Positions 1-64,000 of a stretch of 64,000 nt of DNA are shown in pieces. Position numbers and translations under genes: made by a program. The DNA lies in assembly GCA_029762535.1 (NCBI GenBank), contig JARVGK010000015.1, forward strand, positions 1 through 64,000. The letters are read 5' to 3'. Every line of letters starts with the position of its first letter. The stretch's first letter is position 1. This stretch comes from Thermoplasmatota archaeon (GTDB lineage Archaea > Thermoplasmatota > Penumbrarchaeia > Penumbrarchaeales > Penumbrarchaeaceae). The notes beneath the pieces were generated by a model, which saw nothing but the letters and a program-made list of their open reading frames with translations, did not search any database and had not been told where the DNA came from.

Positions 1-1117
1 TGTTGATGCCGATGGTCATACGATAGTGGCCGTATCGCATCCTGGCGATGGGAAGGTCATAAAGCCTGTTGTCCGTGCCCGCAGCGCCGGTCTTTCGGGT
101 GATTTCTCCTTGACCGTATTCGAGTTCACGGTGGGCGATCTTGGGACCGGAGCGGCTGAGAAGGTGGCCGTAGTTTCCGATTATCGTGACAGGATACCTT
201 CCGATCCTTCGATAGTGATCGACAACGATATCGATGGCGATGGTGTCTACAATCTGCTCGATCCCGATATCGACGGCGACGGCGTCCCCAACGAGATCGA
301 CCCCGATCCCTACGATCCCAACGTTTACAATCTGCCTCCGACGGGAGCCCAGGCGATCACGATGGCATCAGAGGTCAAAGAAGGTGAGATAATATCGCTG
401 AGCGCGACCGCCACCGACCCGAACGACGATCCGCTGACATACACATGGACCGTGGACAGGATACCATCCTGGACAAGGAGCGGTCAGGAGATAGACGTGC
501 TAGCCTCAGGGGATTTCAAGCCGGGAGATTTTATATTCACTGTCACGGTGTCCGACGGCAAATCCACGGAGACGGCAACGGACAGCGTGGAGGTCACCAT
601 AATCAAGGACGGTGATAGCAACCCCCTACCAATATGGCTTATTGTGCTCATCATAGGGATATCTGTGATCGCCATCATAATCCTTGTCTACTTCTTCGTC
701 ATAAAAGGAAAGGATGACGAGGAGCCAATGGAGATAGAACCAGATCCCGCATATGGCGGATCCGGGATAGAAGATCCATCGGGTGTTCCTGAGATGGATG
801 AAGAGGATGATATGATCATCGATAGCGACATCCCCACATCCTCCGAACAACCTACGATGTCCGATGATATGTCCATGGAAGAGGATGAAGGAGAGGAGGA
901 CGTTCAAGAGCTCGAACAGCTCATAGTGGACCTGGAGAAGACCGAGGAGGATATCCAAGACCTTTGCCCGGAGTGCGGCGCCAGCCTAGGACCCATGGAC
1001 GAGGTTTGTCCCAACTGCGGATCGGAGTTCGAGTTGGCTCTCGAGTGTCCGAACTGCAGCACCGTGGTCGAAGAGGGGCTTGAATCCTGTCCCAAATGCG
1101 GCGTCCTTTTTAAATAA
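1..1117 (+). CDS. C-terminal part of a membrane-anchored surface protein with cytoplasmic zinc ribbons (5' end off window)
   Basis: The frame is open through base 2, so the gene starts upstream of the window; the GTG at 26 is internal. What remains is two aspartate-rich DxDGDG calcium-binding motifs of thrombospondin type 3 kind (about 212-310), a PKD/cadherin-like module (about 330-600), one hydrophobic helix (about 626-703), a strongly acidic linker, and a C-terminal tail with four CxxC pairs (about 965-1110) that look like two zinc ribbons. Predicted topology is extracellular calcium-binding domains, one membrane span and a cytoplasmic zinc-binding tail. The zinc tail on an adhesin-like protein is odd and suggests it contacts an intracellular partner (inference). 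The gene is convergent with the NAD-kinase-like gene. Confidence 0.8.
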   Translation, partial: VDADGHTIVAVSHPGDGKVIKPVVRARSAGLSGDFSLTVFEFTVGDLGTGAAEKVAVVSDYRDRIPSDPSIVIDNDIDGDGVYNLLDPDIDGDGVPNEIDPDPYDPNVYNLPPTGAQAITMASEVKEGEIISLSATATDPNDDPLTYTWTVDRIPSWTRSGQEIDVLASGDFKPGDFIFTVTVSDGKSTETATDSVEVTIIKDGDSNPLPIWLIVLIIGISVIAIIILVYFFVIKGKDDEEPMEIEPDPAYGGSGIEDPSGVPEMDEEDDMIIDSDIPTSSEQPTMSDDMSMEEDEGEEDVQELEQLIVDLEKTEEDIQDLCPECGASLGPMDEVCPNCGSEFELALECPNCSTVVEEGLESCPKCGVLFK

Positions 1118-1154
1118 GAGGGAACAAGGACATGGATGGGCTCCATAGAGGCGG

Positions 1155-1184
1155 CGAGGGCCTCACCATAGATCGAGGCCCTCG
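1155..1184. terminator. 10-bp perfect stem-loop between convergent genes
   Basis: CGAGGGCCTC (1155-1164) and GAGGCCCTCG (1175-1184) are exact reverse complements around a 10-nt loop. It sits in the 156-nt gap between two converging genes, so it could end or protect either mRNA. There is no T-run on either side, so the terminator role is a guess. Confidence 0.45.
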
Positions 1185-1273
1185 ATCGTCATGACAAGTT
1201 CACTCTGATCGAGGAACGGGTTCATGGAAAGAGAAAACAAATTATAGGCCAATAGGGCCAGAGATAACATGGT

Positions 1274-2425
1274 TCAGAGTATCTTGATCATCCTGTAAGT
1301 TCTATAGGATGTCATGACCTTGATGCTTCCACGGTCCTTGATGGCCTTATCGATGATCGGATCACCGGTATCGACCCTCAGGACCTTCGTGGTTTCGAGC
1401 TTGCCTGGCGTTGAAACGACTATGATCCGGTCGGTCCCTATCCTTCGGATGACCTCAGGGCTTATCTGAAGGTTACCACGTCCAAGGAAGAAACCCTGCC
1501 CCCCTATGGGGGATAGAAGTATTCGAACCTTATCGAGGAAATGGGAGCCTTCGATTTCGTCGAGAATATCAAGCAGATCATTTTCGGAACAGTCGCTCGA
1601 AACGATCCCATCCTTCGATATAACATCCACACCTAGAAGCGTTTTTTCGAACCCCATCTTCTCCGCTATTGAGTAGATCGTGCCTCCAGGACCCATTATC
1701 AGATACAGCCCCTCCTCCTCAATTTTTTCCGAGAGGTCCGATGCGATCCCGGAGATCACATCGTCCGTGCTCTCTTCCTCTATCATCATCTTGCCTGTCT
1801 GAACGAAGGATGGCTCGTTGAGGGTATTCGCTATACCGAAAAGCGCTATGTTCCATTCCCCTGAACGATATCTGTCCTCGTCCAGGTCCATTATCTCTCC
1901 TTTACCGATCACAAGCTCATCCCTTAGATAATGCTCGAGAAGCTCGCCTGCGGTCTGGGGGTCGATGGCGAAAACCCCGGAATGCATCTTCACTCCTGCG
2001 GGTATCCCGAAAATAGGCACATCCCCCGCGATCCGATGGACATCGCGAGCTGTCCCATCGCCTCCGGTGAAAACTATCAGATCCGTTCCGGATGATACCG
2101 CCTTTCTCACCAGTTCACGGGTGTCTTCGGCAGTGGTCGGATCCTTTGGTACATGAAGGGTCCTGATCGTCCATTCAGGAACCTCCTGTTCCCTTATAAC
2201 ATCCTCTCCCATCTCGCCATTCGCGCACATCCATTCGACCGGCCTTTTGAGCCTGTGCCTTCTGTAGGCCTCGGACAATCTGGAAAAGGCCTTTCCAGCC
2301 CTGTTCAAGGCCTGGGGTCGAGCTCCCTTCTTGAGGGCCTCCTCGAGAACATTGTCCGTTCCTTTGAGTCCAACACGTCCCCCCATGCCTGCGATGGGGT
2401 TGATCACGAAACAAATGCGGATCAT
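1274..2425 (-). CDS. ATP-NAD kinase family protein
   Basis: About 383 residues in the ATP-NAD kinase/diacylglycerol-kinase-like fold. The N-terminus has the archaeal family pattern 'INPIAGMGGRVGLKGTD', and residues about 115-125 carry the GGDGT nucleotide-binding motif (FTGGDGTARDV). The likely reaction is phosphorylation of NAD or a related substrate by ATP or polyphosphate; the archaeal subfamily is distantly related to AcoX, so the true substrate is open. An upstream ATG at 2455 is in frame, but ATG 2425 is preceded by GGTGAG at Shine-Dalgarno distance and gives the natural N-terminus. It lies 48 nt downstream of the methyltransferase gene and is probably cotranscribed. Confidence 0.8.
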   Translation of the reverse strand: MIRICFVINPIAGMGGRVGLKGTDNVLEEALKKGARPQALNRAGKAFSRLSEAYRRHRLKRPVEWMCANGEMGEDVIREQEVPEWTIRTLHVPKDPTTAEDTRELVRKAVSSGTDLIVFTGGDGTARDVHRIAGDVPIFGIPAGVKMHSGVFAIDPQTAGELLEHYLRDELVIGKGEIMDLDEDRYRSGEWNIALFGIANTLNEPSFVQTGKMMIEEESTDDVISGIASDLSEKIEEEGLYLIMGPGGTIYSIAEKMGFEKTLLGVDVISKDGIVSSDCSENDLLDILDEIEGSHFLDKVRILLSPIGGQGFFLGRGNLQISPEVIRRIGTDRIIVVSTPGKLETTKVLRVDTGDPIIDKAIKDRGSIKVMTSYRTYRMIKIL

Positions 2426-2473
2426 CGAACTCACCATCAACAGCGGAATGTCCATAAAACCTTCGATGCACTA

Positions 2474-3190
2474 TCAAGGACGGGTACGCGCTTCCACCCA
2501 ATGGTTCATGCCGTCGAAATAGGACCTAATGATGCTCCATCCAGCACTGATCACATCCAGGTCGAGCTCTGTATGCCCATAGAGATGATAGAACCTCACG
2601 GCCCGCACACCATCGTTCCACGGCACTAAAGTATCGCCTGGATCCGGACCATCGAGCTCATCGGCTTCTCTATCTCCGCGTATGAGGGACAGGTATCTGT
2701 CCCTGAACCTATCCTGGTCCCAGGACCATACGGATACCAGAAGCATTCCATCGTCAGCCGTGAGCCTCAAAGCCTCTCTCAAGGCGGAAATCCTCGATAC
2801 CCTATCGGGGAGATGGTGCAGTGAAGCGATCGAAAGCGTTCTATGGGAGGCCCCATCTTCGAGAGGAACGCTGCGCATATCTGCCTTTATCAGTTCATAT
2901 TTCGTTCCTTTCATAATGCTCAAAGACCTGTGGGCTTCATCGATCTGACCCTGTGAGATGTCCACCCCTATGACCCGATATCCCCTGGTTAGGCCTGCCA
3001 TAATTGCCCTGCCGGAACCGCAGCCGAGGTCAAGGAGGACCTTGCCCCGGCCATTTTGGCCTATGAACTGGTCCATCGGAGGCCACAGTTCACGTCTGTG
3101 TTTGTGGAATGAGGCGGCTATCAAATCATACGTATGCTCTACATCCTGTTCGATATGGGTAGACCGTTCAGTCATTTTCCTTACCGTCAC
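2474..3190 (-). CDS. TRM9/ALKBH8-like SAM-dependent methyltransferase
   Basis: Class I methyltransferase of about 238 residues. Motif I is LLDLGCGSGRA (about residues 52-62), followed by the acidic end of strand 2 (GVDIS). The N-terminal 'YDLIAASFHKHRRELWP' and the segment 'SVWSWDQ' followed by a 'VPW...RFYHLY' stretch match the TRM9/ALKBH8 branch, which methylates the carboxymethyl group of wobble uridines in tRNA (family knowledge). A tRNA substrate is plausible, not shown. The GTG start at 3190 overlaps the upstream stop codon by 4 nt (GTGA), which implies translational coupling; ATG 3175 is an alternative start. Confidence 0.75.
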   Translation of the reverse strand: MTVRKMTERSTHIEQDVEHTYDLIAASFHKHRRELWPPMDQFIGQNGRGKVLLDLGCGSGRAIMAGLTRGYRVIGVDISQGQIDEAHRSLSIMKGTKYELIKADMRSVPLEDGASHRTLSIASLHHLPDRVSRISALREALRLTADDGMLLVSVWSWDQDRFRDRYLSLIRGDREADELDGPDPGDTLVPWNDGVRAVRFYHLYGHTELDLDVISAGWSIIRSYFDGMNHWVEARTRP

Positions 3191-4305
3191 AGTTCGGATG
3201 CTATGGCCTTTGCCATTTCGGTGGTCGAAGAGCTACCGCCCATGTCACGTGTCCGGACCTTTCCCTCCTTCACGACCTTGGAGACCGCTTTCTCTATTCT
3301 CTTTGCGGTCTCGATCTCACCAAGCCAATCGAGCATCATCTTGGATGCGAGTATCATGGCTATGGGGTTGATCGTGTTCTTACCGGCATATTTGGGCGCT
3401 GAGCCGTGCGTTGGTTCGAATACCGCGTAGTCGTCGCCAATGTTGGCGGCGGATGCGAAGCCTAGACCCCCGACAAGTCCCGCTCCTAGATCGGATAATA
3501 TATCGCCGAAGAGGTTGGAGGCGACTATGACCTGGTACTTTTCCGGGTCCTTAACGAGCCACATGGCCATGGCATCGACGTTCGCCTCGTCCATTGCGAC
3601 GTTCGGATACCCGGTGGCCATATCCCTTGCGACGCGCGTCATTAGTCCCGAAGTCTCCCTCAGGACGTTTGGTTTCTCGGCCAGAGTAAGCCGTGTCCTG
3701 TTGAACTTCTTAGCGTATTCGAACCCGGAACGGAGTATCCTTTCCGCCCCTTTCCTCGTGATCACCCTCAAGCTAACTGCGATATCCTCCCGAGGAAGTT
3801 CATTGAAGGTGCCCCATTTTCGATGATGCCGGTCGAAGACCTCTTTGACCTCATCTGGAACGGGGTACCATTCCACCCCAGCATACAATCCTTCGGTGTT
3901 CTCCCTGAATACGACAAGATCGATACCTTCCTTTATGTTCAGGGGATTCCCATCGTATGCAATGCAGGGCCTCATGTTCGTGTGAAGCTGGAACATCTGC
4001 CTCATCGCGACAATAGGTGAAAAATAAACGAAACCCTTGTCCCTGAGGTCCGGGTCCAACTCGATCGCCGCCTCGTCCTTGGGTTTTGATGTTATCGCTC
4101 CGAACAACGAACAGTCAGTGCTTCTTAACAGTTCAAGTGTCCTTTCGGGTAAAGGATTCCCTTCCGTTTTCCAGAATTCCCAACCGATGTCCCCCTGTAT
4201 GTATTCTGCCTCGAATCCAGCTGAATCGAGAACCATCTTTGCTGCATCGATCACCTCGGGTCCGACCCCATCGCCAGGCAGTTCCGCAATCCTGTGTTTT
4301 ACCAT
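3187..4305 (-). CDS. Isocitrate/isopropylmalate-type dehydrogenase, probably isocitrate dehydrogenase
   Basis: 372 residues with complete family signatures: GDGVGPEV near the N-terminus, the substrate loop RENTEGLYAG, 'NLFGDILSDLGAGLVGG' (metal-binding Asp residues) and the adenine loop HGSAPKYAGKN. The Lys-Tyr after HGSAP matches the residues that select NADP in bacterial isocitrate dehydrogenase, so oxidative decarboxylation of isocitrate with NADP+ is favoured; homoisocitrate or isopropylmalate cannot be excluded. A TATA-like TTTTTTATAAG (about 4364-4373) lies 60 nt upstream and overlaps the T-run behind the tRNA gene. Confidence 0.85.
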   Translation of the reverse strand: MVKHRIAELPGDGVGPEVIDAAKMVLDSAGFEAEYIQGDIGWEFWKTEGNPLPERTLELLRSTDCSLFGAITSKPKDEAAIELDPDLRDKGFVYFSPIVAMRQMFQLHTNMRPCIAYDGNPLNIKEGIDLVVFRENTEGLYAGVEWYPVPDEVKEVFDRHHRKWGTFNELPREDIAVSLRVITRKGAERILRSGFEYAKKFNRTRLTLAEKPNVLRETSGLMTRVARDMATGYPNVAMDEANVDAMAMWLVKDPEKYQVIVASNLFGDILSDLGAGLVGGLGFASAANIGDDYAVFEPTHGSAPKYAGKNTINPIAMILASKMMLDWLGEIETAKRIEKAVSKVVKEGKVRTRDMGGSSSTTEMAKAIASEL

Positions 4306-4367
4306 GTACGAGTCCCCATTGTTTTATATCTTTCGAATTGGATCATAGGGGATATCCTACAGCTTAT

Positions 4368-4373
4368 AAAAAA
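4368..4373 (-). terminator. Oligo-T terminator of tRNA-Gln
   Basis: Six T on the minus strand, two bases after the tRNA discriminator, a typical archaeal stop for a short RNA gene. The same bases form part of a TATA-like element for the dehydrogenase gene downstream. Confidence 0.6.
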
Positions 4374-4375
4374 GG

Positions 4376-4448
4376 TAGCCCCGCGCGGATTCGAACCACG
4401 GTCACCGGCTCCAAAGGCCAGCATGATTGACCTCTACACTACGGGGCT
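4376..4448 (-). tRNA. tRNA-Gln (anticodon TTG)
   Basis: A 73-nt cloverleaf on the minus strand. The acceptor AGCCCCG pairs with CGGGGCT, discriminator is A, and CCA is not encoded. The anticodon stem CTGGC/GCCGG encloses loop CTTTGGA, so the anticodon is TTG, reading CAA. The T arm CGTGG/CCGCG carries the TTCGAAT loop. The D stem is weaker (a G-T pair and one mismatch), and no intron is present. In archaea this tRNA is normally charged through Glu-tRNA(Gln) and the GatDE amidotransferase. Confidence 0.93.
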
Positions 4449-4508
4449 GAATTGGCCTTGAGGCGGAAACGGAATCTGGTTCATAATCCTTTCTTAGACC
4501 GATGGGCA

Positions 4509-5051
4509 TCATGATATGAAACGGGAGAATAAGATCATATCATAGTCCTGTGAGAAATGTCTCTCGAGAACGGCCTCTTGATGGAAACCCCATGATATGT
4601 AATTTTCTATCCTTGGGGCATTGCCTGAGGGGACAAGTGCATAGACCTTTCTCAGTTCATATCCGGACCTTTGAAAATGTTCAGAAGCCTCCTCTATGGC
4701 ATGATTGACCATGGCAAGGCCTGTAACACCGTCCCTCTCATCCGGCCTGACATGCATGAAGGAAAGCTCTATCAGGCCAGTGGACTCCTTTGGACCATCG
4801 GCTCTGGGCCAGGAGCGGATCCTCCATGATCCGATCCCGACGGTTATACCCGGACCTCCCTCCAATGGACGCTCAGCGTAGAAGGTGTTCTCGCCCGAGA
4901 GTATCCTTCTGGTCAGCTCCTCGCCGAGTCGGACCCTGTTATCTTCGCCAAGTTCGTGGAGGATCTCGTCAACTCTCCATTCCGGCAGTTTTCTGAACTC
5001 AAGGTTAGGGATCTCTGATACCTCGGTCAGGAAAATCACCCTCTCTGACAT
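4509..5051 (-). CDS. GNAT-family acetyltransferase
   Basis: 180 residues. The second half looks like a GNAT fold: a central strand with 'ELSFMHVRPDERDGVTGLAMVNHAIEEA' (about 95-122) in place of the usual acetyl-CoA loop, then a 'NAPRIENYISWGF' stretch, which matches the typical 'N..a..fYeklGF' end of the family. The pyrophosphate-binding Q/RxxGxG/A motif is poorly kept, so the acyl donor and substrate are uncertain. It starts 28 nt after lysS and is probably in the same transcript. Confidence 0.6.
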   Translation of the reverse strand: MSERVIFLTEVSEIPNLEFRKLPEWRVDEILHELGEDNRVRLGEELTRRILSGENTFYAERPLEGGPGITVGIGSWRIRSWPRADGPKESTGLIELSFMHVRPDERDGVTGLAMVNHAIEEASEHFQRSGYELRKVYALVPSGNAPRIENYISWGFHQEAVLERHFSQDYDMILFSRFIS

Positions 5052-5079
5052 GTATCTATAAGAATTAATAATTTGGGTA

Positions 5080-6690
5080 TCATCTTTCCAACTGCCCGAT
5101 CGATATGGAACCCTCTATCATCGTCATGACCTTATCCTTATCGAGGTTGGCCAGAAAGAACCCCAATCTCGGCCCTCTTTCGGAACCAAGGAGGACCCGA
5201 TAAAGTGCTTTGAAGGACTTACCCGGTTCGATATTGTTGGAGCGGGAGATCTCGTATATTCCGTTGTGAATGCTTTCTGGATCCCATTCAATGGATGGCA
5301 TCTCTCTTATCAGGATAGCGAGGGAATTCCACATTTCATCATCCAGATATCTCAAGGAGTCCTCGGATGGCTTATCGAGCAGATGGAACTTCACATCCCT
5401 TGGAGCGAACTTATCCAGCCAGAATTTGACGCATTCTACCCTTCCAAGTATTTCCTCAAAGGACGCCTCATCTATGCTGGTCAATCCCTCGCTGCGGCAT
5501 ATCTTCTCCTTCAGTAGGTCCTCTTCATCAGTTAGCTGGACGAGGGTAACGAGATGTCGGTAAGGGACCTTGATCCTTGGATGTGATAAGCGGGGTATCT
5601 GAGATGGGTCCACCATCGAGAGATTGTATATCCTTGACATGTCATCATCGGGTCCAGAGGTTCCATCGGACCTCAGAAATTCCGCCTCGTAACGGTCGAA
5701 CTCATCTATCAAGGATATCAGGCCCAATCCGGGATCGAAATCCAGGTGACGGCTGGGTTGAGGTCTTGCGATATAGAATCTCAGTACCTCCGGAGGTGCC
5801 ATTCTCAACATATCCGAACCGGTAACAACGAGACCTGTGGATGAATGCATGGCCCCTTTACCTTTGAGCTGGATCCATTCATAAACGATGGGAAAAGGGG
5901 GATGTCCGTCCAGGACCTCCCTTATGATCCTCGATCCGGAGTCGTACGAACCGCCGGATGCGGCATGGTCCTTTCCAAAAGGCTCGACCGTGACACCAAG
6001 CCATGACCATCTGGCTGGCCAATCGAGCCTCCATGGGAGTTTCCCATCTGCCTTACGAATGTCCGAAGCGCCCTTGTGTCCGCATGAACATTCGTAATAC
6101 ACGAACGGGCGTTCCCAGGATAACGGTTTTGTCGTGGTAAGCCTTCCGCATTCCGAGCATTTTGGGGTGTACGGGATGTGGTCCTCTTCAAGCTGCCTTC
6201 CGGAAACGGATGACAGTATTCTATTGACCGATAACCTGGAATCCATCAACTTTCCGATAACGTCGGCATACCTGCCAGAGGCATATGAGTCGGAGGAGCG
6301 AAGCACAGTTGGTTCGATCCCAAGGCGGTCGAGGTTTCCGAGGAATGGTTCAAGGAAGTATTCAGAATAAGGTCCACCCCCTCCGTCTGGGGGCGGTATC
6401 TCGGAGAGGGGCTTGCCGACGTGCTCTTCGAATTCCGGAGGCAGGAAAGGATAGACCTTTCTCAAAGGGTCGAAATCGTCCGCAAGGTAGAAGAGTTCGG
6501 ATCCAAGGCCCGCGTCCCTACAGGCCCTGTGGACGATGTCTCCGGTCAGTATCTCCCTCATATTCCCAATATGGATCGGGCCGGAAGGTGTGATCCCGGT
6601 CGCTATCCTGTGTTCCCTGCCAGATTCGCCAAGTTTCGAGGCGATGACATCTGCCCAATGCATGGAGCGTCCCCTGTCATTTCGATCCAT
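5080..6690 (-). CDS. lysS: Lysyl-tRNA synthetase, class I
   Basis: 536 residues of the archaeal class I LysRS, which attaches lysine to tRNA-Lys. Visible signatures are the HIGH-type motif as HIGN in 'GITPSGPIHIGNMRE' (about residues 37-51), a zinc-binding CxxC pair set ('CSECG' and 'CSCGHKG', about 178-205), and the KMSKS-equivalent around 'KGKGAMHSSTG' (about 275-285). ATG 6690 overlaps the previous stop (TAATG); ATG 6663 has an AGGGGA element 6 nt upstream and would give the N-terminus MHWADVIA, more like relatives. Gene order regulator-lysS-acetyltransferase with tiny gaps indicates an operon. Confidence 0.95.
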   Translation of the reverse strand: MDRNDRGRSMHWADVIASKLGESGREHRIATGITPSGPIHIGNMREILTGDIVHRACRDAGLGSELFYLADDFDPLRKVYPFLPPEFEEHVGKPLSEIPPPDGGGGPYSEYFLEPFLGNLDRLGIEPTVLRSSDSYASGRYADVIGKLMDSRLSVNRILSSVSGRQLEEDHIPYTPKCSECGRLTTTKPLSWERPFVYYECSCGHKGASDIRKADGKLPWRLDWPARWSWLGVTVEPFGKDHAASGGSYDSGSRIIREVLDGHPPFPIVYEWIQLKGKGAMHSSTGLVVTGSDMLRMAPPEVLRFYIARPQPSRHLDFDPGLGLISLIDEFDRYEAEFLRSDGTSGPDDDMSRIYNLSMVDPSQIPRLSHPRIKVPYRHLVTLVQLTDEEDLLKEKICRSEGLTSIDEASFEEILGRVECVKFWLDKFAPRDVKFHLLDKPSEDSLRYLDDEMWNSLAILIREMPSIEWDPESIHNGIYEISRSNNIEPGKSFKALYRVLLGSERGPRLGFFLANLDKDKVMTMIEGSISIGQLER

Positions 6691-7286
6691 TAAACGACAT
6701 GTGTCCTTATCAATGCCCTTATCGGAACGCCATCGATATCATCGAACCTCTGTTTATTAACTATCGCCAGACAGAGGACCGGGTTTCCCTGGTTGGCCCT
6801 GAGGTAGTCTATCGCACCTTTCATGGTCGCCCCAGATGATAGCACATCGTCGACGATGACGATGTTCTTGTCACGAACACTGGCGAAATTGGAAAGGATG
6901 GAACCGGCCGCGTTATCGGATCCCTCCTTGGGAGGGCGGAATATGGCGATCTCGAGGTCCATCTCGCCTGCTATGGTCGTAGCAAGTGGGATCCCGTTGA
7001 TCGCAATGCCCATTATGGTGCTCACATCGATGTCCATCTTATCGCATTCCTCGTAAACGATATCCGCGAATATGCTTGAGAGGTCATTGAGCCTTTTGGA
7101 GATGACACCAATGGACCTCCATCCGATATAGACATCAGCAGGGGGTTTTTCCGAATCCGACCCTCTCGTGAGAAGCCACCCAACGGTCTCCTCGGAGAGG
7201 TGCAGCTCCTTGGCGATCTCGCCCCTTGCAAGCCCTTTCTCTCTCAGTTCCAGCACCTGCTGGATCATCTTCTCTGTGGTGGACAT
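6690..7286 (-). CDS. GfcR-like regulator: HTH plus phosphoribosyltransferase domain
   Basis: 198 residues. Residues about 15-40 form a helix-turn-helix (LARGEIAKELHLSEETVGWLL). The rest is a type I phosphoribosyltransferase fold with the PRPP loop IVIVDDVLSSGATMKGA (about 140-157). This two-domain layout is the archaeal 'orotate phosphoribosyltransferase-like' family whose haloarchaeal member GfcR activates sugar catabolism genes (family knowledge). It is more likely a ligand-sensing DNA-binding protein than a pyrimidine enzyme. The start has GGTG 7-8 nt upstream. Coupling to lysS by a one-base overlap is notable; the target genes are unknown. Confidence 0.85.
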   Translation of the reverse strand: MSTTEKMIQQVLELREKGLARGEIAKELHLSEETVGWLLTRGSDSEKPPADVYIGWRSIGVISKRLNDLSSIFADIVYEECDKMDIDVSTIMGIAINGIPLATTIAGEMDLEIAIFRPPKEGSDNAAGSILSNFASVRDKNIVIVDDVLSSGATMKGAIDYLRANQGNPVLCLAIVNKQRFDDIDGVPIRALIRTHVV

Positions 7287-7332
7287 GTATCTACACCTGA
7301 TCCATCTACAACCTTAATCAAGGGTCGTTATA

Positions 7333-7653
7333 TCAACTTTGCGCATTTTCAGGATCGGTCTCTTGGAGAACCCATGATCGGGCCTTGGAGTTGATCTCCA
7401 CGGAACAACATTCGATCACAGGGACCTCGTAAGTATGAATTCGTTCGATAATTTCGACAACCTTATCTTTCAAACTCTCTCTCGTCAGGATAGAGAGCAG
7501 GAATTCCTCCTCCTCTTGTATGCCGCCTTTCCACCGGAAAACGGATGTCATTCTGGATATATGGACGCACGAAGCATATTGACTCTCGAGAAGAAGGAAA
7601 GCGATCCTCCTGGCGCACATCATGTCACCGACCGTCGTACTCGATCTGATCAT
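7333..7653 (-). CDS. cutA: CutA1-like divalent cation tolerance protein
   Basis: 106 residues, the normal length of CutA. Family motifs are 'YASCVHISRMTSVFRWKGGIQEEEEFLL' in two strands and the C-terminal 'YEVPVIECCSVEINSKARSWV'. CutA forms a trimer with a ferredoxin-like fold linked to metal ion tolerance; its precise role is unsettled. The frame stays open upstream to 7830, but ATG 7653 has a strong GAGGTGA four bases upstream and matches the family N-terminus, so the long extension is rejected. Confidence 0.88.
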   Translation of the reverse strand: MIRSSTTVGDMMCARRIAFLLLESQYASCVHISRMTSVFRWKGGIQEEEEFLLSILTRESLKDKVVEIIERIHTYEVPVIECCSVEINSKARSWVLQETDPENAQS

Positions 7654-7750
7654 GTCATCACCTCGACCATCGCCCTCTGTGATGAGGGCGCCGGGTCCGA
7701 TTCCTGGGTATGTCCTTTTAAGGTCAACCCATGGGTATATCAGTGTCCAA

Positions 7751-7763
7751 AATATATATAATA
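7751..7763 (+). promoter_or_regulatory. TATA box of the 7819 surface-protein gene
   Basis: AATATATATAATA lies 56-68 nt before the ATG, leaving a leader of roughly 30 nt that contains the Shine-Dalgarno GAGGTG (7806-7811). The element is nearly palindromic, so divergent use by cutA is possible but would need a long leader. Confidence 0.6.
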
Positions 7764-7818
7764 ACAGACCCATTGACCTGTATCCAGATATCGCCAGATA
7801 AAAAAGAGGTGCAAGAGA

Positions 7819-10404
7819 ATGAGAATCCAATTAAAGGTCGAAAGGGACCATTTCGGAAAACCTTTTACGGCATCTTTTGTGATGATGCTTTTGATCCTGC
7901 TGTCAATATGGTCGATGTTCTCGTACGGCCATCATGATCTCGCCCCGACCAGGAAGGAGGTATGGGGTAACGGGCCTTTGGTCAATCGGAGCGTGGTAGA
8001 ATTAACGCTGAACGAGGGTTTTGACCAGATAACGGGGCCGGATTTTCTTATGGTAACCGGCAGTGGTGCGCCGGATTTGTTCTACGATCCAAATTATCAA
8101 TGGAGGGAGGGAGGAAAGAACTTCGACCTTCCCTACGGCAACCACACCTTCACTGCGGCCTATCCATCCGGTCATACGGATAAGGTCAAGATCACATTCG
8201 TTCATTATTACCTCGATACGAATTTCGGATATGCGACCCTCACCTGCCAGGATATAAATTTCAACAGCCTTATCTATGGAAAGGAGTTCTTTGACATAAC
8301 CATATTCGCCGAGAACAGGTCCGGTATATCAAAAGCGACCCTGAGGCTCAGGATCCTCAACGTGAACGATGCTCCGGTGAGATCATCGAGCGAGGATTTC
8401 TACAGCATTGCGTTCCATGAGGACACCGTCCATCATGGCATAAACAGAAAGAACATGATGCCAAACGAGATATTCAGCGATCCGGCGGACCCCTTCGATA
8501 CTCTCACTTTCAAGGTAGAACCCGTGAACGATAACGCCTTGAACATCGAGGTCGATTGCGCCCTTGACGGATCCAATATCAGCTTCAGACCCAAGGAGAA
8601 CTGGTCCTCACAGTACCTGATTCCAAGCGAGAGGCTCTCTGGGGGCAATCACAAGGAAATGAACAAATATTTCGCTAAATTCCTATTCAACATATCCGAT
8701 CAGGACGGGGCCAGGGTTCCGGCTCGTGACAGTGAGTTCTACGTTTACATCATTCCCGTCAACGATCCCCCGGTAATGGACGATCTCCAAGAGATCTCGT
8801 TCAAGCAGGACACATTGGTCAAGATACAATATTCTGGAACTGATCCCGACATGGAATTCGGACAAACCATTAGGTTCAATCACAATCTTACGACATCGAT
8901 ATTCGAGAGAACGGGAGAGCAGATCGAGTTCATCGAAGATATCGGCTACAAGTTCGACCACGAAAAGGGCATCGTGGAATTCAAAACGAATAACAAACTG
9001 GTCGGAAGGTACGATATCTCCGCATGGGTCAGGGACAGGTCCACACTTCCGCAGACACCCCCGGATTATCCCCTCACTCCTTATCCTGTCTACGCGAACT
9101 ACACCCTGGTGATCGAGAACGTCAACGATCCCCCTACAGCGATCATTGACAGCCCATTTTCCAATTTCCCTTACAACACCTCTTATCCGATCGAATTCAA
9201 CGCATCAAGGACAAGGGACCCGGACCTGATACACGGGCAGGAACTGAACTACACCTGGCTTCTTAACGGAAGGATCATCGGTTACGGCATGGTCCTATTG
9301 ACCATTGTTCCGAATGACGGATTCTACAACGTGACGTTGAACGTTACAGACGGACATACGTTCTCCCTTGATCACAGGGATATCACCGTGAGAAGGGCCA
9401 GGGTCTATGGTGAGATCTTCAAGGGAAGGACCTTCGATCACGAACATTCGGACCCACAGGATGATCAACTTGTTCTTCGATACAGCCAGGAGGGAGTAAC
9501 AATATCCTACGAGGATATGGATTCTATCGATATAGTTAGTATTAAAGGGATTAAGGTTGCGGAAAGTTCCTACCGGGTGACCGCAAGATTCTCCCAACCT
9601 CTTGAATTCGTATATACAGGGGAGAAGACCCAGGAACCTACCTTGAACATATATTTCGTCAAACCGGAATTCATAGAGGACCCTCCACAGATAACACATG
9701 AGATGGTGCCCGGTTATTCGTTCAGGCATCCCCCATCTGCCCATAGATACGCAAGGATCGAGCTCGATCTCAGGACCAGGGAGGTGATATATTCCAACAC
9801 ACAGATATTCCCGCAGGTGAGACTGCTCAGCGATCGGATGGGGGTAGAGGTCACGTTCACACTCGTGGAAATGGACCAACTCGGAATAATACCGGATTTC
9901 AAGATTTTTGCACGGGCATACATGAAAACAGTTCTCACGAACGTTAAGGGATCGACGACCATCATACAATCATACGATACTATTGGACATAATGCAAGCG
10001 AACCCGTGACCGAGGTATATGGAAGTAATAATGAGGACAACGGGGAAAAGCAGCTTTCGTCAAGCACAATCGTGCTGATAGGTGCGCTAATCATTATAAC
10101 CCTAATGATCCTGGTTATAGTAGGTGTTCTGATCGTCATTTCGAAACGAAAGAAGGAAGAGACACCTCCTCCTGATAGTAATGCCGAACCAAACGATGAC
10201 GATCTGGATATGATAATGTCAGGCGGGATCGCGTCCGCACCAGCGCCACAACCGATGGCTTCAACCTCACAACCGGCCCGATCGGAGTTATTGGATGGCA
10301 CTTCGTCTCCGAGCTCTGACAAAGTGACTCCTGACGATCTTCCTCCTCAAAAAATGGAGGGAACGCCCGCTTCGGACCCGAATGATGCCGTATCTCAGGA
10401 ATAG
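7819..10404 (+). CDS. Large cell-surface protein with cadherin/PKD-like domains and C-terminal membrane anchor
   Basis: 861 residues. A hydrophobic signal segment (about 19-36) is followed by an extracellular part with three cadherin-like modules ending in 'NVNDAPV', 'PVNDPPV' and 'NVNDPPT', then a PKD-like stretch (about 440-530) and an unassigned beta-rich region. One membrane helix (about nt 10054-10145) is followed by a KRKKE stop-transfer signal and a roughly 80-residue Pro/Ser/Asp-rich cytoplasmic tail. Such proteins usually form part of the cell envelope or bind polymers; the ligand is unknown. ATG with GAGGTG eight bases upstream supports the start. It has no operon partner. Confidence 0.85.
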   Translation: MRIQLKVERDHFGKPFTASFVMMLLILLSIWSMFSYGHHDLAPTRKEVWGNGPLVNRSVVELTLNEGFDQITGPDFLMVTGSGAPDLFYDPNYQWREGGKNFDLPYGNHTFTAAYPSGHTDKVKITFVHYYLDTNFGYATLTCQDINFNSLIYGKEFFDITIFAENRSGISKATLRLRILNVNDAPVRSSSEDFYSIAFHEDTVHHGINRKNMMPNEIFSDPADPFDTLTFKVEPVNDNALNIEVDCALDGSNISFRPKENWSSQYLIPSERLSGGNHKEMNKYFAKFLFNISDQDGARVPARDSEFYVYIIPVNDPPVMDDLQEISFKQDTLVKIQYSGTDPDMEFGQTIRFNHNLTTSIFERTGEQIEFIEDIGYKFDHEKGIVEFKTNNKLVGRYDISAWVRDRSTLPQTPPDYPLTPYPVYANYTLVIENVNDPPTAIIDSPFSNFPYNTSYPIEFNASRTRDPDLIHGQELNYTWLLNGRIIGYGMVLLTIVPNDGFYNVTLNVTDGHTFSLDHRDITVRRARVYGEIFKGRTFDHEHSDPQDDQLVLRYSQEGVTISYEDMDSIDIVSIKGIKVAESSYRVTARFSQPLEFVYTGEKTQEPTLNIYFVKPEFIEDPPQITHEMVPGYSFRHPPSAHRYARIELDLRTREVIYSNTQIFPQVRLLSDRMGVEVTFTLVEMDQLGIIPDFKIFARAYMKTVLTNVKGSTTIIQSYDTIGHNASEPVTEVYGSNNEDNGEKQLSSSTIVLIGALIIITLMILVIVGVLIVISKRKKEETPPPDSNAEPNDDDLDMIMSGGIASAPAPQPMASTSQPARSELLDGTSSPSSDKVTPDDLPPQKMEGTPASDPNDAVSQE

Positions 10405-10448
10405 GACCCAGAGCGACCCTATATGCCCCTATGGGTTGATATGACGGG

Positions 10449-10919
10449 TCACTGTTGGAATATAAGGACCTTGTTCATGACCACTTTTTGTATGGGTCTG
10501 TCAGAGCGGTCTCTGGGAACTGCCGCGATCTTGTCGGCGACATCCTGTCCCTGGACGATCTGTCCGAATACCGAATGATGATTGTCGAGCCAGGTCGTTC
10601 CCCCGTTCTTCGTTACGATAAAGAACTGGCTGCCTCCCGTGTTGGGACCCGCATTGGCCATTGAAAGCGCCCCCTTCGTGTGTTTAAGGGATGGATGGAA
10701 CTCATCTTTAATATTATAACCTGGACCTCCTGTACCTGTGCCTTTGGGACATCCTGTCTGGATCATGAAATCAGGTATTACCCTGTGGAATATCAAACCG
10801 TTGTAGAATCCACTGTTCGAAAGTTTGATGAAATTCTGTGTGGTTATCGGTGCCTTCTCGGTCTCCAGCTTAGCCGTCATATCTCCCATGTTCGTCGATA
10901 GCTTCACATAATATGTCAA
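10449..10919 (-). CDS. Peptidyl-prolyl cis-trans isomerase, cyclophilin type
   Basis: 156 residues of a single cyclophilin domain that speeds proline isomerisation in protein folding. Core residues are present: 'FHRVIPDFMIQTG' (catalytic Arg), 'GPNTGGSQFFI' and 'WLDNHHSVFGQI'. No signal peptide, so cytosolic. The open frame begins at 10955, but a TTG at 10919 is preceded by GAGGTGA with five bases spacing and gives the family N-terminus (TYYVKLSTNMGD), so I choose TTG. Confidence 0.92.
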   Translation of the reverse strand: MTYYVKLSTNMGDMTAKLETEKAPITTQNFIKLSNSGFYNGLIFHRVIPDFMIQTGCPKGTGTGGPGYNIKDEFHPSLKHTKGALSMANAGPNTGGSQFFIVTKNGGTTWLDNHHSVFGQIVQGQDVADKIAAVPRDRSDRPIQKVVMNKVLIFQQ

Positions 10920-10973
10920 GGGTATCACCTCGACCACGTATCGCGACATTATCACTTAATCGTTTTGGACGTT

Positions 10974-12152
10974 TCAAGCAACGAAGATATCCGGGAATTC
11001 GTTCTTGATCACATTAATAAGCACCTCGGTCGATATCTCATTCAGGTCATAGGAGGATATCTTCGATATCACAGAATCCAAAAGTTCATCATCCGCGTCA
11101 AGGAACCTCTCTTTTGCAAGATAGTCGAAAACGATCTGCTCCAGGAGGTCCTCGCGCCAGGCCTTATCATACGGTTCAAGATCGTCCGAGGAGTATGAAC
11201 CTGCCTCGATGCATTCGGATGCGATCCTTCCAGCATGAATGGATGAGACGCACGCGTTGTATATCCCACCTCCAGTGAGGGGATCTATGATCCGCGCCGC
11301 ATCTCCGACGACCATGAGATTGTCCGCAACGGTCATATCCATCGGCAGTCCGACACTAACTCCACCAGCGTGGACCTCGACTATCTTCCCCTGTGTGAAA
11401 TCTGGATCCGATCCGACGAACCTATCAAGACATCTCTTTGGGAAAGAGGGTCCGTTGATCATGCTCTCGTTGATCCCTAGTCCCACGTTGAAGAGGTCAT
11501 TGCCTTTCGGGAAGCACCAAACGTATCCTCCCGGGGCATATCTTTTTCCTATGAAGAAATCGCAGAAAGAACCGTCATGTTCAACACCCGTCATCCTGTA
11601 CTGGATGCAAGAATCGATGTCCCTGGGGGAGAGAGATGGATCGAGACCCCCCCACCGGGCGATCTTTGACTCGAAACCATCAGCGGCTATCACGATCTTT
11701 GCTCTTATATCGAACGTGTCCTTCAGGCTTTTACATCGGATCACGGCCTGTCCATCTTCGCGTTCCATGCCGACCGCCTCGCACATGACATTGATGTCCG
11801 CTCCGGACCTGAACGCTCTGATGGCGAGCATCCGGTCGAACATATCGCGGTTCAGAATATATCCGGTATCGTGTTTTTTCGGGTCCGATCTGAATTCTAT
11901 CTTATGACCGGAAGGGGATATGATCCTAGCTCCATCCATTCTTGTGCTGATATGAATGCCCGTTTCCGGAAGGTCGAGCAGGTCCAGAACAGCGCTCGAG
12001 ATGCCCTCACCGCATCGGATCGGCAGTCCGATCTCCGCCCTCTTTTCTATCATTAACGTGGAATGTCCTCTACTCGATACGGCCTGGGCCGCCACGGATC
12101 CGGCTGGACCGGCACCGACCACAAGGCAATCCACTTCTAAGGACCTATTCAT
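10974..12152 (-). CDS. Geranylgeranyl reductase family flavoprotein
   Basis: 392 residues. The N-terminal FAD-binding motif is VVGAGPAGSVAA, followed by the family signature 'GLPIRCGEGIS' with a conserved Cys, and 'VVGDAARIIDPLTGGGIYNA' as the second FAD motif (about residue 275). These enzymes hydrogenate the isoprenoid chains of archaeal ether lipids at the membrane. ATG 12152 is preceded by GGGAGG and starts directly at the FAD domain; the longer open frame to 12290 overlaps the ferredoxin gene and is not used. The ferredoxin stop codon is one base upstream, so the two are a unit. Confidence 0.9.
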   Translation of the reverse strand: MNRSLEVDCLVVGAGPAGSVAAQAVSSRGHSTLMIEKRAEIGLPIRCGEGISSAVLDLLDLPETGIHISTRMDGARIISPSGHKIEFRSDPKKHDTGYILNRDMFDRMLAIRAFRSGADINVMCEAVGMEREDGQAVIRCKSLKDTFDIRAKIVIAADGFESKIARWGGLDPSLSPRDIDSCIQYRMTGVEHDGSFCDFFIGKRYAPGGYVWCFPKGNDLFNVGLGINESMINGPSFPKRCLDRFVGSDPDFTQGKIVEVHAGGVSVGLPMDMTVADNLMVVGDAARIIDPLTGGGIYNACVSSIHAGRIASECIEAGSYSSDDLEPYDKAWREDLLEQIVFDYLAKERFLDADDELLDSVISKISSYDLNEISTEVLINVIKNEFPDIFVA

Positions 12153-12153
12153 C

Positions 12154-12336
12154 TCATGTCCCTCCCGAGAAGCACCCTGTAGGGCAGACGGATATGCATC
12201 TCCCGCATGAAATGCAAAGGTGAGGTTCCAGCGATATCTGAGTGTTCCTGAGCGTGAGTGCCCCAACGGGGCACGTTCCCACACACACACCGCATCTCAG
12301 GCAGGCATCTGACGTCCATATCGGATGATAGGTCAT
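12154..12336 (-). CDS. 2x[4Fe-4S] ferredoxin, likely electron donor of geranylgeranyl reductase
   Basis: 60 residues with two CxxCxxCxxxCP motifs (CLRCGVCVGTCP and CISCGRCISVCP), each binding one [4Fe-4S] cluster. It lies immediately before the geranylgeranyl reductase gene. In Methanosarcina a ferredoxin encoded beside the reductase is needed for full lipid saturation (established), so the same role is likely here. The ATG at 12336 has TTTTTTATC 21-29 nt upstream, fitting a leaderless transcript; ATG 12345 would lie too close to that element. Confidence 0.92.
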   Translation of the reverse strand: MTYHPIWTSDACLRCGVCVGTCPVGALTLRNTQISLEPHLCISCGRCISVCPTGCFSGGT

Positions 12337-12398
12337 GAACTCCATAGAGGATAGTTGATAAAAAATGTTTTCGCTCTACCCATATCCACAATCAATGT

Positions 12399-12408
12399 TA
12401 TATAATCC
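12399..12408. promoter_or_regulatory. TATA element in the ferredoxin/thioredoxin divergent region
   Basis: TTATATAATC is 31-40 nt before the thioredoxin ATG. It reads as a TATA element on both strands, so it may also serve the ferredoxin-reductase pair with a longer leader. Confidence 0.5.
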
Positions 12409-12438
12409 TATAACATAGCTCTGTTCGACGGTGGTTAA

Positions 12439-12771
12439 ATGGACTGGCCTGACTCTATTGTGGAGCTTGACGAATCGCAATACGAATCTTTCATAAGGAA
12501 ATACCCTTCTGCTATCGTGGACTTTTGGGGCCCATCATGTGCCCCATGCAAGATGCTCTCACCACTTATGGAAGCTCTCGCCTCGGAGATGAAGGGAAAG
12601 GTGGCCTTTGGCAAAGTGGATGTCACAAAGAACCTCAAGTTGACATCTAAAATGATGATACGATCGATACCCACCATTCATTATTACAGGGACGGTAACA
12701 AGGTCAAGGAATCCCAGGGATTCATACCCAGGTCCCGTCTGATTCAGGAGATGAGGGAAATTCTTCATTAG
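12439..12771 (+). CDS. Thioredoxin-like protein
   Basis: 110 residues with the thioredoxin fold: 'VDFWGPSCAPCKMLSP' active site near residue 35 and the cis-proline loop 'RSIPTIHYY'. The active site is CAPC rather than the usual CGPC, which probably alters redox potential or partner choice. No signal peptide, so a cytosolic thiol-disulfide reductant. GGTGG sits six bases before the ATG. The nitrilase-family gene follows after 12 nt. Confidence 0.9.
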   Translation: MDWPDSIVELDESQYESFIRKYPSAIVDFWGPSCAPCKMLSPLMEALASEMKGKVAFGKVDVTKNLKLTSKMMIRSIPTIHYYRDGNKVKESQGFIPRSRLIQEMREILH

Positions 12772-12783
12772 AAAGGCGATACG

Positions 12784-13638
12784 ATGTTGGATCCTCTGGA
12801 CCATTGGAAAGAACCGATCGTCGCGATGGTCGTTCAGAACCATCTTTCATCCAAGGACCCCTTGGAAAACATGGAAATGGCTGTGGGTCAGATCCGCTCG
12901 GGTCTCGATGATGATGATGTGGACATCGTCGTTCTCCCGGAACTATTCGCCACCGGTTTCGAGAGGAAAGCGATACTAAACCCGGATAGGATCAGCTCGA
13001 GAATTAACGAATCGATGGAGGATATCTCCACTTGCTATCGTGTGAACCTTATCTACTCCATGCCATATCGGGATAACGGCTCCATCTACAACAGGGCATT
13101 TCTGATGGATAGAGAAGGCAGGATAAAGGGCCATTATGATAAGACACACCTGTTCTCAAGGAGCGGAGAGGATCGTCTTTTCAGTCCTGGAGGATCGCTT
13201 CGAGTTTTCGAGATCGAAGGGTTACCGATCGGCATTGTGACCTGTTATGAGATAAGGTATCCGGAGCTTGCCCTATCCCTCGCACGCTCAGGGGCGGGGG
13301 TTATACTAAACCCTGCGCAGTGGCCGGATTTCCGCATTTCTCAATGGACGACCCTTCTAAGGGCAAGGGCCATAGAGAACCAGTTGTTCGTAATAGGTGC
13401 TAACATTACCGGAAATATTGGGAACTATTCCATGGGCGGTCATTCATGTATAGTGGAACCTTTCGGAGAACCGGCCGGATCACTGGGTGGAGGCCCCGGG
13501 ATCCTGAAATGTACATTGGACCCGAACAAGATATCCAGTTTCAGGAAGAAGATAAGGATGGCGGATGATAGAAGGGAGATCGACAGGATCGAAAGGATCG
13601 AGATATCCACAGTACATATCAGGCGGGAAAGGTCATGA
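12784..13638 (+). CDS. Carbon-nitrogen hydrolase (nitrilase superfamily), omega-amidase-like
   Basis: 284 residues. The Glu-Lys-Cys catalytic triad is visible: Glu in VVLPELFATGF (about residue 54), Lys in HYDKTHLF (about 120), and Cys in IVTCYEIRYPEL (about 155). The 'PELFATGF' and 'KTHLF' contexts resemble omega-amidase/YafV enzymes, which hydrolyse alpha-ketoglutaramate or similar short amides; the substrate is inferred only. It follows thioredoxin by 12 nt and its 3' end overlaps the opposite zinc-ribbon gene by 6 nt. Confidence 0.85.
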   Translation: MLDPLDHWKEPIVAMVVQNHLSSKDPLENMEMAVGQIRSGLDDDDVDIVVLPELFATGFERKAILNPDRISSRINESMEDISTCYRVNLIYSMPYRDNGSIYNRAFLMDREGRIKGHYDKTHLFSRSGEDRLFSPGGSLRVFEIEGLPIGIVTCYEIRYPELALSLARSGAGVILNPAQWPDFRISQWTTLLRARAIENQLFVIGANITGNIGNYSMGGHSCIVEPFGEPAGSLGGGPGILKCTLDPNKISSFRKKIRMADDRREIDRIERIEISTVHIRRERS

Positions 13639-13908
13639 GTTCCTGGATGTGGAGACTATCTCGTATGAGATGTGGGAGCACTGCATGCATGTAAGCACCT
13701 CGACAGGTCTGATGATGAGGTCCCCCGAGAGGGTTTCGAAAGAATTCGATGTGCTCATCATACGGCTGTATCTTGAATTGATGGTGGAACCACATTTCGG
13801 GCACTTGTATGGCCGGTAATGCTCGAAACGATCCGCAAGGTTGAAAATATGCATGTAAGGGCTCGATCCCTCTATCCGTTGATCATATAGGACCTCGTCA
13901 TCTTCCAT
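13633..13908 (-). CDS. Small zinc-ribbon protein
   Basis: 91 residues with two Cys pairs, YKCPKCGS and LTCMQCSH, about 40 residues apart, a probable single zinc ribbon. Beyond that I do not recognise it. The start ATG 13908 is favoured because TTTATAAT (13933-13940) lies 25-32 nt upstream, the right distance for a leaderless mRNA; a TTG at 13929 would fall inside the expected promoter-to-start gap. Confidence 0.65.
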   Translation of the reverse strand: MEDDEVLYDQRIEGSSPYMHIFNLADRFEHYRPYKCPKCGSTINSRYSRMMSTSNSFETLSGDLIIRPVEVLTCMQCSHISYEIVSTSRNS

Positions 13909-13930
13909 TGGTGAGGATTTTACGTTCAAT

Positions 13931-13940
13931 GTATTATAAA
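13931..13940 (-). promoter_or_regulatory. TATA box for leaderless zinc-ribbon gene
   Basis: TTTATAATAC on the minus strand, 23-32 nt before ATG 13908, with no Shine-Dalgarno site in between. Confidence 0.55.
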
Positions 13941-13966
13941 ATATCCTTATGACTATACAATTCTAG

Positions 13967-13972
13967 AAAAAA
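13967..13972 (-). terminator. Oligo-T run after the KaiC-like operon
   Basis: Six T on the minus strand about 95 nt beyond the last KaiC-like stop codon, a plausible archaeal T-rich terminator. Confidence 0.35.
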
Positions 13973-14067
13973 CATTTCTTTTAACTGCAAATGATAATGA
14001 GGCAAAAGGAAGATCGGTTATTTCATATCCCATTCTACTCGTTGTATCATTATTAAGGATGGAGGGA

Positions 14068-14784
14068 TCATGAAATGTTCAATGCCCATTCTCGCGGAAG
14101 CGATGCATCTCCCCTCTTGTGGACCAATCTCAGTCGTCTCTCCCAGTCATCCCCTACTTTCATCGCCTCCGCTTCCAGGATCGAGTCGAATAAACGGACC
14201 TCCTTCCCTTTTAGAGGATCGATGTTCATCGAAGACCCTATCAAGGCTATCCCGTTGACCGAACGGAGAAGTCTTCTCAATATTGTAAGACGGTCGAAAA
14301 CCTCAGAGGTAGCGTAATGTTCGGTCAGATCGTCGAGGGAATCGAGTACCAGTGTGAAGGGAAGGACCTGTTTGGCAGCCGAGTTCGTGATCTCAGAGAG
14401 AATATCGCACCCCCTCCTTTTGAGTTTGACAGGGCGTTCGGACATGGACACCTCAAGTAGGTCCGTGACCATGATCCCTTCTGTCATGAATCGGTCCCTT
14501 TTAACGATCCTTTTTAGTTCATCCTCACGATGGTCCAAAGATGAGAATATCTCAATGTTCGGACTTGGCGGGACGTAATTGAGGGATGATCTCATCTCAT
14601 CGATCGTCTCATAGGTGGAAAGGTATACGGCGGCACTACCCTCGGGTATCTCTGTGAGCATTTCCTTTAAGAGGATATCGCCCGCACTGCCCGGGCCGTA
14701 CTTCAAAAGGATAGAACCTCCCTTGCCTATAACTTCCTCAATGAATCCCTTGAGGTCCTGTTCACCGATCGATACCCGGCTCAT
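14068..14784 (-). CDS. KaiC/RecA-like protein with degenerate P-loop
   Basis: 238 residues. 'ILLKYGPGSAGDILLKEML' (about 23-41) lies where a Walker A should be, but Lys is replaced by Asp, so ATP hydrolysis is unlikely. A Walker B-like strand is kept (FTLVLDSLDDL, about 143-153). It is the last gene of a three-gene run of related proteins and overlaps the preceding stop by 4 nt. I infer a non-catalytic subunit or partner of the intact KaiC-like ATPase encoded first. No other domain is recognised. Confidence 0.7.
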   Translation of the reverse strand: MSRVSIGEQDLKGFIEEVIGKGGSILLKYGPGSAGDILLKEMLTEIPEGSAAVYLSTYETIDEMRSSLNYVPPSPNIEIFSSLDHREDELKRIVKRDRFMTEGIMVTDLLEVSMSERPVKLKRRGCDILSEITNSAAKQVLPFTLVLDSLDDLTEHYATSEVFDRLTILRRLLRSVNGIALIGSSMNIDPLKGKEVRLFDSILEAEAMKVGDDWERRLRLVHKRGDASLPREWALNIS

Positions 14785-15356
14785 TTTTCCACCTTCATCA
14801 TGTTGATATTGTGGTCCATCAAGGTCGAGATCGATCGGGAAATGGCAGCCGTACCATCCAGGTCCTGATCGAAAATAATGAAGGTTACATCCTCTTCCAG
14901 AAGCCTGTTGGTCAGGTATTTGAAGAACTCGAACATCACACTGTGCGGGTGGTCCATCGACAAAGCGCCGAGAGAATCGATGATCAGGAACGAATACTCT
15001 TCTTTTCCCTCTGTCATCAGCCTTTCTATCTCTATGAGGATGGATTCAAGGGAAGCAGGTGCTGGGAGTGTAATGATGTTTGGTATTTCGGTCTCCTTGC
15101 TACCCAAGGACATCGTGACCGTATCGATTATCCGTAAAGAGTTCTTCGGAAGATTGGAAAGGCTGACCCTTCTGGAGAGTGCGTTGGCGGACCACAAGGT
15201 AGAAATCAATATCCCCTTCCTTTTCGCCACCTGCGTCTGTTTCTCTATCAGTGATGTGAACGTTCGGAGGAAGGCCTCTCCCGATACCTTTACGTGAATA
15301 TGGCTTCCCTGCTCATCGGTCACCCTGAGGAAATTCGATAACTGATTACCGTTCAT
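14781..15356 (-). CDS. KaiC/RecA-like protein without P-loop
   Basis: 191 residues, middle gene of the triad, overlapping both neighbours by 4 nt. No Walker A can be found; the Walker B-like strand 'YSFLIIDSLGALSM' (about 120-133) and the following helix-strand pattern ('VTFIIFDQDLDG') still match the RecA/KaiC core. The protein is probably catalytically dead. Its tight coupling to the intact ATPase suggests assembly into one complex (inference). Confidence 0.65.
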   Translation of the reverse strand: MNGNQLSNFLRVTDEQGSHIHVKVSGEAFLRTFTSLIEKQTQVAKRKGILISTLWSANALSRRVSLSNLPKNSLRIIDTVTMSLGSKETEIPNIITLPAPASLESILIEIERLMTEGKEEYSFLIIDSLGALSMDHPHSVMFEFFKYLTNRLLEEDVTFIIFDQDLDGTAAISRSISTLMDHNINMMKVEK

Positions 15357-16096
15357 TCCAGACCCTCCGACGGGAACAGTCTAGGGGCCATTATGACGCT
15401 GTCTGAGGACATGTCGATCACATATATGCTTCTTGAATGAGGGGCGTCCTTCCATCTTTGTATGTGGAGGGTATTCACGGGGGATCTTCCTGAATCCTCT
15501 CTATTCAACTTGATCATCACATCGAAGAGGTTTGGATTGGGGATGTATCCTGGTTCACGCTTGTTGACGAAGAGGGGGTCTATATCGTATACTATGAATG
15601 CCGAGGCATTGAGCTTTACGAGATCGATCTTGAGTTCGGTAAGATAAGACCCCCTGCCATTTTTATTTAGGAGGTCGATGAACGGAGCACCCGGATCGAT
15701 GATGACCCTTTTCATATCCATGTCGGATATTATCTGAACCATGACATCGAAGAGGAGGTCGAGGTCATCCACCTCGATCCTTTCCGGGTCGATTCCTATG
15801 TTTTCCATCAGATTCTGAAGCATGAATATGGATATGTACCCATCCTTTAGCCAGCTGGATTCATAGCACTTGAACCTCTGGAACTTCCTTGTGAAAAGGC
15901 TTGTCGGTTCGTATGTGAGAAGACAGACGTTTTGATTTAGGGAGGCTCCGCGGAACAAAAAGTGTGACCCGAGGGTCGTCTTGCCAGTTCCCGGAGGGCC
16001 ATATATCAATCCTAGAAGGCCGGGTTCCATCCTGCCGGTGGTCAGATTGTCGAGCTTCTCTATTCCGAATACATGATCGCCACTCTCGCCGTGCAT
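15353..16096 (-). CDS. KaiC-like ATPase
   Basis: 247 residues, first gene of the triad. It begins with the KaiC pattern 'FGIEKLDNLTTGRMEPG', then an intact Walker A GPPGTGKTT (about 34-42) and a Walker B 'MKRVIIDPG'. Single-domain archaeal KaiC homologues are ATP-driven signalling or scaffold proteins; this is not a circadian clock claim. A TATA-like element (about 16111-16121) lies just upstream, so the triad may have its own promoter apart from the TPR gene 51 nt away. Confidence 0.82.
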   Translation of the reverse strand: MHGESGDHVFGIEKLDNLTTGRMEPGLLGLIYGPPGTGKTTLGSHFLFRGASLNQNVCLLTYEPTSLFTRKFQRFKCYESSWLKDGYISIFMLQNLMENIGIDPERIEVDDLDLLFDVMVQIISDMDMKRVIIDPGAPFIDLLNKNGRGSYLTELKIDLVKLNASAFIVYDIDPLFVNKREPGYIPNPNLFDVMIKLNREDSGRSPVNTLHIQRWKDAPHSRSIYVIDMSSDSVIMAPRLFPSEGLE

Positions 16097-16147
16097 CGAC
16101 CTTGGAACGGGTATAAATTATTTAATCCTATCAATGGGCGAAAACGT

Positions 16148-18523
16148 TCAGTTGGTCTCAAGTTTCGATCGGAGTTCCTGGGCCTCGGTGTTACCTGGGT
16201 TTATTGTAAGGGCCCTCTTTATGCATTCAAAAGCTTTTGTGGTCTCATTCATTTCTATGAAAAGGCTGGCCTTCTTCGTCCATATCCTATCGTTCTTGGG
16301 GTCCTCACGTAAAGCCTGGTTCAAAACATCGCTTCCCCCATCCCTATCACCCTCTCTGAGGAACAGTTCGTATAATGAGATGTACGCGTCCATATAGTGT
16401 GGATCGACCTTTATCGTTTTTTCAAGAAGTTCGTATGATTCGTCCTTCACATCTTTCTTCGATAGTGTCGTGGCAAGGGCCACCAAAGCCTCAGGATTGC
16501 GATCATCGATGGATATTGATTTCCTGAAACATTTAAGCGCATCCGCGCTCATGGAATATACAGAATCGAGAATACGTCCTTTTTCGTACCATGCCAGGGA
16601 ATGATCGTCTTTGATCATAGTGGTGGAATCGAGCGCAGAGAGGGCATCTTGATGTTTATCCAACCCTCTAGTCAGGACAATACCCTTCCAATACCATCCA
16701 TCGGGATCGTTCGGGTGTTTGCTGGTAAGCTCCTCGAATATTCTTATGGCCTCTATAGGGTCATAAAGATATTCGAAATATATCTTTCCGAGTTCGATCA
16801 TCAGAGAAGCATTTCCCGGGGAACTCTTCAAGGCCGAGTTCAGGGAGGATATCGCCTCATCGGCCCGGTTCAATCCTTTGCTTAGGACCTGGGACCTCGC
16901 TATGATGGACGGTATGTATCCTGGGTCGTTATGTATCGCATCGTTGAGGATCGTCAATGCCCTGTTCGGTTCATTGTCCAGTTTGAATGATCCTATCCCT
17001 TGAACGTATAGGCCAATGGGATCTTTGGGGGATGCCTGAAGGAGAGCTCCGGAAAGCCTATATGCCTTCTCGAAATGAATGTCGTTTTTCATGAGAAGTT
17101 CGATCTCTCTTCTGAGGATCTCGATAGAGTCGTTCTTTATCTCTCGCGCTTTCTCATAACATGCAATGGCCTCGTCTATATCGCCCTCAAAGCGTTCTGC
17201 CATCTCGCCCTTGAACATCCAAGCATGTATGTGCGAGGGATCGCTAGCTACGACCGCATCGAAATATTTTCGCGCCTTTTTGTTATCATTGAGCTTCTTG
17301 TACGATAACAATCCCAGCCTGAAGGAACCCTTGATGTGCTTGGGATTGATCCGTAGAAGAGTTCTGTATGCCATAACGGCCTCGTCCATACGATTCAATC
17401 TTTGCTCGAGTATCTGTGCCTTGAGGTACCAGGCCTCCTCGCTGTAAGGGTCCTTCTCAAGTGCGAACTCTAGGCATTTTAATCCGTCCTCCTCCCGTCC
17501 TCGTGTTCTTCCGAGAATGCCACCTTTGCGGATCCAGACGGGATGATGATTGGGGTCGATATCAGTGGCCTGGTCATACGAGTATAGGGCCTCTTCGAGG
17601 TCTCCCATCATCTCATAGCACATACCTCTGTAAGCCCAAGCGTCCCTATTGTCCACATCGATCTCAAGGACCTTATCCGCACATTCAAGGGCTGTTTGAT
17701 GATCGCTCCTGAAATCGAATAGTATCCGGCACTTCTCTATCAAAAGCTCGGTCCTCTCAGGCTGCATGGTCAATGCTTCCTCTAAGTAGAAAAGTGCAGT
17801 ATCGTGATCACCTTCATCAGCGGAGTCCTTTGCTCTGATCAATAGCCCCTTCACGATCTTTTTATGCTCGTCAAGATGAGGTTCTTTTCTATCCTTACCA
17901 AGTGGTTTCACGTCTCCGGATAGGTCCATTGCCCGGGTTTTGTCATCACCCTTGTCCTCAATATCTTTCAGCCTATCATCACAAGCGATGCTAGATCGCA
18001 GTGCTTTGATCGAATTGACATAATCCATTATCCCCTTCTCATCCTTCTCATAGGATGCTTCCCACAGAGAATCCATGTCCTCGAGGATGCCTGTGACCAT
18101 GTCCATTCCCGTTATCAGAACACCATGATTTATCGAATCGACCATGCTTTTCTCCGAAAGATCACCAGTTGCCATTATGGCCTTTTTGGAATCGAATATC
18201 GCCATGGTCGTGGATAGATTCCCTGCGAACCTGAGCTCGATCCTGGATGCAGGATCCCTCTTCATTAGCGTCAATATCTTAAGTACATCCGGATCGATAC
18301 CATTTTCAAGTAGATCCCTTTGCGAGAATCTTGTTATGAAACGCAATCTCAGTTTCTTGTTATTCCTCGCTATCATTATAGATTGGACCTTACGCATCAG
18401 CTGAATGTCGAGGAAGGGGGTTACGATCAGAGCTTCCTTTTCCACCTCCATAAGGTTCCAAAGGAATATGTTCCTCCACGGGCTCTGGAACATGAAAAAA
18501 CCCGAATCTATATCCTCATCCAT
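16148..18523 (-). CDS. Degenerate phospholipase-D-like domain fused to a long TPR array
   Basis: 791 residues. The first 170 or so resemble a PLD-type nuclease/lipase fold ('EALIVTPFLD', then 'TMAIFDSKKAIMATGDLSEKS'), but the His of the HKD motif is replaced, so it is probably non-catalytic. From about residue 215 to the end there is a continuous array of well over ten TPR-like 34-residue repeats (W-x-x-G and A/P patterns such as 'AWYLKAQILEQ'). The likely role is a protein-interaction scaffold. ATG 18523 with GCAGGTGG upstream is preferred to TTG 18541. It precedes the KaiC-like triad on the same strand. Confidence 0.8.
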   Translation of the reverse strand: MDEDIDSGFFMFQSPWRNIFLWNLMEVEKEALIVTPFLDIQLMRKVQSIMIARNNKKLRLRFITRFSQRDLLENGIDPDVLKILTLMKRDPASRIELRFAGNLSTTMAIFDSKKAIMATGDLSEKSMVDSINHGVLITGMDMVTGILEDMDSLWEASYEKDEKGIMDYVNSIKALRSSIACDDRLKDIEDKGDDKTRAMDLSGDVKPLGKDRKEPHLDEHKKIVKGLLIRAKDSADEGDHDTALFYLEEALTMQPERTELLIEKCRILFDFRSDHQTALECADKVLEIDVDNRDAWAYRGMCYEMMGDLEEALYSYDQATDIDPNHHPVWIRKGGILGRTRGREEDGLKCLEFALEKDPYSEEAWYLKAQILEQRLNRMDEAVMAYRTLLRINPKHIKGSFRLGLLSYKKLNDNKKARKYFDAVVASDPSHIHAWMFKGEMAERFEGDIDEAIACYEKAREIKNDSIEILRREIELLMKNDIHFEKAYRLSGALLQASPKDPIGLYVQGIGSFKLDNEPNRALTILNDAIHNDPGYIPSIIARSQVLSKGLNRADEAISSLNSALKSSPGNASLMIELGKIYFEYLYDPIEAIRIFEELTSKHPNDPDGWYWKGIVLTRGLDKHQDALSALDSTTMIKDDHSLAWYEKGRILDSVYSMSADALKCFRKSISIDDRNPEALVALATTLSKKDVKDESYELLEKTIKVDPHYMDAYISLYELFLREGDRDGGSDVLNQALREDPKNDRIWTKKASLFIEMNETTKAFECIKRALTINPGNTEAQELRSKLETN

Positions 18524-18629
18524 GGGACCACCTGCCAACAATGAACTTGTACTTCGTAAGAGAGATTTTTCTTATACTTTATCGTATCTGAGCCATTATT
18601 CATCATGGGATATCATTCTTTTCAAAACC

Positions 18630-19298
18630 CTATAACGATAACAGGATCCGGCGTATTCCCTCCAACCTTTCGAGTTCAAGTATGAAGAGAGAAACGCGAG
18701 CCTTAGATGACAGTTCATGGACCCTCATGGCCATCCTCTCTTCCCTGAGTTTCTCAAGGGTTCGAAAATCCGACATCCTGTTGACGGTTCGATCCCAATG
18801 TGTGCAGAAAGCCGCCGCATCCGATCCCTTATAGTCCATCCTGTTGATCCTCTTGATCTCGAGCGACTGTCTGACGAGAGTAAGCCCTCCGACGTTCTCC
18901 GTGTATGCATCTGAATATTCCTCATCGTTCATGTCCAGGGGAAAAATGGGGATCCCCCTCTCTCTGGAAGACCTCAAAGCTTGGACCAAAGAAGGAGGGG
19001 GTATCTGAACCTCTCCGAACCTGGATAATTTGATAGCATATACTTTCTCAAGAGGGGACATGGGCGTTCTCTTATATTCTCCATCAATGACCATGGCCAA
19101 TCCCTCAAGCTCCTCAGGGGAGATATGTACGCCTATGAGGTCCGGTCCGAGCATTTCGATGACCTGCTCAACGGTGAAGGATTCGGATACAAGGCCCTTG
19201 ATCGTTCCGAGGATATGAATGCGGAACCCGCCCTTATCGAATTCGATCAGCCTCAGGACCTCAAGGTCGCCTGCCCTCCCGGATCCTATCTCCTTCAC
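18630..19298 (-). CDS. TraB-like family protein
   Basis: 222 residues. The opening 'FRIHILGTIKGLVSESFTVEQVIEMLGPDLIGVHISPEE' follows the TraB/PrgY pattern (histidine-glycine-thiol turn, then a long helix and a 'D.v.ve.' strand), and 'SSRERGIPIFPLDMNDEEY' matches the family's 'a...g.p..liDrd' strand. The usual membrane segments are absent, and the conserved metal/peptidase-like residues are partly changed, so this is a distant assignment. GTG 19298 has AGGAGG nine bases upstream, inside the end of the preceding gene, indicating coupled expression. Confidence 0.5.
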   Translation of the reverse strand: MKEIGSGRAGDLEVLRLIEFDKGGFRIHILGTIKGLVSESFTVEQVIEMLGPDLIGVHISPEELEGLAMVIDGEYKRTPMSPLEKVYAIKLSRFGEVQIPPPSLVQALRSSRERGIPIFPLDMNDEEYSDAYTENVGGLTLVRQSLEIKRINRMDYKGSDAAAFCTHWDRTVNRMSDFRTLEKLREERMAMRVHELSSKARVSLFILELERLEGIRRILLSL

Positions 19299-19301
19299 CT
19301 G

Positions 19302-21698
19302 TCAGTTCCTCCTATTAGAATAGACGGCTTTGGAGCCGGAGGATCTCTTATGGTCTGTCCCTGCTGAGCGATCGCGGGTCTTTATGTGGAGTAGATATAG
19401 CAGAATTATGATCAGGACGAAGACGAACGCAGCTAGAACGAGGTTCCAAACGTCGGTCTCGTCCATACCGTCCGCAGGTATATTAAAAATGAGGGGTTCC
19501 ATGTCCTCACCATCCATGATACCGTCGCCATCCGTGTCAGGATCGAGAGGGTCTGTCTCCCAGGGATCGACCCTTCCGTTCCTGTTCGAGTCCTCGAAAC
19601 CGTCCAAAAGATAGTCTCCATCGGTGTCTGGATCGAGCGGGTCCGTCTCGCCTTCGTCAACTATTCCGTTACCGTTCCTGTCCTCAAGGCCATCAATGAG
19701 ACCGTCCCCGTCGGTGTCTGGATCGAAAGGATCGGTCCCGAGTATGGATTCCTCGACATAATCGGATAATCCGTCATTGTCCGAATCAAGTGTGAGGGGA
19801 TTCACCACGAATATGTTCATTTTGACGGATTCCGAGTAATGAACACCATCGAATGCCCTGATATCGATAGTATGTGAACCGGAAGTGAGGTTGATGAGAA
19901 GGACATCGATCGTGAAATCACCATCGGCCCCTATGTTCATAAGCTCTATCACCTGCGCATTCGATGTGCCGAATTGTATTCTAAGGTAGTAAACATCAAG
20001 ATCGTCCATGATCGATCCCTTGATGATAAGGTTCGCCCTGTGAGTGGACCCTTCCAAAGGTTGGTGGATCGTCAACTCAGGAGGCAAGTTCGGAGGGAAC
20101 ATGGTAATATCTACAAGGTTAGAAAGATCGAACAATTCAAGGGTGGATATATCGTTACCTGTGGATTGGGCATATGTCCTAAAAGGGAGGTTGGACCTCG
20201 TTTCCAGGGAATTATTGATGTATACTAAAAGTCCAATATGATCCGTGATCCCATTCCTTCCCGTCCTGGAACCGGCCACGATCTCCCCTGTCCTGTCCCT
20301 GATATGGATCAGAGCGTTCTCTACCGGGTCACCCGACCCATAGAGCGTGGTCCTGACCTGCAGGAAATGGACGTACCTTGTGATAGATCCCTCATCTTTA
20401 TATCTCACATCCGATGGAGGCCTCTTGTTGCCGAACGTTAGAGCGCTGGAATCTCCCAGGATGAAACTCGAAAGGATCGATGTACCCCATGAGGAATTGT
20501 ACAAAAGGACCGATGAGCTTCTGGCATCGATGTGGGATGATATCGAGTTACCAAGGGTGGCGTTATCGCAATTTAAAGAGGAATTGATCAGGAGAAAGGA
20601 GGGATGTGTGACACCCCCCTGTCCAGTCCCAAGCCTCAAAAAATAACTATCGTAGATGTATAGTTTGGAATCAGTGGAATCTATACCGCTGTATCCGCAA
20701 TCGTGAACGAAGGATTCGATCAATTCGACGCTGCTTTGATGAGATATTATACCTTCGAAGTTCGAAGGACCTATGTCCTGATCCTTCAGTTCTATAGAGG
20801 ATCCGGAGACGGCAATGATCGCATTGTTGGAAAAACCTATCCTACCTCCTGTAAGGGATATTTGGGACCTGGTAGATGATATCTGGGCGGATGTGGTGAA
20901 AGATGCCCCTCTTTCCGTAAGCAAATAAAGAGACCGCCCTTTCAATGTCGATTCCACTATCTGCATTCCGTTGCCGCTCGAGTTGTTTACATACATACCC
21001 ACGACATCGACACCGGAACCGTAGGATCTCATCCCTGTCGTGCAGTCATTCAGATAGATGGAGCTTAAGGATATCTTTTCAGTGTTCCATATCGATATGC
21101 CGTAGAAACCTCCGTGATGAACAGTTATCCTCTCCATGCGATTGTCCATGGCCTTCATTGGCCCGCGGACCTCCACACCGGCGGTCTCAGTGGAAATCAC
21201 TGTGATATCGCTAACGAGAACTCCTATCGTTCTAAGGCGCAGACCGACCTTGCTTTCGGATATGGATACGTTCTTCAGAAGGACCTTGTCATCTGGGCTC
21301 GTTCCGATGATAGTGATGCCTTCCCAGATATCCTCCCCCTCATCCGGCGAGAACACGACGGGCTCATCAGAGGTACCTGTGATCCTCGCAGAACCGCGGA
21401 ATTCAAGTGCTGCTTGGTTCCTGACCTTTATCGAGTTGCCTGGACCGATGTACAGCGGAGTGGCAGCTGGAACCGCCAGGTCCTTTGATATGATGAAACC
21501 ACCGGTCGTCCTCTGAACTGTCGTTGGGTCCCTGTCCGCTATCTCATCCAGGGTAGTATAGCCTTCCGGGACATCCACAGCGATAGGGTCGAAATACGGA
21601 GGGATCGATACTACGAATATAGCGAGCAGGAGGATAAGGATGGTTGGGATCGAAACGAACTGCAAGTATGTCTTATCAAGGCTTTCTCTATCTTTCAT
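19302..21698 (-). CDS. Surface protein with right-handed beta-helix, calcium-binding repeats and C-terminal membrane anchor
   Basis: About 798 residues. A signal/anchor segment ([15 protein letters not shown], about 18-32) is followed by a long region of short beta strands with repeated N and G turns, typical of a parallel beta-helix (about 90-440), then an Ig-like module and four or five thrombospondin type 3 style DxDxDG repeats (nt about 19480-19790 in the gene's 3' part). A single membrane helix and basic tail close the protein. It is likely an envelope or carbohydrate-binding protein. ATG 21698 with GGTGTG upstream is chosen over the frame's first ATG at 21764, which precedes a non-signal-like stretch. 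Confidence 0.8.
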
Positions 21699-21870
21699 GT
21701 TCACACCAAGGCCTGATCTCCCAATTGAGAACATGCTTATTAATGTATTTTGTCCATGACACATACTTTTCGAATCTATACATGCCTCACATCAAGGGTT
21801 GATTTTATCTATATTGATCCTTTATATCCTCACTGGAACCGTCGGAAAAATCTCAGGAGCGATGATAGGT

Positions 21871-23532
21871 ATGGAAAAACTGGTGGAATGCGTTCCCAAT
21901 TTCAGCGAAGGAAAGGAAAGTTACGTGATAGAAGCGATATCGGCCGCGATAACCAGCGTCAAGGGAGTAAAACTAATGAACGTGGATCCAGGTAGCGATT
22001 TCAACCGAACTGTGTACACGTTCGTAGGAGGGCCGGAAATGGTACTCGAGGCCGCCTTCAGGGCCGCACGGGTAGGAACGGCTCTGATCGACATGTCAAA
22101 GCATAAAGGAGAGCACGCGAGAATGGGAGCTCTCGATGTGGTACCTTTCATACCCATATCTGGCACCGACTATGATGAATGCAGCCGGCTTGCGCAGAGT
22201 TTAGGAGAAAGGATGTGGGAGGAGCTTCGAGTGCCTGTGTATCTATATGCGATGTCGGCCAAGGACCCGTCACGAATCAAGCTCCCGGATATCAGAAAAG
22301 GGGAATACGAGGCGCTTCCGGAAAAGCTCAAGGACCCATCGTTCAGACCCGATATCGGGGACCCGGTCTTCAATAGTAGATCCGGAGTGACGGCGACAGG
22401 AGCAAGGCAGATCCTGATAGCCTACAATATCAACTTGGACTCGGACGATAAGGAAAAGGCAAACATCATATCCGGTGCCATAAGGGAGAGCGGGGTACTC
22501 AAAAGAGATGAAAAGGGTGAGAAGATCATTGGCGAGGACGGCAGGCCAGTAAGAATTCCTGGCAGGTTCAGGGGTGTTCAGGCTGGCGGCATGATGTACG
22601 ATGAAAGAACCGCTCAGGTTTCTATGAACCTTCTCGATTACGAGCAAGTCAACCTGCACGATGTGTTCGAAGCGGTCAAGGAAGAGGCATCTAAACTGGG
22701 GATCGGTCTTAGGGGGAGTGAGATAGTGGGAGTGGTCCCGAAGAAAGCGATGATCAATGCCGGTATTTTCTACGCTGGTGAAGGAAAAAGAGATCAACTG
22801 GCTGAAAATGAATTGATCGATATCGTCATTCAGGAGCTCGGATTGGATTCGCTCTATCCATTCGATCCTGATACGAAGATAATAGAATACCTTATGAAGG
22901 AAAGGGGCCCGCTGGCTTCATCCAAGATCGATTCGTTCCTCAAGGAACTATCATCAGAATCACCTGCACCGGGTGGAGGTAGCGTGGCCGCCCTTTCAGG
23001 AGCTCTTGGTGCCTCCCTCCTGGAAATGGTTTGCAAACTGACCCTCTCAAAGAAGAAATACGAGAATGTTTGGCCCTCAATGAAGGATATCTCCCGGGAA
23101 ATGTCCAGGGCGAGGTCCGATCTGACGGACCTTATAGATGAGGACACGGAAGCATTCAACAAGGTCATTGCCGCCTTCAAGCTTCCCAAGGATCGCGAGG
23201 AGGATAAGATAAAACGCTCAGCAGCGATACAGGAGGCATACCGCCATGCCATAGACGTACCTTTGAGGACATTGAAAATATGTCATGCGGTCATATCCAG
23301 GGCCAATGATGTGGCAAAGGAAGGTAACGTGAATTCTGTAACCGATGCCGGTGTCGCCGCGGAAATGGCCTATGCAGGCATCCATGGAGCTATTTTGAAC
23401 GTAAAGGTAAATCTAGGATCTGTAAAGGATGAGGGATACAAGGCAGAATTGATCAAGGATATCGATATAATCACGTCGGGGATGGAACGGGAATTATCGA
23501 AAGTGAGAGGGACGATCGCATCGAAGATTTGA
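21871..23532 (+). CDS. ftcD: Bifunctional glutamate formiminotransferase / formiminotetrahydrofolate cyclodeaminase
   Basis: 553 residues. Residues about 1-325 are formiminotransferase ('VECVPNFSEGKE', and the catalytic His in 'GEHARMGALDVVPFIP'). Residues about 345-550 are cyclodeaminase ('SPAPGGGSVAALSGALGASL' folate-binding segment). The enzyme moves the formimino group of formiminoglutamate to tetrahydrofolate and releases ammonia, the last step of one histidine degradation route. No other hut gene is seen nearby. ATG 21871 is used because the family N-terminus begins there; a TATA-like TTTATATCC lies 42-50 nt upstream and an AGGAG 11 nt upstream. Confidence 0.92.
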   Translation: MEKLVECVPNFSEGKESYVIEAISAAITSVKGVKLMNVDPGSDFNRTVYTFVGGPEMVLEAAFRAARVGTALIDMSKHKGEHARMGALDVVPFIPISGTDYDECSRLAQSLGERMWEELRVPVYLYAMSAKDPSRIKLPDIRKGEYEALPEKLKDPSFRPDIGDPVFNSRSGVTATGARQILIAYNINLDSDDKEKANIISGAIRESGVLKRDEKGEKIIGEDGRPVRIPGRFRGVQAGGMMYDERTAQVSMNLLDYEQVNLHDVFEAVKEEASKLGIGLRGSEIVGVVPKKAMINAGIFYAGEGKRDQLAENELIDIVIQELGLDSLYPFDPDTKIIEYLMKERGPLASSKIDSFLKELSSESPAPGGGSVAALSGALGASLLEMVCKLTLSKKKYENVWPSMKDISREMSRARSDLTDLIDEDTEAFNKVIAAFKLPKDREEDKIKRSAAIQEAYRHAIDVPLRTLKICHAVISRANDVAKEGNVNSVTDAGVAAEMAYAGIHGAILNVKVNLGSVKDEGYKAELIKDIDIITSGMERELSKVRGTIASKI

Positions 23533-23544
23533 GGAGATTTGCTC

Positions 23545-23802
23545 ATGGGAAAGATAGAGAAGTTGAACAAGGAGATCGAGAAACTCAAGAAGGAGATCGA
23601 GACCTTCGAGGACAAGATAGATGAGGCCAGGAAGATGCTCAAGGAAGGAAGAATAGATAAGGACCAGTGGACCAGAGCCCGTCTCAAATATCAGGAGAAG
23701 ATAAGGATAAACCGCTCGACAATCAATCGGAAAGAGAAGGTCAGGCTCCATCTCGAGAAGAAGGAAAAGGAGAAGAAGGAGGAGAAAGATAAAAAGAAAT
23801 GA
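23545..23802 (+). CDS. Small highly charged coiled-coil protein
   Basis: 85 residues, nearly all heptad-like Lys/Glu helices ('KIEKLNKEIEKLKKEIE' and a Lys/Glu-only end). It is a predicted coiled coil with no domain I recognise. ATG 23545 has GAGGAG eight bases upstream. It starts 12 nt after ftcD and 24 nt before trmY, suggesting one transcript. Confidence 0.7.
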   Translation: MGKIEKLNKEIEKLKKEIETFEDKIDEARKMLKEGRIDKDQWTRARLKYQEKIRINRSTINRKEKVRLHLEKKEKEKKEEKDKKK

Positions 23803-23826
23803 ACCCATAGAATCCGTGGTAAACTC

Positions 23827-24465
23827 ATGACCGAGACCTCTGATCTCTTCACCTTAAAAAGGAACTTCTTCGTTTTGGCCCATAGGGTGAATACTGATGG
23901 TAATTTCAACTTGAACGATCTATGTGGATCGGCAGGGCGACTTGACGGGATAATACGGTCGATCAATTCATCCCTCTTCCTATCACATGGGATACGTAGG
24001 GATTCCGCTGTTCATGCGATCATGATGGGCCCATCTGACCCACCAAAGGTCTTGAGCATACTAGGGTCCTCTGTGAGATACCTGAATCCAGATGAGAGGT
24101 CCACTGCATCTCTCATCAAGAAAGCATTGGAGATAGCGCTACCCGCATCAAACGGATCATGCATACGATCCACACCTGGAATATATGTCACGAGAGGTGG
24201 TCTGGACCATGTCCTTGATAATGTCAAGGGAAGGTCATTCCTGCTGCTTGAGAACGCCGACAAAGGAAGAAAGATCCTTGAGACCATTGCGATGGATGTG
24301 GGAAATATTAATTTCTTCCTATCCGATGATAGGGATTTCGAAGAGGAAGAGATAGAAACGATCATGCTCACGTCGGATGGGGCAATATCGGTGTCCCCGA
24401 AAGTGCTTCATACGGACCATTGCATAACGGTCATTCACAGTATTTTGGACGATATTGAGAATTAA
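23827..24465 (+). CDS. trmY: tRNA (pseudouridine-54 N1)-methyltransferase TrmY
   Basis: 212 residues of the SPOUT (knotted) family. The signatures 'GSAGRLDGIIRSINSSLFLSHGIRRDSAVHAIMMGP' and 'VRYLNPDERSTASLIKKALE' are close to the archaeal TrmY consensus, as is the C-terminal 'DHCITVIHSILD'. TrmY methylates N1 of pseudouridine 54 in the T loop of archaeal tRNAs using S-adenosylmethionine. Cytosolic. The reading frame is complete. Confidence 0.92.
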   Translation: MTETSDLFTLKRNFFVLAHRVNTDGNFNLNDLCGSAGRLDGIIRSINSSLFLSHGIRRDSAVHAIMMGPSDPPKVLSILGSSVRYLNPDERSTASLIKKALEIALPASNGSCIRSTPGIYVTRGGLDHVLDNVKGRSFLLLENADKGRKILETIAMDVGNINFFLSDDRDFEEEEIETIMLTSDGAISVSPKVLHTDHCITVIHSILDDIEN

Positions 24466-24539
24466 AGGAAGCCCCCTTAAGGACAATATTGCTCATCCAG
24501 GGGTAAGGGTTATCTACCTTTCAGTCCACTTACCTTGCG

Positions 24540-27500
24540 ATGCTAAGAGATCGCTTATCTTTCATACGATCCGTCGCTTGTTTGGCGATCATATCTATGA
24601 TTGCCCTGCAGGCCGTGATGTTGGCGAACGATGCGGGGGTCGGTGCATATTCTCTGGAAGAGCTGTCGGACCTCGTCGTCCTTGACCTATCGACGTTCAA
24701 ATATGTCTCCGGAGGTTTGAACCATTCAGGAATCAGCCCTTGGGGTTCGCTTTACTTTGGAGAGGTCAACGAATCGACGAAGATAAGTTTCGATATAATC
24801 AACAACAACGGTGCCTATTTCAAGAACGTTAGGGTAACTTTCACGGTGAATTGGTTCGATGGGATCATCTCGGATGCGGGATATGTGATGTACCGAGATT
24901 CGATACTGACCGATGTGCCACCAGGAAAGGGGTCCAGGGCAGGACCAATGGTCTTCACTTGGACCCCGCAGTTCTCTGGATCGTACAGTTTCAACATAAC
25001 CATCCAAGTTCCGAACGATAGGTACCCTGCTTCAGATGCACGATACGGTTGGGGTTTGGAATACCAAACCGGGTCCAAGGAAAAATATCGGAACGGGTAC
25101 TGGATAGGATCATATTCCAATGATTGCTCTTCGATAAAAGATTGGTCCACCGAGGTTTCCGGCGGTCTTGAAGGGAACAACTGGCACGTTAGCGATCATC
25201 CGTTGGGAGCAGGCGAACCGAATCTTCACACCTCTGGTAAAGTTTTCTGGGCAGGTAACGATTCATCTTTGATAGGGCCGCTATCTGGAGTATATTCATT
25301 GATATCGCCTCTCTTGGACCTCTCGGTGTTCGATGATTCGGCCTTCAATCCCGAGCTTAGCAGAGGTGATCCACAGATATATTTCCTCTACAGATACCGG
25401 GGGAACCTCACCCCGGAAGGTAGGTTCGGAAGGGCCGGGCTATATCATTATGTAAGTCTCGATGAAGGGGAGACGTGGGAGGGGCTGCTCGATCCTCAAG
25501 GAAAACATGTAATAATCAGTGGGAACACATCGAGCCCGATCTGGGATAACCCGAAGCATAAAACCCCGCAGGGTAGTGAGAAATGGGGGTTAGACCTCTC
25601 CCGATTTCAGGGAAAGAGGATCATGCTGAAAATACAATACAGGCCGTCCGGATATGTCGAGACAGGTTTTTTACTTGATGATTTCGTTCTCATAGGCAAG
25701 GAGAAGGTCGACATATCCACATTCAGGATAGTCGATCATACAAAGGATTCCCTGTTAGTATCTCCAGGAAACTCGATGGACTACAGGATAGAGGTCATAT
25801 CACTTTATTCAGGAGGTCACATCACTTTGAGGTCCGAGGTCATATCCGCTTCATCGGATATCGATATCAGTAAGGATGTAAAGATCGATCCGGCGATCAT
25901 GGAGATGCATTATGGAACTGATGACCCATATATCATAAATGTAAGATTTTATCCCAGGGCAAAATTAAAGGCCGGACCCGGTTGGATAAGGATCAGAATG
26001 ATGGCTGATAATACAGTAAGGGACGCCGTACTTCTGTTTGAAATGATCCCCGTTCATAATATCGATATATCACTATCGGGTAGGAAGGAAGGGCCTTTCT
26101 CCAAAGAGGATCCTCCGCATATAGACCTGTATTTGAATAACAGCGGCAACATCCCCGAGAGGTTATTCATCGATTTTGGTTCTGATCGCGGTCTTATATG
26201 GAATATTACAGGACCAGTTCAATACCATCTTGAACCTGGAGACCATAAGGTAATGGGATTCACTCTCGGTTTTGACGGAGAAGGGATGGCCGGAAGGCTC
26301 CATGGTCATCTGATAGTTTACAAGCAGGCCACCGAGATCACAGGAGATCAAATATCTTTGACAATAAATGGAGGCGCCCCTCCCGATGATTGGATGGTAT
26401 GGGAGATGGACTATGAAATTGAACAGACATATAATATATCCATATATGCCTCAAATAGATATGCTATGATAAGGGAACCTCCGAGCCGTGGAACCGAAAA
26501 CATCACCTTTCACATAGGCATCATAAACAACGGCAATGGAAATGATACAGTGATATTGTCATCAGAGATGTATTTCATGAACGAAAACATCACCGTGGAA
26601 CATGATGGGACCATCGATGTTCCTCCAATGTCGATGGATACCATAGTTCCTGTAAAGATCAGTATAAACTATCCAGTATCCCCTGGGTTATATAGATTCA
26701 GGATATTGGCGCTCTCCGAGAGTACTGAAGGCCATAGGAACAATCACATAGACTTGAGCGTTCGCATTGGAAGAGAGGAGGTCCCGAACGGTGTGTACAT
26801 CGATAATTCCACCCTTACGATCGAGCCTGCAAGGGCCATCGTTGGCAGCGAATCCGTCATATCATTTGAGACCAGGTCCTTTGGGCTGCCGGAGGATACC
26901 CCCTTTTCCGTGAACATCAGAATGAACGGTTCGAAGATTTCCACAACCACCTTCTTTACCACGAGGGGGGCCCCTCTTCTATGTCAAATAAAGTGGGTCC
27001 CGCAATACTCGGGAGTAATGTTTCTTTCATTGGATATCGAAGGAGAGATCGCAGGGATCAACACCGATACGGGAATGGTCCAGAACGTTAATATAACCTT
27101 TATGGTCCACCATATCGACCTTTCATTGCAGTGGCATCTACTGCCTTTGGATCTGGATGCAGGGCCGAATCGTACATTGGATCCGGGCACTTACTATATC
27201 GAGCTGCTTCTTAGGAACGAAGGAGACATAACAGCTGAGCTGATATCGATCTTCACCAACCTAACTACGGATTCAGGGGACGTAAAAGCATACAGATCCA
27301 ACCTTTCAAGAATAGATCCGGGGGAGGGGGTTGTGATAAGATTAGGGCCATTCGCTCTAGATCCACTTAGAACATATCATTTCGAGGTACAGGTCCCGGT
27401 GATCGGGAGATGGAGGGACGTCAATCCTGAGGACAATGTTCTCACATACTCCATTCAGATTGGGGAGCCGCCTCCTGGAGAACCTGTATGGAGGGATCCG

Positions 27501-27578
27501 ATTTTCCTGATAGCATCATCGGGGATATTTCTCCTTCTTTTCATTTTTATCATCGTTATGATATACAGAAGAAAATGA
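24540..27578 (+). CDS. Large secreted/membrane-anchored surface protein
   Basis: 1012 residues. An N-terminal hydrophobic segment (about 10-30) acts as a signal peptide. The extracellular part contains CARDB-like beta-sandwich modules ('KISFDIINNNGAYFKNVRVTF', 'NITFHIGIINNGNGNDTVIL', 'ELLLRNEGDITAELISIF') and one segment with a jelly-roll look ('KIQYRPSGYVETGFLLDDF'). The last 28 residues are a membrane helix plus YRRK. Function is unknown; it is likely part of the envelope. I see no Shine-Dalgarno site before ATG 24540. Its last 63 nt overlap the convergent dehydratase-like gene. Confidence 0.82.
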   Translation: MLRDRLSFIRSVACLAIISMIALQAVMLANDAGVGAYSLEELSDLVVLDLSTFKYVSGGLNHSGISPWGSLYFGEVNESTKISFDIINNNGAYFKNVRVTFTVNWFDGIISDAGYVMYRDSILTDVPPGKGSRAGPMVFTWTPQFSGSYSFNITIQVPNDRYPASDARYGWGLEYQTGSKEKYRNGYWIGSYSNDCSSIKDWSTEVSGGLEGNNWHVSDHPLGAGEPNLHTSGKVFWAGNDSSLIGPLSGVYSLISPLLDLSVFDDSAFNPELSRGDPQIYFLYRYRGNLTPEGRFGRAGLYHYVSLDEGETWEGLLDPQGKHVIISGNTSSPIWDNPKHKTPQGSEKWGLDLSRFQGKRIMLKIQYRPSGYVETGFLLDDFVLIGKEKVDISTFRIVDHTKDSLLVSPGNSMDYRIEVISLYSGGHITLRSEVISASSDIDISKDVKIDPAIMEMHYGTDDPYIINVRFYPRAKLKAGPGWIRIRMMADNTVRDAVLLFEMIPVHNIDISLSGRKEGPFSKEDPPHIDLYLNNSGNIPERLFIDFGSDRGLIWNITGPVQYHLEPGDHKVMGFTLGFDGEGMAGRLHGHLIVYKQATEITGDQISLTINGGAPPDDWMVWEMDYEIEQTYNISIYASNRYAMIREPPSRGTENITFHIGIINNGNGNDTVILSSEMYFMNENITVEHDGTIDVPPMSMDTIVPVKISINYPVSPGLYRFRILALSESTEGHRNNHIDLSVRIGREEVPNGVYIDNSTLTIEPARAIVGSESVISFETRSFGLPEDTPFSVNIRMNGSKISTTTFFTTRGAPLLCQIKWVPQYSGVMFLSLDIEGEIAGINTDTGMVQNVNITFMVHHIDLSLQWHLLPLDLDAGPNRTLDPGTYYIELLLRNEGDITAELISIFTNLTTDSGDVKAYRSNLSRIDPGEGVVIRLGPFALDPLRTYHFEVQVPVIGRWRDVNPEDNVLTYSIQIGEPPPGEPVWRDPIFLIASSGIFLLLFIFIIVMIYRRK

Positions 27579-28544
27579 CATCTCAAGAACATCGAGAAAG
27601 GCCTCCAATCTTATAGCGGTCCTCTCGTCCATAGGTCCAGGTATATTGCCCTCTAGTGTCAGTACGGGAACCCTCAGTTCCGATCGGAATATGATGTCAT
27701 CTATCTGTCTGTGGCAGAAGGATTGTACATAATGCACGATCCCGGACAAACGCCTTTCTTCTATTGCATCCTTGATATCCTTTACTCTTCCCGTGATGGA
27801 AAATGGATAGGTGTACGATAGATATGATCCTATCCAATCTTCGTTCGGGAATGGCATGGTGAACTGTCTCTGCGTCTCCATGAACGCGATATTACCTCCC
27901 GATCCCTCGATACGGTCGAAGATATCTGTGATTATCGGCGGAACACCGATATAACCTATCTTGGGGCATTCAAGAGGGGCATCTAATCGAGAGGAACTTT
28001 CGATGACATCCCTCGCCCTCCTTTCCCATAAAGAAGGATCGGACATAAGGTCGGAGCATGACACCATCAATAGGTGGGCGTCCGATGCCGAGACCCTGCC
28101 CAAGGATAAGAGCTCGTCCACCTTCCACGCCATCTGTCTGAGGTGTCTGACCCTGCCAGCCTGGTCCTTTGCATCCTCGATGGAGCATCCCAGGAAATCG
28201 CAAAGGGATCCGATCTCCTCGACCAGACGATCCCGATTTCGATCAGGAGGATAGGAGAAGGGATGGGTCGGTATTCCTTTCAGATCGAGTGTCTCAAGTA
28301 GGGACTCGGTATTCGAACAATCGCCCCGAACGACGCCTACAACGCCGTCAAAATCACATGCCACTGAGAATATACCTTTTATCCATGTGCAAATATTCCT
28401 CGGGTAGCCATGGACCTGAGCTTCTTCGACCAAACCTGCTGGATCGGGAGAGGAAATGAAGATATTATTAAGATCGACGGGTGTGGTCCCCGATGCGAGG
28501 AAGGGCTCCAGGGGAACGGTCGTCGTGATGCCGACCTTGTTCAT
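27516..28544 (-). CDS. 2-hydroxyacyl-CoA dehydratase family subunit (HgdB/BcrB-like)
   Basis: 342 residues. 'GITTTVPLEPFLASGTTPVDLNNIF', 'RNICTWIKGI' and 'YVQSFCHRQ' match the D-component family of 2-hydroxyglutaryl-CoA dehydratases and benzoyl-CoA reductases, in which Cys residues bind a [4Fe-4S] cluster. These enzymes remove water from 2-hydroxyacyl-CoAs after one-electron reduction. The second subunit and the ATP-dependent activator are not in the window, so activity is unproven. ATG 28544 overlaps the iorB stop by 4 nt, placing it at the end of the por-ior operon. Confidence 0.75.
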   Translation of the reverse strand: MNKVGITTTVPLEPFLASGTTPVDLNNIFISSPDPAGLVEEAQVHGYPRNICTWIKGIFSVACDFDGVVGVVRGDCSNTESLLETLDLKGIPTHPFSYPPDRNRDRLVEEIGSLCDFLGCSIEDAKDQAGRVRHLRQMAWKVDELLSLGRVSASDAHLLMVSCSDLMSDPSLWERRARDVIESSSRLDAPLECPKIGYIGVPPIITDIFDRIEGSGGNIAFMETQRQFTMPFPNEDWIGSYLSYTYPFSITGRVKDIKDAIEERRLSGIVHYVQSFCHRQIDDIIFRSELRVPVLTLEGNIPGPMDERTAIRLEAFLDVLEMSFSSVYHNDDKNEKKEKYPR

Positions 28545-29161
28545 TCCCTGCATGCCTTCTCCCTGACGGCATCGCGACCCAACGAAAGGGACCTAACGTT
28601 CACATCGATGAATTTTTCAGGTACGGAGGACCTGACCGCTTCCAGAAGTTCCTCGTCGGTGAAAGGAATGACATTACATGCGGACATCGCACCTAGCATA
28701 GCCACGTTCGTCGTCCTCAGGTCTCCCGCCTGACGTGCGATATCTATTGCGGAAATGGAATATACCGCCTTCCCGAACTTAGAGATCTCCGAAATGATCT
28801 CAATAACATCGGGATATGTCATGCCTCCGGACGATACGGACACCGGTCTGATCGGATCCGTATTAATTACCACTACAGTGTCCTTGGTGATCTTGTCCCT
28901 GGCCCTGTAGGCTTCCATCGGCTCGAACCCGACCAGGATGGAAAGGTCGGAGGAGAAGGGAAGGGGTGAGCTGGTCTCCCCCAAACGAATAGTGGTCTGG
29001 ACGACTCCACCTCGCTGGGCCATTCCGTGTATCTCAGAGATCACTATAGGCATATCCTTTGCGAGGGCGGCATTCCCGATTATCTTGGAAACGGTCAAAG
29101 CGCCCTGGCCGCCGACCCCGACTATGTGTATCGTCACTGCGTCCCTGTTCTTGAACGTCAT
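28541..29161 (-). CDS. iorB: Indolepyruvate ferredoxin oxidoreductase, beta subunit
   Basis: 206 residues of the gamma-type domain of 2-oxoacid:ferredoxin oxidoreductases: 'IHIVGVGGQGALTVSKIIG' at the start and 'MAQRGGVVQTTIRLGE' (about residue 46-61). With IorA it oxidatively decarboxylates aryl pyruvates from aromatic amino acids to aryl-acetyl-CoA and reduces ferredoxin. A GGAGG eight bases before ATG 29161 supports the start. Confidence 0.9.
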   Translation of the reverse strand: MTFKNRDAVTIHIVGVGGQGALTVSKIIGNAALAKDMPIVISEIHGMAQRGGVVQTTIRLGETSSPLPFSSDLSILVGFEPMEAYRARDKITKDTVVVINTDPIRPVSVSSGGMTYPDVIEIISEISKFGKAVYSISAIDIARQAGDLRTTNVAMLGAMSACNVIPFTDEELLEAVRSSVPEKFIDVNVRSLSLGRDAVREKACRE

Positions 29162-29164
29162 ATC

Positions 29165-31057
29165 TCATTCCTCCAGAGGTCCCATTGCCCCGAAGGGACA
29201 TACCTGTTCGCAGACACCGCAGCCCAGGCACAATCCCGGGTCTATGTAATGCTCTTCCCCTATCTTGTAGAATGCGGGACAGGCGAAGGTCTTGGTACAT
29301 GCGTTGCATTTCTTACATTTTTCCTGATAAACGGTGTATTTCAATCGTGACCTCCCTCTCTTCCTCAACTCCCTGTCCCAGAGGAGTGCACAAACGGACC
29401 TCGTGATTATAACCGATACTCCATCGTGCTCCAGTGCCTCCTCGAAGGCCTTCTGTGTCTCCTTGACCTTAAGCGGATCGATGACCTTGATGAATTCGAC
29501 GCCTATTCCCCTGCATAATTTTTCGATGTTTATCGCGTTGGCAATGCCTCCCATTCCGTCCATGGGCAGACCAGGGTGGGGCTGATGGCCTGTCATGGCG
29601 GTGGTGGCGTTGTCCATTATGTTAAGGACGAATTTGTGGCCGCTGTGAACGGCGTTGATAAGAGGTGGTATCCCTGAATGGAAGAACGTCGAATCCCCTA
29701 TGAAGGCGATGACCGGCTCATCAACGATCCTCGAGAGGCCTCCGGCGGATCCGACGGAGCTGCCCATGCAAATAAGGAGATCCCCAGTAGACTGAGGCGG
29801 GGCGATGCCCAGGGTATAGCAGCCTATGTCAGTGGGATACACCGCCTTACCCTTGGTGGCCCTCTTTACCGCGAAGTAAGTGGCCCTGTGTGGGCAGCCG
29901 GGGCAAAGGACCGGAGGTCTCGGAGGTGTCGGTAGGTCCTTCCACTCGAAAGATCCTATGGTCAGGTCAGGGACATTCATACCCTCACCTTCGAGTATGG
30001 ACGCTATACCCCTTGCTACGATATCAGGATTGAATTCGAACTCCCGGGGGAAGTGAGAGTCCCTTTTACCGAGGACGGGGGTCCCGATCCCCAACTCCTT
30101 GCAGACGATCTTGACCGCTTCTTCCAGGTATGGCTCGAGCTCCTCCACGATGATAATCTCGTCCTGTTCCCGGCAGAATTCCGCTATCGCCTCTTCCGGC
30201 AGAGGTGATGTCATCCCCAATTTCAGAACTCTTGCCTCCATCCCGAACTCCACGCTTTCGAGCGTCTCCATCAGGTAATTGAACGCTACCCCTGATGTTA
30301 TAAAACCAATCCTCTTCCCATATAAGTTGGCCGTAGACGGTACAACCACCTTGTTATAAGGCGAGACCTCTGATTCCTCCTTCATCAAGGGTATGAGTTT
30401 GAGGATCTCCAGATGCCTCGTCCTCGCGTTGGCCGGCACGGTGACAAAACGGGAAGGATCCCTTTCAAAATGAACCCTCTCGGAGGAGATCTCCGGGACC
30501 GCATCATAGGTGACCACGCCTCTGACGTGGTTCATCCTTGTGGTCGTGCGGAGGAGAACGGGCATGCCGAACCTCTCAGAGATATCGAAGGCATAATGCA
30601 TCATGCTTCTAGCCTCCTCCGGAGTCGCCGGCTCGAGCATGGGAACGCTCGACATCTTGGCGAAATACCTGTTGTCCTGTTCGTTCTGCGAGGAATGGCA
30701 GGATGGATCGTCCGCGCTGAGAACCACGAAGCCTCCCCGGACTCCCGTGTAGGCAAGGGTCATGAAAGCGTCGGAGGCCACGTTGAGGCCGACGTGCTTC
30801 ATGAATGCGAACGACCGAACTCCGGCCACTGCCGCGGCGGCCGCTACCTCGAAGGCCACCTTCTCGTTGATGCTGAACTCGAAGTATATCCCAGCCTCTT
30901 TTGAGATCCTCTGAAAAGTGTTACCTATCTCGGAGGAGGGCGTCCCCGGATACGTCGCTGCGACACGGATCCCGGATTCCAAGGCTCCTCTCACGACAGC
31001 ATCGTTCCCTAAAAGCAGGACCTTCTTTCCCGGTGCATCTTCCAATATCTCATCCAT
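29165..31057 (-). CDS. iorA: Indolepyruvate ferredoxin oxidoreductase, alpha subunit
   Basis: 630 residues. Order of domains: pyrimidine-binding domain ('AATYPGTPSSEIGNTF'), linker domain, TPP-binding domain ('CIGDSTFFHSGIPPLINAV' with the GDS metal motif, about 425-445), and a C-terminal two-cluster ferredoxin domain ('KCKKCNACTKTFACP', 'CLGCGVCEQVCP'). It is the catalytic subunit of IorAB. ATG 31057 gives the natural N-terminus; an in-frame ATG at 31090 overlaps the porB stop by 4 nt and is the alternative. The operon continues directly from porB. Confidence 0.93.
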   Translation of the reverse strand: MDEILEDAPGKKVLLLGNDAVVRGALESGIRVAATYPGTPSSEIGNTFQRISKEAGIYFEFSINEKVAFEVAAAAAVAGVRSFAFMKHVGLNVASDAFMTLAYTGVRGGFVVLSADDPSCHSSQNEQDNRYFAKMSSVPMLEPATPEEARSMMHYAFDISERFGMPVLLRTTTRMNHVRGVVTYDAVPEISSERVHFERDPSRFVTVPANARTRHLEILKLIPLMKEESEVSPYNKVVVPSTANLYGKRIGFITSGVAFNYLMETLESVEFGMEARVLKLGMTSPLPEEAIAEFCREQDEIIIVEELEPYLEEAVKIVCKELGIGTPVLGKRDSHFPREFEFNPDIVARGIASILEGEGMNVPDLTIGSFEWKDLPTPPRPPVLCPGCPHRATYFAVKRATKGKAVYPTDIGCYTLGIAPPQSTGDLLICMGSSVGSAGGLSRIVDEPVIAFIGDSTFFHSGIPPLINAVHSGHKFVLNIMDNATTAMTGHQPHPGLPMDGMGGIANAINIEKLCRGIGVEFIKVIDPLKVKETQKAFEEALEHDGVSVIITRSVCALLWDRELRKRGRSRLKYTVYQEKCKKCNACTKTFACPAFYKIGEEHYIDPGLCLGCGVCEQVCPFGAMGPLEE

Positions 31058-31086
31058 AGTATCACTCTCTCTGATGGACCAACGGA

Positions 31087-32001
31087 TCATGCATCCGGTA
31101 CTTTTGCCCTTTCGAGACTTAGGCTCTCGAGCCTCAATAGTTCATCGTATGCTCTATCGAGATCCGTTTCTAACTCGTTGATCAGATCTTCTGGCATGTG
31201 CTTGAAGCGTCCCTGCTTGAATAGATATTCCTTCAAGGAGGTCTTCTTCGGCTTCATATTGATCTTGTATGATCCGCCCTCTATTTCGAAAAGGTTGAAA
31301 GCCCTGCATGATAAGGCTTCCTTGGCTATCTTTATACTAAGCCCCGGATCCATCTTCCAGCCGGTGGGGCACGGGGCGAATATGTGCATGAACTTTGTTC
31401 CCTTTATCGTGAGGGCCTTCTGCACCTTTCTTATTAGGTCCTCAGGGTATGCCACTGAAGCCGTGGCAACGTATGGTATCCTGTGTGCTGCCATGATTGC
31501 CACCATGTTCTTTTTGGGTGATTTCTCCCAGCTTCCCGTGGTACCGACAGGTGTCGTTGTCGTCCATGCTCCTATTGGGGTGGATCCGGACCTCTGTATG
31601 CCTGTGTTCATATAGGCCTCATTGTCGTACATGATGTATAGTACGTCGTCGTTCCTATCAGCGGTACCGGAGAGGGCCTGGATACCGATATCGGCAGTTC
31701 CTCCGTCGCCCGCGAAACCGATGACGTTCACATCATTCTGACCGGTTGCGTCCAAGGCCGCCCTGATACCGGATATGGAGGCTCCGGTTGTCTCGAACGG
31801 AGTATATAGCTCTGGAACCTGCAAGCACGTATTGGGCCACACTCCGGGCATTACGGCCCAACAGCATGCCGGTATCGAGAGTATCGTTCTTCTGCCTGCT
31901 GCCTTGAGAACATACCTCATGGCCAGGGTCGCCCCGCAACCCAGGCACCCCATGTGCCCGGGTGACATCAGTTCATCTTCCGGAATTGTGAGCTTAGCCA
32001 T
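31087..32001 (-). CDS. porB: 2-oxoacid:ferredoxin oxidoreductase (pyruvate-type), beta subunit
   Basis: 304 residues, thiamine diphosphate subunit. 'GHMGCLGCGATLAMRY' supplies Cys ligands and 'GFAGDGGTADIGIQALSGTADRND' plus 'YDNEAYMNTG' form the TPP/Mg2+ motif. The four subunits porG, D, A, B follow in that order, the layout of the four-subunit archaeal enzymes that convert pyruvate or branched 2-oxoacids to acyl-CoA and reduced ferredoxin. Pyruvate versus 2-oxoisovalerate cannot be decided by eye. GGAGG precedes the ATG. Confidence 0.92.
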   Translation of the reverse strand: MAKLTIPEDELMSPGHMGCLGCGATLAMRYVLKAAGRRTILSIPACCWAVMPGVWPNTCLQVPELYTPFETTGASISGIRAALDATGQNDVNVIGFAGDGGTADIGIQALSGTADRNDDVLYIMYDNEAYMNTGIQRSGSTPIGAWTTTTPVGTTGSWEKSPKKNMVAIMAAHRIPYVATASVAYPEDLIRKVQKALTIKGTKFMHIFAPCPTGWKMDPGLSIKIAKEALSCRAFNLFEIEGGSYKINMKPKKTSLKEYLFKQGRFKHMPEDLINELETDLDRAYDELLRLESLSLERAKVPDA

Positions 32002-32013
32002 ATTTCCATCCTC

Positions 32014-33216
32014 CTATCGTTCGACCTCTGGTGTGCTTCCATCGAGAAGACCCCACCAATGAACCTCGCCCTCGTTCCCGTAACCTTTCTTCTCAAAGCG
32101 TTCGAGATCGTCGAATATTCCTCTTATGTGCTTCTGACGTACATCCCTTCCTCCTACACCGACGATGTAGTTCTTCGTGGGAGGTCTGTTCTTGTGATTG
32201 TAGAGCTGACCGTTGGTCTCGTTGTAAAGTGGACCGCCCCTTCCGAAGGTGAAAGCCCTGTCGAGTATTCCTATCGCATGGGCCCTGTCGGCCAAATATC
32301 TGACCTCCTCGTATGGGAAGGGCCTGAACACCCTCAATCTGGCTACGCCTACACGGCGTCCCTCCTTCCTCAATGCGTCTACCACTTCCTTTGCAGTGGA
32401 CATCATTGTCCCGGCCCCGAAGAGTATGAAATCGGCATCCTCGCATCTGTACATGTCCATCATTCCGCCGTAGGACCGTCCGGTGATCTCCTTCCATTCC
32501 CTGTCGGCCTTTCTGATCCTCTCCCTTGCTGCGTCCATGCCCCTCGCCATATGGGCCCTGAACTCCATATATTGAGGTGGCATTATGAAAGATCCGAATC
32601 CCTTCGGGTCCTCTACATCGAGCTTGATAGATGGCCTGAAAGGTGGGAGATATCCGTCAACAAGCTCCTGGTCGGGTATGTCCACCGGTTCTGAGGTATG
32701 AGAGAGGTAGAAAGCATCCTGGTTGACCATGGCTGGAAGGAGGACCGAAGGGTCCTCCGCGACCTTATAGGCGATGACGATGCTATCAAGGATCTCCTGG
32801 TTGTTCTCGCAGTAGAACTGGATAACGCCGGTGTCCCTCTGCGCCATCGAGTCCTGATGATCGGCGTAGACGGACCACGGGGGCCCCATGGCCCTGTTCA
32901 CGTTGACGAGAACGCATGGGGTCCTAGCTCCTGCAGCCCACATCAATACTTCATGCATGAGTGCTAGCCCGTGGGCCGAGGTAGCCGTGAAGGCCCTGGC
33001 GCCAGTGTTCGATGCTGCGACGCTTGCGGCCATCGCCGAATGTTCCGATTCTACCATCACGTACTTCGCGTCCCATTTACCAGCGGCTATGAGGTCCGCG
33101 ATCCTCTCAACGATTGTCGTCTGAGGGGTTATGGGGTAAGCCGCGATGACCTGGGCTCTGGCGAGCATAGCCCCGTAAGCCGTTGCCTTGTTCCCTGCCA
33201 TTATCTCCTTGACCAT
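32014..33216 (-). CDS. porA: 2-oxoacid:ferredoxin oxidoreductase (pyruvate-type), alpha subunit
   Basis: 400 residues. The N-terminal 'GNKATAYGAMLARAQVIAAYPITPQTTIVE' and 'YVMVESEHSAMAASVAAS' are the standard pyrimidine-binding signatures, with the catalytic Glu in 'ESEHSA'. 'RAMGPPWSVYADHQDSM' follows. It pairs with PorB at the active site. ATG 33216 is preceded by GGAGGG. The spacing to porB is 12 nt and to porD 12 nt. Confidence 0.93.
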   Translation of the reverse strand: MVKEIMAGNKATAYGAMLARAQVIAAYPITPQTTIVERIADLIAAGKWDAKYVMVESEHSAMAASVAASNTGARAFTATSAHGLALMHEVLMWAAGARTPCVLVNVNRAMGPPWSVYADHQDSMAQRDTGVIQFYCENNQEILDSIVIAYKVAEDPSVLLPAMVNQDAFYLSHTSEPVDIPDQELVDGYLPPFRPSIKLDVEDPKGFGSFIMPPQYMEFRAHMARGMDAARERIRKADREWKEITGRSYGGMMDMYRCEDADFILFGAGTMMSTAKEVVDALRKEGRRVGVARLRVFRPFPYEEVRYLADRAHAIGILDRAFTFGRGGPLYNETNGQLYNHKNRPPTKNYIVGVGGRDVRQKHIRGIFDDLERFEKKGYGNEGEVHWWGLLDGSTPEVER

Positions 33217-33228
33217 ATGAAGCCCTCC

Positions 33229-33498
33229 TCACTTGTTCTCCGGGACCATCTCGATGCATTTGACGGGGCATTCGTTGGCGCAGATACCACAGCCCTTGCA
33301 GTGGTCGTAGTCGTATATCGGCCCTTCCTCACCAAGGGATATTGAAACGTCCGGGCAGAACTTCCAACATGTCCAGCACCTGATGCATTTCTCGTAATGG
33401 CATACAGGCCTGAACGCCCTCCATCCTCCGGTCTTGACCGTCTTTGAATCGACTGTGTTGATCGGTGTGGGGGGGATCTCATCGATGGTCTGAGGCAT
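33229..33498 (-). CDS. porD: 2-oxoacid:ferredoxin oxidoreductase, delta (ferredoxin) subunit
   Basis: 89 residues with two [4Fe-4S] binding motifs, CIRCWTCWKFCP and CKGCGICANECP. It passes electrons from the catalytic core to free ferredoxin. ATG 33504 overlaps the porG stop, but ATG 33498 is eight bases from GGAGGT and is the better start. Confidence 0.93.
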   Translation of the reverse strand: MPQTIDEIPPTPINTVDSKTVKTGGWRAFRPVCHYEKCIRCWTCWKFCPDVSISLGEEGPIYDYDHCKGCGICANECPVKCIEMVPENK

Positions 33499-33500
33499 TA

Positions 33501-34061
33501 TCATGCACCTCCTGGGAGGGCCGTAGCTTCATAGGCCTGTTTTGCGGCCTCAGCATTCCTGTCCGCATAGAGTGGAAGTTTCAATACGGCCTTGAGAACG
33601 GAGTCGATCGACACAAGTCCGCTGGCTTTTGCAAGCGCCCCGACTATTGCCGTGTTGACTATTGGTTGGACCCTTGATCCCAGCTTGTTCGCGAGGGCGA
33701 TCTTTGTAGCCCCGACCGTTGCGACGTTCTTCACACCGAGTCTCTCGGATATGTCCTTTGCGTCCTCCTCGGTGTTGATAAGGACCAATCCACCTTCCTT
33801 GAGGCCTTCTGTTACGTTCACGGCCTGGAGCAGGGATGGCTCGAGGACCACGACGATGTCCGGCTCGTATATCATTGCCTTGTCCCTTATCTTATCCGAG
33901 TCGATCTTCGTGAAGGCCGTGACCGGTGCACCTCTTCTTTCAACCCCGAAGTAGGGGAATGCCTGCACGTCCTTTCCTTCCAGGAAAGCCGCGTCTGCGA
34001 ACAGCTGCGATGCGACGACGGCACCCTGTCCGCCCCTTCCGTGAAATCTTATCTCGATCAT
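33501..34061 (-). CDS. porG: 2-oxoacid:ferredoxin oxidoreductase, gamma subunit
   Basis: 186 residues, starting '[26 protein letters not shown]', the standard gamma-domain opening, then '[18 protein letters not shown]'. First gene of the porGDAB-iorAB transcript. The frame is open to 34154, but ATG 34061 has GGAGG six bases upstream and fits the family length, so the 31-residue extension is rejected. A TATA-like element lies about 175 nt upstream, implying a long leader. Confidence 0.92.
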
Positions 34062-34232
34062 ATGAACCCTCCGTTCCTTTACAGAACAAGCGATGATGGG
34101 GTATTTGGCGTCCAATGGACCTTCCTTGCCGGGGTGTGGCGGCGTGATAGCCATTGATCCATTGATGCCTGATATCCCGGGGTTGCCGTCAACGTTGAAT
34201 CTCTAATTTAATCTTGTGGTCGTAGCCACGTC

Positions 34233-34246
34233 ATATCTATATATGA
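34233..34246 (-). promoter_or_regulatory. Putative TATA box of the por-ior operon
   Basis: CATATATAGATATG on the minus strand in the 198-nt gap between the acyl-CoA synthetase and porG. Transcription would start near 34210, giving a leader of about 150 nt, which holds a 27-codon upstream reading frame. Confidence 0.4.
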
Positions 34247-34259
34247 AGTCGCGTTAATG

Positions 34260-35855
34260 TTATATTTTAAGTGAGAACCTTTTTTTCGCGAGCTCTCTGA
34301 GGCGAAATTTCTGGACCTTGCCAGATTGGGTCATGGGGTATTCGTCAATGAACCAGACATATCTCGGAACCTTGAAATTCGCCAGGTTCATCTTGCAGTA
34401 GTTTGTTATATCCTCAGCGGTCGCGGTCTTTCCCTCCTTCAGCTTGATCGCCACCAGGCCAACCTCTCCGAACTTCGGGTCAGGTACACCGAGAACAGCT
34501 ACATTTTCAACACAGTTCAGTTTGAAGAGGAACTCTTCTATCTCCCTCGGATATACGTTGAAGCCGCCGGATATGTACATGTCCTTTTTCCTTCCCACGA
34601 TCCGAACGAAACCCCTCTCATCCATGGTTGCGAGGTCTCCGCTGTGGAGGAACCCTTCCCCATCGATCGCCTCCCGGGTGGCCTCTTCCTTCTTATGATA
34701 TCCCTTCATGACGTTGTAACCCCTCACGACAAGCTCCCCCGTGACGTTCTTTGGAACCTCAAGGTTATTCTCATCAACGATCCTCACCTCCTGCTCCGGG
34801 AGGGGTCTACCGACGGTCTCCACCCTGTCCTTGATATCATCGTCCAGCGATGTCATGGTGATGACGGGAGAGGATTCCGTCAGGCCATAGGCTATCACGA
34901 TATTCGCCCCCATCTGTTCTATGGCTCCTTTCATCACCTCTATGGGGCATGGCGCGCCTGCCATGACGCCCGTCCTCAAGTTGGAGAGGTCGTAGCGCCT
35001 CTTCTTGATCTCTTCCAGATATTCAATGAACATCGTGGGGACGCCGTGGACTATCGTAATCCCGAACATCTCCATGTAGGACAGTGCCTCGGAGGCGTTG
35101 AAGGAGGGCATCGGGACCATTCCTGAAGAGGCGCTAACGCAAGCTGAGATCCCAATGACACAGCCGAAGCAGTGGAAGAATGGCACCACGATAAGGCAGA
35201 CATCCCGGCTGTCCTGCCTCATCTGTTGGGCTATCTGCTCGGCGTTCTTGGATATGTTGAGGTTGGTGAGCATCGCTCCTTTCGGTTCCCCGGTCGTGCC
35301 CGATGTGTATAATATGAAGACGACATCGTCCTGGGATATCGATCCCTCGATATCGTGAAGGCGTTCATCATACTCATGCCCTTTTCCCATTTCGATCACG
35401 GATGGAAGATCTTCCATCCCCTCGGACCTTCTTTCCCCAAGGACGATGACACGGCGTACGGACGGCAGCTTGCCGCGAAGCTCATCGAGTATATTCACGT
35501 AGTCCATGTTCAGGAAATTGGATGCCATGACAAGAGCGGTCGCTTCGGAATTGTTCATTATGTATTCGACCTCTCCTTTGCGGTATCTTGTGTTCATAGG
35601 GACCACAACACCTCCCATTCGGGATATCCCGAAGAACGCTATGATCCATTCAGGATAGTTGGGCATGTACAGTCCCACGCGGTCGCCTTTCTCTATTCCC
35701 AATTTTAAGAGCCCACTCGCGAATCTGCTCGCAAGCTCGTCGAGCTGGCCATATGTTATCGCTCTATCATCGTAATAGAGGGCGATCCTCTCTGGATGTT
35801 CCTTGGCCGCACGTCTCAAGAGGTTTGACAGAGTATATTTACTGTTAGCTGACAT
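34260..35855 (-). CDS. Acyl-CoA synthetase (AMP-forming)
   Basis: 531 residues of the ANL superfamily. Motifs in order: the P-loop 'FILYTSGTTGEPKGAML' (about 175-191), 'AYGLTESSPV', 'LHSGDLATMDERGFVRIVGRKKDMYISGGFNVYPREIEE', and the catalytic Lys near the end in 'PMTQSGKVQKFRLRE'. It activates a carboxylic acid to acyl-CoA via acyl-AMP; sequence suggests a medium/long-chain or aryl acid, not resolved. Start ATG 35855 has GGTGAT five bases upstream. It lies between the DUF35 genes and the por operon on the same strand. Confidence 0.92.
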   Translation of the reverse strand: MSANSKYTLSNLLRRAAKEHPERIALYYDDRAITYGQLDELASRFASGLLKLGIEKGDRVGLYMPNYPEWIIAFFGISRMGGVVVPMNTRYRKGEVEYIMNNSEATALVMASNFLNMDYVNILDELRGKLPSVRRVIVLGERRSEGMEDLPSVIEMGKGHEYDERLHDIEGSISQDDVVFILYTSGTTGEPKGAMLTNLNISKNAEQIAQQMRQDSRDVCLIVVPFFHCFGCVIGISACVSASSGMVPMPSFNASEALSYMEMFGITIVHGVPTMFIEYLEEIKKRRYDLSNLRTGVMAGAPCPIEVMKGAIEQMGANIVIAYGLTESSPVITMTSLDDDIKDRVETVGRPLPEQEVRIVDENNLEVPKNVTGELVVRGYNVMKGYHKKEEATREAIDGEGFLHSGDLATMDERGFVRIVGRKKDMYISGGFNVYPREIEEFLFKLNCVENVAVLGVPDPKFGEVGLVAIKLKEGKTATAEDITNYCKMNLANFKVPRYVWFIDEYPMTQSGKVQKFRLRELAKKRFSLKI

Positions 35856-36024
35856 GAGGTATCACCGACTTATGGTCGGGGTTAGCGATATCACTTAGAA
35901 AACCCTTTTGGCTACCTATGGCTAAGCATAAAGCTGACCTTTTATGGTCCGGTATCGTGAGGGGGGTGCGGGTTATTATGGGATCCGATAGAAAACCCGA
36001 TGGTTCCTTTCAACATTATAGCGA

Positions 36025-36507
36025 TCACACGGAGGGTTTGAAGCAAACGATATCCTTCATGGTCCCTTCGCGTTCCTTTACGGGCCGCAGGAGAGCTTCG
36101 ACAGGCAGCCCGGTGAGATCCTCATCGGTCTCCTCAACATCGAGAACTCCAAGTATCGATCCGTCAGTTCCCTCGATATCGATCAAGGCCATGCATCTGG
36201 GTTTTTCGAGGGGTTCCCAATGAGCATCTAACTTTGCGAACGTGTAAAGCCTGACAATGCCGGACGTGGGCACCTCTATCCAGTTATTCTCGGGGATCTC
36301 GACGAAGCAGTCCTCGCAGTAAAGCCTGGCCGGGAAAAGGACCTTTGAGCATTTTGGGCACCTGGTCGCAAGGAAGGTACCCTTGTCGCGAAGGTTCTTG
36401 AAGAACCTGTCGCCCGCCCAGCCGTTGGGATACAGGTAGTCTGCCTGCATGTCCCCCCTCCAGTGCATGGGGGATGTGGGATCGGTCTGTTTCTCGAGGA
36501 ACGTCAT
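36025..36507 (-). CDS. DUF35 OB-fold zinc-ribbon protein, second copy
   Basis: 160 residues: an N-terminal helix, a rubredoxin-like zinc ribbon (RCPKCSKVLFPARLYCEDC, four Cys, about 47-65), then an OB-fold ('GIVRLYTFAKLD', 'MALIDIEG'). DUF35 proteins bind thiolase-like partners and help place acyl-CoA between active sites. Its ATG overlaps the stop of the first DUF35 gene by 4 nt, and it has GGAGGTGG nine bases upstream. Confidence 0.88.
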   Translation of the reverse strand: MTFLEKQTDPTSPMHWRGDMQADYLYPNGWAGDRFFKNLRDKGTFLATRCPKCSKVLFPARLYCEDCFVEIPENNWIEVPTSGIVRLYTFAKLDAHWEPLEKPRCMALIDIEGTDGSILGVLDVEETDEDLTGLPVEALLRPVKEREGTMKDIVCFKPSV

Positions 36508-37043
36508 TTTTTACCACCTCCTTTCTTCAAAGGTTTGAAATATTTGATATCGGTGATGGCTCCGGTCCTCTCGGATACATGTTTCCATACGGCTTTCACG
36601 CGCATGCCAATGTGTATCTCATCAGCCTTTACCTCGCCGAAATAGTGCATTATTCCGTGCTTTGGGGATGCGCCGTCGAGGGAGATCACACCTATGAATA
36701 TAGGGTCCTTGATCTTTCTAGCATCAGAGTCGATGTAGGATATGGAGAAGGTCTCTATGGTCCCTGTATCCTCTATCTTTACCCATTCGTCCGTTGGATT
36801 GTAGCATCGCTCGCAGAACATCCGGGGAGGAACGAGGATCCTTCTGCACTTGCGGCATTTTCTGCCGACGATACTTCCCTTCTTCAGCTCCTCGAGGAAC
36901 CTGCTCATGGCCGGTCCAAGAGCCCAGTTGTACTGGACCTCTGGTTCCCACCAGGAATAGGTGATCTTCCTTCCGTAGATGTCCTTGTTGCCAACATGCG
37001 TTCCCCTGGGATCCTTTGGAACCATCTCATCGTTTCCGGTCAT
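36504..37043 (-). CDS. DUF35 OB-fold zinc-ribbon protein, first copy
   Basis: 179 residues. The zinc ribbon KCRKCRRILVPPRMFCERC (about 60-78) and an OB-fold ('GTIETFSISYIDSDA', 'FIGVISLDG') identify DUF35. It follows a thiolase-like gene directly: ATG 37043 lies 3 nt past the thiolase stop, with GGAGG eight bases upstream. The frame is open further upstream but that part is antiparallel shadow of the thiolase gene. Two thiolase-like and two DUF35 genes in series suggest two matched pairs (inference). Confidence 0.88.
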   Translation of the reverse strand: MTGNDEMVPKDPRGTHVGNKDIYGRKITYSWWEPEVQYNWALGPAMSRFLEELKKGSIVGRKCRKCRRILVPPRMFCERCYNPTDEWVKIEDTGTIETFSISYIDSDARKIKDPIFIGVISLDGASPKHGIMHYFGEVKADEIHIGMRVKAVWKHVSERTGAITDIKYFKPLKKGGGKK

Positions 37044-37045
37044 CT

Positions 37046-38209
37046 TCATCCCCTCCTCATAACTATAACAGTTCCCATCTGCATGATATCCCCCCATGCC
37101 TGGCCCACGCCTATTCTGGGATCGCCAGGTATCTGTCTCTTCCCTGCCTTCCCGGCAAGCTGCCAGTAAAGCTCGCAGACCTTCTGGCCCATGGTGGCTG
37201 CTATTGGATTCCCGACCCCCATAAGGCCTCCGGAGGGGCACATCGGCATGTCTCCGTCCCTCTCCGTGACCCCTTCCCTGGTCAGGATGGGAGCCTCTCC
37301 CTTCTTGCACAGGAGAAGACCTTCCATATGATGCAGTTCCTTGTAATCGAAGGGATCGTACGGTTCCGCAAAATCGATCTCCTTTCTGGGGTTGTTTATA
37401 TGTGCCATCTTGTAGGCCATCTTTGCCGCGTTGGCCACGTACTGGGGGAAGTAAAGGTCCCTGTTCGTCCACATGGTCGAGTCTATGTTCCATCCGACCC
37501 CCGATACGAAGACAGGATCGTCGGTGAACTGTCTAACCTTGTCCGCGGAGCAGAAGATCAGGGCAGAAGCGCCGTCGCTCGGAGGGCTTATGTCAAGCCT
37601 CTGAACGGGCCATGCCATGACCTCGGAGTTGAGAACGTCCTCTATGGTTATCTTCTCATCCGGGATCTGTGCGCAAGGATGGCCGACAGCGTTCCTCTTG
37701 TTCTTCACCGCAACACGGGCGATGTCCTCCTTCTTGATGTTGTAGACCGACATGTATCGGTTCATCTCCATGGCGAACAGCCATACGAGATTCGGGTTCA
37801 ACGGCCTGTCGAGGATCGGGTCCCATATGTGTCTGAAGGCCGTTTGGGGATGGGGGTAGCAGCTGCCCATCTTCTCCTCGCAAACGACGAGGGCGATATC
37901 CGCAGCGCCGGAGGCCACGTGCCACCATCCAGCTATCGGGGCGAATACACCTGTTCCGCCACCGTTGAACACTCGAACGTAAGGTTTTCCAGTCCCCGCC
38001 GCGCCGTCGGAAAGGTTCTCACCTTTCATATGGATACCATCGAAAGCATCGGGAGCACTTCCCATGACGACCATGTCTATGTCCTTTTTCTCTATACCTG
38101 CCTCCTCCATAGCCATCTTCGTGGCCAAAAAGGAGAGTTCCTTTCCGGTCTCGAGCATTCTGCGGCGGAATACGGTCATACCCGCCCCAATGACCGCTAC
38201 GTCCTTCAT
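37046..38209 (-). CDS. Thiolase-like protein lacking catalytic Cys and His (SCP2/Ltp2-like)
   Basis: 387 residues of the SCP2-type thiolase fold ('VAVIGAGMTVF' start, 'AIASGL'-type strand as 'WHVASGAADIALVV', C-terminal 'SGGLMGVGNPIAATMGQ'). By alignment to the usual 'CASG' position the nucleophilic Cys is Gly (FNGGGTG), and the usual GHP is GNP, so both the Cys and the activating His are missing. Claisen-type thiolysis is therefore unlikely; a retro-aldolase like Ltp2, which also works with a DUF35 partner, is a better guess. ATG 38209 has GGAGGTG eight bases upstream. Confidence 0.82.
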   Translation of the reverse strand: MKDVAVIGAGMTVFRRRMLETGKELSFLATKMAMEEAGIEKKDIDMVVMGSAPDAFDGIHMKGENLSDGAAGTGKPYVRVFNGGGTGVFAPIAGWWHVASGAADIALVVCEEKMGSCYPHPQTAFRHIWDPILDRPLNPNLVWLFAMEMNRYMSVYNIKKEDIARVAVKNKRNAVGHPCAQIPDEKITIEDVLNSEVMAWPVQRLDISPPSDGASALIFCSADKVRQFTDDPVFVSGVGWNIDSTMWTNRDLYFPQYVANAAKMAYKMAHINNPRKEIDFAEPYDPFDYKELHHMEGLLLCKKGEAPILTREGVTERDGDMPMCPSGGLMGVGNPIAATMGQKVCELYWQLAGKAGKRQIPGDPRIGVGQAWGDIMQMGTVIVMRRG

Positions 38210-38210
38210 A

Positions 38211-39461
38211 TCAAGCACCTCCTTTCTGGAAAATGGCCACAGCACCACTGTTCGACGGTATGCCTCTCCAGGCCTGGGCAAGGCCTATTTCGGCATCATC
38301 GACCTGTCTTCTTCCAGCCTCTCCTCTGAGCTGGACAACTATCTCAAGAGCCTTCTGGAGACCCGTAGCTTCGTAGCAGTTACCAACTCCAAGCGAACCT
38401 CCCGAGACGTTGGTGGGTATAGAACCGTCCCTTCCAAGTTCTCCGTCCTCAAGTAGCATAGCCCCTTCACCAGGCTTTGCTAGATCGAGCGCCTCGAGGT
38501 GCTGAAGTTCCTTGAAAGAGAACCTATCGTCCACCTCTGCTATGTCGATCATCTCTCTCGGCCTTTCGATCCTGGACATTTTGTAAGCCATCCTGGCGGC
38601 CTTCGCGGCGTAACCGCCGTCGAACTCCCTCGTTCCGAGCCAGGGCGTATCGGAGCACCATCCGAAACCGGACATGTACAGCGGCTCGACCCCTAGCTCC
38701 CTGGCCCTCTCCTCGGATGCCAGTACGAAGGCTATGGCACCGTCCACATTGGGGGAGATCTCGAGGGATTTCAAGGGTTTGAATAGATATTGGGACCCCA
38801 TGACATCCTCTGCCGTGATATTCGCCTCATAATCGGCCATGGGATTGTGGAAGGCCGCCTGTTTGTTCTTTGCAACGATCTGGGCACAATGCTCCTCAGT
38901 GGTTCCCGTCGTCCTCAGGTAATGCTGCATCTCCATACCGGCCAGGAAATAGGGATGGACCCTCTGTTTCTCATCTGTAGCCCCTATCAGAGGTTTTGGC
39001 TCCTCCTTAGTGTATGTAGGGGAACCTCCATATCTCGGCCTCTGTACCGGACCGGTGACCGGCCTGTCGAAGATGGGGTCCATGGCATGGAGCATTATCT
39101 CTCCCGGGGTCAAAAGATCGGAGATCTTGCTATGTGCCTCCACAAGTACCGTATCGAGCAGACCAGTCTTTATCTGCATGTATGCGGTACCAAGACCGTA
39201 GAGGCCGTCTCCCGTGATGGTCATGCATGGTCTGAGGACCGCCCCGATCTGATCAGGGACGAACTCATCGAATATCGAGAAACCCTCCCAGTAGTCCTCA
39301 CCGCACGTGATGAAGCTGTCCACATCCTTTCGGACGTCGATCCCCGCATCACGATACGCTTTCTGGCATGCCCCGTACATCATCTCCTTCCACTGAATAT
39401 CCGGTGTCATGGAATTAAAATCGCTGTATCCAACCCCTATAACGCATACTTTTCTGCTCAA
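38211..39461 (-). CDS. Second thiolase-like protein lacking catalytic Cys and His
   Basis: 416 residues, a divergent paralogue of the previous gene. 'VCVIGVGYSDF' opens the fold; the Cys position reads 'TITGDGL' (Thr instead of Cys), and the C-terminal GHP is 'GVGNCYEATG'. Both catalytic residues are absent. It may form a heterodimer with its neighbour (inference). Start is TTG 39461, preceded by GGAGGAGTGATCG; the TTG overlaps the stop codon of a small upstream ORF by 4 nt (TTGA). Confidence 0.82.
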   Translation of the reverse strand: MSRKVCVIGVGYSDFNSMTPDIQWKEMMYGACQKAYRDAGIDVRKDVDSFITCGEDYWEGFSIFDEFVPDQIGAVLRPCMTITGDGLYGLGTAYMQIKTGLLDTVLVEAHSKISDLLTPGEIMLHAMDPIFDRPVTGPVQRPRYGGSPTYTKEEPKPLIGATDEKQRVHPYFLAGMEMQHYLRTTGTTEEHCAQIVAKNKQAAFHNPMADYEANITAEDVMGSQYLFKPLKSLEISPNVDGAIAFVLASEERARELGVEPLYMSGFGWCSDTPWLGTREFDGGYAAKAARMAYKMSRIERPREMIDIAEVDDRFSFKELQHLEALDLAKPGEGAMLLEDGELGRDGSIPTNVSGGSLGVGNCYEATGLQKALEIVVQLRGEAGRRQVDDAEIGLAQAWRGIPSNSGAVAIFQKGGA

Positions 39462-39652
39462 ACGATCACTCCTCCGTTGCCCATGGTCAATATATTGGAC
39501 GGCCCATCATATTCGAGTAAACATGATGGGTCCGTTATCCGTTCGGACCGGGTATACACAAGGACCGCTTCGATCCCCGTTCCGGCCACATCGACAGGAA
39601 CGGTATACTGATAGTAATTATTTTCCATGGGATGCTGTAAATTAACCGACAT
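39458..39652 (-). CDS. Candidate small protein between gctB and the thiolase-like gene
   Basis: 64 codons from ATG 39652 (56 from an inner ATG at 39628). It fills the only sizeable gap in the operon and ends with a TTGA overlap to the next gene, as neighbouring genes do. Codons look coding-like in the middle part, but there is no convincing Shine-Dalgarno site and no recognisable domain. It could be spurious. Confidence 0.35.
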   Translation of the reverse strand: MSVNLQHPMENNYYQYTVPVDVAGTGIEAVLVYTRSERITDPSCLLEYDGPSNILTMGNGGVIV

Positions 39653-39675
39653 GACCGTACAACAAAAATTACGAC

Positions 39676-40440
39676 TTACTTTCCTATTATTATCCCGTCA
39701 GGATCGATCTCCTTCAGACGAAGAAGATCCTCATCAGTTGGAGGAGTTGAGGTCTCAATCTCTTCCGGTATGATGAGATCGAATCCGGTGTTCTCTATAA
39801 CCTGCTCCAGTGTCACTCCAGGATGGAGGCTTATCAGTTTCATGCGGCAGGTATCTTCATCGAACCCCATCAGGGCAAGGTTCGTTATGACCCTGTAAGG
39901 CCCTGTTCCCGGAGGGAGGCCCGCCTCTTCCCTGGACCCCGGACCGTCGATGTATCCGGGTGTGGTTATGAAGTTCACCCTCTCGGGAAGCTTGTCCTTC
40001 TCATGCCGCGCTATGATGATCGTTCTCCACGACAGTGACCCGAAATCGTTTGCGCCTCCGCTCCCGGGAAGCCTGACCTTTGGTGAGTCGTGATCGCCGA
40101 GTACGGTAGAGTTGATGTTCCCGTACATATCCACCTCCGCGCCTCCGAGGAAAGCATAGTCTATCATGCCCCTCTGTCCGGTCTCCATTATTCCTGCGAG
40201 TCCGGTAGCGGCGACAGCCCTGTGCACACATCTGGAATCCCCCACGGACAGAGGAAGTCTTGGGACCTGAGGGGCCATACAACCCGACTCGAAGAATATT
40301 ATCAGGTTCGGTGCATGGGTCTTCTGAGCAAGGAGGCCGGCTATCATGGGAAGGCCGGTGCCAACACCCACGATAACGCCGTCCTCAAGCTGATGGGAGG
40401 CGACTGCCGCCATCATCTGTATCGGTGTGTAATCGGTCAT
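39676..40440 (-). CDS. CoA-transferase class I, beta subunit (glutaconate/3-oxoacid type)
   Basis: 254 residues. 'GVIVGVGTGLPMIAGLLAQ' opens the fold; Glu51 in 'IIFFESGCMAP' sits where the catalytic Glu of glutaconate CoA-transferase beta is expected, and 'LPGSGGANDFGSL' is the conserved CoA-contact loop. It works with the alpha subunit to move CoA between carboxylates through a Glu-CoA thioester. The Glu argues against the IpdAB-type hydrolases, which use the same fold differently. ATG overlaps the alpha stop by 4 nt. Confidence 0.88.
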   Translation of the reverse strand: MTDYTPIQMMAAVASHQLEDGVIVGVGTGLPMIAGLLAQKTHAPNLIIFFESGCMAPQVPRLPLSVGDSRCVHRAVAATGLAGIMETGQRGMIDYAFLGGAEVDMYGNINSTVLGDHDSPKVRLPGSGGANDFGSLSWRTIIIARHEKDKLPERVNFITTPGYIDGPGSREEAGLPPGTGPYRVITNLALMGFDEDTCRMKLISLHPGVTLEQVIENTGFDLIIPEEIETSTPPTDEDLLRLKEIDPDGIIIGK

Positions 40441-41408
40441 CTCAACTCCTCCAGCCTTCTCAGTTCGTATAGCTTCTTGATACCAACGAGGTCGAGGTAC
40501 TCCTCAAAATCCTTGACGGAATAGACCCATCTGTCAAGATATGCATGAAGGTCCTTCTCGTTAGCACCAGCTTTGAGATAATCCTTAAGGTGTTCGTTAT
40601 CGAAGTAATATTCATAGGGCATGTTGCAAGGATGACTGCCCCAAGGCGCCTCGATGACAGCATCGACGCAGAAATAAGGTATGGTGGTCCGTTCAGGGGC
40701 GTCCCTGAAGAACGAATCGGGAACTATCCTCTCCGCCGTGACTATGACCCGTTTTGAGGCTTTTGCCAGGTCATCGTCCTTTACGGTCGTTCCTCTTACG
40801 AGGCAGTTGCCGTACCTGTCGGCATAATGAACGTGTATGATGGAAACGTCCGGCATGAGGGCGGGGAGGGCCGCCAGTTTCTGTCCTGTGAAAGGACATA
40901 CCATGGTCTTTGCCGCGCTGAAATTGAAAGTGTCAGATCCCAGCATGTTCCTGGCGGGGAGGAACGGAAGTCCCATTGCGGCCGCCTTGATCCTCCATGA
41001 TAGGGCCCCGTTTGTCCATTCAACGCATTTTACCCTGCCTGATTCCACCGCTCTCCTTCCGTTCTTGGATAGGCCCCTGGTCTCGAAGGCGAATGAATAG
41101 GCAACATCCACGGCATCCACACAGTCACCTGCGATGAGGACGTCAAGGTCATGGACGGCCGTATGGCCCGATACTCGAAGATGCTTGACCTTTTGCCTCA
41201 CGATCTCGTAGATCATAGGCATGGATATTCTGACGTGTCCGAAGCCTCCGATAGCGAGATATGCACCGTCCTTCACGAACCTATCCACTGCCTCCCTGGC
41301 AGTGGCCGTTTTGTCGATAAGGCCCCTGGCTTTATACTTCCTGTTCCATTCCCTTATCTCATCGGCCGTGCATGCGCTCAACAGTTCTCCATGGCCTTCT
41401 TCGATCAT
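40437..41408 (-). CDS. CoA-transferase class I, alpha subunit (glutaconate/3-oxoacid type)
   Basis: 323 residues. 'GAYLAIGGFGHVRISMPMIYEIVRQ' is the glycine-rich CoA-binding opening; a typical ending 'APWGSHPCNMPYEYYFD' follows. First gene of the long minus-strand catabolic block. ATG 41408 has GAGGT eight bases upstream and a TATA element 33-42 nt upstream; upstream codons to 41459 are not needed. The carboxylic substrate is unknown. Confidence 0.88.
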   Translation of the reverse strand: MIEEGHGELLSACTADEIREWNRKYKARGLIDKTATAREAVDRFVKDGAYLAIGGFGHVRISMPMIYEIVRQKVKHLRVSGHTAVHDLDVLIAGDCVDAVDVAYSFAFETRGLSKNGRRAVESGRVKCVEWTNGALSWRIKAAAMGLPFLPARNMLGSDTFNFSAAKTMVCPFTGQKLAALPALMPDVSIIHVHYADRYGNCLVRGTTVKDDDLAKASKRVIVTAERIVPDSFFRDAPERTTIPYFCVDAVIEAPWGSHPCNMPYEYYFDNEHLKDYLKAGANEKDLHAYLDRWVYSVKDFEEYLDLVGIKKLYELRRLEELR

Positions 41409-41440
41409 TTTCCAGACCTCGACCCGTATTCTCGACCATC

Positions 41441-41450
41441 TTATATAATA
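41441..41450 (-). promoter_or_regulatory. TATA box of the catabolic block (gctA promoter)
   Basis: TATTATATAA on the minus strand, 33-42 nt before ATG 41408, giving a leader of about 10 nt. It lies between gctA and the divergent acyl-CoA dehydrogenase gene. Confidence 0.55.
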
Positions 41451-41557
41451 CTTCAACAAATGGATCTTAATGAAAAAGGGATTAACATATGTCCCAAAGA
41501 TCTCCTTTAAGAAAGTTCCAAATATCCTTGACGGGTTGGGGCATGTGGTGAAATATA

Positions 41558-42697
41558 ATGGATTTCGGCATGAACGAGGAACAGAGAATGCTCAAACAGG
41601 TGATCAAGGAATTCGCTGAGAGGGAGATCGCGCCCATCGCAGCCAAGATCGACCAGGAAGGGTCTTTCGATATGGATATCGTCAAGAAGATGGGGGAAAT
41701 GGGACTGATGGGAATGACCGTCCCGAGGGAATATGGAGGATCAGGCCTAGACAGGATCAGCTACAACATCACCTTGGAGGAGATCGGCAGGGTATCGGCA
41801 TCTATTGGCCTCACGGTGGAGGCACACAACACTCTTGGGGTTGGCCATATCTACGAACTGGGAAACGAGGAACAACGAAGAAAATACCTGCCGAAACTGA
41901 CAAACGGAGAGGGGCTGGCGGCCTGGGCTCTCACCGAGCCCAATGCTGGTTCGGATGCGGGCTCACTTCAGACGACCGCGGTAAGGGATGGGGATCATTA
42001 TATTTTGAATGGTACAAAGCAGTTCATAACGAGCGGTCATGTGGCGGAGGTGTTCACTGTGATGGCCAAGACAGATGTGACCAAGGGCGTCAAGGGGATA
42101 AGCGCCTTCATAGTGGAGAAGGGAACCCCCGGCCTCAAGATGGGCGTTGAAGAGGATAAACTCGGTATGAGAGGGTCGATAACCTCAGAGGTGATCTTGG
42201 AAGACTGCCGTGTTCCCGCCGGCAACTTGATAGGGGAAGAAGGAAAGGGTTTCACCGGGGCTATGAGTATTCTAGATCGAGGCAGGACGGCCATAGGAGC
42301 ATTGGCCGTTGGACTTGCACAGGGGGCTATGGACGAATGTATCTCCTATTCCAAACAGAGAATCCAATTCGAGAAGCCGATATCGAGCTTCCAGGCGATA
42401 CAATGGAAATTGGCGGATATGGCAACGGAGATCGACGCCGCCCGTCTTCTGGTACTTAGGGCCGCGTGGATGGAGGAGATGGGCATGCCCTTCTCAAAAG
42501 AGGCTTCGATGGCGAAGCTGTTCGCCTCCGAGGTCGCGGTAAAGGCGAGCGTTGATGCCGTGCAGATCCATGGAGGTTATGGATATACCAAGGAATATCC
42601 AGTTGAGAGATTCTTCAGGGATTCGAAGCTCTACACCATAGGCGAGGGGACCTCGGAGGTCCAGCGCATGGTCATTTCAAAGAAGATAGGCCTTTAA
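41558..42697 (+). CDS. Acyl-CoA dehydrogenase
   Basis: 379 residues, FAD enzyme of beta-oxidation type. 'AWALTEPNAGSDAGSLQTTA' and 'FITSGHVAEVFTVMA' are the FAD/substrate loops, 'QIHGGYGYTKEYPVERFFRDSKLYTIGEGTSE' is the C-terminal signature, with the catalytic Glu in 'IGEGTSE'. It introduces a trans-2 double bond in an acyl-CoA. ATG 41558 has GTGGTGA six bases upstream. It is divergent from the CoA-transferase/thiolase-like/por block and probably serves the same pathway. Confidence 0.93.
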   Translation: MDFGMNEEQRMLKQVIKEFAEREIAPIAAKIDQEGSFDMDIVKKMGEMGLMGMTVPREYGGSGLDRISYNITLEEIGRVSASIGLTVEAHNTLGVGHIYELGNEEQRRKYLPKLTNGEGLAAWALTEPNAGSDAGSLQTTAVRDGDHYILNGTKQFITSGHVAEVFTVMAKTDVTKGVKGISAFIVEKGTPGLKMGVEEDKLGMRGSITSEVILEDCRVPAGNLIGEEGKGFTGAMSILDRGRTAIGALAVGLAQGAMDECISYSKQRIQFEKPISSFQAIQWKLADMATEIDAARLLVLRAAWMEEMGMPFSKEASMAKLFASEVAVKASVDAVQIHGGYGYTKEYPVERFFRDSKLYTIGEGTSEVQRMVISKKIGL

Positions 42698-42702
42698 AGG
42701 CC
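42689..42702. repeat. 14-bp perfect palindrome over the acyl-CoA dehydrogenase stop codon
   Basis: GGCCTTTAAAGGCC is its own reverse complement and includes the TAA stop. It may be a short hairpin or a protein site; no further support. Confidence 0.4.
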
Positions 42703-42746
42703 ATCGACCGAACGCTTTATTAACGACACGTTGATTCCAAGGGGCA

Positions 42747-43421
42747 ATGATGGGGACGAGCAAGTTCATACATAGAGTGCCGATCATAATGACCGGTATC
42801 GGTATGGTCCTGGTTCTAGTAATGGTCCTGGCCCCTGCGACCCTTCCTCCCGGAGAAGTGATCGGACTAGATGCAAGGGCAAACGCGATGGACTACTGGC
42901 CAAAATGGCGGGACATGGGCCCCTTCCATCTAGCGGCTTACACGTTCGGGGACTTCAATTGCCATCAAAAGGAGGAAAGAACGCTTATCATCAACGGGAA
43001 TCAGATGCCAGTTTGTTCAAGGGACATCGCCATCTTCGTGGGGATCATCCTCGGTTCGGCACTTCTGTTGAGAGCGAAAGCAGATGATTCTCCTTTCGAG
43101 ATATTCCTTGACATCATGCCGCGTAGATTAAACAGAAGTTTTAAGGGACCCTTCAGATGGCTGTTCCCCGCATTCGTTCTGGGGCTCCTCTTCGTGCCGA
43201 CGGCCCTTGACGGAGGTATACAGATGATGTCATCGATGCCCTTTTGGCCGTTCGGATTCGATTACGAAAGCAACAACTTGATGAGGATATTGACGGGTCT
43301 GCCCATGGGGGCATCTCTCGGCATAGTATCGACAATGCTCATTATGACCATATTTTCAAGAAGGGATGACGGAGAGACCCCGCTCATGACCCTCGGAAAA
43401 TGGGCGGTATCCGATCAATGA
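42747..43421 (+). CDS. DUF2085 membrane protein
   Basis: 224 residues. 'FGDFNCHQKEERTLIINGNQMPVCSRDIAIFVGIILG' matches the DUF2085 core (CHQ.peRs, then pvCsRd.GiyiG). Membrane segments are seen near 12-30, 90-107, 133-155 and 190-212. The function of DUF2085 is unknown. ATG 42747 has TTTATTAAC 22-30 nt upstream with no good Shine-Dalgarno site, which fits a leaderless start. The SAMP-like gene follows 24 nt later. Confidence 0.75.
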   Translation: MMGTSKFIHRVPIIMTGIGMVLVLVMVLAPATLPPGEVIGLDARANAMDYWPKWRDMGPFHLAAYTFGDFNCHQKEERTLIINGNQMPVCSRDIAIFVGIILGSALLLRAKADDSPFEIFLDIMPRRLNRSFKGPFRWLFPAFVLGLLFVPTALDGGIQMMSSMPFWPFGFDYESNNLMRILTGLPMGASLGIVSTMLIMTIFSRRDDGETPLMTLGKWAVSDQ

Positions 43422-43445
43422 CAGGTTTCGTTCGGGGGAGACGTA

Positions 43446-43676
43446 TTGGAAGGCTCGAGTTCAAGGGAAAGGGCATTGAGGCTCACATCCTGGAAGGATG
43501 GGGTGGAGAGAACGGTCGAATATGGGGCAAACGAGACCTTAACCGACCTGCTTCGCAGATCGGGATTCTTCATCGACGGAGTTTTGGTGATGCATGGCAA
43601 GGATCCGATCCCCCTAGACACCCCACTTGACCATCTGTACAATATAACGGTTATTGAAGTTATGTCAGGAGGATGA
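43446..43676 (+). CDS. ThiS/MoaD-like small modifier protein with C-terminal diglycine (SAMP-like)
   Basis: 76 residues with a beta-grasp pattern ('VERTVEYGANETLTDLL', 'VLVMHGKDPIPLDTPLD') and the sequence ending 'IEVMSGG'. The Gly-Gly end is the hallmark of ubiquitin-like archaeal modifiers (SAMP) and sulfur carriers ThiS/MoaD. It could be conjugated to proteins or carry sulfur. No E1-like gene is in the window. A TTG start at 43446 with GGGGGAG upstream is used; the last codons overlap the GPN gene region. Confidence 0.75.
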   Translation: MEGSSSRERALRLTSWKDGVERTVEYGANETLTDLLRRSGFFIDGVLVMHGKDPIPLDTPLDHLYNITVIEVMSGG

Positions 43677-43678
43677 AT

Positions 43679-44500
43679 ATGAACAGTACAATAGGAATAT
43701 ACCTTGTGGGAACGGCGGGATGTGGAAAATCCACATTATGCGCTTCCATGGAAAGATGGTTCGATGAGAACGGTATTCCAACTATAACGATGAATCTGGA
43801 CCCCGGAGCCCTTCACCTTCCATACGATCCGGTCGTCGATGTAAGGGAATGGATAACATTGACGGAGATAATGGAGGAGAACGGACTCGGTCCTAACGGC
43901 GCTCAGATAGTCTGCGCGGACCTTCTGGCCATCGAGAACCACAGGTTGAAGGAGGCCTTGGGTGGATATGATGTCCCATATGTGATTATCGATACGCCCG
44001 GCCAGATGGAGCTCTTCTCCTTTAGAGAGGCCTCCAAAGAGATAGTGAACGAACTGTTTCCGGGGCATTCAGCAATGACCTATCTGGTGGACCCCTTTAA
44101 CTCCAGGACGCCATCGGGTCTGATAAGTCAGATGATGCTATCCTCTCTCTCCGCCCTTCGCTTCCAGATCCCAACGGCGAATGTGATATCGAAATCGGAT
44201 ATGATCGAAGAGGGGCAGAAGCGGGATCTCGAACGATGGTTGGAGAATCCTGAGTTCCTTCTGGATGACGCCATCGCAGAGGCCAGTACCGGCCAGAACA
44301 TGAACCAACAACTCGCGATCGAGATATACAAGGCCCTGGAGAATCTAGGCCTTTTCCAGGGAATGAATATGGTATCCTCCAAAGACTCATCAGGGATCGA
44401 CAGGATATACCGGATCATCCAGAGCATTCATTATGGTGGAGATGATCATATTTCCCCTTCGGAGGATGGGAAAGAAGAACGAAAAGATCTCCGAGATTAG
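43679..44500 (+). CDS. GPN-loop GTPase
   Basis: 273 residues. P-loop GTAGCGKST (about 10-18), Asp in 'DTPGQMELFSF' (switch II), and the defining Gly-Pro-Asn tripeptide in 'LGPNGAQI'. Archaeal GPN GTPases are related to eukaryotic Npa3/XAB1 proteins needed for RNA polymerase assembly; the archaeal role is less clear. ATG 43679 has AGGAGG six bases upstream; ATG 43673 overlaps the previous stop codon. The gene's 3' end overlaps the opposite glycerate kinase gene by 86 nt. Confidence 0.9.
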   Translation: MNSTIGIYLVGTAGCGKSTLCASMERWFDENGIPTITMNLDPGALHLPYDPVVDVREWITLTEIMEENGLGPNGAQIVCADLLAIENHRLKEALGGYDVPYVIIDTPGQMELFSFREASKEIVNELFPGHSAMTYLVDPFNSRTPSGLISQMMLSSLSALRFQIPTANVISKSDMIEEGQKRDLERWLENPEFLLDDAIAEASTGQNMNQQLAIEIYKALENLGLFQGMNMVSSKDSSGIDRIYRIIQSIHYGGDDHISPSEDGKEERKDLRD

Positions 44501-45788
44501 TTTGGGTAGGTCCGGTCCTGATCCCTCCAGGATGTCTCTCGAAATATGATGCGCTGTCACTATCCTTCAGACAATTCATCGCGAAGGCGTCATCCCGCAC
44601 CATTTCGTATTCGATGCAGGCGCCTGCGAGGTCCGAAGTCCCATCGGATCCGTCCGTTGACAAGAAAAGGGCCGTCTCTCCTTCTTTGATCTCATCCAAG
44701 GAAGAGAGGGCCATTTCAAGGTTCCTACCTCCGCGTCCTTCTCCAGTGACATGGACAACGGTCTCACCTTGAGCGATGAAAGCGGACCTTCTGTTCGACA
44801 AATGAACACGACTCTTTCTAATTAGATCGATCGAGGTAGTCCTCGCCTCTCCGGAGAAGGGAATCGGATCTATGATCACATCATACTCTCGCTTGGAAAG
44901 AAGATCGGATGCGGTCCTCAAAACAAACATGTTGTCAGCGATCATGACCCAATCAGCCTCTCCTTCGTATTCAGGAACATGCCTTTCATCAAGAGAGCCT
45001 ATGATGTTCACGGTCTTTTGGTCAATATGGAACCTCTCGAGAATATCCATGACCGAATCCCTGCTTGGCGACCTTGGTATGGTTGGTCCAGACCCTATGA
45101 ACGCAGGATCGTTGCCCGGTACGTCGGAGATCATGAGAGTGACTATCCTAGCCTCGTTGATGGAAGAGAGCAGTCCGCCGCCCTTGACATCGGACAGATA
45201 CGTCCTAACGGTATTGAGTTCGATGATGTTCGCCCCAGACAGAATGAGCTGCCGGACCACATCGATCTTAACAAGGGGATCCAATCCTTCACGGGGCGAG
45301 AACAGTAGAGATGATGCGCCCCCGGAGACCATGACGATCACTATATCATCCGGTCCTGCGTATGATAGGACATCCCTAATTCTCCTCACGTTTTTCGTAT
45401 CATCCGGCATTGGAAGCGGATGATGGCCCTTCAACATGAGAATGTCCCTGGCATCCATATTCTCGCAAGAGGTTCCTATAACCATATGGAACGGGGGGAG
45501 CTCAAGATCAAGACGATCCAGCATATCCTTCATGGATGAGTGCATGGGGGCGGATGCCTTTCCAACGGATAGGGTGAACACCCTGCAGTTTTGAAGATCA
45601 TGGGCAATTATGATCCTTTCTCCCTTAACACAACAATCCATCTCAAGACCATGTTCATGGACCCAGACATTATTTCTGACGATCTCGTAAGGGGAAAGTT
45701 TTTTCATAAGGTCAGATATAAAAGAACACATTCGAGTCATGTTCTCGCTCTTCGAAATGTGACGCCCATCGCGGATCTCGACATCCAT
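44415..45788 (-). CDS. Glycerate 2-kinase (MOFRL family)
   Basis: 457 residues. 'GHHPLPMPDD', 'VMVSGGASSLLFSPREGL', 'TVRTYLSDVKGGGL', 'HVTGEGRGGRNLEMALS' and 'STDGSDGTSDLAGA' are all diagnostic. The enzyme phosphorylates D-glycerate at C2, feeding lower glycolysis, as in the archaeal non-phosphorylating Entner-Doudoroff pathway. ATG 45788 gives normal length and has a TATA element 22-28 nt upstream, so leaderless; the frame is open further upstream but lies inside the divergent gene. Confidence 0.9.
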   Translation of the reverse strand: MDVEIRDGRHISKSENMTRMCSFISDLMKKLSPYEIVRNNVWVHEHGLEMDCCVKGERIIIAHDLQNCRVFTLSVGKASAPMHSSMKDMLDRLDLELPPFHMVIGTSCENMDARDILMLKGHHPLPMPDDTKNVRRIRDVLSYAGPDDIVIVMVSGGASSLLFSPREGLDPLVKIDVVRQLILSGANIIELNTVRTYLSDVKGGGLLSSINEARIVTLMISDVPGNDPAFIGSGPTIPRSPSRDSVMDILERFHIDQKTVNIIGSLDERHVPEYEGEADWVMIADNMFVLRTASDLLSKREYDVIIDPIPFSGEARTTSIDLIRKSRVHLSNRRSAFIAQGETVVHVTGEGRGGRNLEMALSSLDEIKEGETALFLSTDGSDGTSDLAGACIEYEMVRDDAFAMNCLKDSDSASYFERHPGGIRTGPTQTNLGDLFVLLSHPPKGKYDHLHHNECSG

Positions 45789-45809
45789 GGAACATGATGC
45801 GAAATGGAC

Positions 45810-45816
45810 TATAATA
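45810..45816. promoter_or_regulatory. Bidirectional TATA element for two leaderless divergent genes
   Basis: TATAATA (within ACTATAATACTTAG) lies 22-28 nt from ATG 45788 on the minus strand and 22-28 nt from ATG 45838 on the plus strand, exactly symmetric. Both starts are at the distance where transcription is expected to begin, so both mRNAs should be leaderless. Confidence 0.7.
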
Positions 45817-45837
45817 CTTAGGCCCAAGGGATGAAAC

Positions 45838-46923
45838 ATGTCAAGGCATAGCTCCGCTATAAGAAGCCATTCATGCGGTATATGCGGCAGCCCTAACTGC
45901 ATTTCCCATACACTGAGAAGAGCAGGGACTTGTCCGTTCGAGGACACAGACCATGAATGGAACGCGTTATCGATGAACGAGGCGACTTTGGACCTGCTTG
46001 AAAGGGGTAGAACGAAACCTTCCATGAAAGAGATCTCTCCATGCTCCGAATACACCAGGTTCACCATGGAAGGCGTCCTCGAAGATCCCCTACTCCCTGA
46101 TAAGAACGCCGTTTTCGATCCGATAACGCTTGGCGAGTCCTTCAAAGCGAGCAGATTCTCTTCCAAGAAATGGTCGGAACCGCTATCTTACGGGATGGCC
46201 GTGGACCGTGAGGATACCCGAATTCACCTTCATGGAAAAGGCAAGATAATAATAAGAAGGGCTATTGACAGGGATCATGCGGTATCTCTCTTCAATGAGA
46301 TCGCCGATCTGATGTGGCCTTCACTCCTGGATTCGACCAGCGGGATGACCTTATCCGAAACGATTCACTCATTATCCTTACATGATATGAAGATCGACAC
46401 GAAAAGATGGGGCCCATTTATGGACTGGCCCGCGTCAAACGGCAACGATATGGCGGATATCAACATCGTGATGGACCATTACCGAAAGCAGAGGTCCATC
46501 GATATCGATGGGATACTTAAAGCCACTAGGGTGGCAATAGGGCACGGTACCCAACGATCCGATATAGTGACGGAGAACGAACCGAGTCATGAAAAAGGCA
46601 TGAGAGCGGTCCTCTATGTTATCATGAAGCGCTGGAACGATCTTGAGGTTGCAGGATATGCCACAAGAGAGGAGGCATTGGGAGCGAGGACGCATTTCCT
46701 CATCGCCCAGAGAGGGATCTCGGGATTTATCGATCTCATCGATGAGAAGTATACCAACAGCGAAATTTCGGATGATATCAAACGGATCTCGAAGAAGGTC
46801 TTGTTCGCCGATGACGATCCTGCAACAGTTTTGGAAAAGATGGATCGGGACCTCAAAATCGACCGCTGTCATCTTCGGCACCTGTTCAAATTCATCTATT
46901 TCATCATGTCTGACAGGAGATGA
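45838..46923 (+). CDS. Unknown protein with N-terminal Cys cluster
   Basis: 361 residues, no family recognised. Four Cys at about 13, 16, 21 and 32 (CGICGSPNC...C) could bind zinc or an iron-sulfur cluster. A middle stretch 'LHGKGKIIIRRAIDRDHAVSLFNEIADLMWPSLLD' has the look of a small alpha-beta RNA- or nucleotide-binding unit. The C-terminal third is helical and charged. It is divergent from glycerate kinase and shares its TATA element. Translation appears leaderless; 'AAGGGATGA' upstream is a weak Shine-Dalgarno alternative. Confidence 0.6.
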   Translation: MSRHSSAIRSHSCGICGSPNCISHTLRRAGTCPFEDTDHEWNALSMNEATLDLLERGRTKPSMKEISPCSEYTRFTMEGVLEDPLLPDKNAVFDPITLGESFKASRFSSKKWSEPLSYGMAVDREDTRIHLHGKGKIIIRRAIDRDHAVSLFNEIADLMWPSLLDSTSGMTLSETIHSLSLHDMKIDTKRWGPFMDWPASNGNDMADINIVMDHYRKQRSIDIDGILKATRVAIGHGTQRSDIVTENEPSHEKGMRAVLYVIMKRWNDLEVAGYATREEALGARTHFLIAQRGISGFIDLIDEKYTNSEISDDIKRISKKVLFADDDPATVLEKMDRDLKIDRCHLRHLFKFIYFIMSDRR

Positions 46924-47054
46924 ACGCACTGAGGTCCAACTCAAGTTCCTTTTCCCCCGAAGTGATTTTACCGGATAGTATTATATCCTTTATCGAAGAA
47001 TACAGAAACACTGATCAGATCCGCATAAAGGAGTGAACCACTGGAGTGTTCAAG

Positions 47055-48047
47055 ATGTCCATAACGAAGATAGAAAGGCTCAGAAAGGAGATGGATACAG
47101 CGATCTCGACCGAGGATTTCCAGCTGGCGTTCCAGGTCGTGAACGATATGCTGGACATAGATCCCGAGAACGCTCAATTCTGGAACTCGAAGGGTGTTAT
47201 TCTGGCAAAACTCAACAGGATAGAGGAGGCCCTGGAATCATTCGATCGTGGACTGCTGCTTGATCAGAACGAACCCAGGATATGGTATTCCAAGGGATGT
47301 GTCCTCATGGAATCGGAAGAGTTCAGGCTCGCTCTGGCATGCTTCTACAAATCACTTGACCTTGATCCAGCTTATACGAAAGCGAAAGATAGATTCATAA
47401 GGTGCCTGGATGAATGGGTCGAATCGGGTGGGGAACGAGGAAACGAGCCATCAAGTATAGGTCAGGACCATCAAGATACATACGAGGAAGATCTGGATGA
47501 GTCCGACATGGAGTGGTCGGAGGAGAAAAGGGTTCTGATAGATGATGATGAGGAAGAGGAGGGGATCCGATCGGTTCCAAGGTCTCAGGAGATAATGAAA
47601 CAGAGGGAAATAAAGGGCACTTTTCTTGATGATGATCTGTTCAGCGATGAGAACAAGGAAGAAACCAAGGACGCATCATGGGAGGAGAGTGAGGAGGATA
47701 GTGGCGAGGAGGAGTGGTCGGAGGAAGAGATGGAAGGGTGGGATGAAGAGGATGGTTCCTTAGAAAATGAAAAAGACATTTTAGAAGATGACGATGCATC
47801 ACAGGACGATGAAGACGATGAGGATGACGATGCCGGGGAAGAATGGGTAGAGGAGGAGCTGGAGGGTTGGGATGGGGAGGATGAGCCATCCGATGATGGA
47901 TCGGACATCGGACCTAATGAGGAGATCCGAGATATCAAGAAGACGATCACGTGCAAATGTGGAGATGATATCCCGATATTCAGCGATGAGAGGCCTTACA
48001 GGTTCGAATGCCCTTCATGTGGAAGGACAGGTACGCTGAAGAAGTGA
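47055..48047 (+). CDS. TPR protein with acidic linker and C-terminal zinc ribbon
   Basis: 330 residues. Residues about 10-110 hold about three TPR units ('AQFWNSKGVILAKLNRIEEALESFDRGLLL' style). Residues about 130-290 are dominated by Asp and Glu, with Trp-containing repeats ('EEWSEEE...GWDEED', 'EEWVEEE...GWDGED'). The end 'TCKCGDDIPIFSDERPYRFECPSCGR' is a zinc ribbon. A protein-interaction adaptor is likely. The acidic part probably is unstructured. ATG 47055 has GGAGTG upstream; GTG 47046 is a possible earlier start. Confidence 0.75.
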   Translation: MSITKIERLRKEMDTAISTEDFQLAFQVVNDMLDIDPENAQFWNSKGVILAKLNRIEEALESFDRGLLLDQNEPRIWYSKGCVLMESEEFRLALACFYKSLDLDPAYTKAKDRFIRCLDEWVESGGERGNEPSSIGQDHQDTYEEDLDESDMEWSEEKRVLIDDDEEEEGIRSVPRSQEIMKQREIKGTFLDDDLFSDENKEETKDASWEESEEDSGEEEWSEEEMEGWDEEDGSLENEKDILEDDDASQDDEDDEDDDAGEEWVEEELEGWDGEDEPSDDGSDIGPNEEIRDIKKTITCKCGDDIPIFSDERPYRFECPSCGRTGTLKK

Positions 48048-48077
48048 TATCTTACAGGGGATTTGCCGCCAAGGCGC

Positions 48078-49085
48078 TCATCTATTCTTTCCATACCAAT
48101 GTAGCAGCAATTCAATTGGGGTGGTGGCGAGAACCAGAAGTATCTCCATATCCTCTTCATTGTCCTCGGTGAGGGTAACTCCCCAGATCAATCTTGCATT
48201 GTCCTTTATCCGGGATCTGAGGAATTCGGTTGCTTCGAGTGAATCTTCCAGAGTAAGGTCCTTATGCGATATGACATGTATCATCGCCTTTCTAACGGTC
48301 GAAAGATCGATATCGCAAAGCGGATTTCCCAGCGCATTCCTTATGGAGGACCTGGACTTGTATCCGCCTGGTTGAGCGACCCCCCAGGTCATGATGAGAG
48401 CGGTGCCTCCTTTTGAGGTTATTAGGAGATCGGCAAGGTCCAGATTAACTATTCCGGATCGAAAGACCAGATCGCCGAGATGTCTTATCAGATGGGCCAG
48501 CTCGAGATACCTCCTTTCCCTGTACATGGTCGGAGAAAGACACACGACTCCATGGAAATGCCCACCAAGATCGAGTATCATGCGGTTCATATCCTCAAGT
48601 GCGCCAATATTCCTGAAAGTGCCTCTCTTGATCACCATGCACAGAGAGAAAGCACCCTTGGAAATACAAGATGAAGATAAAAAACTCACAGGCATTATGC
48701 TTTCCTTCGAGTCGCTATCGACGAAGCAGATGACCAGATCGCCCTCATAGATATGCTCAAGGGCATCGTTCACAAAAACTATCTCATGGTCCTTCAAGAG
48801 AACGGGTGATATCATGTTCCTTAATTGGCCTGAGGTGTGCGAACCACGGTTATCGGATATGGTGTTATTACCGATAAGGCCCTTATCACATTCGGATGAT
48901 GTCGTTTCCATACAATCCGACCAATCCTCTTCAGGCAGGCTTAGGGATATTGGGGTGCTCGGAGCATTAGAGCTCACGGCGACTATGCGGTGAGGTGAAC
49001 CTTCGAGCATTGTAGATATCTCGCCTATTAGGCGATCGGTCAAGGGGTTGAAAGATACGAGCACCATCCTTCTCAAAAGAAACAC
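48078..49085 (-). CDS. Degenerate FtsZ/tubulin-like protein without the T4 GTP-binding loop
   Basis: 335 residues. The C-terminal half aligns by eye with FtsZ: 'GIVNLDLADLL' retains the N-x-D-x-x-D T7 loop, 'GGTALIMTWGVAQPGG...ALGNPLCDIDLSTVRKAMIHVISHKDLTLEDSLEATEFL' follows the FtsZ order, and 'DNARLIWGVTLTED' matches the end of the C-terminal domain. In the N-terminal half the GTP-binding T4 loop (normally GGGTGTG) is replaced by residues like SDSKES, and no T1 loop is seen. It is the last gene of a ychF-polB-ftsZ-like run and starts (GTG) at the base next to the polB stop. Confidence 0.65.
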   Translation of the reverse strand: MFLLRRMVLVSFNPLTDRLIGEISTMLEGSPHRIVAVSSNAPSTPISLSLPEEDWSDCMETTSSECDKGLIGNNTISDNRGSHTSGQLRNMISPVLLKDHEIVFVNDALEHIYEGDLVICFVDSDSKESIMPVSFLSSSCISKGAFSLCMVIKRGTFRNIGALEDMNRMILDLGGHFHGVVCLSPTMYRERRYLELAHLIRHLGDLVFRSGIVNLDLADLLITSKGGTALIMTWGVAQPGGYKSRSSIRNALGNPLCDIDLSTVRKAMIHVISHKDLTLEDSLEATEFLRSRIKDNARLIWGVTLTEDNEEDMEILLVLATTPIELLLHWYGKNR

Positions 49086-51545
49086 CTACATCCATCTATC
49101 CAAAGTGGCGGTCATTTCTCCGGATGTTCTCTCATCCTTTTCCATTTTATTCTTGGTAACTTGATCCTTCGAACTTGTATCTGCGGTATCGTAACCATCG
49201 AACAAAGATGATTGGGATGAACCGGTTATGAGCCCTCTCTGATCCACGCCGAAAACCTCGGTAACCCTCGCAAGTGTGGATGCAAGTCTCTCGGAATAAT
49301 ATAGATAATCGGGTATATCAACGAACTCTCTCCCATCTATGTATGGTTCGACGATCTGCGGTGAGGCTCTTCCATCAACCACTACCCACGATACCTTCAT
49401 CCCCGGAACTATCTCAATACCCAGATCCCTGGCCTTTCTCAAGGCCTGAACGTTTGACATCGAATCGGGATTCTTGTATGCCTCCTCGATCCGATCCTCC
49501 TCCACTTCCTGGACTGAGCGGGATATGACAAGAGATGAGGTCTCGACATCCCCAGACCTGCATCTTCTGATGACCTCTCTGGCATAGGATAACCCCTCTT
49601 TGATATTACCGTCGAGTATCATCTTGAAGAGATCGCTCAAGGATGTGGATTGCAGATCGAACGCATCGGTCCTTCTCATCTCGTAACCTCTGACGATCAT
49701 ATCTTCCGAGGGATAGACGGTCTTACCGACATATCTCTTCTTCTTTCCATGCGTGAAGAAAGAGGAGAACACCTTCTCGAACTCGAGCATGGAATATTCC
49801 CTTGAATGCTTCGAAGAGAGGTCTTTGCCGAAGGATACGGCCCCGTCGATGTCCTCGTAAGGAGACTTGATGAAGACCGAATCCGTGTCCGAATAGATGA
49901 CATCGAGCCCTTCGTCAGATAATGATGAGATCAACTTCAATATGGAATCCCTGGCGTATGCCGTGATGGATGCTCCTATGGCTCTATTCGTGAACCTGTA
50001 GAAATATGAGGCGAAAACTCCATAGAAGGAATTCATCAACACCTTCAACGCCTCCTGCAGACCGTTGTAATAATCCCTTTCGAAGGAAGATAGGGACCCT
50101 GACATCCTTGTCTTCGCATCCTGTCTATCGTTCATCAGGCCCTGGAGTATCCTTGGTATCAATCCCCTATATTTTTTTGAAGAAAGGAAATGCACCCCCT
50201 CTATTATGGGACTCGATCCATCAGAAGCACTATCGGTCAAAGTGGTGAAACAGATATTATGTTCGATCATAAGCGATGGGTACATCGAGCGGAAATCCAA
50301 AACGATGACCCATTTGTATAGGCCGGGTTCCATTGAATGAACGTAAGCCCCTTCGATCTTGTCCGTTTTCGCCTCCTTTCTCGTAAGCGGTATACCGATA
50401 TCCTCCCTGTCCGCTTTTCTGATGAGTATGGAATCTATCAAGACGCTGGTGGTCCCGGTCATGATCTCAAGCAGGGGAAGCATGGAAACGTATGATAGTG
50501 CCATGGCCCTCTTCACGCTTTGAGTCCTATCAAGTATCCTCAATGCTAGTTCGGCATCCTTCTTGCAGTATGCTATGACCTCGTCCTTTCTATCCTGCCA
50601 CTCTTCTTCGATCCTCTGGGTATCTATCTCATCCTTGCCCTCTCCAAGTACCAACTGAGAGACTGCCTCGAGCGTCTCCTTTTTTGGCCTGAAAGCTTTC
50701 TTCGCCTCCCTCCAAGCATCAACGACTATCCTTCCCTTGATCTTCCAGGTCCTATAGCCCACCTTTTCAATATCCGAGCCATCCCTTCCCATTATCATAG
50801 TGCCGGGACCATTTGTCTTTGCGCGTTTTTTGATATGAGGTATGTCATATCCATCGATATTGTAACCGGTTATAATATCCGGGTCCTGCTCGAGGACGAT
50901 CTTGGATAGGTCATCGATGAGCCCTAACTCACGTTCGGCCAGATCGGGGACATCCTGTGATGATGCGACTATCGAGTTCGAGATCGGCCCTTCTTCCATA
51001 TCCGGAAGCCACCCAACCGAATATCCGACCATATAGAGTTCGCCTGTCCTTATGGAGTTCTCGATATCAAAAGAAAGGACCTTTAGCTTGATCGGAAAAG
51101 GAACAACAGTGTCGATCCCCTTTATCATCATGACCGCATCGGTGTGATATCTGCCATCTGATATCATCTCCCCCTCCACTTCCACGTAACTACCGAGGTC
51201 AAGATCATAGTAGAACCTGTTAACGAAAGGTATGTCGGCGGCAAGGATCCTGAAACCCTCTTCCGACCATCTCTTTCTGTATGAGGGGACGTCATATGGG
51301 TATTTCACCACAACCTTTAGGCATTCATTCATTCGACCGTCCACCATGAGGTCCCTCTTTTCGGTATCGATGACAAGGGGGTCGTTTCCCAGCTCTTCGA
51401 ACACTCTTTGATCCGGTGCGACGATGTAGAAATATGGAGAGAAATCCTCGTAAAGGCATGTGAGTGACCTGCCGTCCTCAGAGCGGCCGAAAAGCTCTAT
51501 CACGACACCGTCGTCACACCTTCTGTAATGGCCGCTTATGACCAT
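49086..51545 (-). CDS. polB: Family B DNA polymerase (archaeal PolB)
   Basis: About 819 residues with all expected motifs: exonuclease I 'SFDIEN', II 'GYNIDGYDIPHIK', III 'YCKKDAEL'; polymerase A 'DFRSMYPSLMIEHN', B 'KVLMNSFYGVF', C 'VIYSDTDSVFI' and 'KKKRYVGKT'. A proofreading replicative or repair polymerase. No intein. The frame starts at TTG 51581 (overlapping the ychF stop by 4 nt); ATG 51545 gives the conventional N-terminus and is used, though the TTG remains possible. It is between ychF and the FtsZ-like gene. Confidence 0.93.
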   Translation of the reverse strand: MVISGHYRRCDDGVVIELFGRSEDGRSLTCLYEDFSPYFYIVAPDQRVFEELGNDPLVIDTEKRDLMVDGRMNECLKVVVKYPYDVPSYRKRWSEEGFRILAADIPFVNRFYYDLDLGSYVEVEGEMISDGRYHTDAVMMIKGIDTVVPFPIKLKVLSFDIENSIRTGELYMVGYSVGWLPDMEEGPISNSIVASSQDVPDLAERELGLIDDLSKIVLEQDPDIITGYNIDGYDIPHIKKRAKTNGPGTMIMGRDGSDIEKVGYRTWKIKGRIVVDAWREAKKAFRPKKETLEAVSQLVLGEGKDEIDTQRIEEEWQDRKDEVIAYCKKDAELALRILDRTQSVKRAMALSYVSMLPLLEIMTGTTSVLIDSILIRKADREDIGIPLTRKEAKTDKIEGAYVHSMEPGLYKWVIVLDFRSMYPSLMIEHNICFTTLTDSASDGSSPIIEGVHFLSSKKYRGLIPRILQGLMNDRQDAKTRMSGSLSSFERDYYNGLQEALKVLMNSFYGVFASYFYRFTNRAIGASITAYARDSILKLISSLSDEGLDVIYSDTDSVFIKSPYEDIDGAVSFGKDLSSKHSREYSMLEFEKVFSSFFTHGKKKRYVGKTVYPSEDMIVRGYEMRRTDAFDLQSTSLSDLFKMILDGNIKEGLSYAREVIRRCRSGDVETSSLVISRSVQEVEEDRIEEAYKNPDSMSNVQALRKARDLGIEIVPGMKVSWVVVDGRASPQIVEPYIDGREFVDIPDYLYYSERLASTLARVTEVFGVDQRGLITGSSQSSLFDGYDTADTSSKDQVTKNKMEKDERTSGEMTATLDRWM

Positions 51546-51577
51546 AATTCTGACCTTCAACTCTCTCAACCCCTGGA

Positions 51578-52771
51578 TCAAGCGTTGGAATGGATCTTGA
51601 TCACGTCTCCGTCATTTATCTCATGATCAGAAGATATGGCCCTGTGTGTCCTGCAATCTATTGCCTTGATGAAATGTTCGCCAAGGTCCGTATGGACCCT
51701 GTAAGCAACATCCCTGGCGGTGGAACCCTGCCTCATAAGATGCACGTCCGGGAGTACTCTGCCGTCCTTATCCGTATACTTGTTCTCATCCTCGACAGGA
51801 TATATCGTTATCTGGTCCAGTAGATCATAGGCAGCTTTCTCCAGAACGGTCAGCACGTTCGTCGATCCGAACCTATCGAGTATCTCCTCGATCCTCCCAA
51901 GCGCTTTGGTCTGAGCAAGGTTCAATCTTGAAGCATCGATCATTTTGAAATCGGGATCACCGGGACGATACTCGATAAGATCCGCATTGGAAGCCCTCCT
52001 CAATGCAAGTTCGGCCTCGGCACACGTGGGTATCACATCGTGGTCCTTGACCTTGGAGACGAACTCCTTGATCATCTCATCCGTGGCCGCATCAGCTTTA
52101 TTCGCAGCGATTATCATTGGTTTGGAGTGCTTCCTCAATGAGGATGCGAACTCAAGCATCTGATCATCGGTCCATTTGGTGGGTTTTATTTGCAGGTCGA
52201 GTTTTTGAAGCGCATCGGTGATATGATGAAGTGTGATCCCCAGTCCGGTCAATTTTTCGTGAAGAAGCCTCTCGACCTTCTCGTGCTGGGATTCGCATTG
52301 TTTCGATATCCTATGCCAGTCCTTGTTTATGATGCCCAGGAACCAGTGATCTATCTCGTTCGTTAGGAAGTCCACGTCATCGAAGGGATCGTGACCGCAT
52401 AATTCCACCGGATTCCCTTCGAGGTCGGTGGATCCGGAAACATCGACAACATGGACGAGGGCATGGGCCTGCCTGAGATCGTCCAGGAACTGATTTCCAA
52501 GTCCTTTGCCGCAGTGGGCGTCGGGTACCAACCCGGCAACGTCAAGCAATTCGACAGGAATGTATCTTACACCATCTATGCACTTGGCATTCCTGGGAGA
52601 GCAGGTCACGTTCAGGTCAAGATGAGGGCATCTACCTCGTATGAAACCCATCCCGTGATTGGCCTTGATCGTCGTGAAAGGATAGTTCGCGATCTCGGCC
52701 CCTGCGAGGGTCGAGGCCTCGTAAAGGGTCGATTTTCCAACATTGGGCTTTCCTACGAGACCTATTTCCAA
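51578..52771 (-). CDS. ychF: YchF/Obg-like GTPase with TGS domain
   Basis: 397 residues of the archaeal YchF branch. 'EIGLVGKPNVGKSTLYEAST' is the P-loop, 'LLDVAGL' the G3 segment, 'NKAD' the G4 motif, and a TGS domain occupies the last 80 residues or so ('RQGSTARDVAYRVHTDLGEHFIKAID'). These GTPases/ATPases associate with ribosomes and stress responses. The frame opens with GTG 52780, but TTG 52771 has GGTGAT five bases upstream and gives the family N-terminus, so TTG is preferred. Confidence 0.92.
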   Translation of the reverse strand: MEIGLVGKPNVGKSTLYEASTLAGAEIANYPFTTIKANHGMGFIRGRCPHLDLNVTCSPRNAKCIDGVRYIPVELLDVAGLVPDAHCGKGLGNQFLDDLRQAHALVHVVDVSGSTDLEGNPVELCGHDPFDDVDFLTNEIDHWFLGIINKDWHRISKQCESQHEKVERLLHEKLTGLGITLHHITDALQKLDLQIKPTKWTDDQMLEFASSLRKHSKPMIIAANKADAATDEMIKEFVSKVKDHDVIPTCAEAELALRRASNADLIEYRPGDPDFKMIDASRLNLAQTKALGRIEEILDRFGSTNVLTVLEKAAYDLLDQITIYPVEDENKYTDKDGRVLPDVHLMRQGSTARDVAYRVHTDLGEHFIKAIDCRTHRAISSDHEINDGDVIKIHSNA

Positions 52772-52820
52772 ACCGATCACCCCCTGGAAAAGGGAAGGGC
52801 TAGGGAATGGGGTATTCTTT

Positions 52821-53768
52821 CTATATAGTTTCTCCCGAGGCGAATAACCTGAAGCTATTGCTGTCCAGATGTACGAGACCCATGATCCCTCCTTTTATGA
52901 TCGAGAACGGCGATTCGAACTCGAGGGCCAGGTCCACTCGACCGTCTCCCCGGAGTGAAGCTTGCTTCACCTCACAGGGAGAGAACTGTAATCCGTGATG
53001 CGCATGGAACCTCATACCCGATTCTATATTCTCCTTCCATAGGGGTGATACCCTCATCCTGGTCGTCAGGATAGAGCCTGAAATGAAATGGGATCTTTCA
53101 TCGGTGAGTATCGTTCCTCTTTTCAATTGTTCGGGGTCGATGTTCTTCAAGGCGAGTCCCACCCGAGAACCCATAGGGGCCTCTTTCACATCCTTGTCAT
53201 GGATCTGTATGGACCTAATTTGGGTGTCGATGCCGCTCTGGAGGACTATGACCTCCTGATGCTTCATCACTGTCCCGGACATGACGAAACCCAAAACCAC
53301 GCATCCGATCCCCTTCACGTTGAATGATTGATCAACCACTACGTTCAAAGGACCTTCAGAGGATTTAATGGAAGGATCGAACAATCTTTCCCTCATTATC
53401 GCAGGATCGGATTCGAAGGGAGGATAATCCCTCACAACGTTGCCATTGAGTACCTTTTTCAGCAGATCCCTGTCGATCCCATTGCCGACACTTATGAAAC
53501 CGTTCTTCTTCCCCATGAGGTCGAGGGATATCAGAACTTCTGCCGTGTTCCTGTTGAGATCGTTAATGAAAAGGTAGACCTCTTCACCCAGATAGATAGA
53601 GAAGAGGAGAGACCAGATCTTTTCTGGGAACTTGGAAGGTTGGATTATCGAAACGATGGCATCATCCCTCTTAAGAGCATAAGTGGAAAAGGACGTATCA
53701 GAACCCAACTTGCCGATGGAGGATGACCATTCATGAGGGCCTATGGCACACACTATCCGATGGGACAT
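52821..53768 (-). CDS. EF-Tu/SelB domain-2 protein without a functional G domain
   Basis: 315 residues. Residues about 145-245 match translation factor domain II ('VVVDQSFNVKGIGCVVLGFVMSGTVMKHQEVIVL', 'QIRSIQIHDKDVKEAPMGSRVGLALKNIDPEQLKRGTIL'), closest in style to SelB. The N-terminal part has the length of a G domain but lacks the GxxxxGK P-loop and NKxD motifs, so GTP binding is not expected. Domain-2 paralogues without G domains are known in archaea, with unclear role. ATG 53768 has a TATA-like TATTTTA 23-29 nt upstream (leaderless); ATG 53786 is an in-frame alternative. Confidence 0.7.
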   Translation of the reverse strand: MSHRIVCAIGPHEWSSSIGKLGSDTSFSTYALKRDDAIVSIIQPSKFPEKIWSLLFSIYLGEEVYLFINDLNRNTAEVLISLDLMGKKNGFISVGNGIDRDLLKKVLNGNVVRDYPPFESDPAIMRERLFDPSIKSSEGPLNVVVDQSFNVKGIGCVVLGFVMSGTVMKHQEVIVLQSGIDTQIRSIQIHDKDVKEAPMGSRVGLALKNIDPEQLKRGTILTDERSHFISGSILTTRMRVSPLWKENIESGMRFHAHHGLQFSPCEVKQASLRGDGRVDLALEFESPFSIIKGGIMGLVHLDSNSFRLFASGETI

Positions 53769-53861
53769 AACGGTGCAGATATCCATCAGATAAAATACTT
53801 GGTATCCCTCGAACCCATGGACCTCGGGATCTCAACAGATGCGGACTCTGTTCCTGTATGT

Positions 53862-54140
53862 TCAGATATCCTCTTCCTTTCTCTTGTCGTGGTCGATTAT
53901 CTCTTCCGTGACGATATCGAAGGTGTTCACCCCTCTGTCCCAGACAGGCTTTCCGGCATCCTCCCAATGTGGACCGGTGGATACCAAAGTGTCCTCGAAA
54001 GTCCTTTCAGCTGGTCTTTTTTCATCTGGGGAGACCATAAAGGAGATCTCCTCGGATGATCCGAACTCCTCCACCTTCACGTCTTCGGGCTTCTTCTCGA
54101 CCTTCTTAAGAAGGAAGGGATTTTCTTCTTCTTCCGGCAT
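53862..54140 (-). CDS. Small acidic hypothetical protein
   Basis: 92 residues, rich in Glu, Asp and Lys at both ends, with a middle 'FEDTLVSTGPHWEDAGKPVWDRG'. No domain recognised, no membrane segment. Start ATG 54140 has GGAGG six bases upstream and a TATA-like TATTAAATA further up, so the gene is real rather than a shadow. Confidence 0.7.
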   Translation of the reverse strand: MPEEEENPFLLKKVEKKPEDVKVEEFGSSEEISFMVSPDEKRPAERTFEDTLVSTGPHWEDAGKPVWDRGVNTFDIVTEEIIDHDKRKEEDI

Positions 54141-54270
54141 GATGGCCCTCCAACGGTGTACATGACATTGGTAACTATTTAATACTTGTCATTACCTAAA
54201 AACCTCAACCGGATACCGCAATACTCCAGTAGAAAGCATCATATAAGGACATCTGTCTCATAAGGAAATT

Positions 54271-54279
54271 AATATAAAA
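54271..54279 (+). promoter_or_regulatory. TATA box of leaderless DUF131 gene
   Basis: AATATAAAA lies 23-31 nt before ATG 54302 and there is no Shine-Dalgarno site, so the mRNA is probably leaderless. Confidence 0.6.
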
Positions 54280-54301
54280 CAACTCGTCAATGTACTGAAC
54301 G

Positions 54302-54724
54302 ATGAGATGTTCGGTCCTCATAGCTCTTCTTCTATTGACATCCGGGATAATGGGCATGGTCGTATCTTCCTTTAATGGACGGATCGAGGTCATAATTCTA
54401 TTGATAGTGCCCGTTCTAATTCTCAGAGGAGCCATACCGATCCTCTCCTTACTATCGGTTGTCATCGGTGCATCACTCCTAGTTTACATCGCAATAAAAC
54501 GTTATCTTTATAATATGGGGCCCATGAAAAGAACGCCAAGAGGATCCAAAGATATGGAACAATATGGAGGAGTGCTGTTCATAGGCCCTTTCCCGATCCT
54601 CTTTGGAAACATGGTCAGATATCCCAAATGGCATATAACAGGGCTGGTAATCATGATCATCACGGTCTTGGGTATGATAGCGATCCTGATGTTGCTGGCT
54701 ATGACGCCGCCTTGGGCTGGGTGA
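54302..54724 (+). CDS. DUF131 membrane protein
   Basis: 140 residues with hydrophobic segments (about 5-22, 29-60 and 113-134) and the DUF131 signature 'QYGGVLFIGPFPILFGN' (about 87-103). DUF131 is an archaea-specific membrane family of unknown function. The gene is alone, between the small acidic gene (opposite) and the Tyr-rich surface gene. Confidence 0.85.
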   Translation: MRCSVLIALLLLTSGIMGMVVSSFNGRIEVIILLIVPVLILRGAIPILSLLSVVIGASLLVYIAIKRYLYNMGPMKRTPRGSKDMEQYGGVLFIGPFPILFGNMVRYPKWHITGLVIMIITVLGMIAILMLLAMTPPWAG

Positions 54725-54775
54725 TCCCTGGTGAACAGGCGCCAATCCCTTAAATAGCAGGAAAAGCGGATAGGA

Positions 54776-54788
54776 AAAAATATATAAG
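54776..54788 (+). promoter_or_regulatory. TATA box of the Tyr-rich surface-protein gene
   Basis: AAAAATATATAAG, 67-79 nt before ATG 54855; the leader carries a strong AAGGAGGT Shine-Dalgarno site (about 54841-54848). Confidence 0.65.
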
Positions 54789-54854
54789 CATAGTCCGGGT
54801 TTTATGGACAGGAGCAAGTTCAGTTCAGATAGAGGTTCCATAAGGAGGTATAAC

Positions 54855-57800
54855 ATGAGAAAGGTCATTCTGGTATCAGGGTTGATGTTGATCATGCTCG
54901 CCGCATCGTTCATGGTGCTCGGGGATGCCAATAAGAAGATAGACAACAGTTCATTCACTATGTCAACCCCTGGGGGTTTGGTCAACGTCTCGACGGCCGA
55001 AGTGAATTTCGAGGATACTCTCTTCAACAACTCGGCCAACCTGTTCGTTTACAACAATGCGACATATGATATGGTGAAGATGAAGCTGACTGCGGGACCA
55101 TCCCGGGACGGCATATATCCTTCGAACGTAAGAGTGGACCTTGACAACAACGGAAGGCCGGAATACGTTTTCGGGGGGGCTGGCACTGGACAATGGGGCA
55201 ATCAGACCCTGATGTTCGACAGAAATTACGCTGTGAGATCCCAGATCGATTTTCTCCCTTCAGCGGAAGGCGACCTGATGTACCTGAAGCTTCCTAGCAG
55301 CGCAGATGTCAAGAGCATAGAGTTCGAAATCGAGCATCCAACAGAAGCGGTTTACAAGAACATACTCGTGAACCAGAACCTCCCAGGAGTATACATGGAT
55401 TACGGTTACATGTACTTCTACGATTATGGATATTCAGCAGGCGGAGGTTACAGTTATGGATATATGTATTATTATATGAACTATTTCAAATACATTCAGA
55501 CATCTTATCTCATGTCTTCAAATCACATGGGATATAATTATGTTCCATCGTCATATTACAGCCATTACATTTATGGAAATCCATTTTACAACTACTACAT
55601 AAGGTGGGATGAGACCAACCAGGACCTCGTCGTCCCTCCCGGAGCGAACCTGATGGAATACACGATGGTTTGGCCCGTAAGGCAGTACAGATATTCCAAC
55701 AGCAATTACGGATACTCCTGGACCAACGATTCCAAACCGAATTATTACGCGGGCGAGAGGACCTACGGGCTCTACGAGGTCACCGGTGACTGGCCGGAGT
55801 ACGGAGATGCGGGCGATTATTCGTACAAATACCAGTCAGGGGATCGATGGTACGCCTACAACAGGCAGTACGTAAACCCTTACTCGAACGCGTCTAGGGA
55901 TTCATACATGGACGATCTACTTCCACCAAGCAACAACACCCCATTCTCGACTTACAAGGTGGATGAGAACTGGGGGACAAGCACGTACAACGATATAACC
56001 GACATGTCCTTTGACCTCTATCCCATCGTGAGGGATTGGATCGACGGAGTGAAGGATAACAATGGGTTGTATATCAACACATATAAGACCCCCTATTCGA
56101 CCTACCCGCATTGGGGCGGAAATTACTGTTTGTACAACAACAACTATCCATCCTCGGGATTCAGCGCAAAAAGGGATCGGAACAATGGATATTTCTACTA
56201 TCATGGTCAATTCATCAACCCACTTTATTCATCCAACAGCGGATGGGATTACATGAAACCCAGGCTCGTCCTCGGATTCTCTCTGGATTCGATGAATCCA
56301 TGGGTGGATGTTGGCGATGACGGCGTTCAGGATTATTCTCATCCGGGGAAACTCGAAGGGAGCATGTCCTTATCAGGATATCAGGCGCCCATCAACAACT
56401 ATCTCAGGTCGAACTTCCCGGACATGGTCGATGATTATGGGAACGAATGGACATACGTACCGATAAGGATAGGGGCTGACTCCGCCGGAAAGGTCATAGT
56501 CAAGAATATGACCGTCAAATACGACTACGAAGCGGACTTATATTATAATCCCTCCAAGGGAAACCTTCTGAACGAGCTGAACTCCGTCGTACCAAAGACG
56601 GAGGAAGGGCACACGATTCTCAACATCAATGTGACCTCGAACACAAAAGGCAAGGTCATGTTCAAAGACCTCGAGATGACAGGGATGAGACCTAACTACA
56701 GGCCGAAGCTTATCGAGGAGATCCCCGATATAGAGGTGGATGAGGGCGTAGAGAACGACATGTTCCTTGCAATTTCCGATCATTTCATGGACGAGGAACA
56801 GGGATCCAACACACTGCAATACTATGTGAAGAAGAACAGCATGCCGGGCAAGGTGGATATATTCTTCACGACCGCTGCGGCAAGGGCGGACAAAGTATAT
56901 ATGGGGATCTCGACCGCTAACGATCCGAACTGGTTCGGGGATGTCGTGGTCCAGATAGCTGCTTTGGACGAAGGAGGCAAGGAGACCCTGACGAACGAGT
57001 TCACAATAACCATATTGCCTGTGAACGACGAGCCAGAATTGGTCAAGGAACTTCCCGTCATATCGGCTATGGAGGGTATCGACGACATTCAGATCGAATA
57101 CATTGCCCCTAGTGGCAGGGACACCGCGAACGGTAAATGGAGCGCGATCTTCCATGGAAGGGGAACCGACTACTTTATGGATGTGGAAGGGGAGCGTATC
57201 TTCCTTGATTTCGCATTGTTGGGTCCTGAAATGGATGAGCAGACGTTGATAACGACGGATCCCAACGGTTTTAGGTACTATGCCGGTGAAAGGAACCAGG
57301 TCACATTGACCGTTCTTCCACCCGAATATACCGATGATCCTGACAATTACGTTGTACTGATCGGGTCCCACAGCGATTACAGCTCGGATCAGGGCATGTA
57401 CTATCTAGCCATATATGCATCGGACAATGCCGATGAGATCAATACTCAATCGATGTTCGTCCTGCCAATTAATATCGTCCCGGTAAACGATGCACCGTAC
57501 GTGATCGACATACCCGATATCAGGATGCGAGAAGATGAGATTTATGTGTCGAACTTCAACTTCGTGGAATCATACATTTTCGATGTGGACACCCCGAGGG
57601 AAGAACTGCTCGTGACCCTTAGATCGAGGGATGAAAAGGTAGATGTCCTTCTGGAAGACCAGAAGCTCCATATCATTCCTGAGGAAAACTACAACGGGAT
57701 CGTATATGTCGACGTGGAGGTTTTCGATGGTGAGCTCACAACGGAGTCCTCCTTCCGCGTACTGATCGAGAGCATTAACGATAAACCAACGCTTGTCGTA

Positions 57801-58856
57801 ACGAATCTCTACGATGGCATGATGATAGAGGACATCCTCTTCATACGGGGAACAGCCGATGATGTTGAGAAGAACCTAAGGAACGTTCAAATAGGCATTG
57901 TAGAATCGGGAGAAACCGTAAGTGCATCTGACTGGATAGTGGTCAAAGGAACATATGTCTGGAATTACATACTAGATATCAGATTATTCGATGATGGCGA
58001 ATATGACATACATATACGCGCCTATGACGGTAACAGGGATTTCTCGGATGTATTCTCTGTAGGTGTGGCCATCAAGAACCCAAAACAGGTATTGGACCTT
58101 ACACCACCCATAGTTACCATTACCACCACTTTCACATCCGAAATGTCAGATACAGTTGATATTGACGGAACGGTCTTCGATGATTCTGGATATATCGAAC
58201 TCGTCGAATATCGCATAGATTCCGGTATCTGGAAGAAGGCTACGGTCGAAGGTATGAGCTCCTGGTCCGCCAGAATAAATACAAGGATGCTGGAAAACGA
58301 AGAACATATATTCTCGGTCAGGGCATATGACGGAAAGGCGTATTCGGATACCAAGACCATGAATTTCGATGTGTACAATGAGGACTCCGATATGGATGGG
58401 ATACCAAACGATGTGGAAAAGACATACGGTTTGGACCCATTCAATCCATTGGATGGAGCGATGGATTACGACGGTGATGGTTTCAGCAATGCTGTCGAGA
58501 TAATGGGAGGATATAATCCATTCGATGCACGCAGCAGGCCGAAGGCTCCAGGTGATGATAGGACCCGATTGGATGCATGGGCCATCATAATGATCGTCGT
58601 TGCAGTGGTATTCGCTGTGATCATCATCGGTCTTTTCATCATGAACGTCAGAATGGATCGCAAGATACACAAATGGAGGGAAGAGCTCCAGAGCCGAAGA
58701 ATGCAGAGAAAGCCAAAGACCCTGCTGCAAAAGATAGTGGAGATAGCTCCCACCTACAAACCGAACGTCGTTCCAATAACAGGAAATGCGCTACCTGGAT
58801 CGGCAACTCCCTCACAGGAGAATCTACCTCCTGCGCCTGAGGATCTCAATCAGTAG
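54855..58856 (+). CDS. Giant tyrosine-rich surface protein with cadherin-like repeats and C-terminal anchor
   Basis: 1333 residues. Signal peptide (about 2-22), then a roughly 75-residue block (nt about 55387-55602) in which Tyr is exceptionally frequent (YGY, YYY, YMY patterns with Gly, Ser and Asn). A DNRLRE-like module follows (nt about 55930-56280), then cadherin-like repeats ending 'PVNDEPEL', 'PVNDAPYV' and 'SINDKPTL', Ig-like modules, calcium-binding DxDxDG segments (nt about 58380-58530), one membrane helix and a basic tail. It is probably an abundant envelope protein. AAGGAGGT with six bases spacing fixes the start. A strong hairpin terminator follows. Confidence 0.85.
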   Translation: MRKVILVSGLMLIMLAASFMVLGDANKKIDNSSFTMSTPGGLVNVSTAEVNFEDTLFNNSANLFVYNNATYDMVKMKLTAGPSRDGIYPSNVRVDLDNNGRPEYVFGGAGTGQWGNQTLMFDRNYAVRSQIDFLPSAEGDLMYLKLPSSADVKSIEFEIEHPTEAVYKNILVNQNLPGVYMDYGYMYFYDYGYSAGGGYSYGYMYYYMNYFKYIQTSYLMSSNHMGYNYVPSSYYSHYIYGNPFYNYYIRWDETNQDLVVPPGANLMEYTMVWPVRQYRYSNSNYGYSWTNDSKPNYYAGERTYGLYEVTGDWPEYGDAGDYSYKYQSGDRWYAYNRQYVNPYSNASRDSYMDDLLPPSNNTPFSTYKVDENWGTSTYNDITDMSFDLYPIVRDWIDGVKDNNGLYINTYKTPYSTYPHWGGNYCLYNNNYPSSGFSAKRDRNNGYFYYHGQFINPLYSSNSGWDYMKPRLVLGFSLDSMNPWVDVGDDGVQDYSHPGKLEGSMSLSGYQAPINNYLRSNFPDMVDDYGNEWTYVPIRIGADSAGKVIVKNMTVKYDYEADLYYNPSKGNLLNELNSVVPKTEEGHTILNINVTSNTKGKVMFKDLEMTGMRPNYRPKLIEEIPDIEVDEGVENDMFLAISDHFMDEEQGSNTLQYYVKKNSMPGKVDIFFTTAAARADKVYMGISTANDPNWFGDVVVQIAALDEGGKETLTNEFTITILPVNDEPELVKELPVISAMEGIDDIQIEYIAPSGRDTANGKWSAIFHGRGTDYFMDVEGERIFLDFALLGPEMDEQTLITTDPNGFRYYAGERNQVTLTVLPPEYTDDPDNYVVLIGSHSDYSSDQGMYYLAIYASDNADEINTQSMFVLPINIVPVNDAPYVIDIPDIRMREDEIYVSNFNFVESYIFDVDTPREELLVTLRSRDEKVDVLLEDQKLHIIPEENYNGIVYVDVEVFDGELTTESSFRVLIESINDKPTLVVTNLYDGMMIEDILFIRGTADDVEKNLRNVQIGIVESGETVSASDWIVVKGTYVWNYILDIRLFDDGEYDIHIRAYDGNRDFSDVFSVGVAIKNPKQVLDLTPPIVTITTTFTSEMSDTVDIDGTVFDDSGYIELVEYRIDSGIWKKATVEGMSSWSARINTRMLENEEHIFSVRAYDGKAYSDTKTMNFDVYNEDSDMDGIPNDVEKTYGLDPFNPLDGAMDYDGDGFSNAVEIMGGYNPFDARSRPKAPGDDRTRLDAWAIIMIVVAVVFAVIIIGLFIMNVRMDRKIHKWREELQSRRMQRKPKTLLQKIVEIAPTYKPNVVPITGNALPGSATPSQENLPPAPEDLNQ

Positions 58857-58884
58857 ATAAGCGATAATACAGCACGAACGAGTT

Positions 58885-58918
58885 AATGCCCCGGACCTTA
58901 CCGGGGCATTATTTTTTT
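58885..58918 (+). terminator. Bacterial-type intrinsic terminator (stem-loop plus T-run)
   Basis: AATGCCCCGG (58885-58894) and CCGGGGCATT (58901-58910) form a perfect 10-bp stem with loop ACCTTA, followed by seven T (58912-58918). It is 29 nt after the surface-protein stop codon and separates that gene from larA. Confidence 0.8.
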
Positions 58919-58974
58919 ATATGTTTATCTATGTCGAGGACACATATACATAACGTGGTATTAGGGGTGATATA

Positions 58975-60231
58975 ATGGATATCGATACGGTCTATGAAAC
59001 CATCCGATCCTTTAACTGCGGTTTCGACATCCTTAACAATGAACTCGAAAGATCGAACAGTGATGAGATGGATATCATTTCTTCGGCCTTTCAAGACCTC
59101 CTATCGGGAATGGAATTGAGCCAATATATGGGAGAAAGGAAAAACATTGGAATAATCGTCAACGACAGGAACAGATCGACAAAAACCTCTCTTGTTCTTG
59201 AGTACCTAATGAAGACTTCGCCTAAGACCATTGAGAAAGCGCACATCATCATAGCTACAGGCACACATGTCGAACCTACAGAAGAGGACATTATGACCAT
59301 ACTCGGTTCAACATACGATAGTAATCGACATAGATGTCATATTCACAGAAGCAGGAACGACGATGAACATACCCGTCTAGGCATCACATCAAAAGGAACG
59401 GAGGTTCATTTAGATAGTATCGTGAATTATATGGATTATCTGATAATGATAAATTCCGTTGAACCACATTACTTCGCCGGTTTCACCGGTGGAAGGAAAT
59501 CCATTCTTCCCGGGATAGCCTCCTTCAAGACAATAGAGAAGAACCATTCAATGGCCTTGAACGAAGGTTCGAGGACCATCGCACTTGAAGGAAATCCCGT
59601 ACACGAGGATATGGATGAAGCAGCTCGGTTATTCATGAAAGGCCGGGACCATCTGAGCGTTCAACTGATACAATCATCTGGTGACATGTTATCCAAGGTG
59701 ATCATCGGTGATCTCTTCGAATCATTTTTTAATGCGGTGGAAGAATCAAAAAGATCGTTCTGTACACCTATCGATCGACTGTATGATATAGTTATAACGA
59801 TCGCAAAGTCCCCAATGGATAGAACCCTTTATCAAGCCCAGAAAGCATTGGAACATGGTAAGCTCGCTTTATCAGAAGGAGGTTCAATAATCTTGGTCGC
59901 ATCCTGTAAAGATGGTATCGGTCAATCAACGTTCTGGGAACTGCTAAACTCGAGCAGAGAACCTGGCGGAGTATTGGAAACTATCGAAAAAGGGTACAAG
60001 CTCGGTTATCACAAAGCAGCAAGGATCGCTCAGTTGGCGGGAACATCAAAAATATATCTCGTCAGCGATCTCGACCCATTGGAGGTTAAAAAGGGTTTCA
60101 TGATAGGCTATCGATCTTTTTCAGAAGCTTTCAGTAAAACATTGGATGATCATGGCATCAACTCACAAATAGCTATAATACCAGACGGTTGTGTGACCGT
60201 TCCTGAAATTAGGAAAAAGGGGAGGGAGTAA
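58975..60231 (+). CDS. larA: LarA-family nickel-pincer racemase (lactate/malate-type)
   Basis: 418 residues. The family sites are visible: 'IIVNDRNRST' (Asp and Arg), 'ATGTHVEPTEED' (His), and 'EPHYFAGFTGGRKSILPGIASFKTIEKNHSM' (His, the cofactor-binding Lys, and His). LarA enzymes use a nickel pincer nucleotide to epimerise 2-hydroxyacids; members act on lactate, malate or aryl-lactates, so the substrate is open. The malic enzyme gene follows 4 nt after the stop codon. No larBCE cofactor genes are in the window. ATG 58975 has GGGGTGA four bases upstream. Confidence 0.88.
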   Translation: MDIDTVYETIRSFNCGFDILNNELERSNSDEMDIISSAFQDLLSGMELSQYMGERKNIGIIVNDRNRSTKTSLVLEYLMKTSPKTIEKAHIIIATGTHVEPTEEDIMTILGSTYDSNRHRCHIHRSRNDDEHTRLGITSKGTEVHLDSIVNYMDYLIMINSVEPHYFAGFTGGRKSILPGIASFKTIEKNHSMALNEGSRTIALEGNPVHEDMDEAARLFMKGRDHLSVQLIQSSGDMLSKVIIGDLFESFFNAVEESKRSFCTPIDRLYDIVITIAKSPMDRTLYQAQKALEHGKLALSEGGSIILVASCKDGIGQSTFWELLNSSREPGGVLETIEKGYKLGYHKAARIAQLAGTSKIYLVSDLDPLEVKKGFMIGYRSFSEAFSKTLDDHGINSQIAIIPDGCVTVPEIRKKGRE

Positions 60232-60235
60232 CTTG

Positions 60236-61582
60236 ATGGATGAAAGGATCGAAAGGGCAAGAAGACCGGGTTATCTGTCGAACAAATTACATTCCTTTTA
60301 CAAGGGTAAAACCGAAATGGCATTAAAAGCCCCAGTTAGGGATTTCAATGATTTCGCTATATGGTATACACCGGGCGTGGCCTCTCCATGCAGGGCCATA
60401 AGATCGGATCCATCGATGGTATGGGAGATGACGAACAGATCGAACACGATCGCGGTCGTTTCTGATGGATCGAGAGTTCTAGGACTTGGCGATATCGGGC
60501 CTGAGGCCGCCATTCCCGTCATGGAGGGTAAGAGCCTTCTTTTCAAGTATCTCGGCGGTGTCGATGCTTTCCCATTATGCCTTGGAGTACATGACGAAGA
60601 GAGCATTATCGATACGGTAAAAGCACTGGAACCATGCCTCGGAGGTATCAATCTAGAAGACATATCCACTCCCAAATGCTTCCCGATCCTGGACCGACTC
60701 AGAAATGAGATGGGCATCCCCGTTTGGCATGACGATCAGCAGGGGACCGCAACCGTTGAGGTTGCAGGCTTTCTCAATGCTCTTAAGTTGGTTGGAAAGA
60801 GCGTAGATGAAGTTCAGATAAGCATGATAGGGGCAGGAGCTGCCAATATTAGGATCGCATCCATTCTCACTCAAATCGGTGTAAGACCTAAGCATATAAT
60901 CATGTGCGATTCGAGAGGTGTCCTCAATATGGAGCGAGAGGATTTTGAGAAAATGAGGTCCGATTCTCCCGAAAAATATCGTATATGTCAGGAATATAAT
61001 GGTATGGAGAGAGAATGCACTATCGTTGATTGTACAAAAGGGTCGGATGTTCTTCTATGCGCATCCACGCCTAAACCTGGAACTGTTAGCAAGGACATGG
61101 TAAGAAAAATGAGCGACGACCCGATCGTGTTCGCGGCTGCGAACCCGGAACCTGAGATATGGCCGTGGGATGCGAAGGAAGCCGGCGCTCATATAATGGC
61201 AACAGGGAGGTCCGATTTCCCCAATCAGATAAACAACTCGCTAGGTTTTCCAGGCATATTCAGAGGTGCCCTTGATGTCAGAGCGCGAACGATATCGGAC
61301 GGTATGTGCATAGCAGCCGCCATGGAGCTTGCGAAAGTCGCGGAGGATAAAGGACTTCACAAAGATTACATCATACCATCCATGGATGAATGGGAGGTCT
61401 TTCCCAGAGAGGCCGCTGCGGTAGGTATTAAGGCGATAGAAGAAGGGATCGCTAGGATCAGACCATCGCGTGAAGAGATCCTGGAAAACGCGTATGCTAT
61501 AATAAAGAGATCAAGGGAACAGACCAGATATCTTATGGAAAATGGAATAATAGAAAAATCCCCGCCAGATACAAGATTATAG
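60236..61582 (+). CDS. Malic enzyme (malate oxidoreductase, decarboxylating)
   Basis: 448 residues. 'AIWYTPGVASPCRAI' (Tyr), 'VVSDGSRVLGLGDIGPEAAIPVMEGKSLLFK' (Lys), 'VWHDDQQGTATV' (metal-binding Asp) and 'GAGAANIRIA' (nucleotide-binding) are all present. It oxidatively decarboxylates malate to pyruvate with NAD(P). The Rossmann motif is GAGAAN; cofactor choice is not resolved. ATG 60236 is used; a TTG three bases upstream is also in frame. It is in one operon with larA. Confidence 0.93.
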   Translation: MDERIERARRPGYLSNKLHSFYKGKTEMALKAPVRDFNDFAIWYTPGVASPCRAIRSDPSMVWEMTNRSNTIAVVSDGSRVLGLGDIGPEAAIPVMEGKSLLFKYLGGVDAFPLCLGVHDEESIIDTVKALEPCLGGINLEDISTPKCFPILDRLRNEMGIPVWHDDQQGTATVEVAGFLNALKLVGKSVDEVQISMIGAGAANIRIASILTQIGVRPKHIIMCDSRGVLNMEREDFEKMRSDSPEKYRICQEYNGMERECTIVDCTKGSDVLLCASTPKPGTVSKDMVRKMSDDPIVFAAANPEPEIWPWDAKEAGAHIMATGRSDFPNQINNSLGFPGIFRGALDVRARTISDGMCIAAAMELAKVAEDKGLHKDYIIPSMDEWEVFPREAAAVGIKAIEEGIARIRPSREEILENAYAIIKRSREQTRYLMENGIIEKSPPDTRL

Positions 61583-61589
61583 AATTGTA

Positions 61590-64000
61590 TCATTCTTCAT
61601 CATATCGACGTGATCGGGGGCGACCTTTGGAACGCGGAACTGACCTGCCCTTGAGGATGTAAAGCAAGACGGATAATATCACAATGACAGATAAAGTTAT
61701 GATAAATAAGATCATAGTATTTGGGGTCTTGTCTTTTGATATTTCCTTACTCGGTGTTGCTTCGTATGATTCCGTTATCTGGCTCATGCCGAAGGATGTC
61801 TCGCATGATAAAGCCAGATAATAGGATCTTCCGTTCGTGAGACCTGATAATCTGTAGCTCCTAGTTGAGGGAGATGCGGACCTGCTCAGAGTGAGGTTCG
61901 AAGGCTCCACTCCTATGAATATATGATAGATCCAGATATCACCCCCTCCATTATTTTGGGGTGGTTCCCATACTATCTCGATCCACCCATCCCCAGATAT
62001 AACTTCCAGTATCACAGGAGGATCCGGATATGTCTGAGGGACGGCTGGGATCACATCAGAGAAGGAAGATGATCCTTTTATGTTAACGGCCCTTACGGCA
62101 AAGTAATAGGTCCAACCATTGTTCAATCCTTCGACGGTGCAGTTCCTTGAGTCAAGGCCTGTTCTCATCACATCAATGTTCTCGGGAGATCTTCCCATCC
62201 AAACCTCGTATGTGATATCCTTGAGGCCGCCATCATCTTGGGGTTTGGACCAGGCCAGTTCTATCACCTCTGAGCTTATCTGATATTTAAGGTCGATCGG
62301 AGGTCCAGGAACCGAGGTTGGTGTACAATTGAGGACCTCGGTAAGTTCTCCCTCCCCTTTTATGTTGACCGTGCTGATCGCGAAACCGTGTCTTGTACCT
62401 TTTTTCAGGTTTGTTATCGTCGAATTCATAAAAGAGGTACTGCTCAATAGATAGAGAGGTCCATTATCAATGGACATGTGGATGTTATATGTTGCCTCAA
62501 TATCACCGCCGAGATCAATGGGCTCGTTCCATGAAAGGTTGACCGTATCATCTACGTTCTCTAGAGAGAAATCAATAGGAGGGGAAGGCAGTCCATAAGG
62601 TATTATGGAAACAAAGGGCGATAGTTCCCCTTCAAAGTATCCATTGTGTGCACCGATCTTGAAGGAATATTCTCTGCCGTATTCCACATCATCTATGATG
62701 AATTTTTCCGTGGAGTGTTCTTCCTTGATCAGGAACGAAGTTCCTTCATCACCCTTCTGGTATATGTTATAGGTAATATTAACAGCCCCTCCAGTGTTTT
62801 CTGGAGGCCCCCATTGAAGTATTATGCTCTTATTTATCTGATAGATGTCAATATCAGCGACCTCTGTCATCATACCAAGTGGGGTGATATTATGCAGATA
62901 GGCCCTTTCTCCCTTGCCTAGATCGTTATATGCTGCAACTGAAACAGTATAGTATCGTCCGTTGACCAATCCTTCTATCATGAGCTCGGTCATCTCCAGA
63001 TCGATATAGGTCTTTAGTATCTGGTTGATCACATTTCCCAGATATAGAGCATAATGAACTTGATAAGCCCCTCCCTTTGATGAAGGGGGGTTCCATCTAA
63101 TGAGAAGTGCCGAACTCATTGGTATATATGTGAGGTTCTCAACGCTCGTTGGCAGACCCAGGGGGGTGGCATGGGAGGGATAGGATAAAGGACCTTCACC
63201 CAAGGAATTGGAGGCGGATAACCGAATGTAGTGATCCATTCCATTCTCCAGCCCGCTGAGAAGGAACCAGTGCTGGGTGACATCTCTTATCTCTAAGATC
63301 TGGTGTTCGTCCTTTGAAAGATAGATATTGTAGGTTAGTTGACTGAAACCACCGGTATCGAGCGGAGGTTCCCATGTGAGGTTGATGGTACCATCTCCTA
63401 TCCTAGAAGAAATGGTGGTCGGTGATGATGGGATCGAATACGCAGTACCATACACCATGGTTCGCTCACCCTCTCCAACTTTGTTGATTGCTGATATCCA
63501 GTAATAGGTCTCAGCTCCTTTTATCACAGAGGTATCATTTAGATCCTCTACGGATTGCTCTAAAAAGAATTGAGGATCGCCGGGATCGGTCGAACGATAT
63601 ATCCTGTAACCCAATAAAGGCTCGTTACCGTCATTAAGAGGTTCTTCCCATGAGACATGAAGGTAATTCGTTCCGTTATCTATCACAAGAGAACTCACCT
63701 TGGAGGGTATATCGGAGTCGAGCTTGAACTTTGTTAAGGTGATGTCATATCCTCCATTGAAGCTCGTATCATAGGCACCTAAAGTGGTAGGAAAATCCGA
63801 ATCAAGGGTGTTGAAATAGGTATGCCCGGCGATCAGAACGTTATTTTCCCCCTGAAAAGCTATTGCCGTGGCCCTATCCTCATCAGCCCCTCCGAGGAAA
63901 GTAGAATGCAGTATCTTTCTTCCGTCGGCAGATAGTATCATAAAGAAAAAATCCAGTTCGTTCCTTGTAGTGTCATATGCTCCCAATGTTATCGGAAAAT
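61590..64000 (-). CDS. Surface protein with SBBP-type propeller and fibronectin type III repeats (5' end off window)
   Basis: The frame is open through base 64000 (upstream codons read F-P-I-T before the TTG at 63986), so the N-terminus is missing. First seen are two SBBP-like repeats ('FPTTLGAYDTSFNGGYDITLTKF', 'FLGGADEDRATAIAF'), then about eight fibronectin type III modules, each with 'SWNEPxxxGG'-like strands and 'GxxYxxxVxAxNxxGEG' ends, and a single membrane helix (nt about 61655-61725) with an Arg/Lys-rich cytoplasmic tail. Likely an envelope-anchored adhesin or polymer-binding protein. It is convergent with the malic enzyme gene. Confidence 0.82.
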   Translation of the reverse strand, partial: FPITLGAYDTTRNELDFFFMILSADGRKILHSTFLGGADEDRATAIAFQGENNVLIAGHTYFNTLDSDFPTTLGAYDTSFNGGYDITLTKFKLDSDIPSKVSSLVIDNGTNYLHVSWEEPLNDGNEPLLGYRIYRSTDPGDPQFFLEQSVEDLNDTSVIKGAETYYWISAINKVGEGERTMVYGTAYSIPSSPTTISSRIGDGTINLTWEPPLDTGGFSQLTYNIYLSKDEHQILEIRDVTQHWFLLSGLENGMDHYIRLSASNSLGEGPLSYPSHATPLGLPTSVENLTYIPMSSALLIRWNPPSSKGGAYQVHYALYLGNVINQILKTYIDLEMTELMIEGLVNGRYYTVSVAAYNDLGKGERAYLHNITPLGMMTEVADIDIYQINKSIILQWGPPENTGGAVNITYNIYQKGDEGTSFLIKEEHSTEKFIIDDVEYGREYSFKIGAHNGYFEGELSPFVSIIPYGLPSPPIDFSLENVDDTVNLSWNEPIDLGGDIEATYNIHMSIDNGPLYLLSSTSFMNSTITNLKKGTRHGFAISTVNIKGEGELTEVLNCTPTSVPGPPIDLKYQISSEVIELAWSKPQDDGGLKDITYEVWMGRSPENIDVMRTGLDSRNCTVEGLNNGWTYYFAVRAVNIKGSSSFSDVIPAVPQTYPDPPVILEVISGDGWIEIVWEPPQNNGGGDIWIYHIFIGVEPSNLTLSRSASPSTRSYRLSGLTNGRSYYLALSCETSFGMSQITESYEATPSKEISKDKTPNTMILFIITLSVIVILSVLLYILKGRSVPRSKGRPRSRRYDEE

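Follow-up and report, generated by a model that had tools for sequence, protein, structure and literature searches.

An FtsZ1-derived protein family of Thermoplasmatota keeps the T7 half of the active site and has lost the nucleotide pocket

FtsZ filaments need both faces of each subunit. In SaFtsZ, the residues N208, D210 and D213 of the T7 loop work on the nucleotide bound by the adjacent subunit, and a filament probably grows as its exposed T7 face receives the GTP-bearing top face of each incoming monomer (PMC8936486). Proteins that deviate from this plan have been described. The FtsZ of Nitrosopumilus maritimus has lost its GTP-binding motif, and its T7 loop is reported to be absent too (PMC3684127). 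FtsZl1, a divergent protein of archaea and bacteria whose definition includes a coiled coil, keeps GGGTG[ST]G, and its T6-H7 region and FtsZ C-terminal domain are unrecognisable (PMC2875224). Among septins, a cytoskeletal filament family, some subunits are reported to have degenerated to pseudoGTPases inside hetero-oligomers (PMC10731463).

The window analysed here, a stretch of 64,000 nucleotides from a Thermoplasmatota archaeon, encodes a protein with a different combination of losses. A preliminary description of this DNA had read the protein as FtsZ-like, with a T7 loop and no GTP pocket, possibly capping or regulating a canonical FtsZ filament. The gene lies at the end of a block of genes on one strand:

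48078-49085, minus strand: T7-only FtsZ-like gene, 335 codons from GTG, stop-free
49086-51581, minus strand: DNA polymerase B (polB), directly upstream of the T7-only gene
51578-52780, minus strand: YchF/YGR210-type GTPase (ychF), overlapping the polB start by 4 bases, in an order kept in relatives
52821-53786, minus strand: EF-Tu domain-2 protein, SelB-like, without a GTPase domain, heading the conserved block

The T7-only gene opens on the base right after the polB stop codon. Candidate start codons are GTG at codon 1, TTG at codon 4, where the orthologues begin, and ATG at codon 7. Convergent to it, and syntenic in relatives including G009, is a gene for a TPR protein (47046-48047, plus strand) that has a long acidic linker and, at its C-terminus, a zinc ribbon of four cysteines. 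Within the T7-only gene, the following parts can be located:

48429-48446, minus strand: T7 loop N214-L-D216-L-A-D219, modelled between H7 and H8
48126-48392, minus strand: FtsZ_C domain match (Pfam), residues 232-320
49026-49055, minus strand: residues 11-20, corresponding to T1, without its glycine loop
48684-48719, minus strand: residues 123-134, which correspond to T4 but no longer read GGGTG[TS]G
48822-48962, minus strand: predicted disordered stretch, residues 42-88 (pLDDT <50), at the site of the FtsZ S2-H2-T3 region
48087-48119, minus strand: C-terminal helix, residues 323-333, with P323 and Y331 invariant in 9/9 family members

The C-terminal half is FtsZ-like, as had been proposed. 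Using HMMER, it matches Pfam FtsZ_C (E 2.2e-12) and TIGR00065 (E 3e-12, residues 196-321), the latter with a score of 46.5 bits, below the ftsZ equivalog cut-off of 295.2 bits. The best solved relative, found with phmmer against the PDB, is M. jannaschii FtsZ1 (E 5.5e-18, residues 197-320), and IVNLDLAD of the T7-only protein aligns column for column with LINVDFAD of MjFtsZ1. No match to PF00091, the tubulin/FtsZ GTPase domain, was obtained with HMMER even at E 1, and a motif scan found neither T1 (GxGGxGxN) nor T4 (GGGTG[TS]G); both loops are gone. The family members scanned likewise show FtsZ_C without PF00091; the FtsZ_C match in G009 is weak. The protein ends at the C-terminal helix with the sequence HWYGKNR and has no FtsZ C-terminal peptide, which in the canonical paralogues is FGIDFIR or FGVQFIR at the end.

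An AlphaFold model, whose input included nine family members, has a pLDDT of 78.9 and a pTM of 0.79. It shows the FtsZ topology of S1, H1, long H7, T7 loop, H8 and C-terminal domain, with NLDLAD placed between the helices formed by residues 193-208 (H7) and 217-224 (H8). The tubulin-like fold spans residues 1-323 and aligns with KpFtsZ over 272 residues (Z 22.9, rmsd 4.2) and with Odinarchaeota FtsZ1 (Z 22.1). The Z of 22.7 to CetZ 3zid is about level with that to FtsZ; the sequence matches are to FtsZ only. These values are from VIA-align, because the Foldseek superpositions had high rmsd. Structure prediction shows the T7-only protein adopting a complete FtsZ fold; with residues 42-88 disordered, the whole scaffold would be present and its nucleotide side eroded.

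In contrast to the nucleotide side, the T7 half of the active site is conserved. N214, D216 and D219 are identical in 9/9 family members, each of which is 20-45% identical to the window protein. Of the 250 alignment columns in which every one of the nine members has a residue, ten are invariant, these three among them, and the chance of all three T7 positions falling in invariant columns is 4.7e-5 (hypergeometric). Mean entropy is 0.88 bits for the T7 loop versus 1.59 for the T1 stretch and 1.90 for the T4 stretch; at such divergence, matching the N-terminal half to FtsZ residue by residue is uncertain. In two close pairs, dN/dS is 0.06 and 0.19, and dN in the half from H7 through the C-terminal domain is below that in the N-terminal half (0.020 versus 0.074; 0.122 versus 0.380). 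The N/D/D triad is missing in two other degenerate FtsZ-like paralogues of the same genome, and the fold alone can therefore do without it. By these comparisons selection acts on the T7 face, which is intact; the invariance of the triad over nine sequences is a strong signal, yet not proof of catalysis. High divergence and pocket loss are what one would expect of a paralogue decaying towards loss in which T7 was left by chance. We regard this as highly improbable, given that nine genomes from four families keep the frame intact, that dN/dS is low and that the triad's invariance is improbable by chance. A pseudogene is ruled out by dN/dS and the conserved reading frames. Alignment, structure model and conservation together also rule out NLDLAD as a coincidental match, and the loop is a genuine T7 loop.

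Of the 12 genomes of the class that were examined, 9 encode the T7-only protein with intact frames; they belong to four families, a spread that the preliminary description had missed. No T7-only protein was found at E 1e-41 in 378 other Thermoplasmatota genomes. This threshold fits close members; all nine matches are themselves rows of the model, and more distant cases elsewhere could escape it. A single-protein query of genome contigs gave no match, and phages gave none. An alignment restricted to the family retrieved from genome contigs Candidatus Thermoplasmatota MAGs, from cold seep and Zodletone spring as read from their isolate names, and one haloarchaeal look-alike. Divergent members have very long branches in a full-length tree, and we therefore used a tree of the region from H7 through the C-terminal domain (the H7-CTD tree). 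Here all sampled members form one clade (99/99) inside FtsZ1, and the branching order within it follows genome kinship. The terminal helix with invariant P323 and Y331 is common to the family and absent from the FtsZ of the same genomes. One clade, kinship order and a common helix point to a single origin within FtsZ1, in the ancestor of the class, followed by vertical inheritance.

The position beside polB and ychF, which had been called unexpected, is conserved, though only in part of this range. The T7-only gene adjoins polB in six genomes of two families, five of the window's own family and G009 of a second. In the own family, the order EF-Tu domain-2 protein, ychF, polB, T7-only gene is kept wherever contigs reach, and the place of the EF-Tu domain-2 gene (52821-53786, minus strand) upstream of ychF is conserved. 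Six of the eight genomes of this family have the T7-only gene. In the other two (G005, G006) no copy was seen, but each contig breaks off within polB shortly before the expected site, so a copy may lie beyond the contig end. In the two most distant families (G010, G011) the gene sits in unrelated neighbourhoods, away from polB, a point that the preliminary description had also missed. The neighbours are replication and translation genes rather than division genes; this, and the other contexts in G010 and G011, speak against the end-cap reading given below. As an alternative, the FtsZ fold may be reused outside filaments, in a binding or scaffold protein that joins, for example, replication or translation factors to division, with T7 as part of a surface. 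The site after polB kept in six genomes, with ychF upstream where contigs reach, would fit such a protein, as would the family-specific C-terminal helix with its two invariant residues and the disordered insert 42-88. However, the invariant part is the exact catalytic triad, and the two most distant families keep the triad without the polB link. We consider this reuse a minor possibility.

The window genome (G000) encodes other members of the superfamily. Two canonical FtsZ, both FtsZ1-like, carry T1, T4, T7 and the C-terminal peptide, and SepF is present. The two further degenerate paralogues mentioned above had escaped the preliminary description:

Contig C6 of the window genome, 22876-23907, minus strand (L003:955-1989): FtsZ2-derived paralogue with a largely kept GTP pocket and a broken T7
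Contig C7 of the window genome, 2810-3628 (L227:1471-2406): fifth paralogue, with orthologues L220 and L222-L226

The C6 paralogue (344 residues) has an AlphaFold model with Z 32.6 to FtsZ and, in the full-length tree, falls with FtsZ2-like proteins. Its type is present in 8/8 genomes of the window's family. C6-type proteins keep GKGT[GA]SG; their T7 reads R-[GS]-[IL]-[TS]-ISDL and, of the residues equivalent to SaFtsZ N208, D210 and D213, keeps only the last. They end in RW[DE]IPM[VI]R, a tail resembling the C-terminal peptide that the T7-only protein does not have. In three genomes looked at, a small protein is encoded beside the C6 paralogue. Read by eye it is a ribbon-helix-helix protein, which Pfam does not confirm; the two genes recall the arrangement of the cdrS-ftsZ2 locus (PMC7439475). 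The C7 paralogue (318 residues) is very divergent, with a weak pocket, a remnant glycine loop and an unrecognisable T7. One archaeal family thus carries five tubulin-superfamily paralogues in which the active site is lost by degrees.

The complementary losses suggest a second arrangement, an obligate pair in which the T7-only protein and the C6 paralogue would form a composite GTPase, a heteropolymer alternating like alpha- and beta-tubulin. Both degenerate paralogues co-occur in the family (C6-type in 8/8 genomes; T7-only in 6/8, with the G005 and G006 contigs ending inside polB). The C6-type retains its glycine loop and has lost the first two residues of N/D/D, the Pfam matches are complementary (PF00091 only versus FtsZ_C only), and only the C6-type has a C-terminal peptide-like tail. 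A comparable pair occurs in a second family of the class: in G010, the T7-only protein L042 is accompanied by an FtsZ-like protein (L063:4837-6180) with T1 and T4 intact and the T7 loop deleted, and Pfam finds only tubulin-type GTPase families in L063 and only FtsZ_C in L042. Against this arrangement, the T7-only protein of G011 occurs alongside FtsZ2-like proteins with intact T7, and no C6-type protein was found in G008 or G009, whose genomes are incomplete. The two pocket-bearing proteins are also placed differently in the H7-CTD tree, the C6-type clade near FtsZ2 and L063 near FtsZ1. Furthermore, FtsZ paralogues with a recognisable pocket and without the T7 motif are frequent in other Thermoplasmatota families (L202-L207, L214, L215), none of which yielded a T7-only protein; loss of T7 therefore needs no T7-only partner. 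We judge the obligate pair unlikely. Its wider form, that the class splits the FtsZ GTPase into pocket-bearing proteins with a broken T7 and T7-bearing proteins with no pocket, which would function beside ordinary FtsZ solely when combined in an asymmetric pair or mixed filament, seems to us quite unlikely. If true, such a split GTPase would be a prokaryotic parallel to the asymmetry of the tubulin heterodimer. A general rule of co-loss, by which a paralogue without T7 occurs only beside a T7-only protein, is ruled out with the other Thermoplasmatota paralogues as controls.

We give about an even chance to the reading that we favour, in which the T7-only protein is an FtsZ1-derived pseudo-GTPase that uses its T7 face to dock where a GTP-bound FtsZ exposes its nucleotide, completes hydrolysis and ends the filament. 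With T1, T4 and the T2/T3 region gone, it probably cannot hold GTP in the normal way. Given the polarity of FtsZ faces (PMC8936486), a T7-only subunit would bind only an exposed nucleotide face, at the minus end or on a free monomer. The likeliest partner would be FtsZ1a or FtsZ1b in its GTP-bound form. The T7 face would dock on the top face of this subunit, which bears the nucleotide, and supply the N/D/D triad to hydrolyse the GTP of the partner. Further subunits could not add on its own top face, which would be without nucleotide. The outcome would be a cap at the nucleotide-face (minus) end, or a GAP-like factor that sequesters monomers, and in either case a tuning of filament length or turnover, not ring building. 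The protein alone would not be tethered via SepF, because the C-terminal peptide is absent. The two canonical FtsZ1, sought and found elsewhere in the genome, and SepF are possible partners, as is the C6 paralogue. The N-terminal half may have gained another ligand, since it is conserved enough to fold. Thus the fold, the T7 loop and the loss of the pocket stand as first described, and the capping or regulation of FtsZ is still a proposal. The T7-only family is real and conserved; its role we infer from sequences and a predicted structure. If the pseudo-GTPase reading is true, the family provides FtsZ with an end cap or GTPase activator that is built in and genetically encoded, and a standing question, the contribution of each filament end and each half-site to FtsZ dynamics, becomes testable with natural proteins.

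Comparison with known systems separates the T7-only family from each of them. With canonical archaeal FtsZ1 (MjFtsZ1, PDB 1FSZ/1W58/2VAP) it has the fold, H7, the T7 triad and FtsZ_C in common, and it differs by having no T1 or T4 loops, no PF00091 match and no C-terminal FtsZ peptide. Pocket loss is shared with the FtsZ of Nitrosopumilus maritimus (PMC3684127), whereas T7 is intact only in the T7-only family. FtsZl1 is likewise divergent and FtsZ-like, and keeps the opposite half (Makarova and Koonin, 2010; PMC2875224). Degenerate filament subunits are a feature in common with the pseudo-GTPase septins (PMC10731463).

The haloarchaeal look-alike matches the family in pattern:

L133:5530-6546, Halomicroarcula sp. 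SYNS111: FtsZ-like protein with FtsZ_C and without PF00091, T1 or T4

As in the T7-only family, its pocket is gone and its T7 (GVINLDLADI) is intact. Unlike that family, it has a C-terminal zinc ribbon in place of the helix, and it lies outside the family clade in the H7-CTD tree, which suggests at least two origins of the T7-only state. No wider haloarchaeal family of this type was found at E 1e-20 in 57 Haloarculaceae, and among the plasmid matches listed for the haloarchaeal protein as query there were only partial ones of at most about 35% identity, several annotated ftsZ.

What is new here is an FtsZ derivative that keeps T7 alone; degenerate FtsZ-like proteins are already known. To our knowledge, no natural subunit with a catalytic T7 face alone has been reported, and the open-access papers searched hold no description of an FtsZ or FtsZ family of this kind. 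The fold and interfaces of septins are unrelated to those of FtsZ. Alpha/beta-tubulin offers a likeness in mechanism, in that the catalytic T7 residue of one subunit works on the nucleotide held by its neighbour and the active sites are asymmetric; the difference is that both tubulins still bind GTP.
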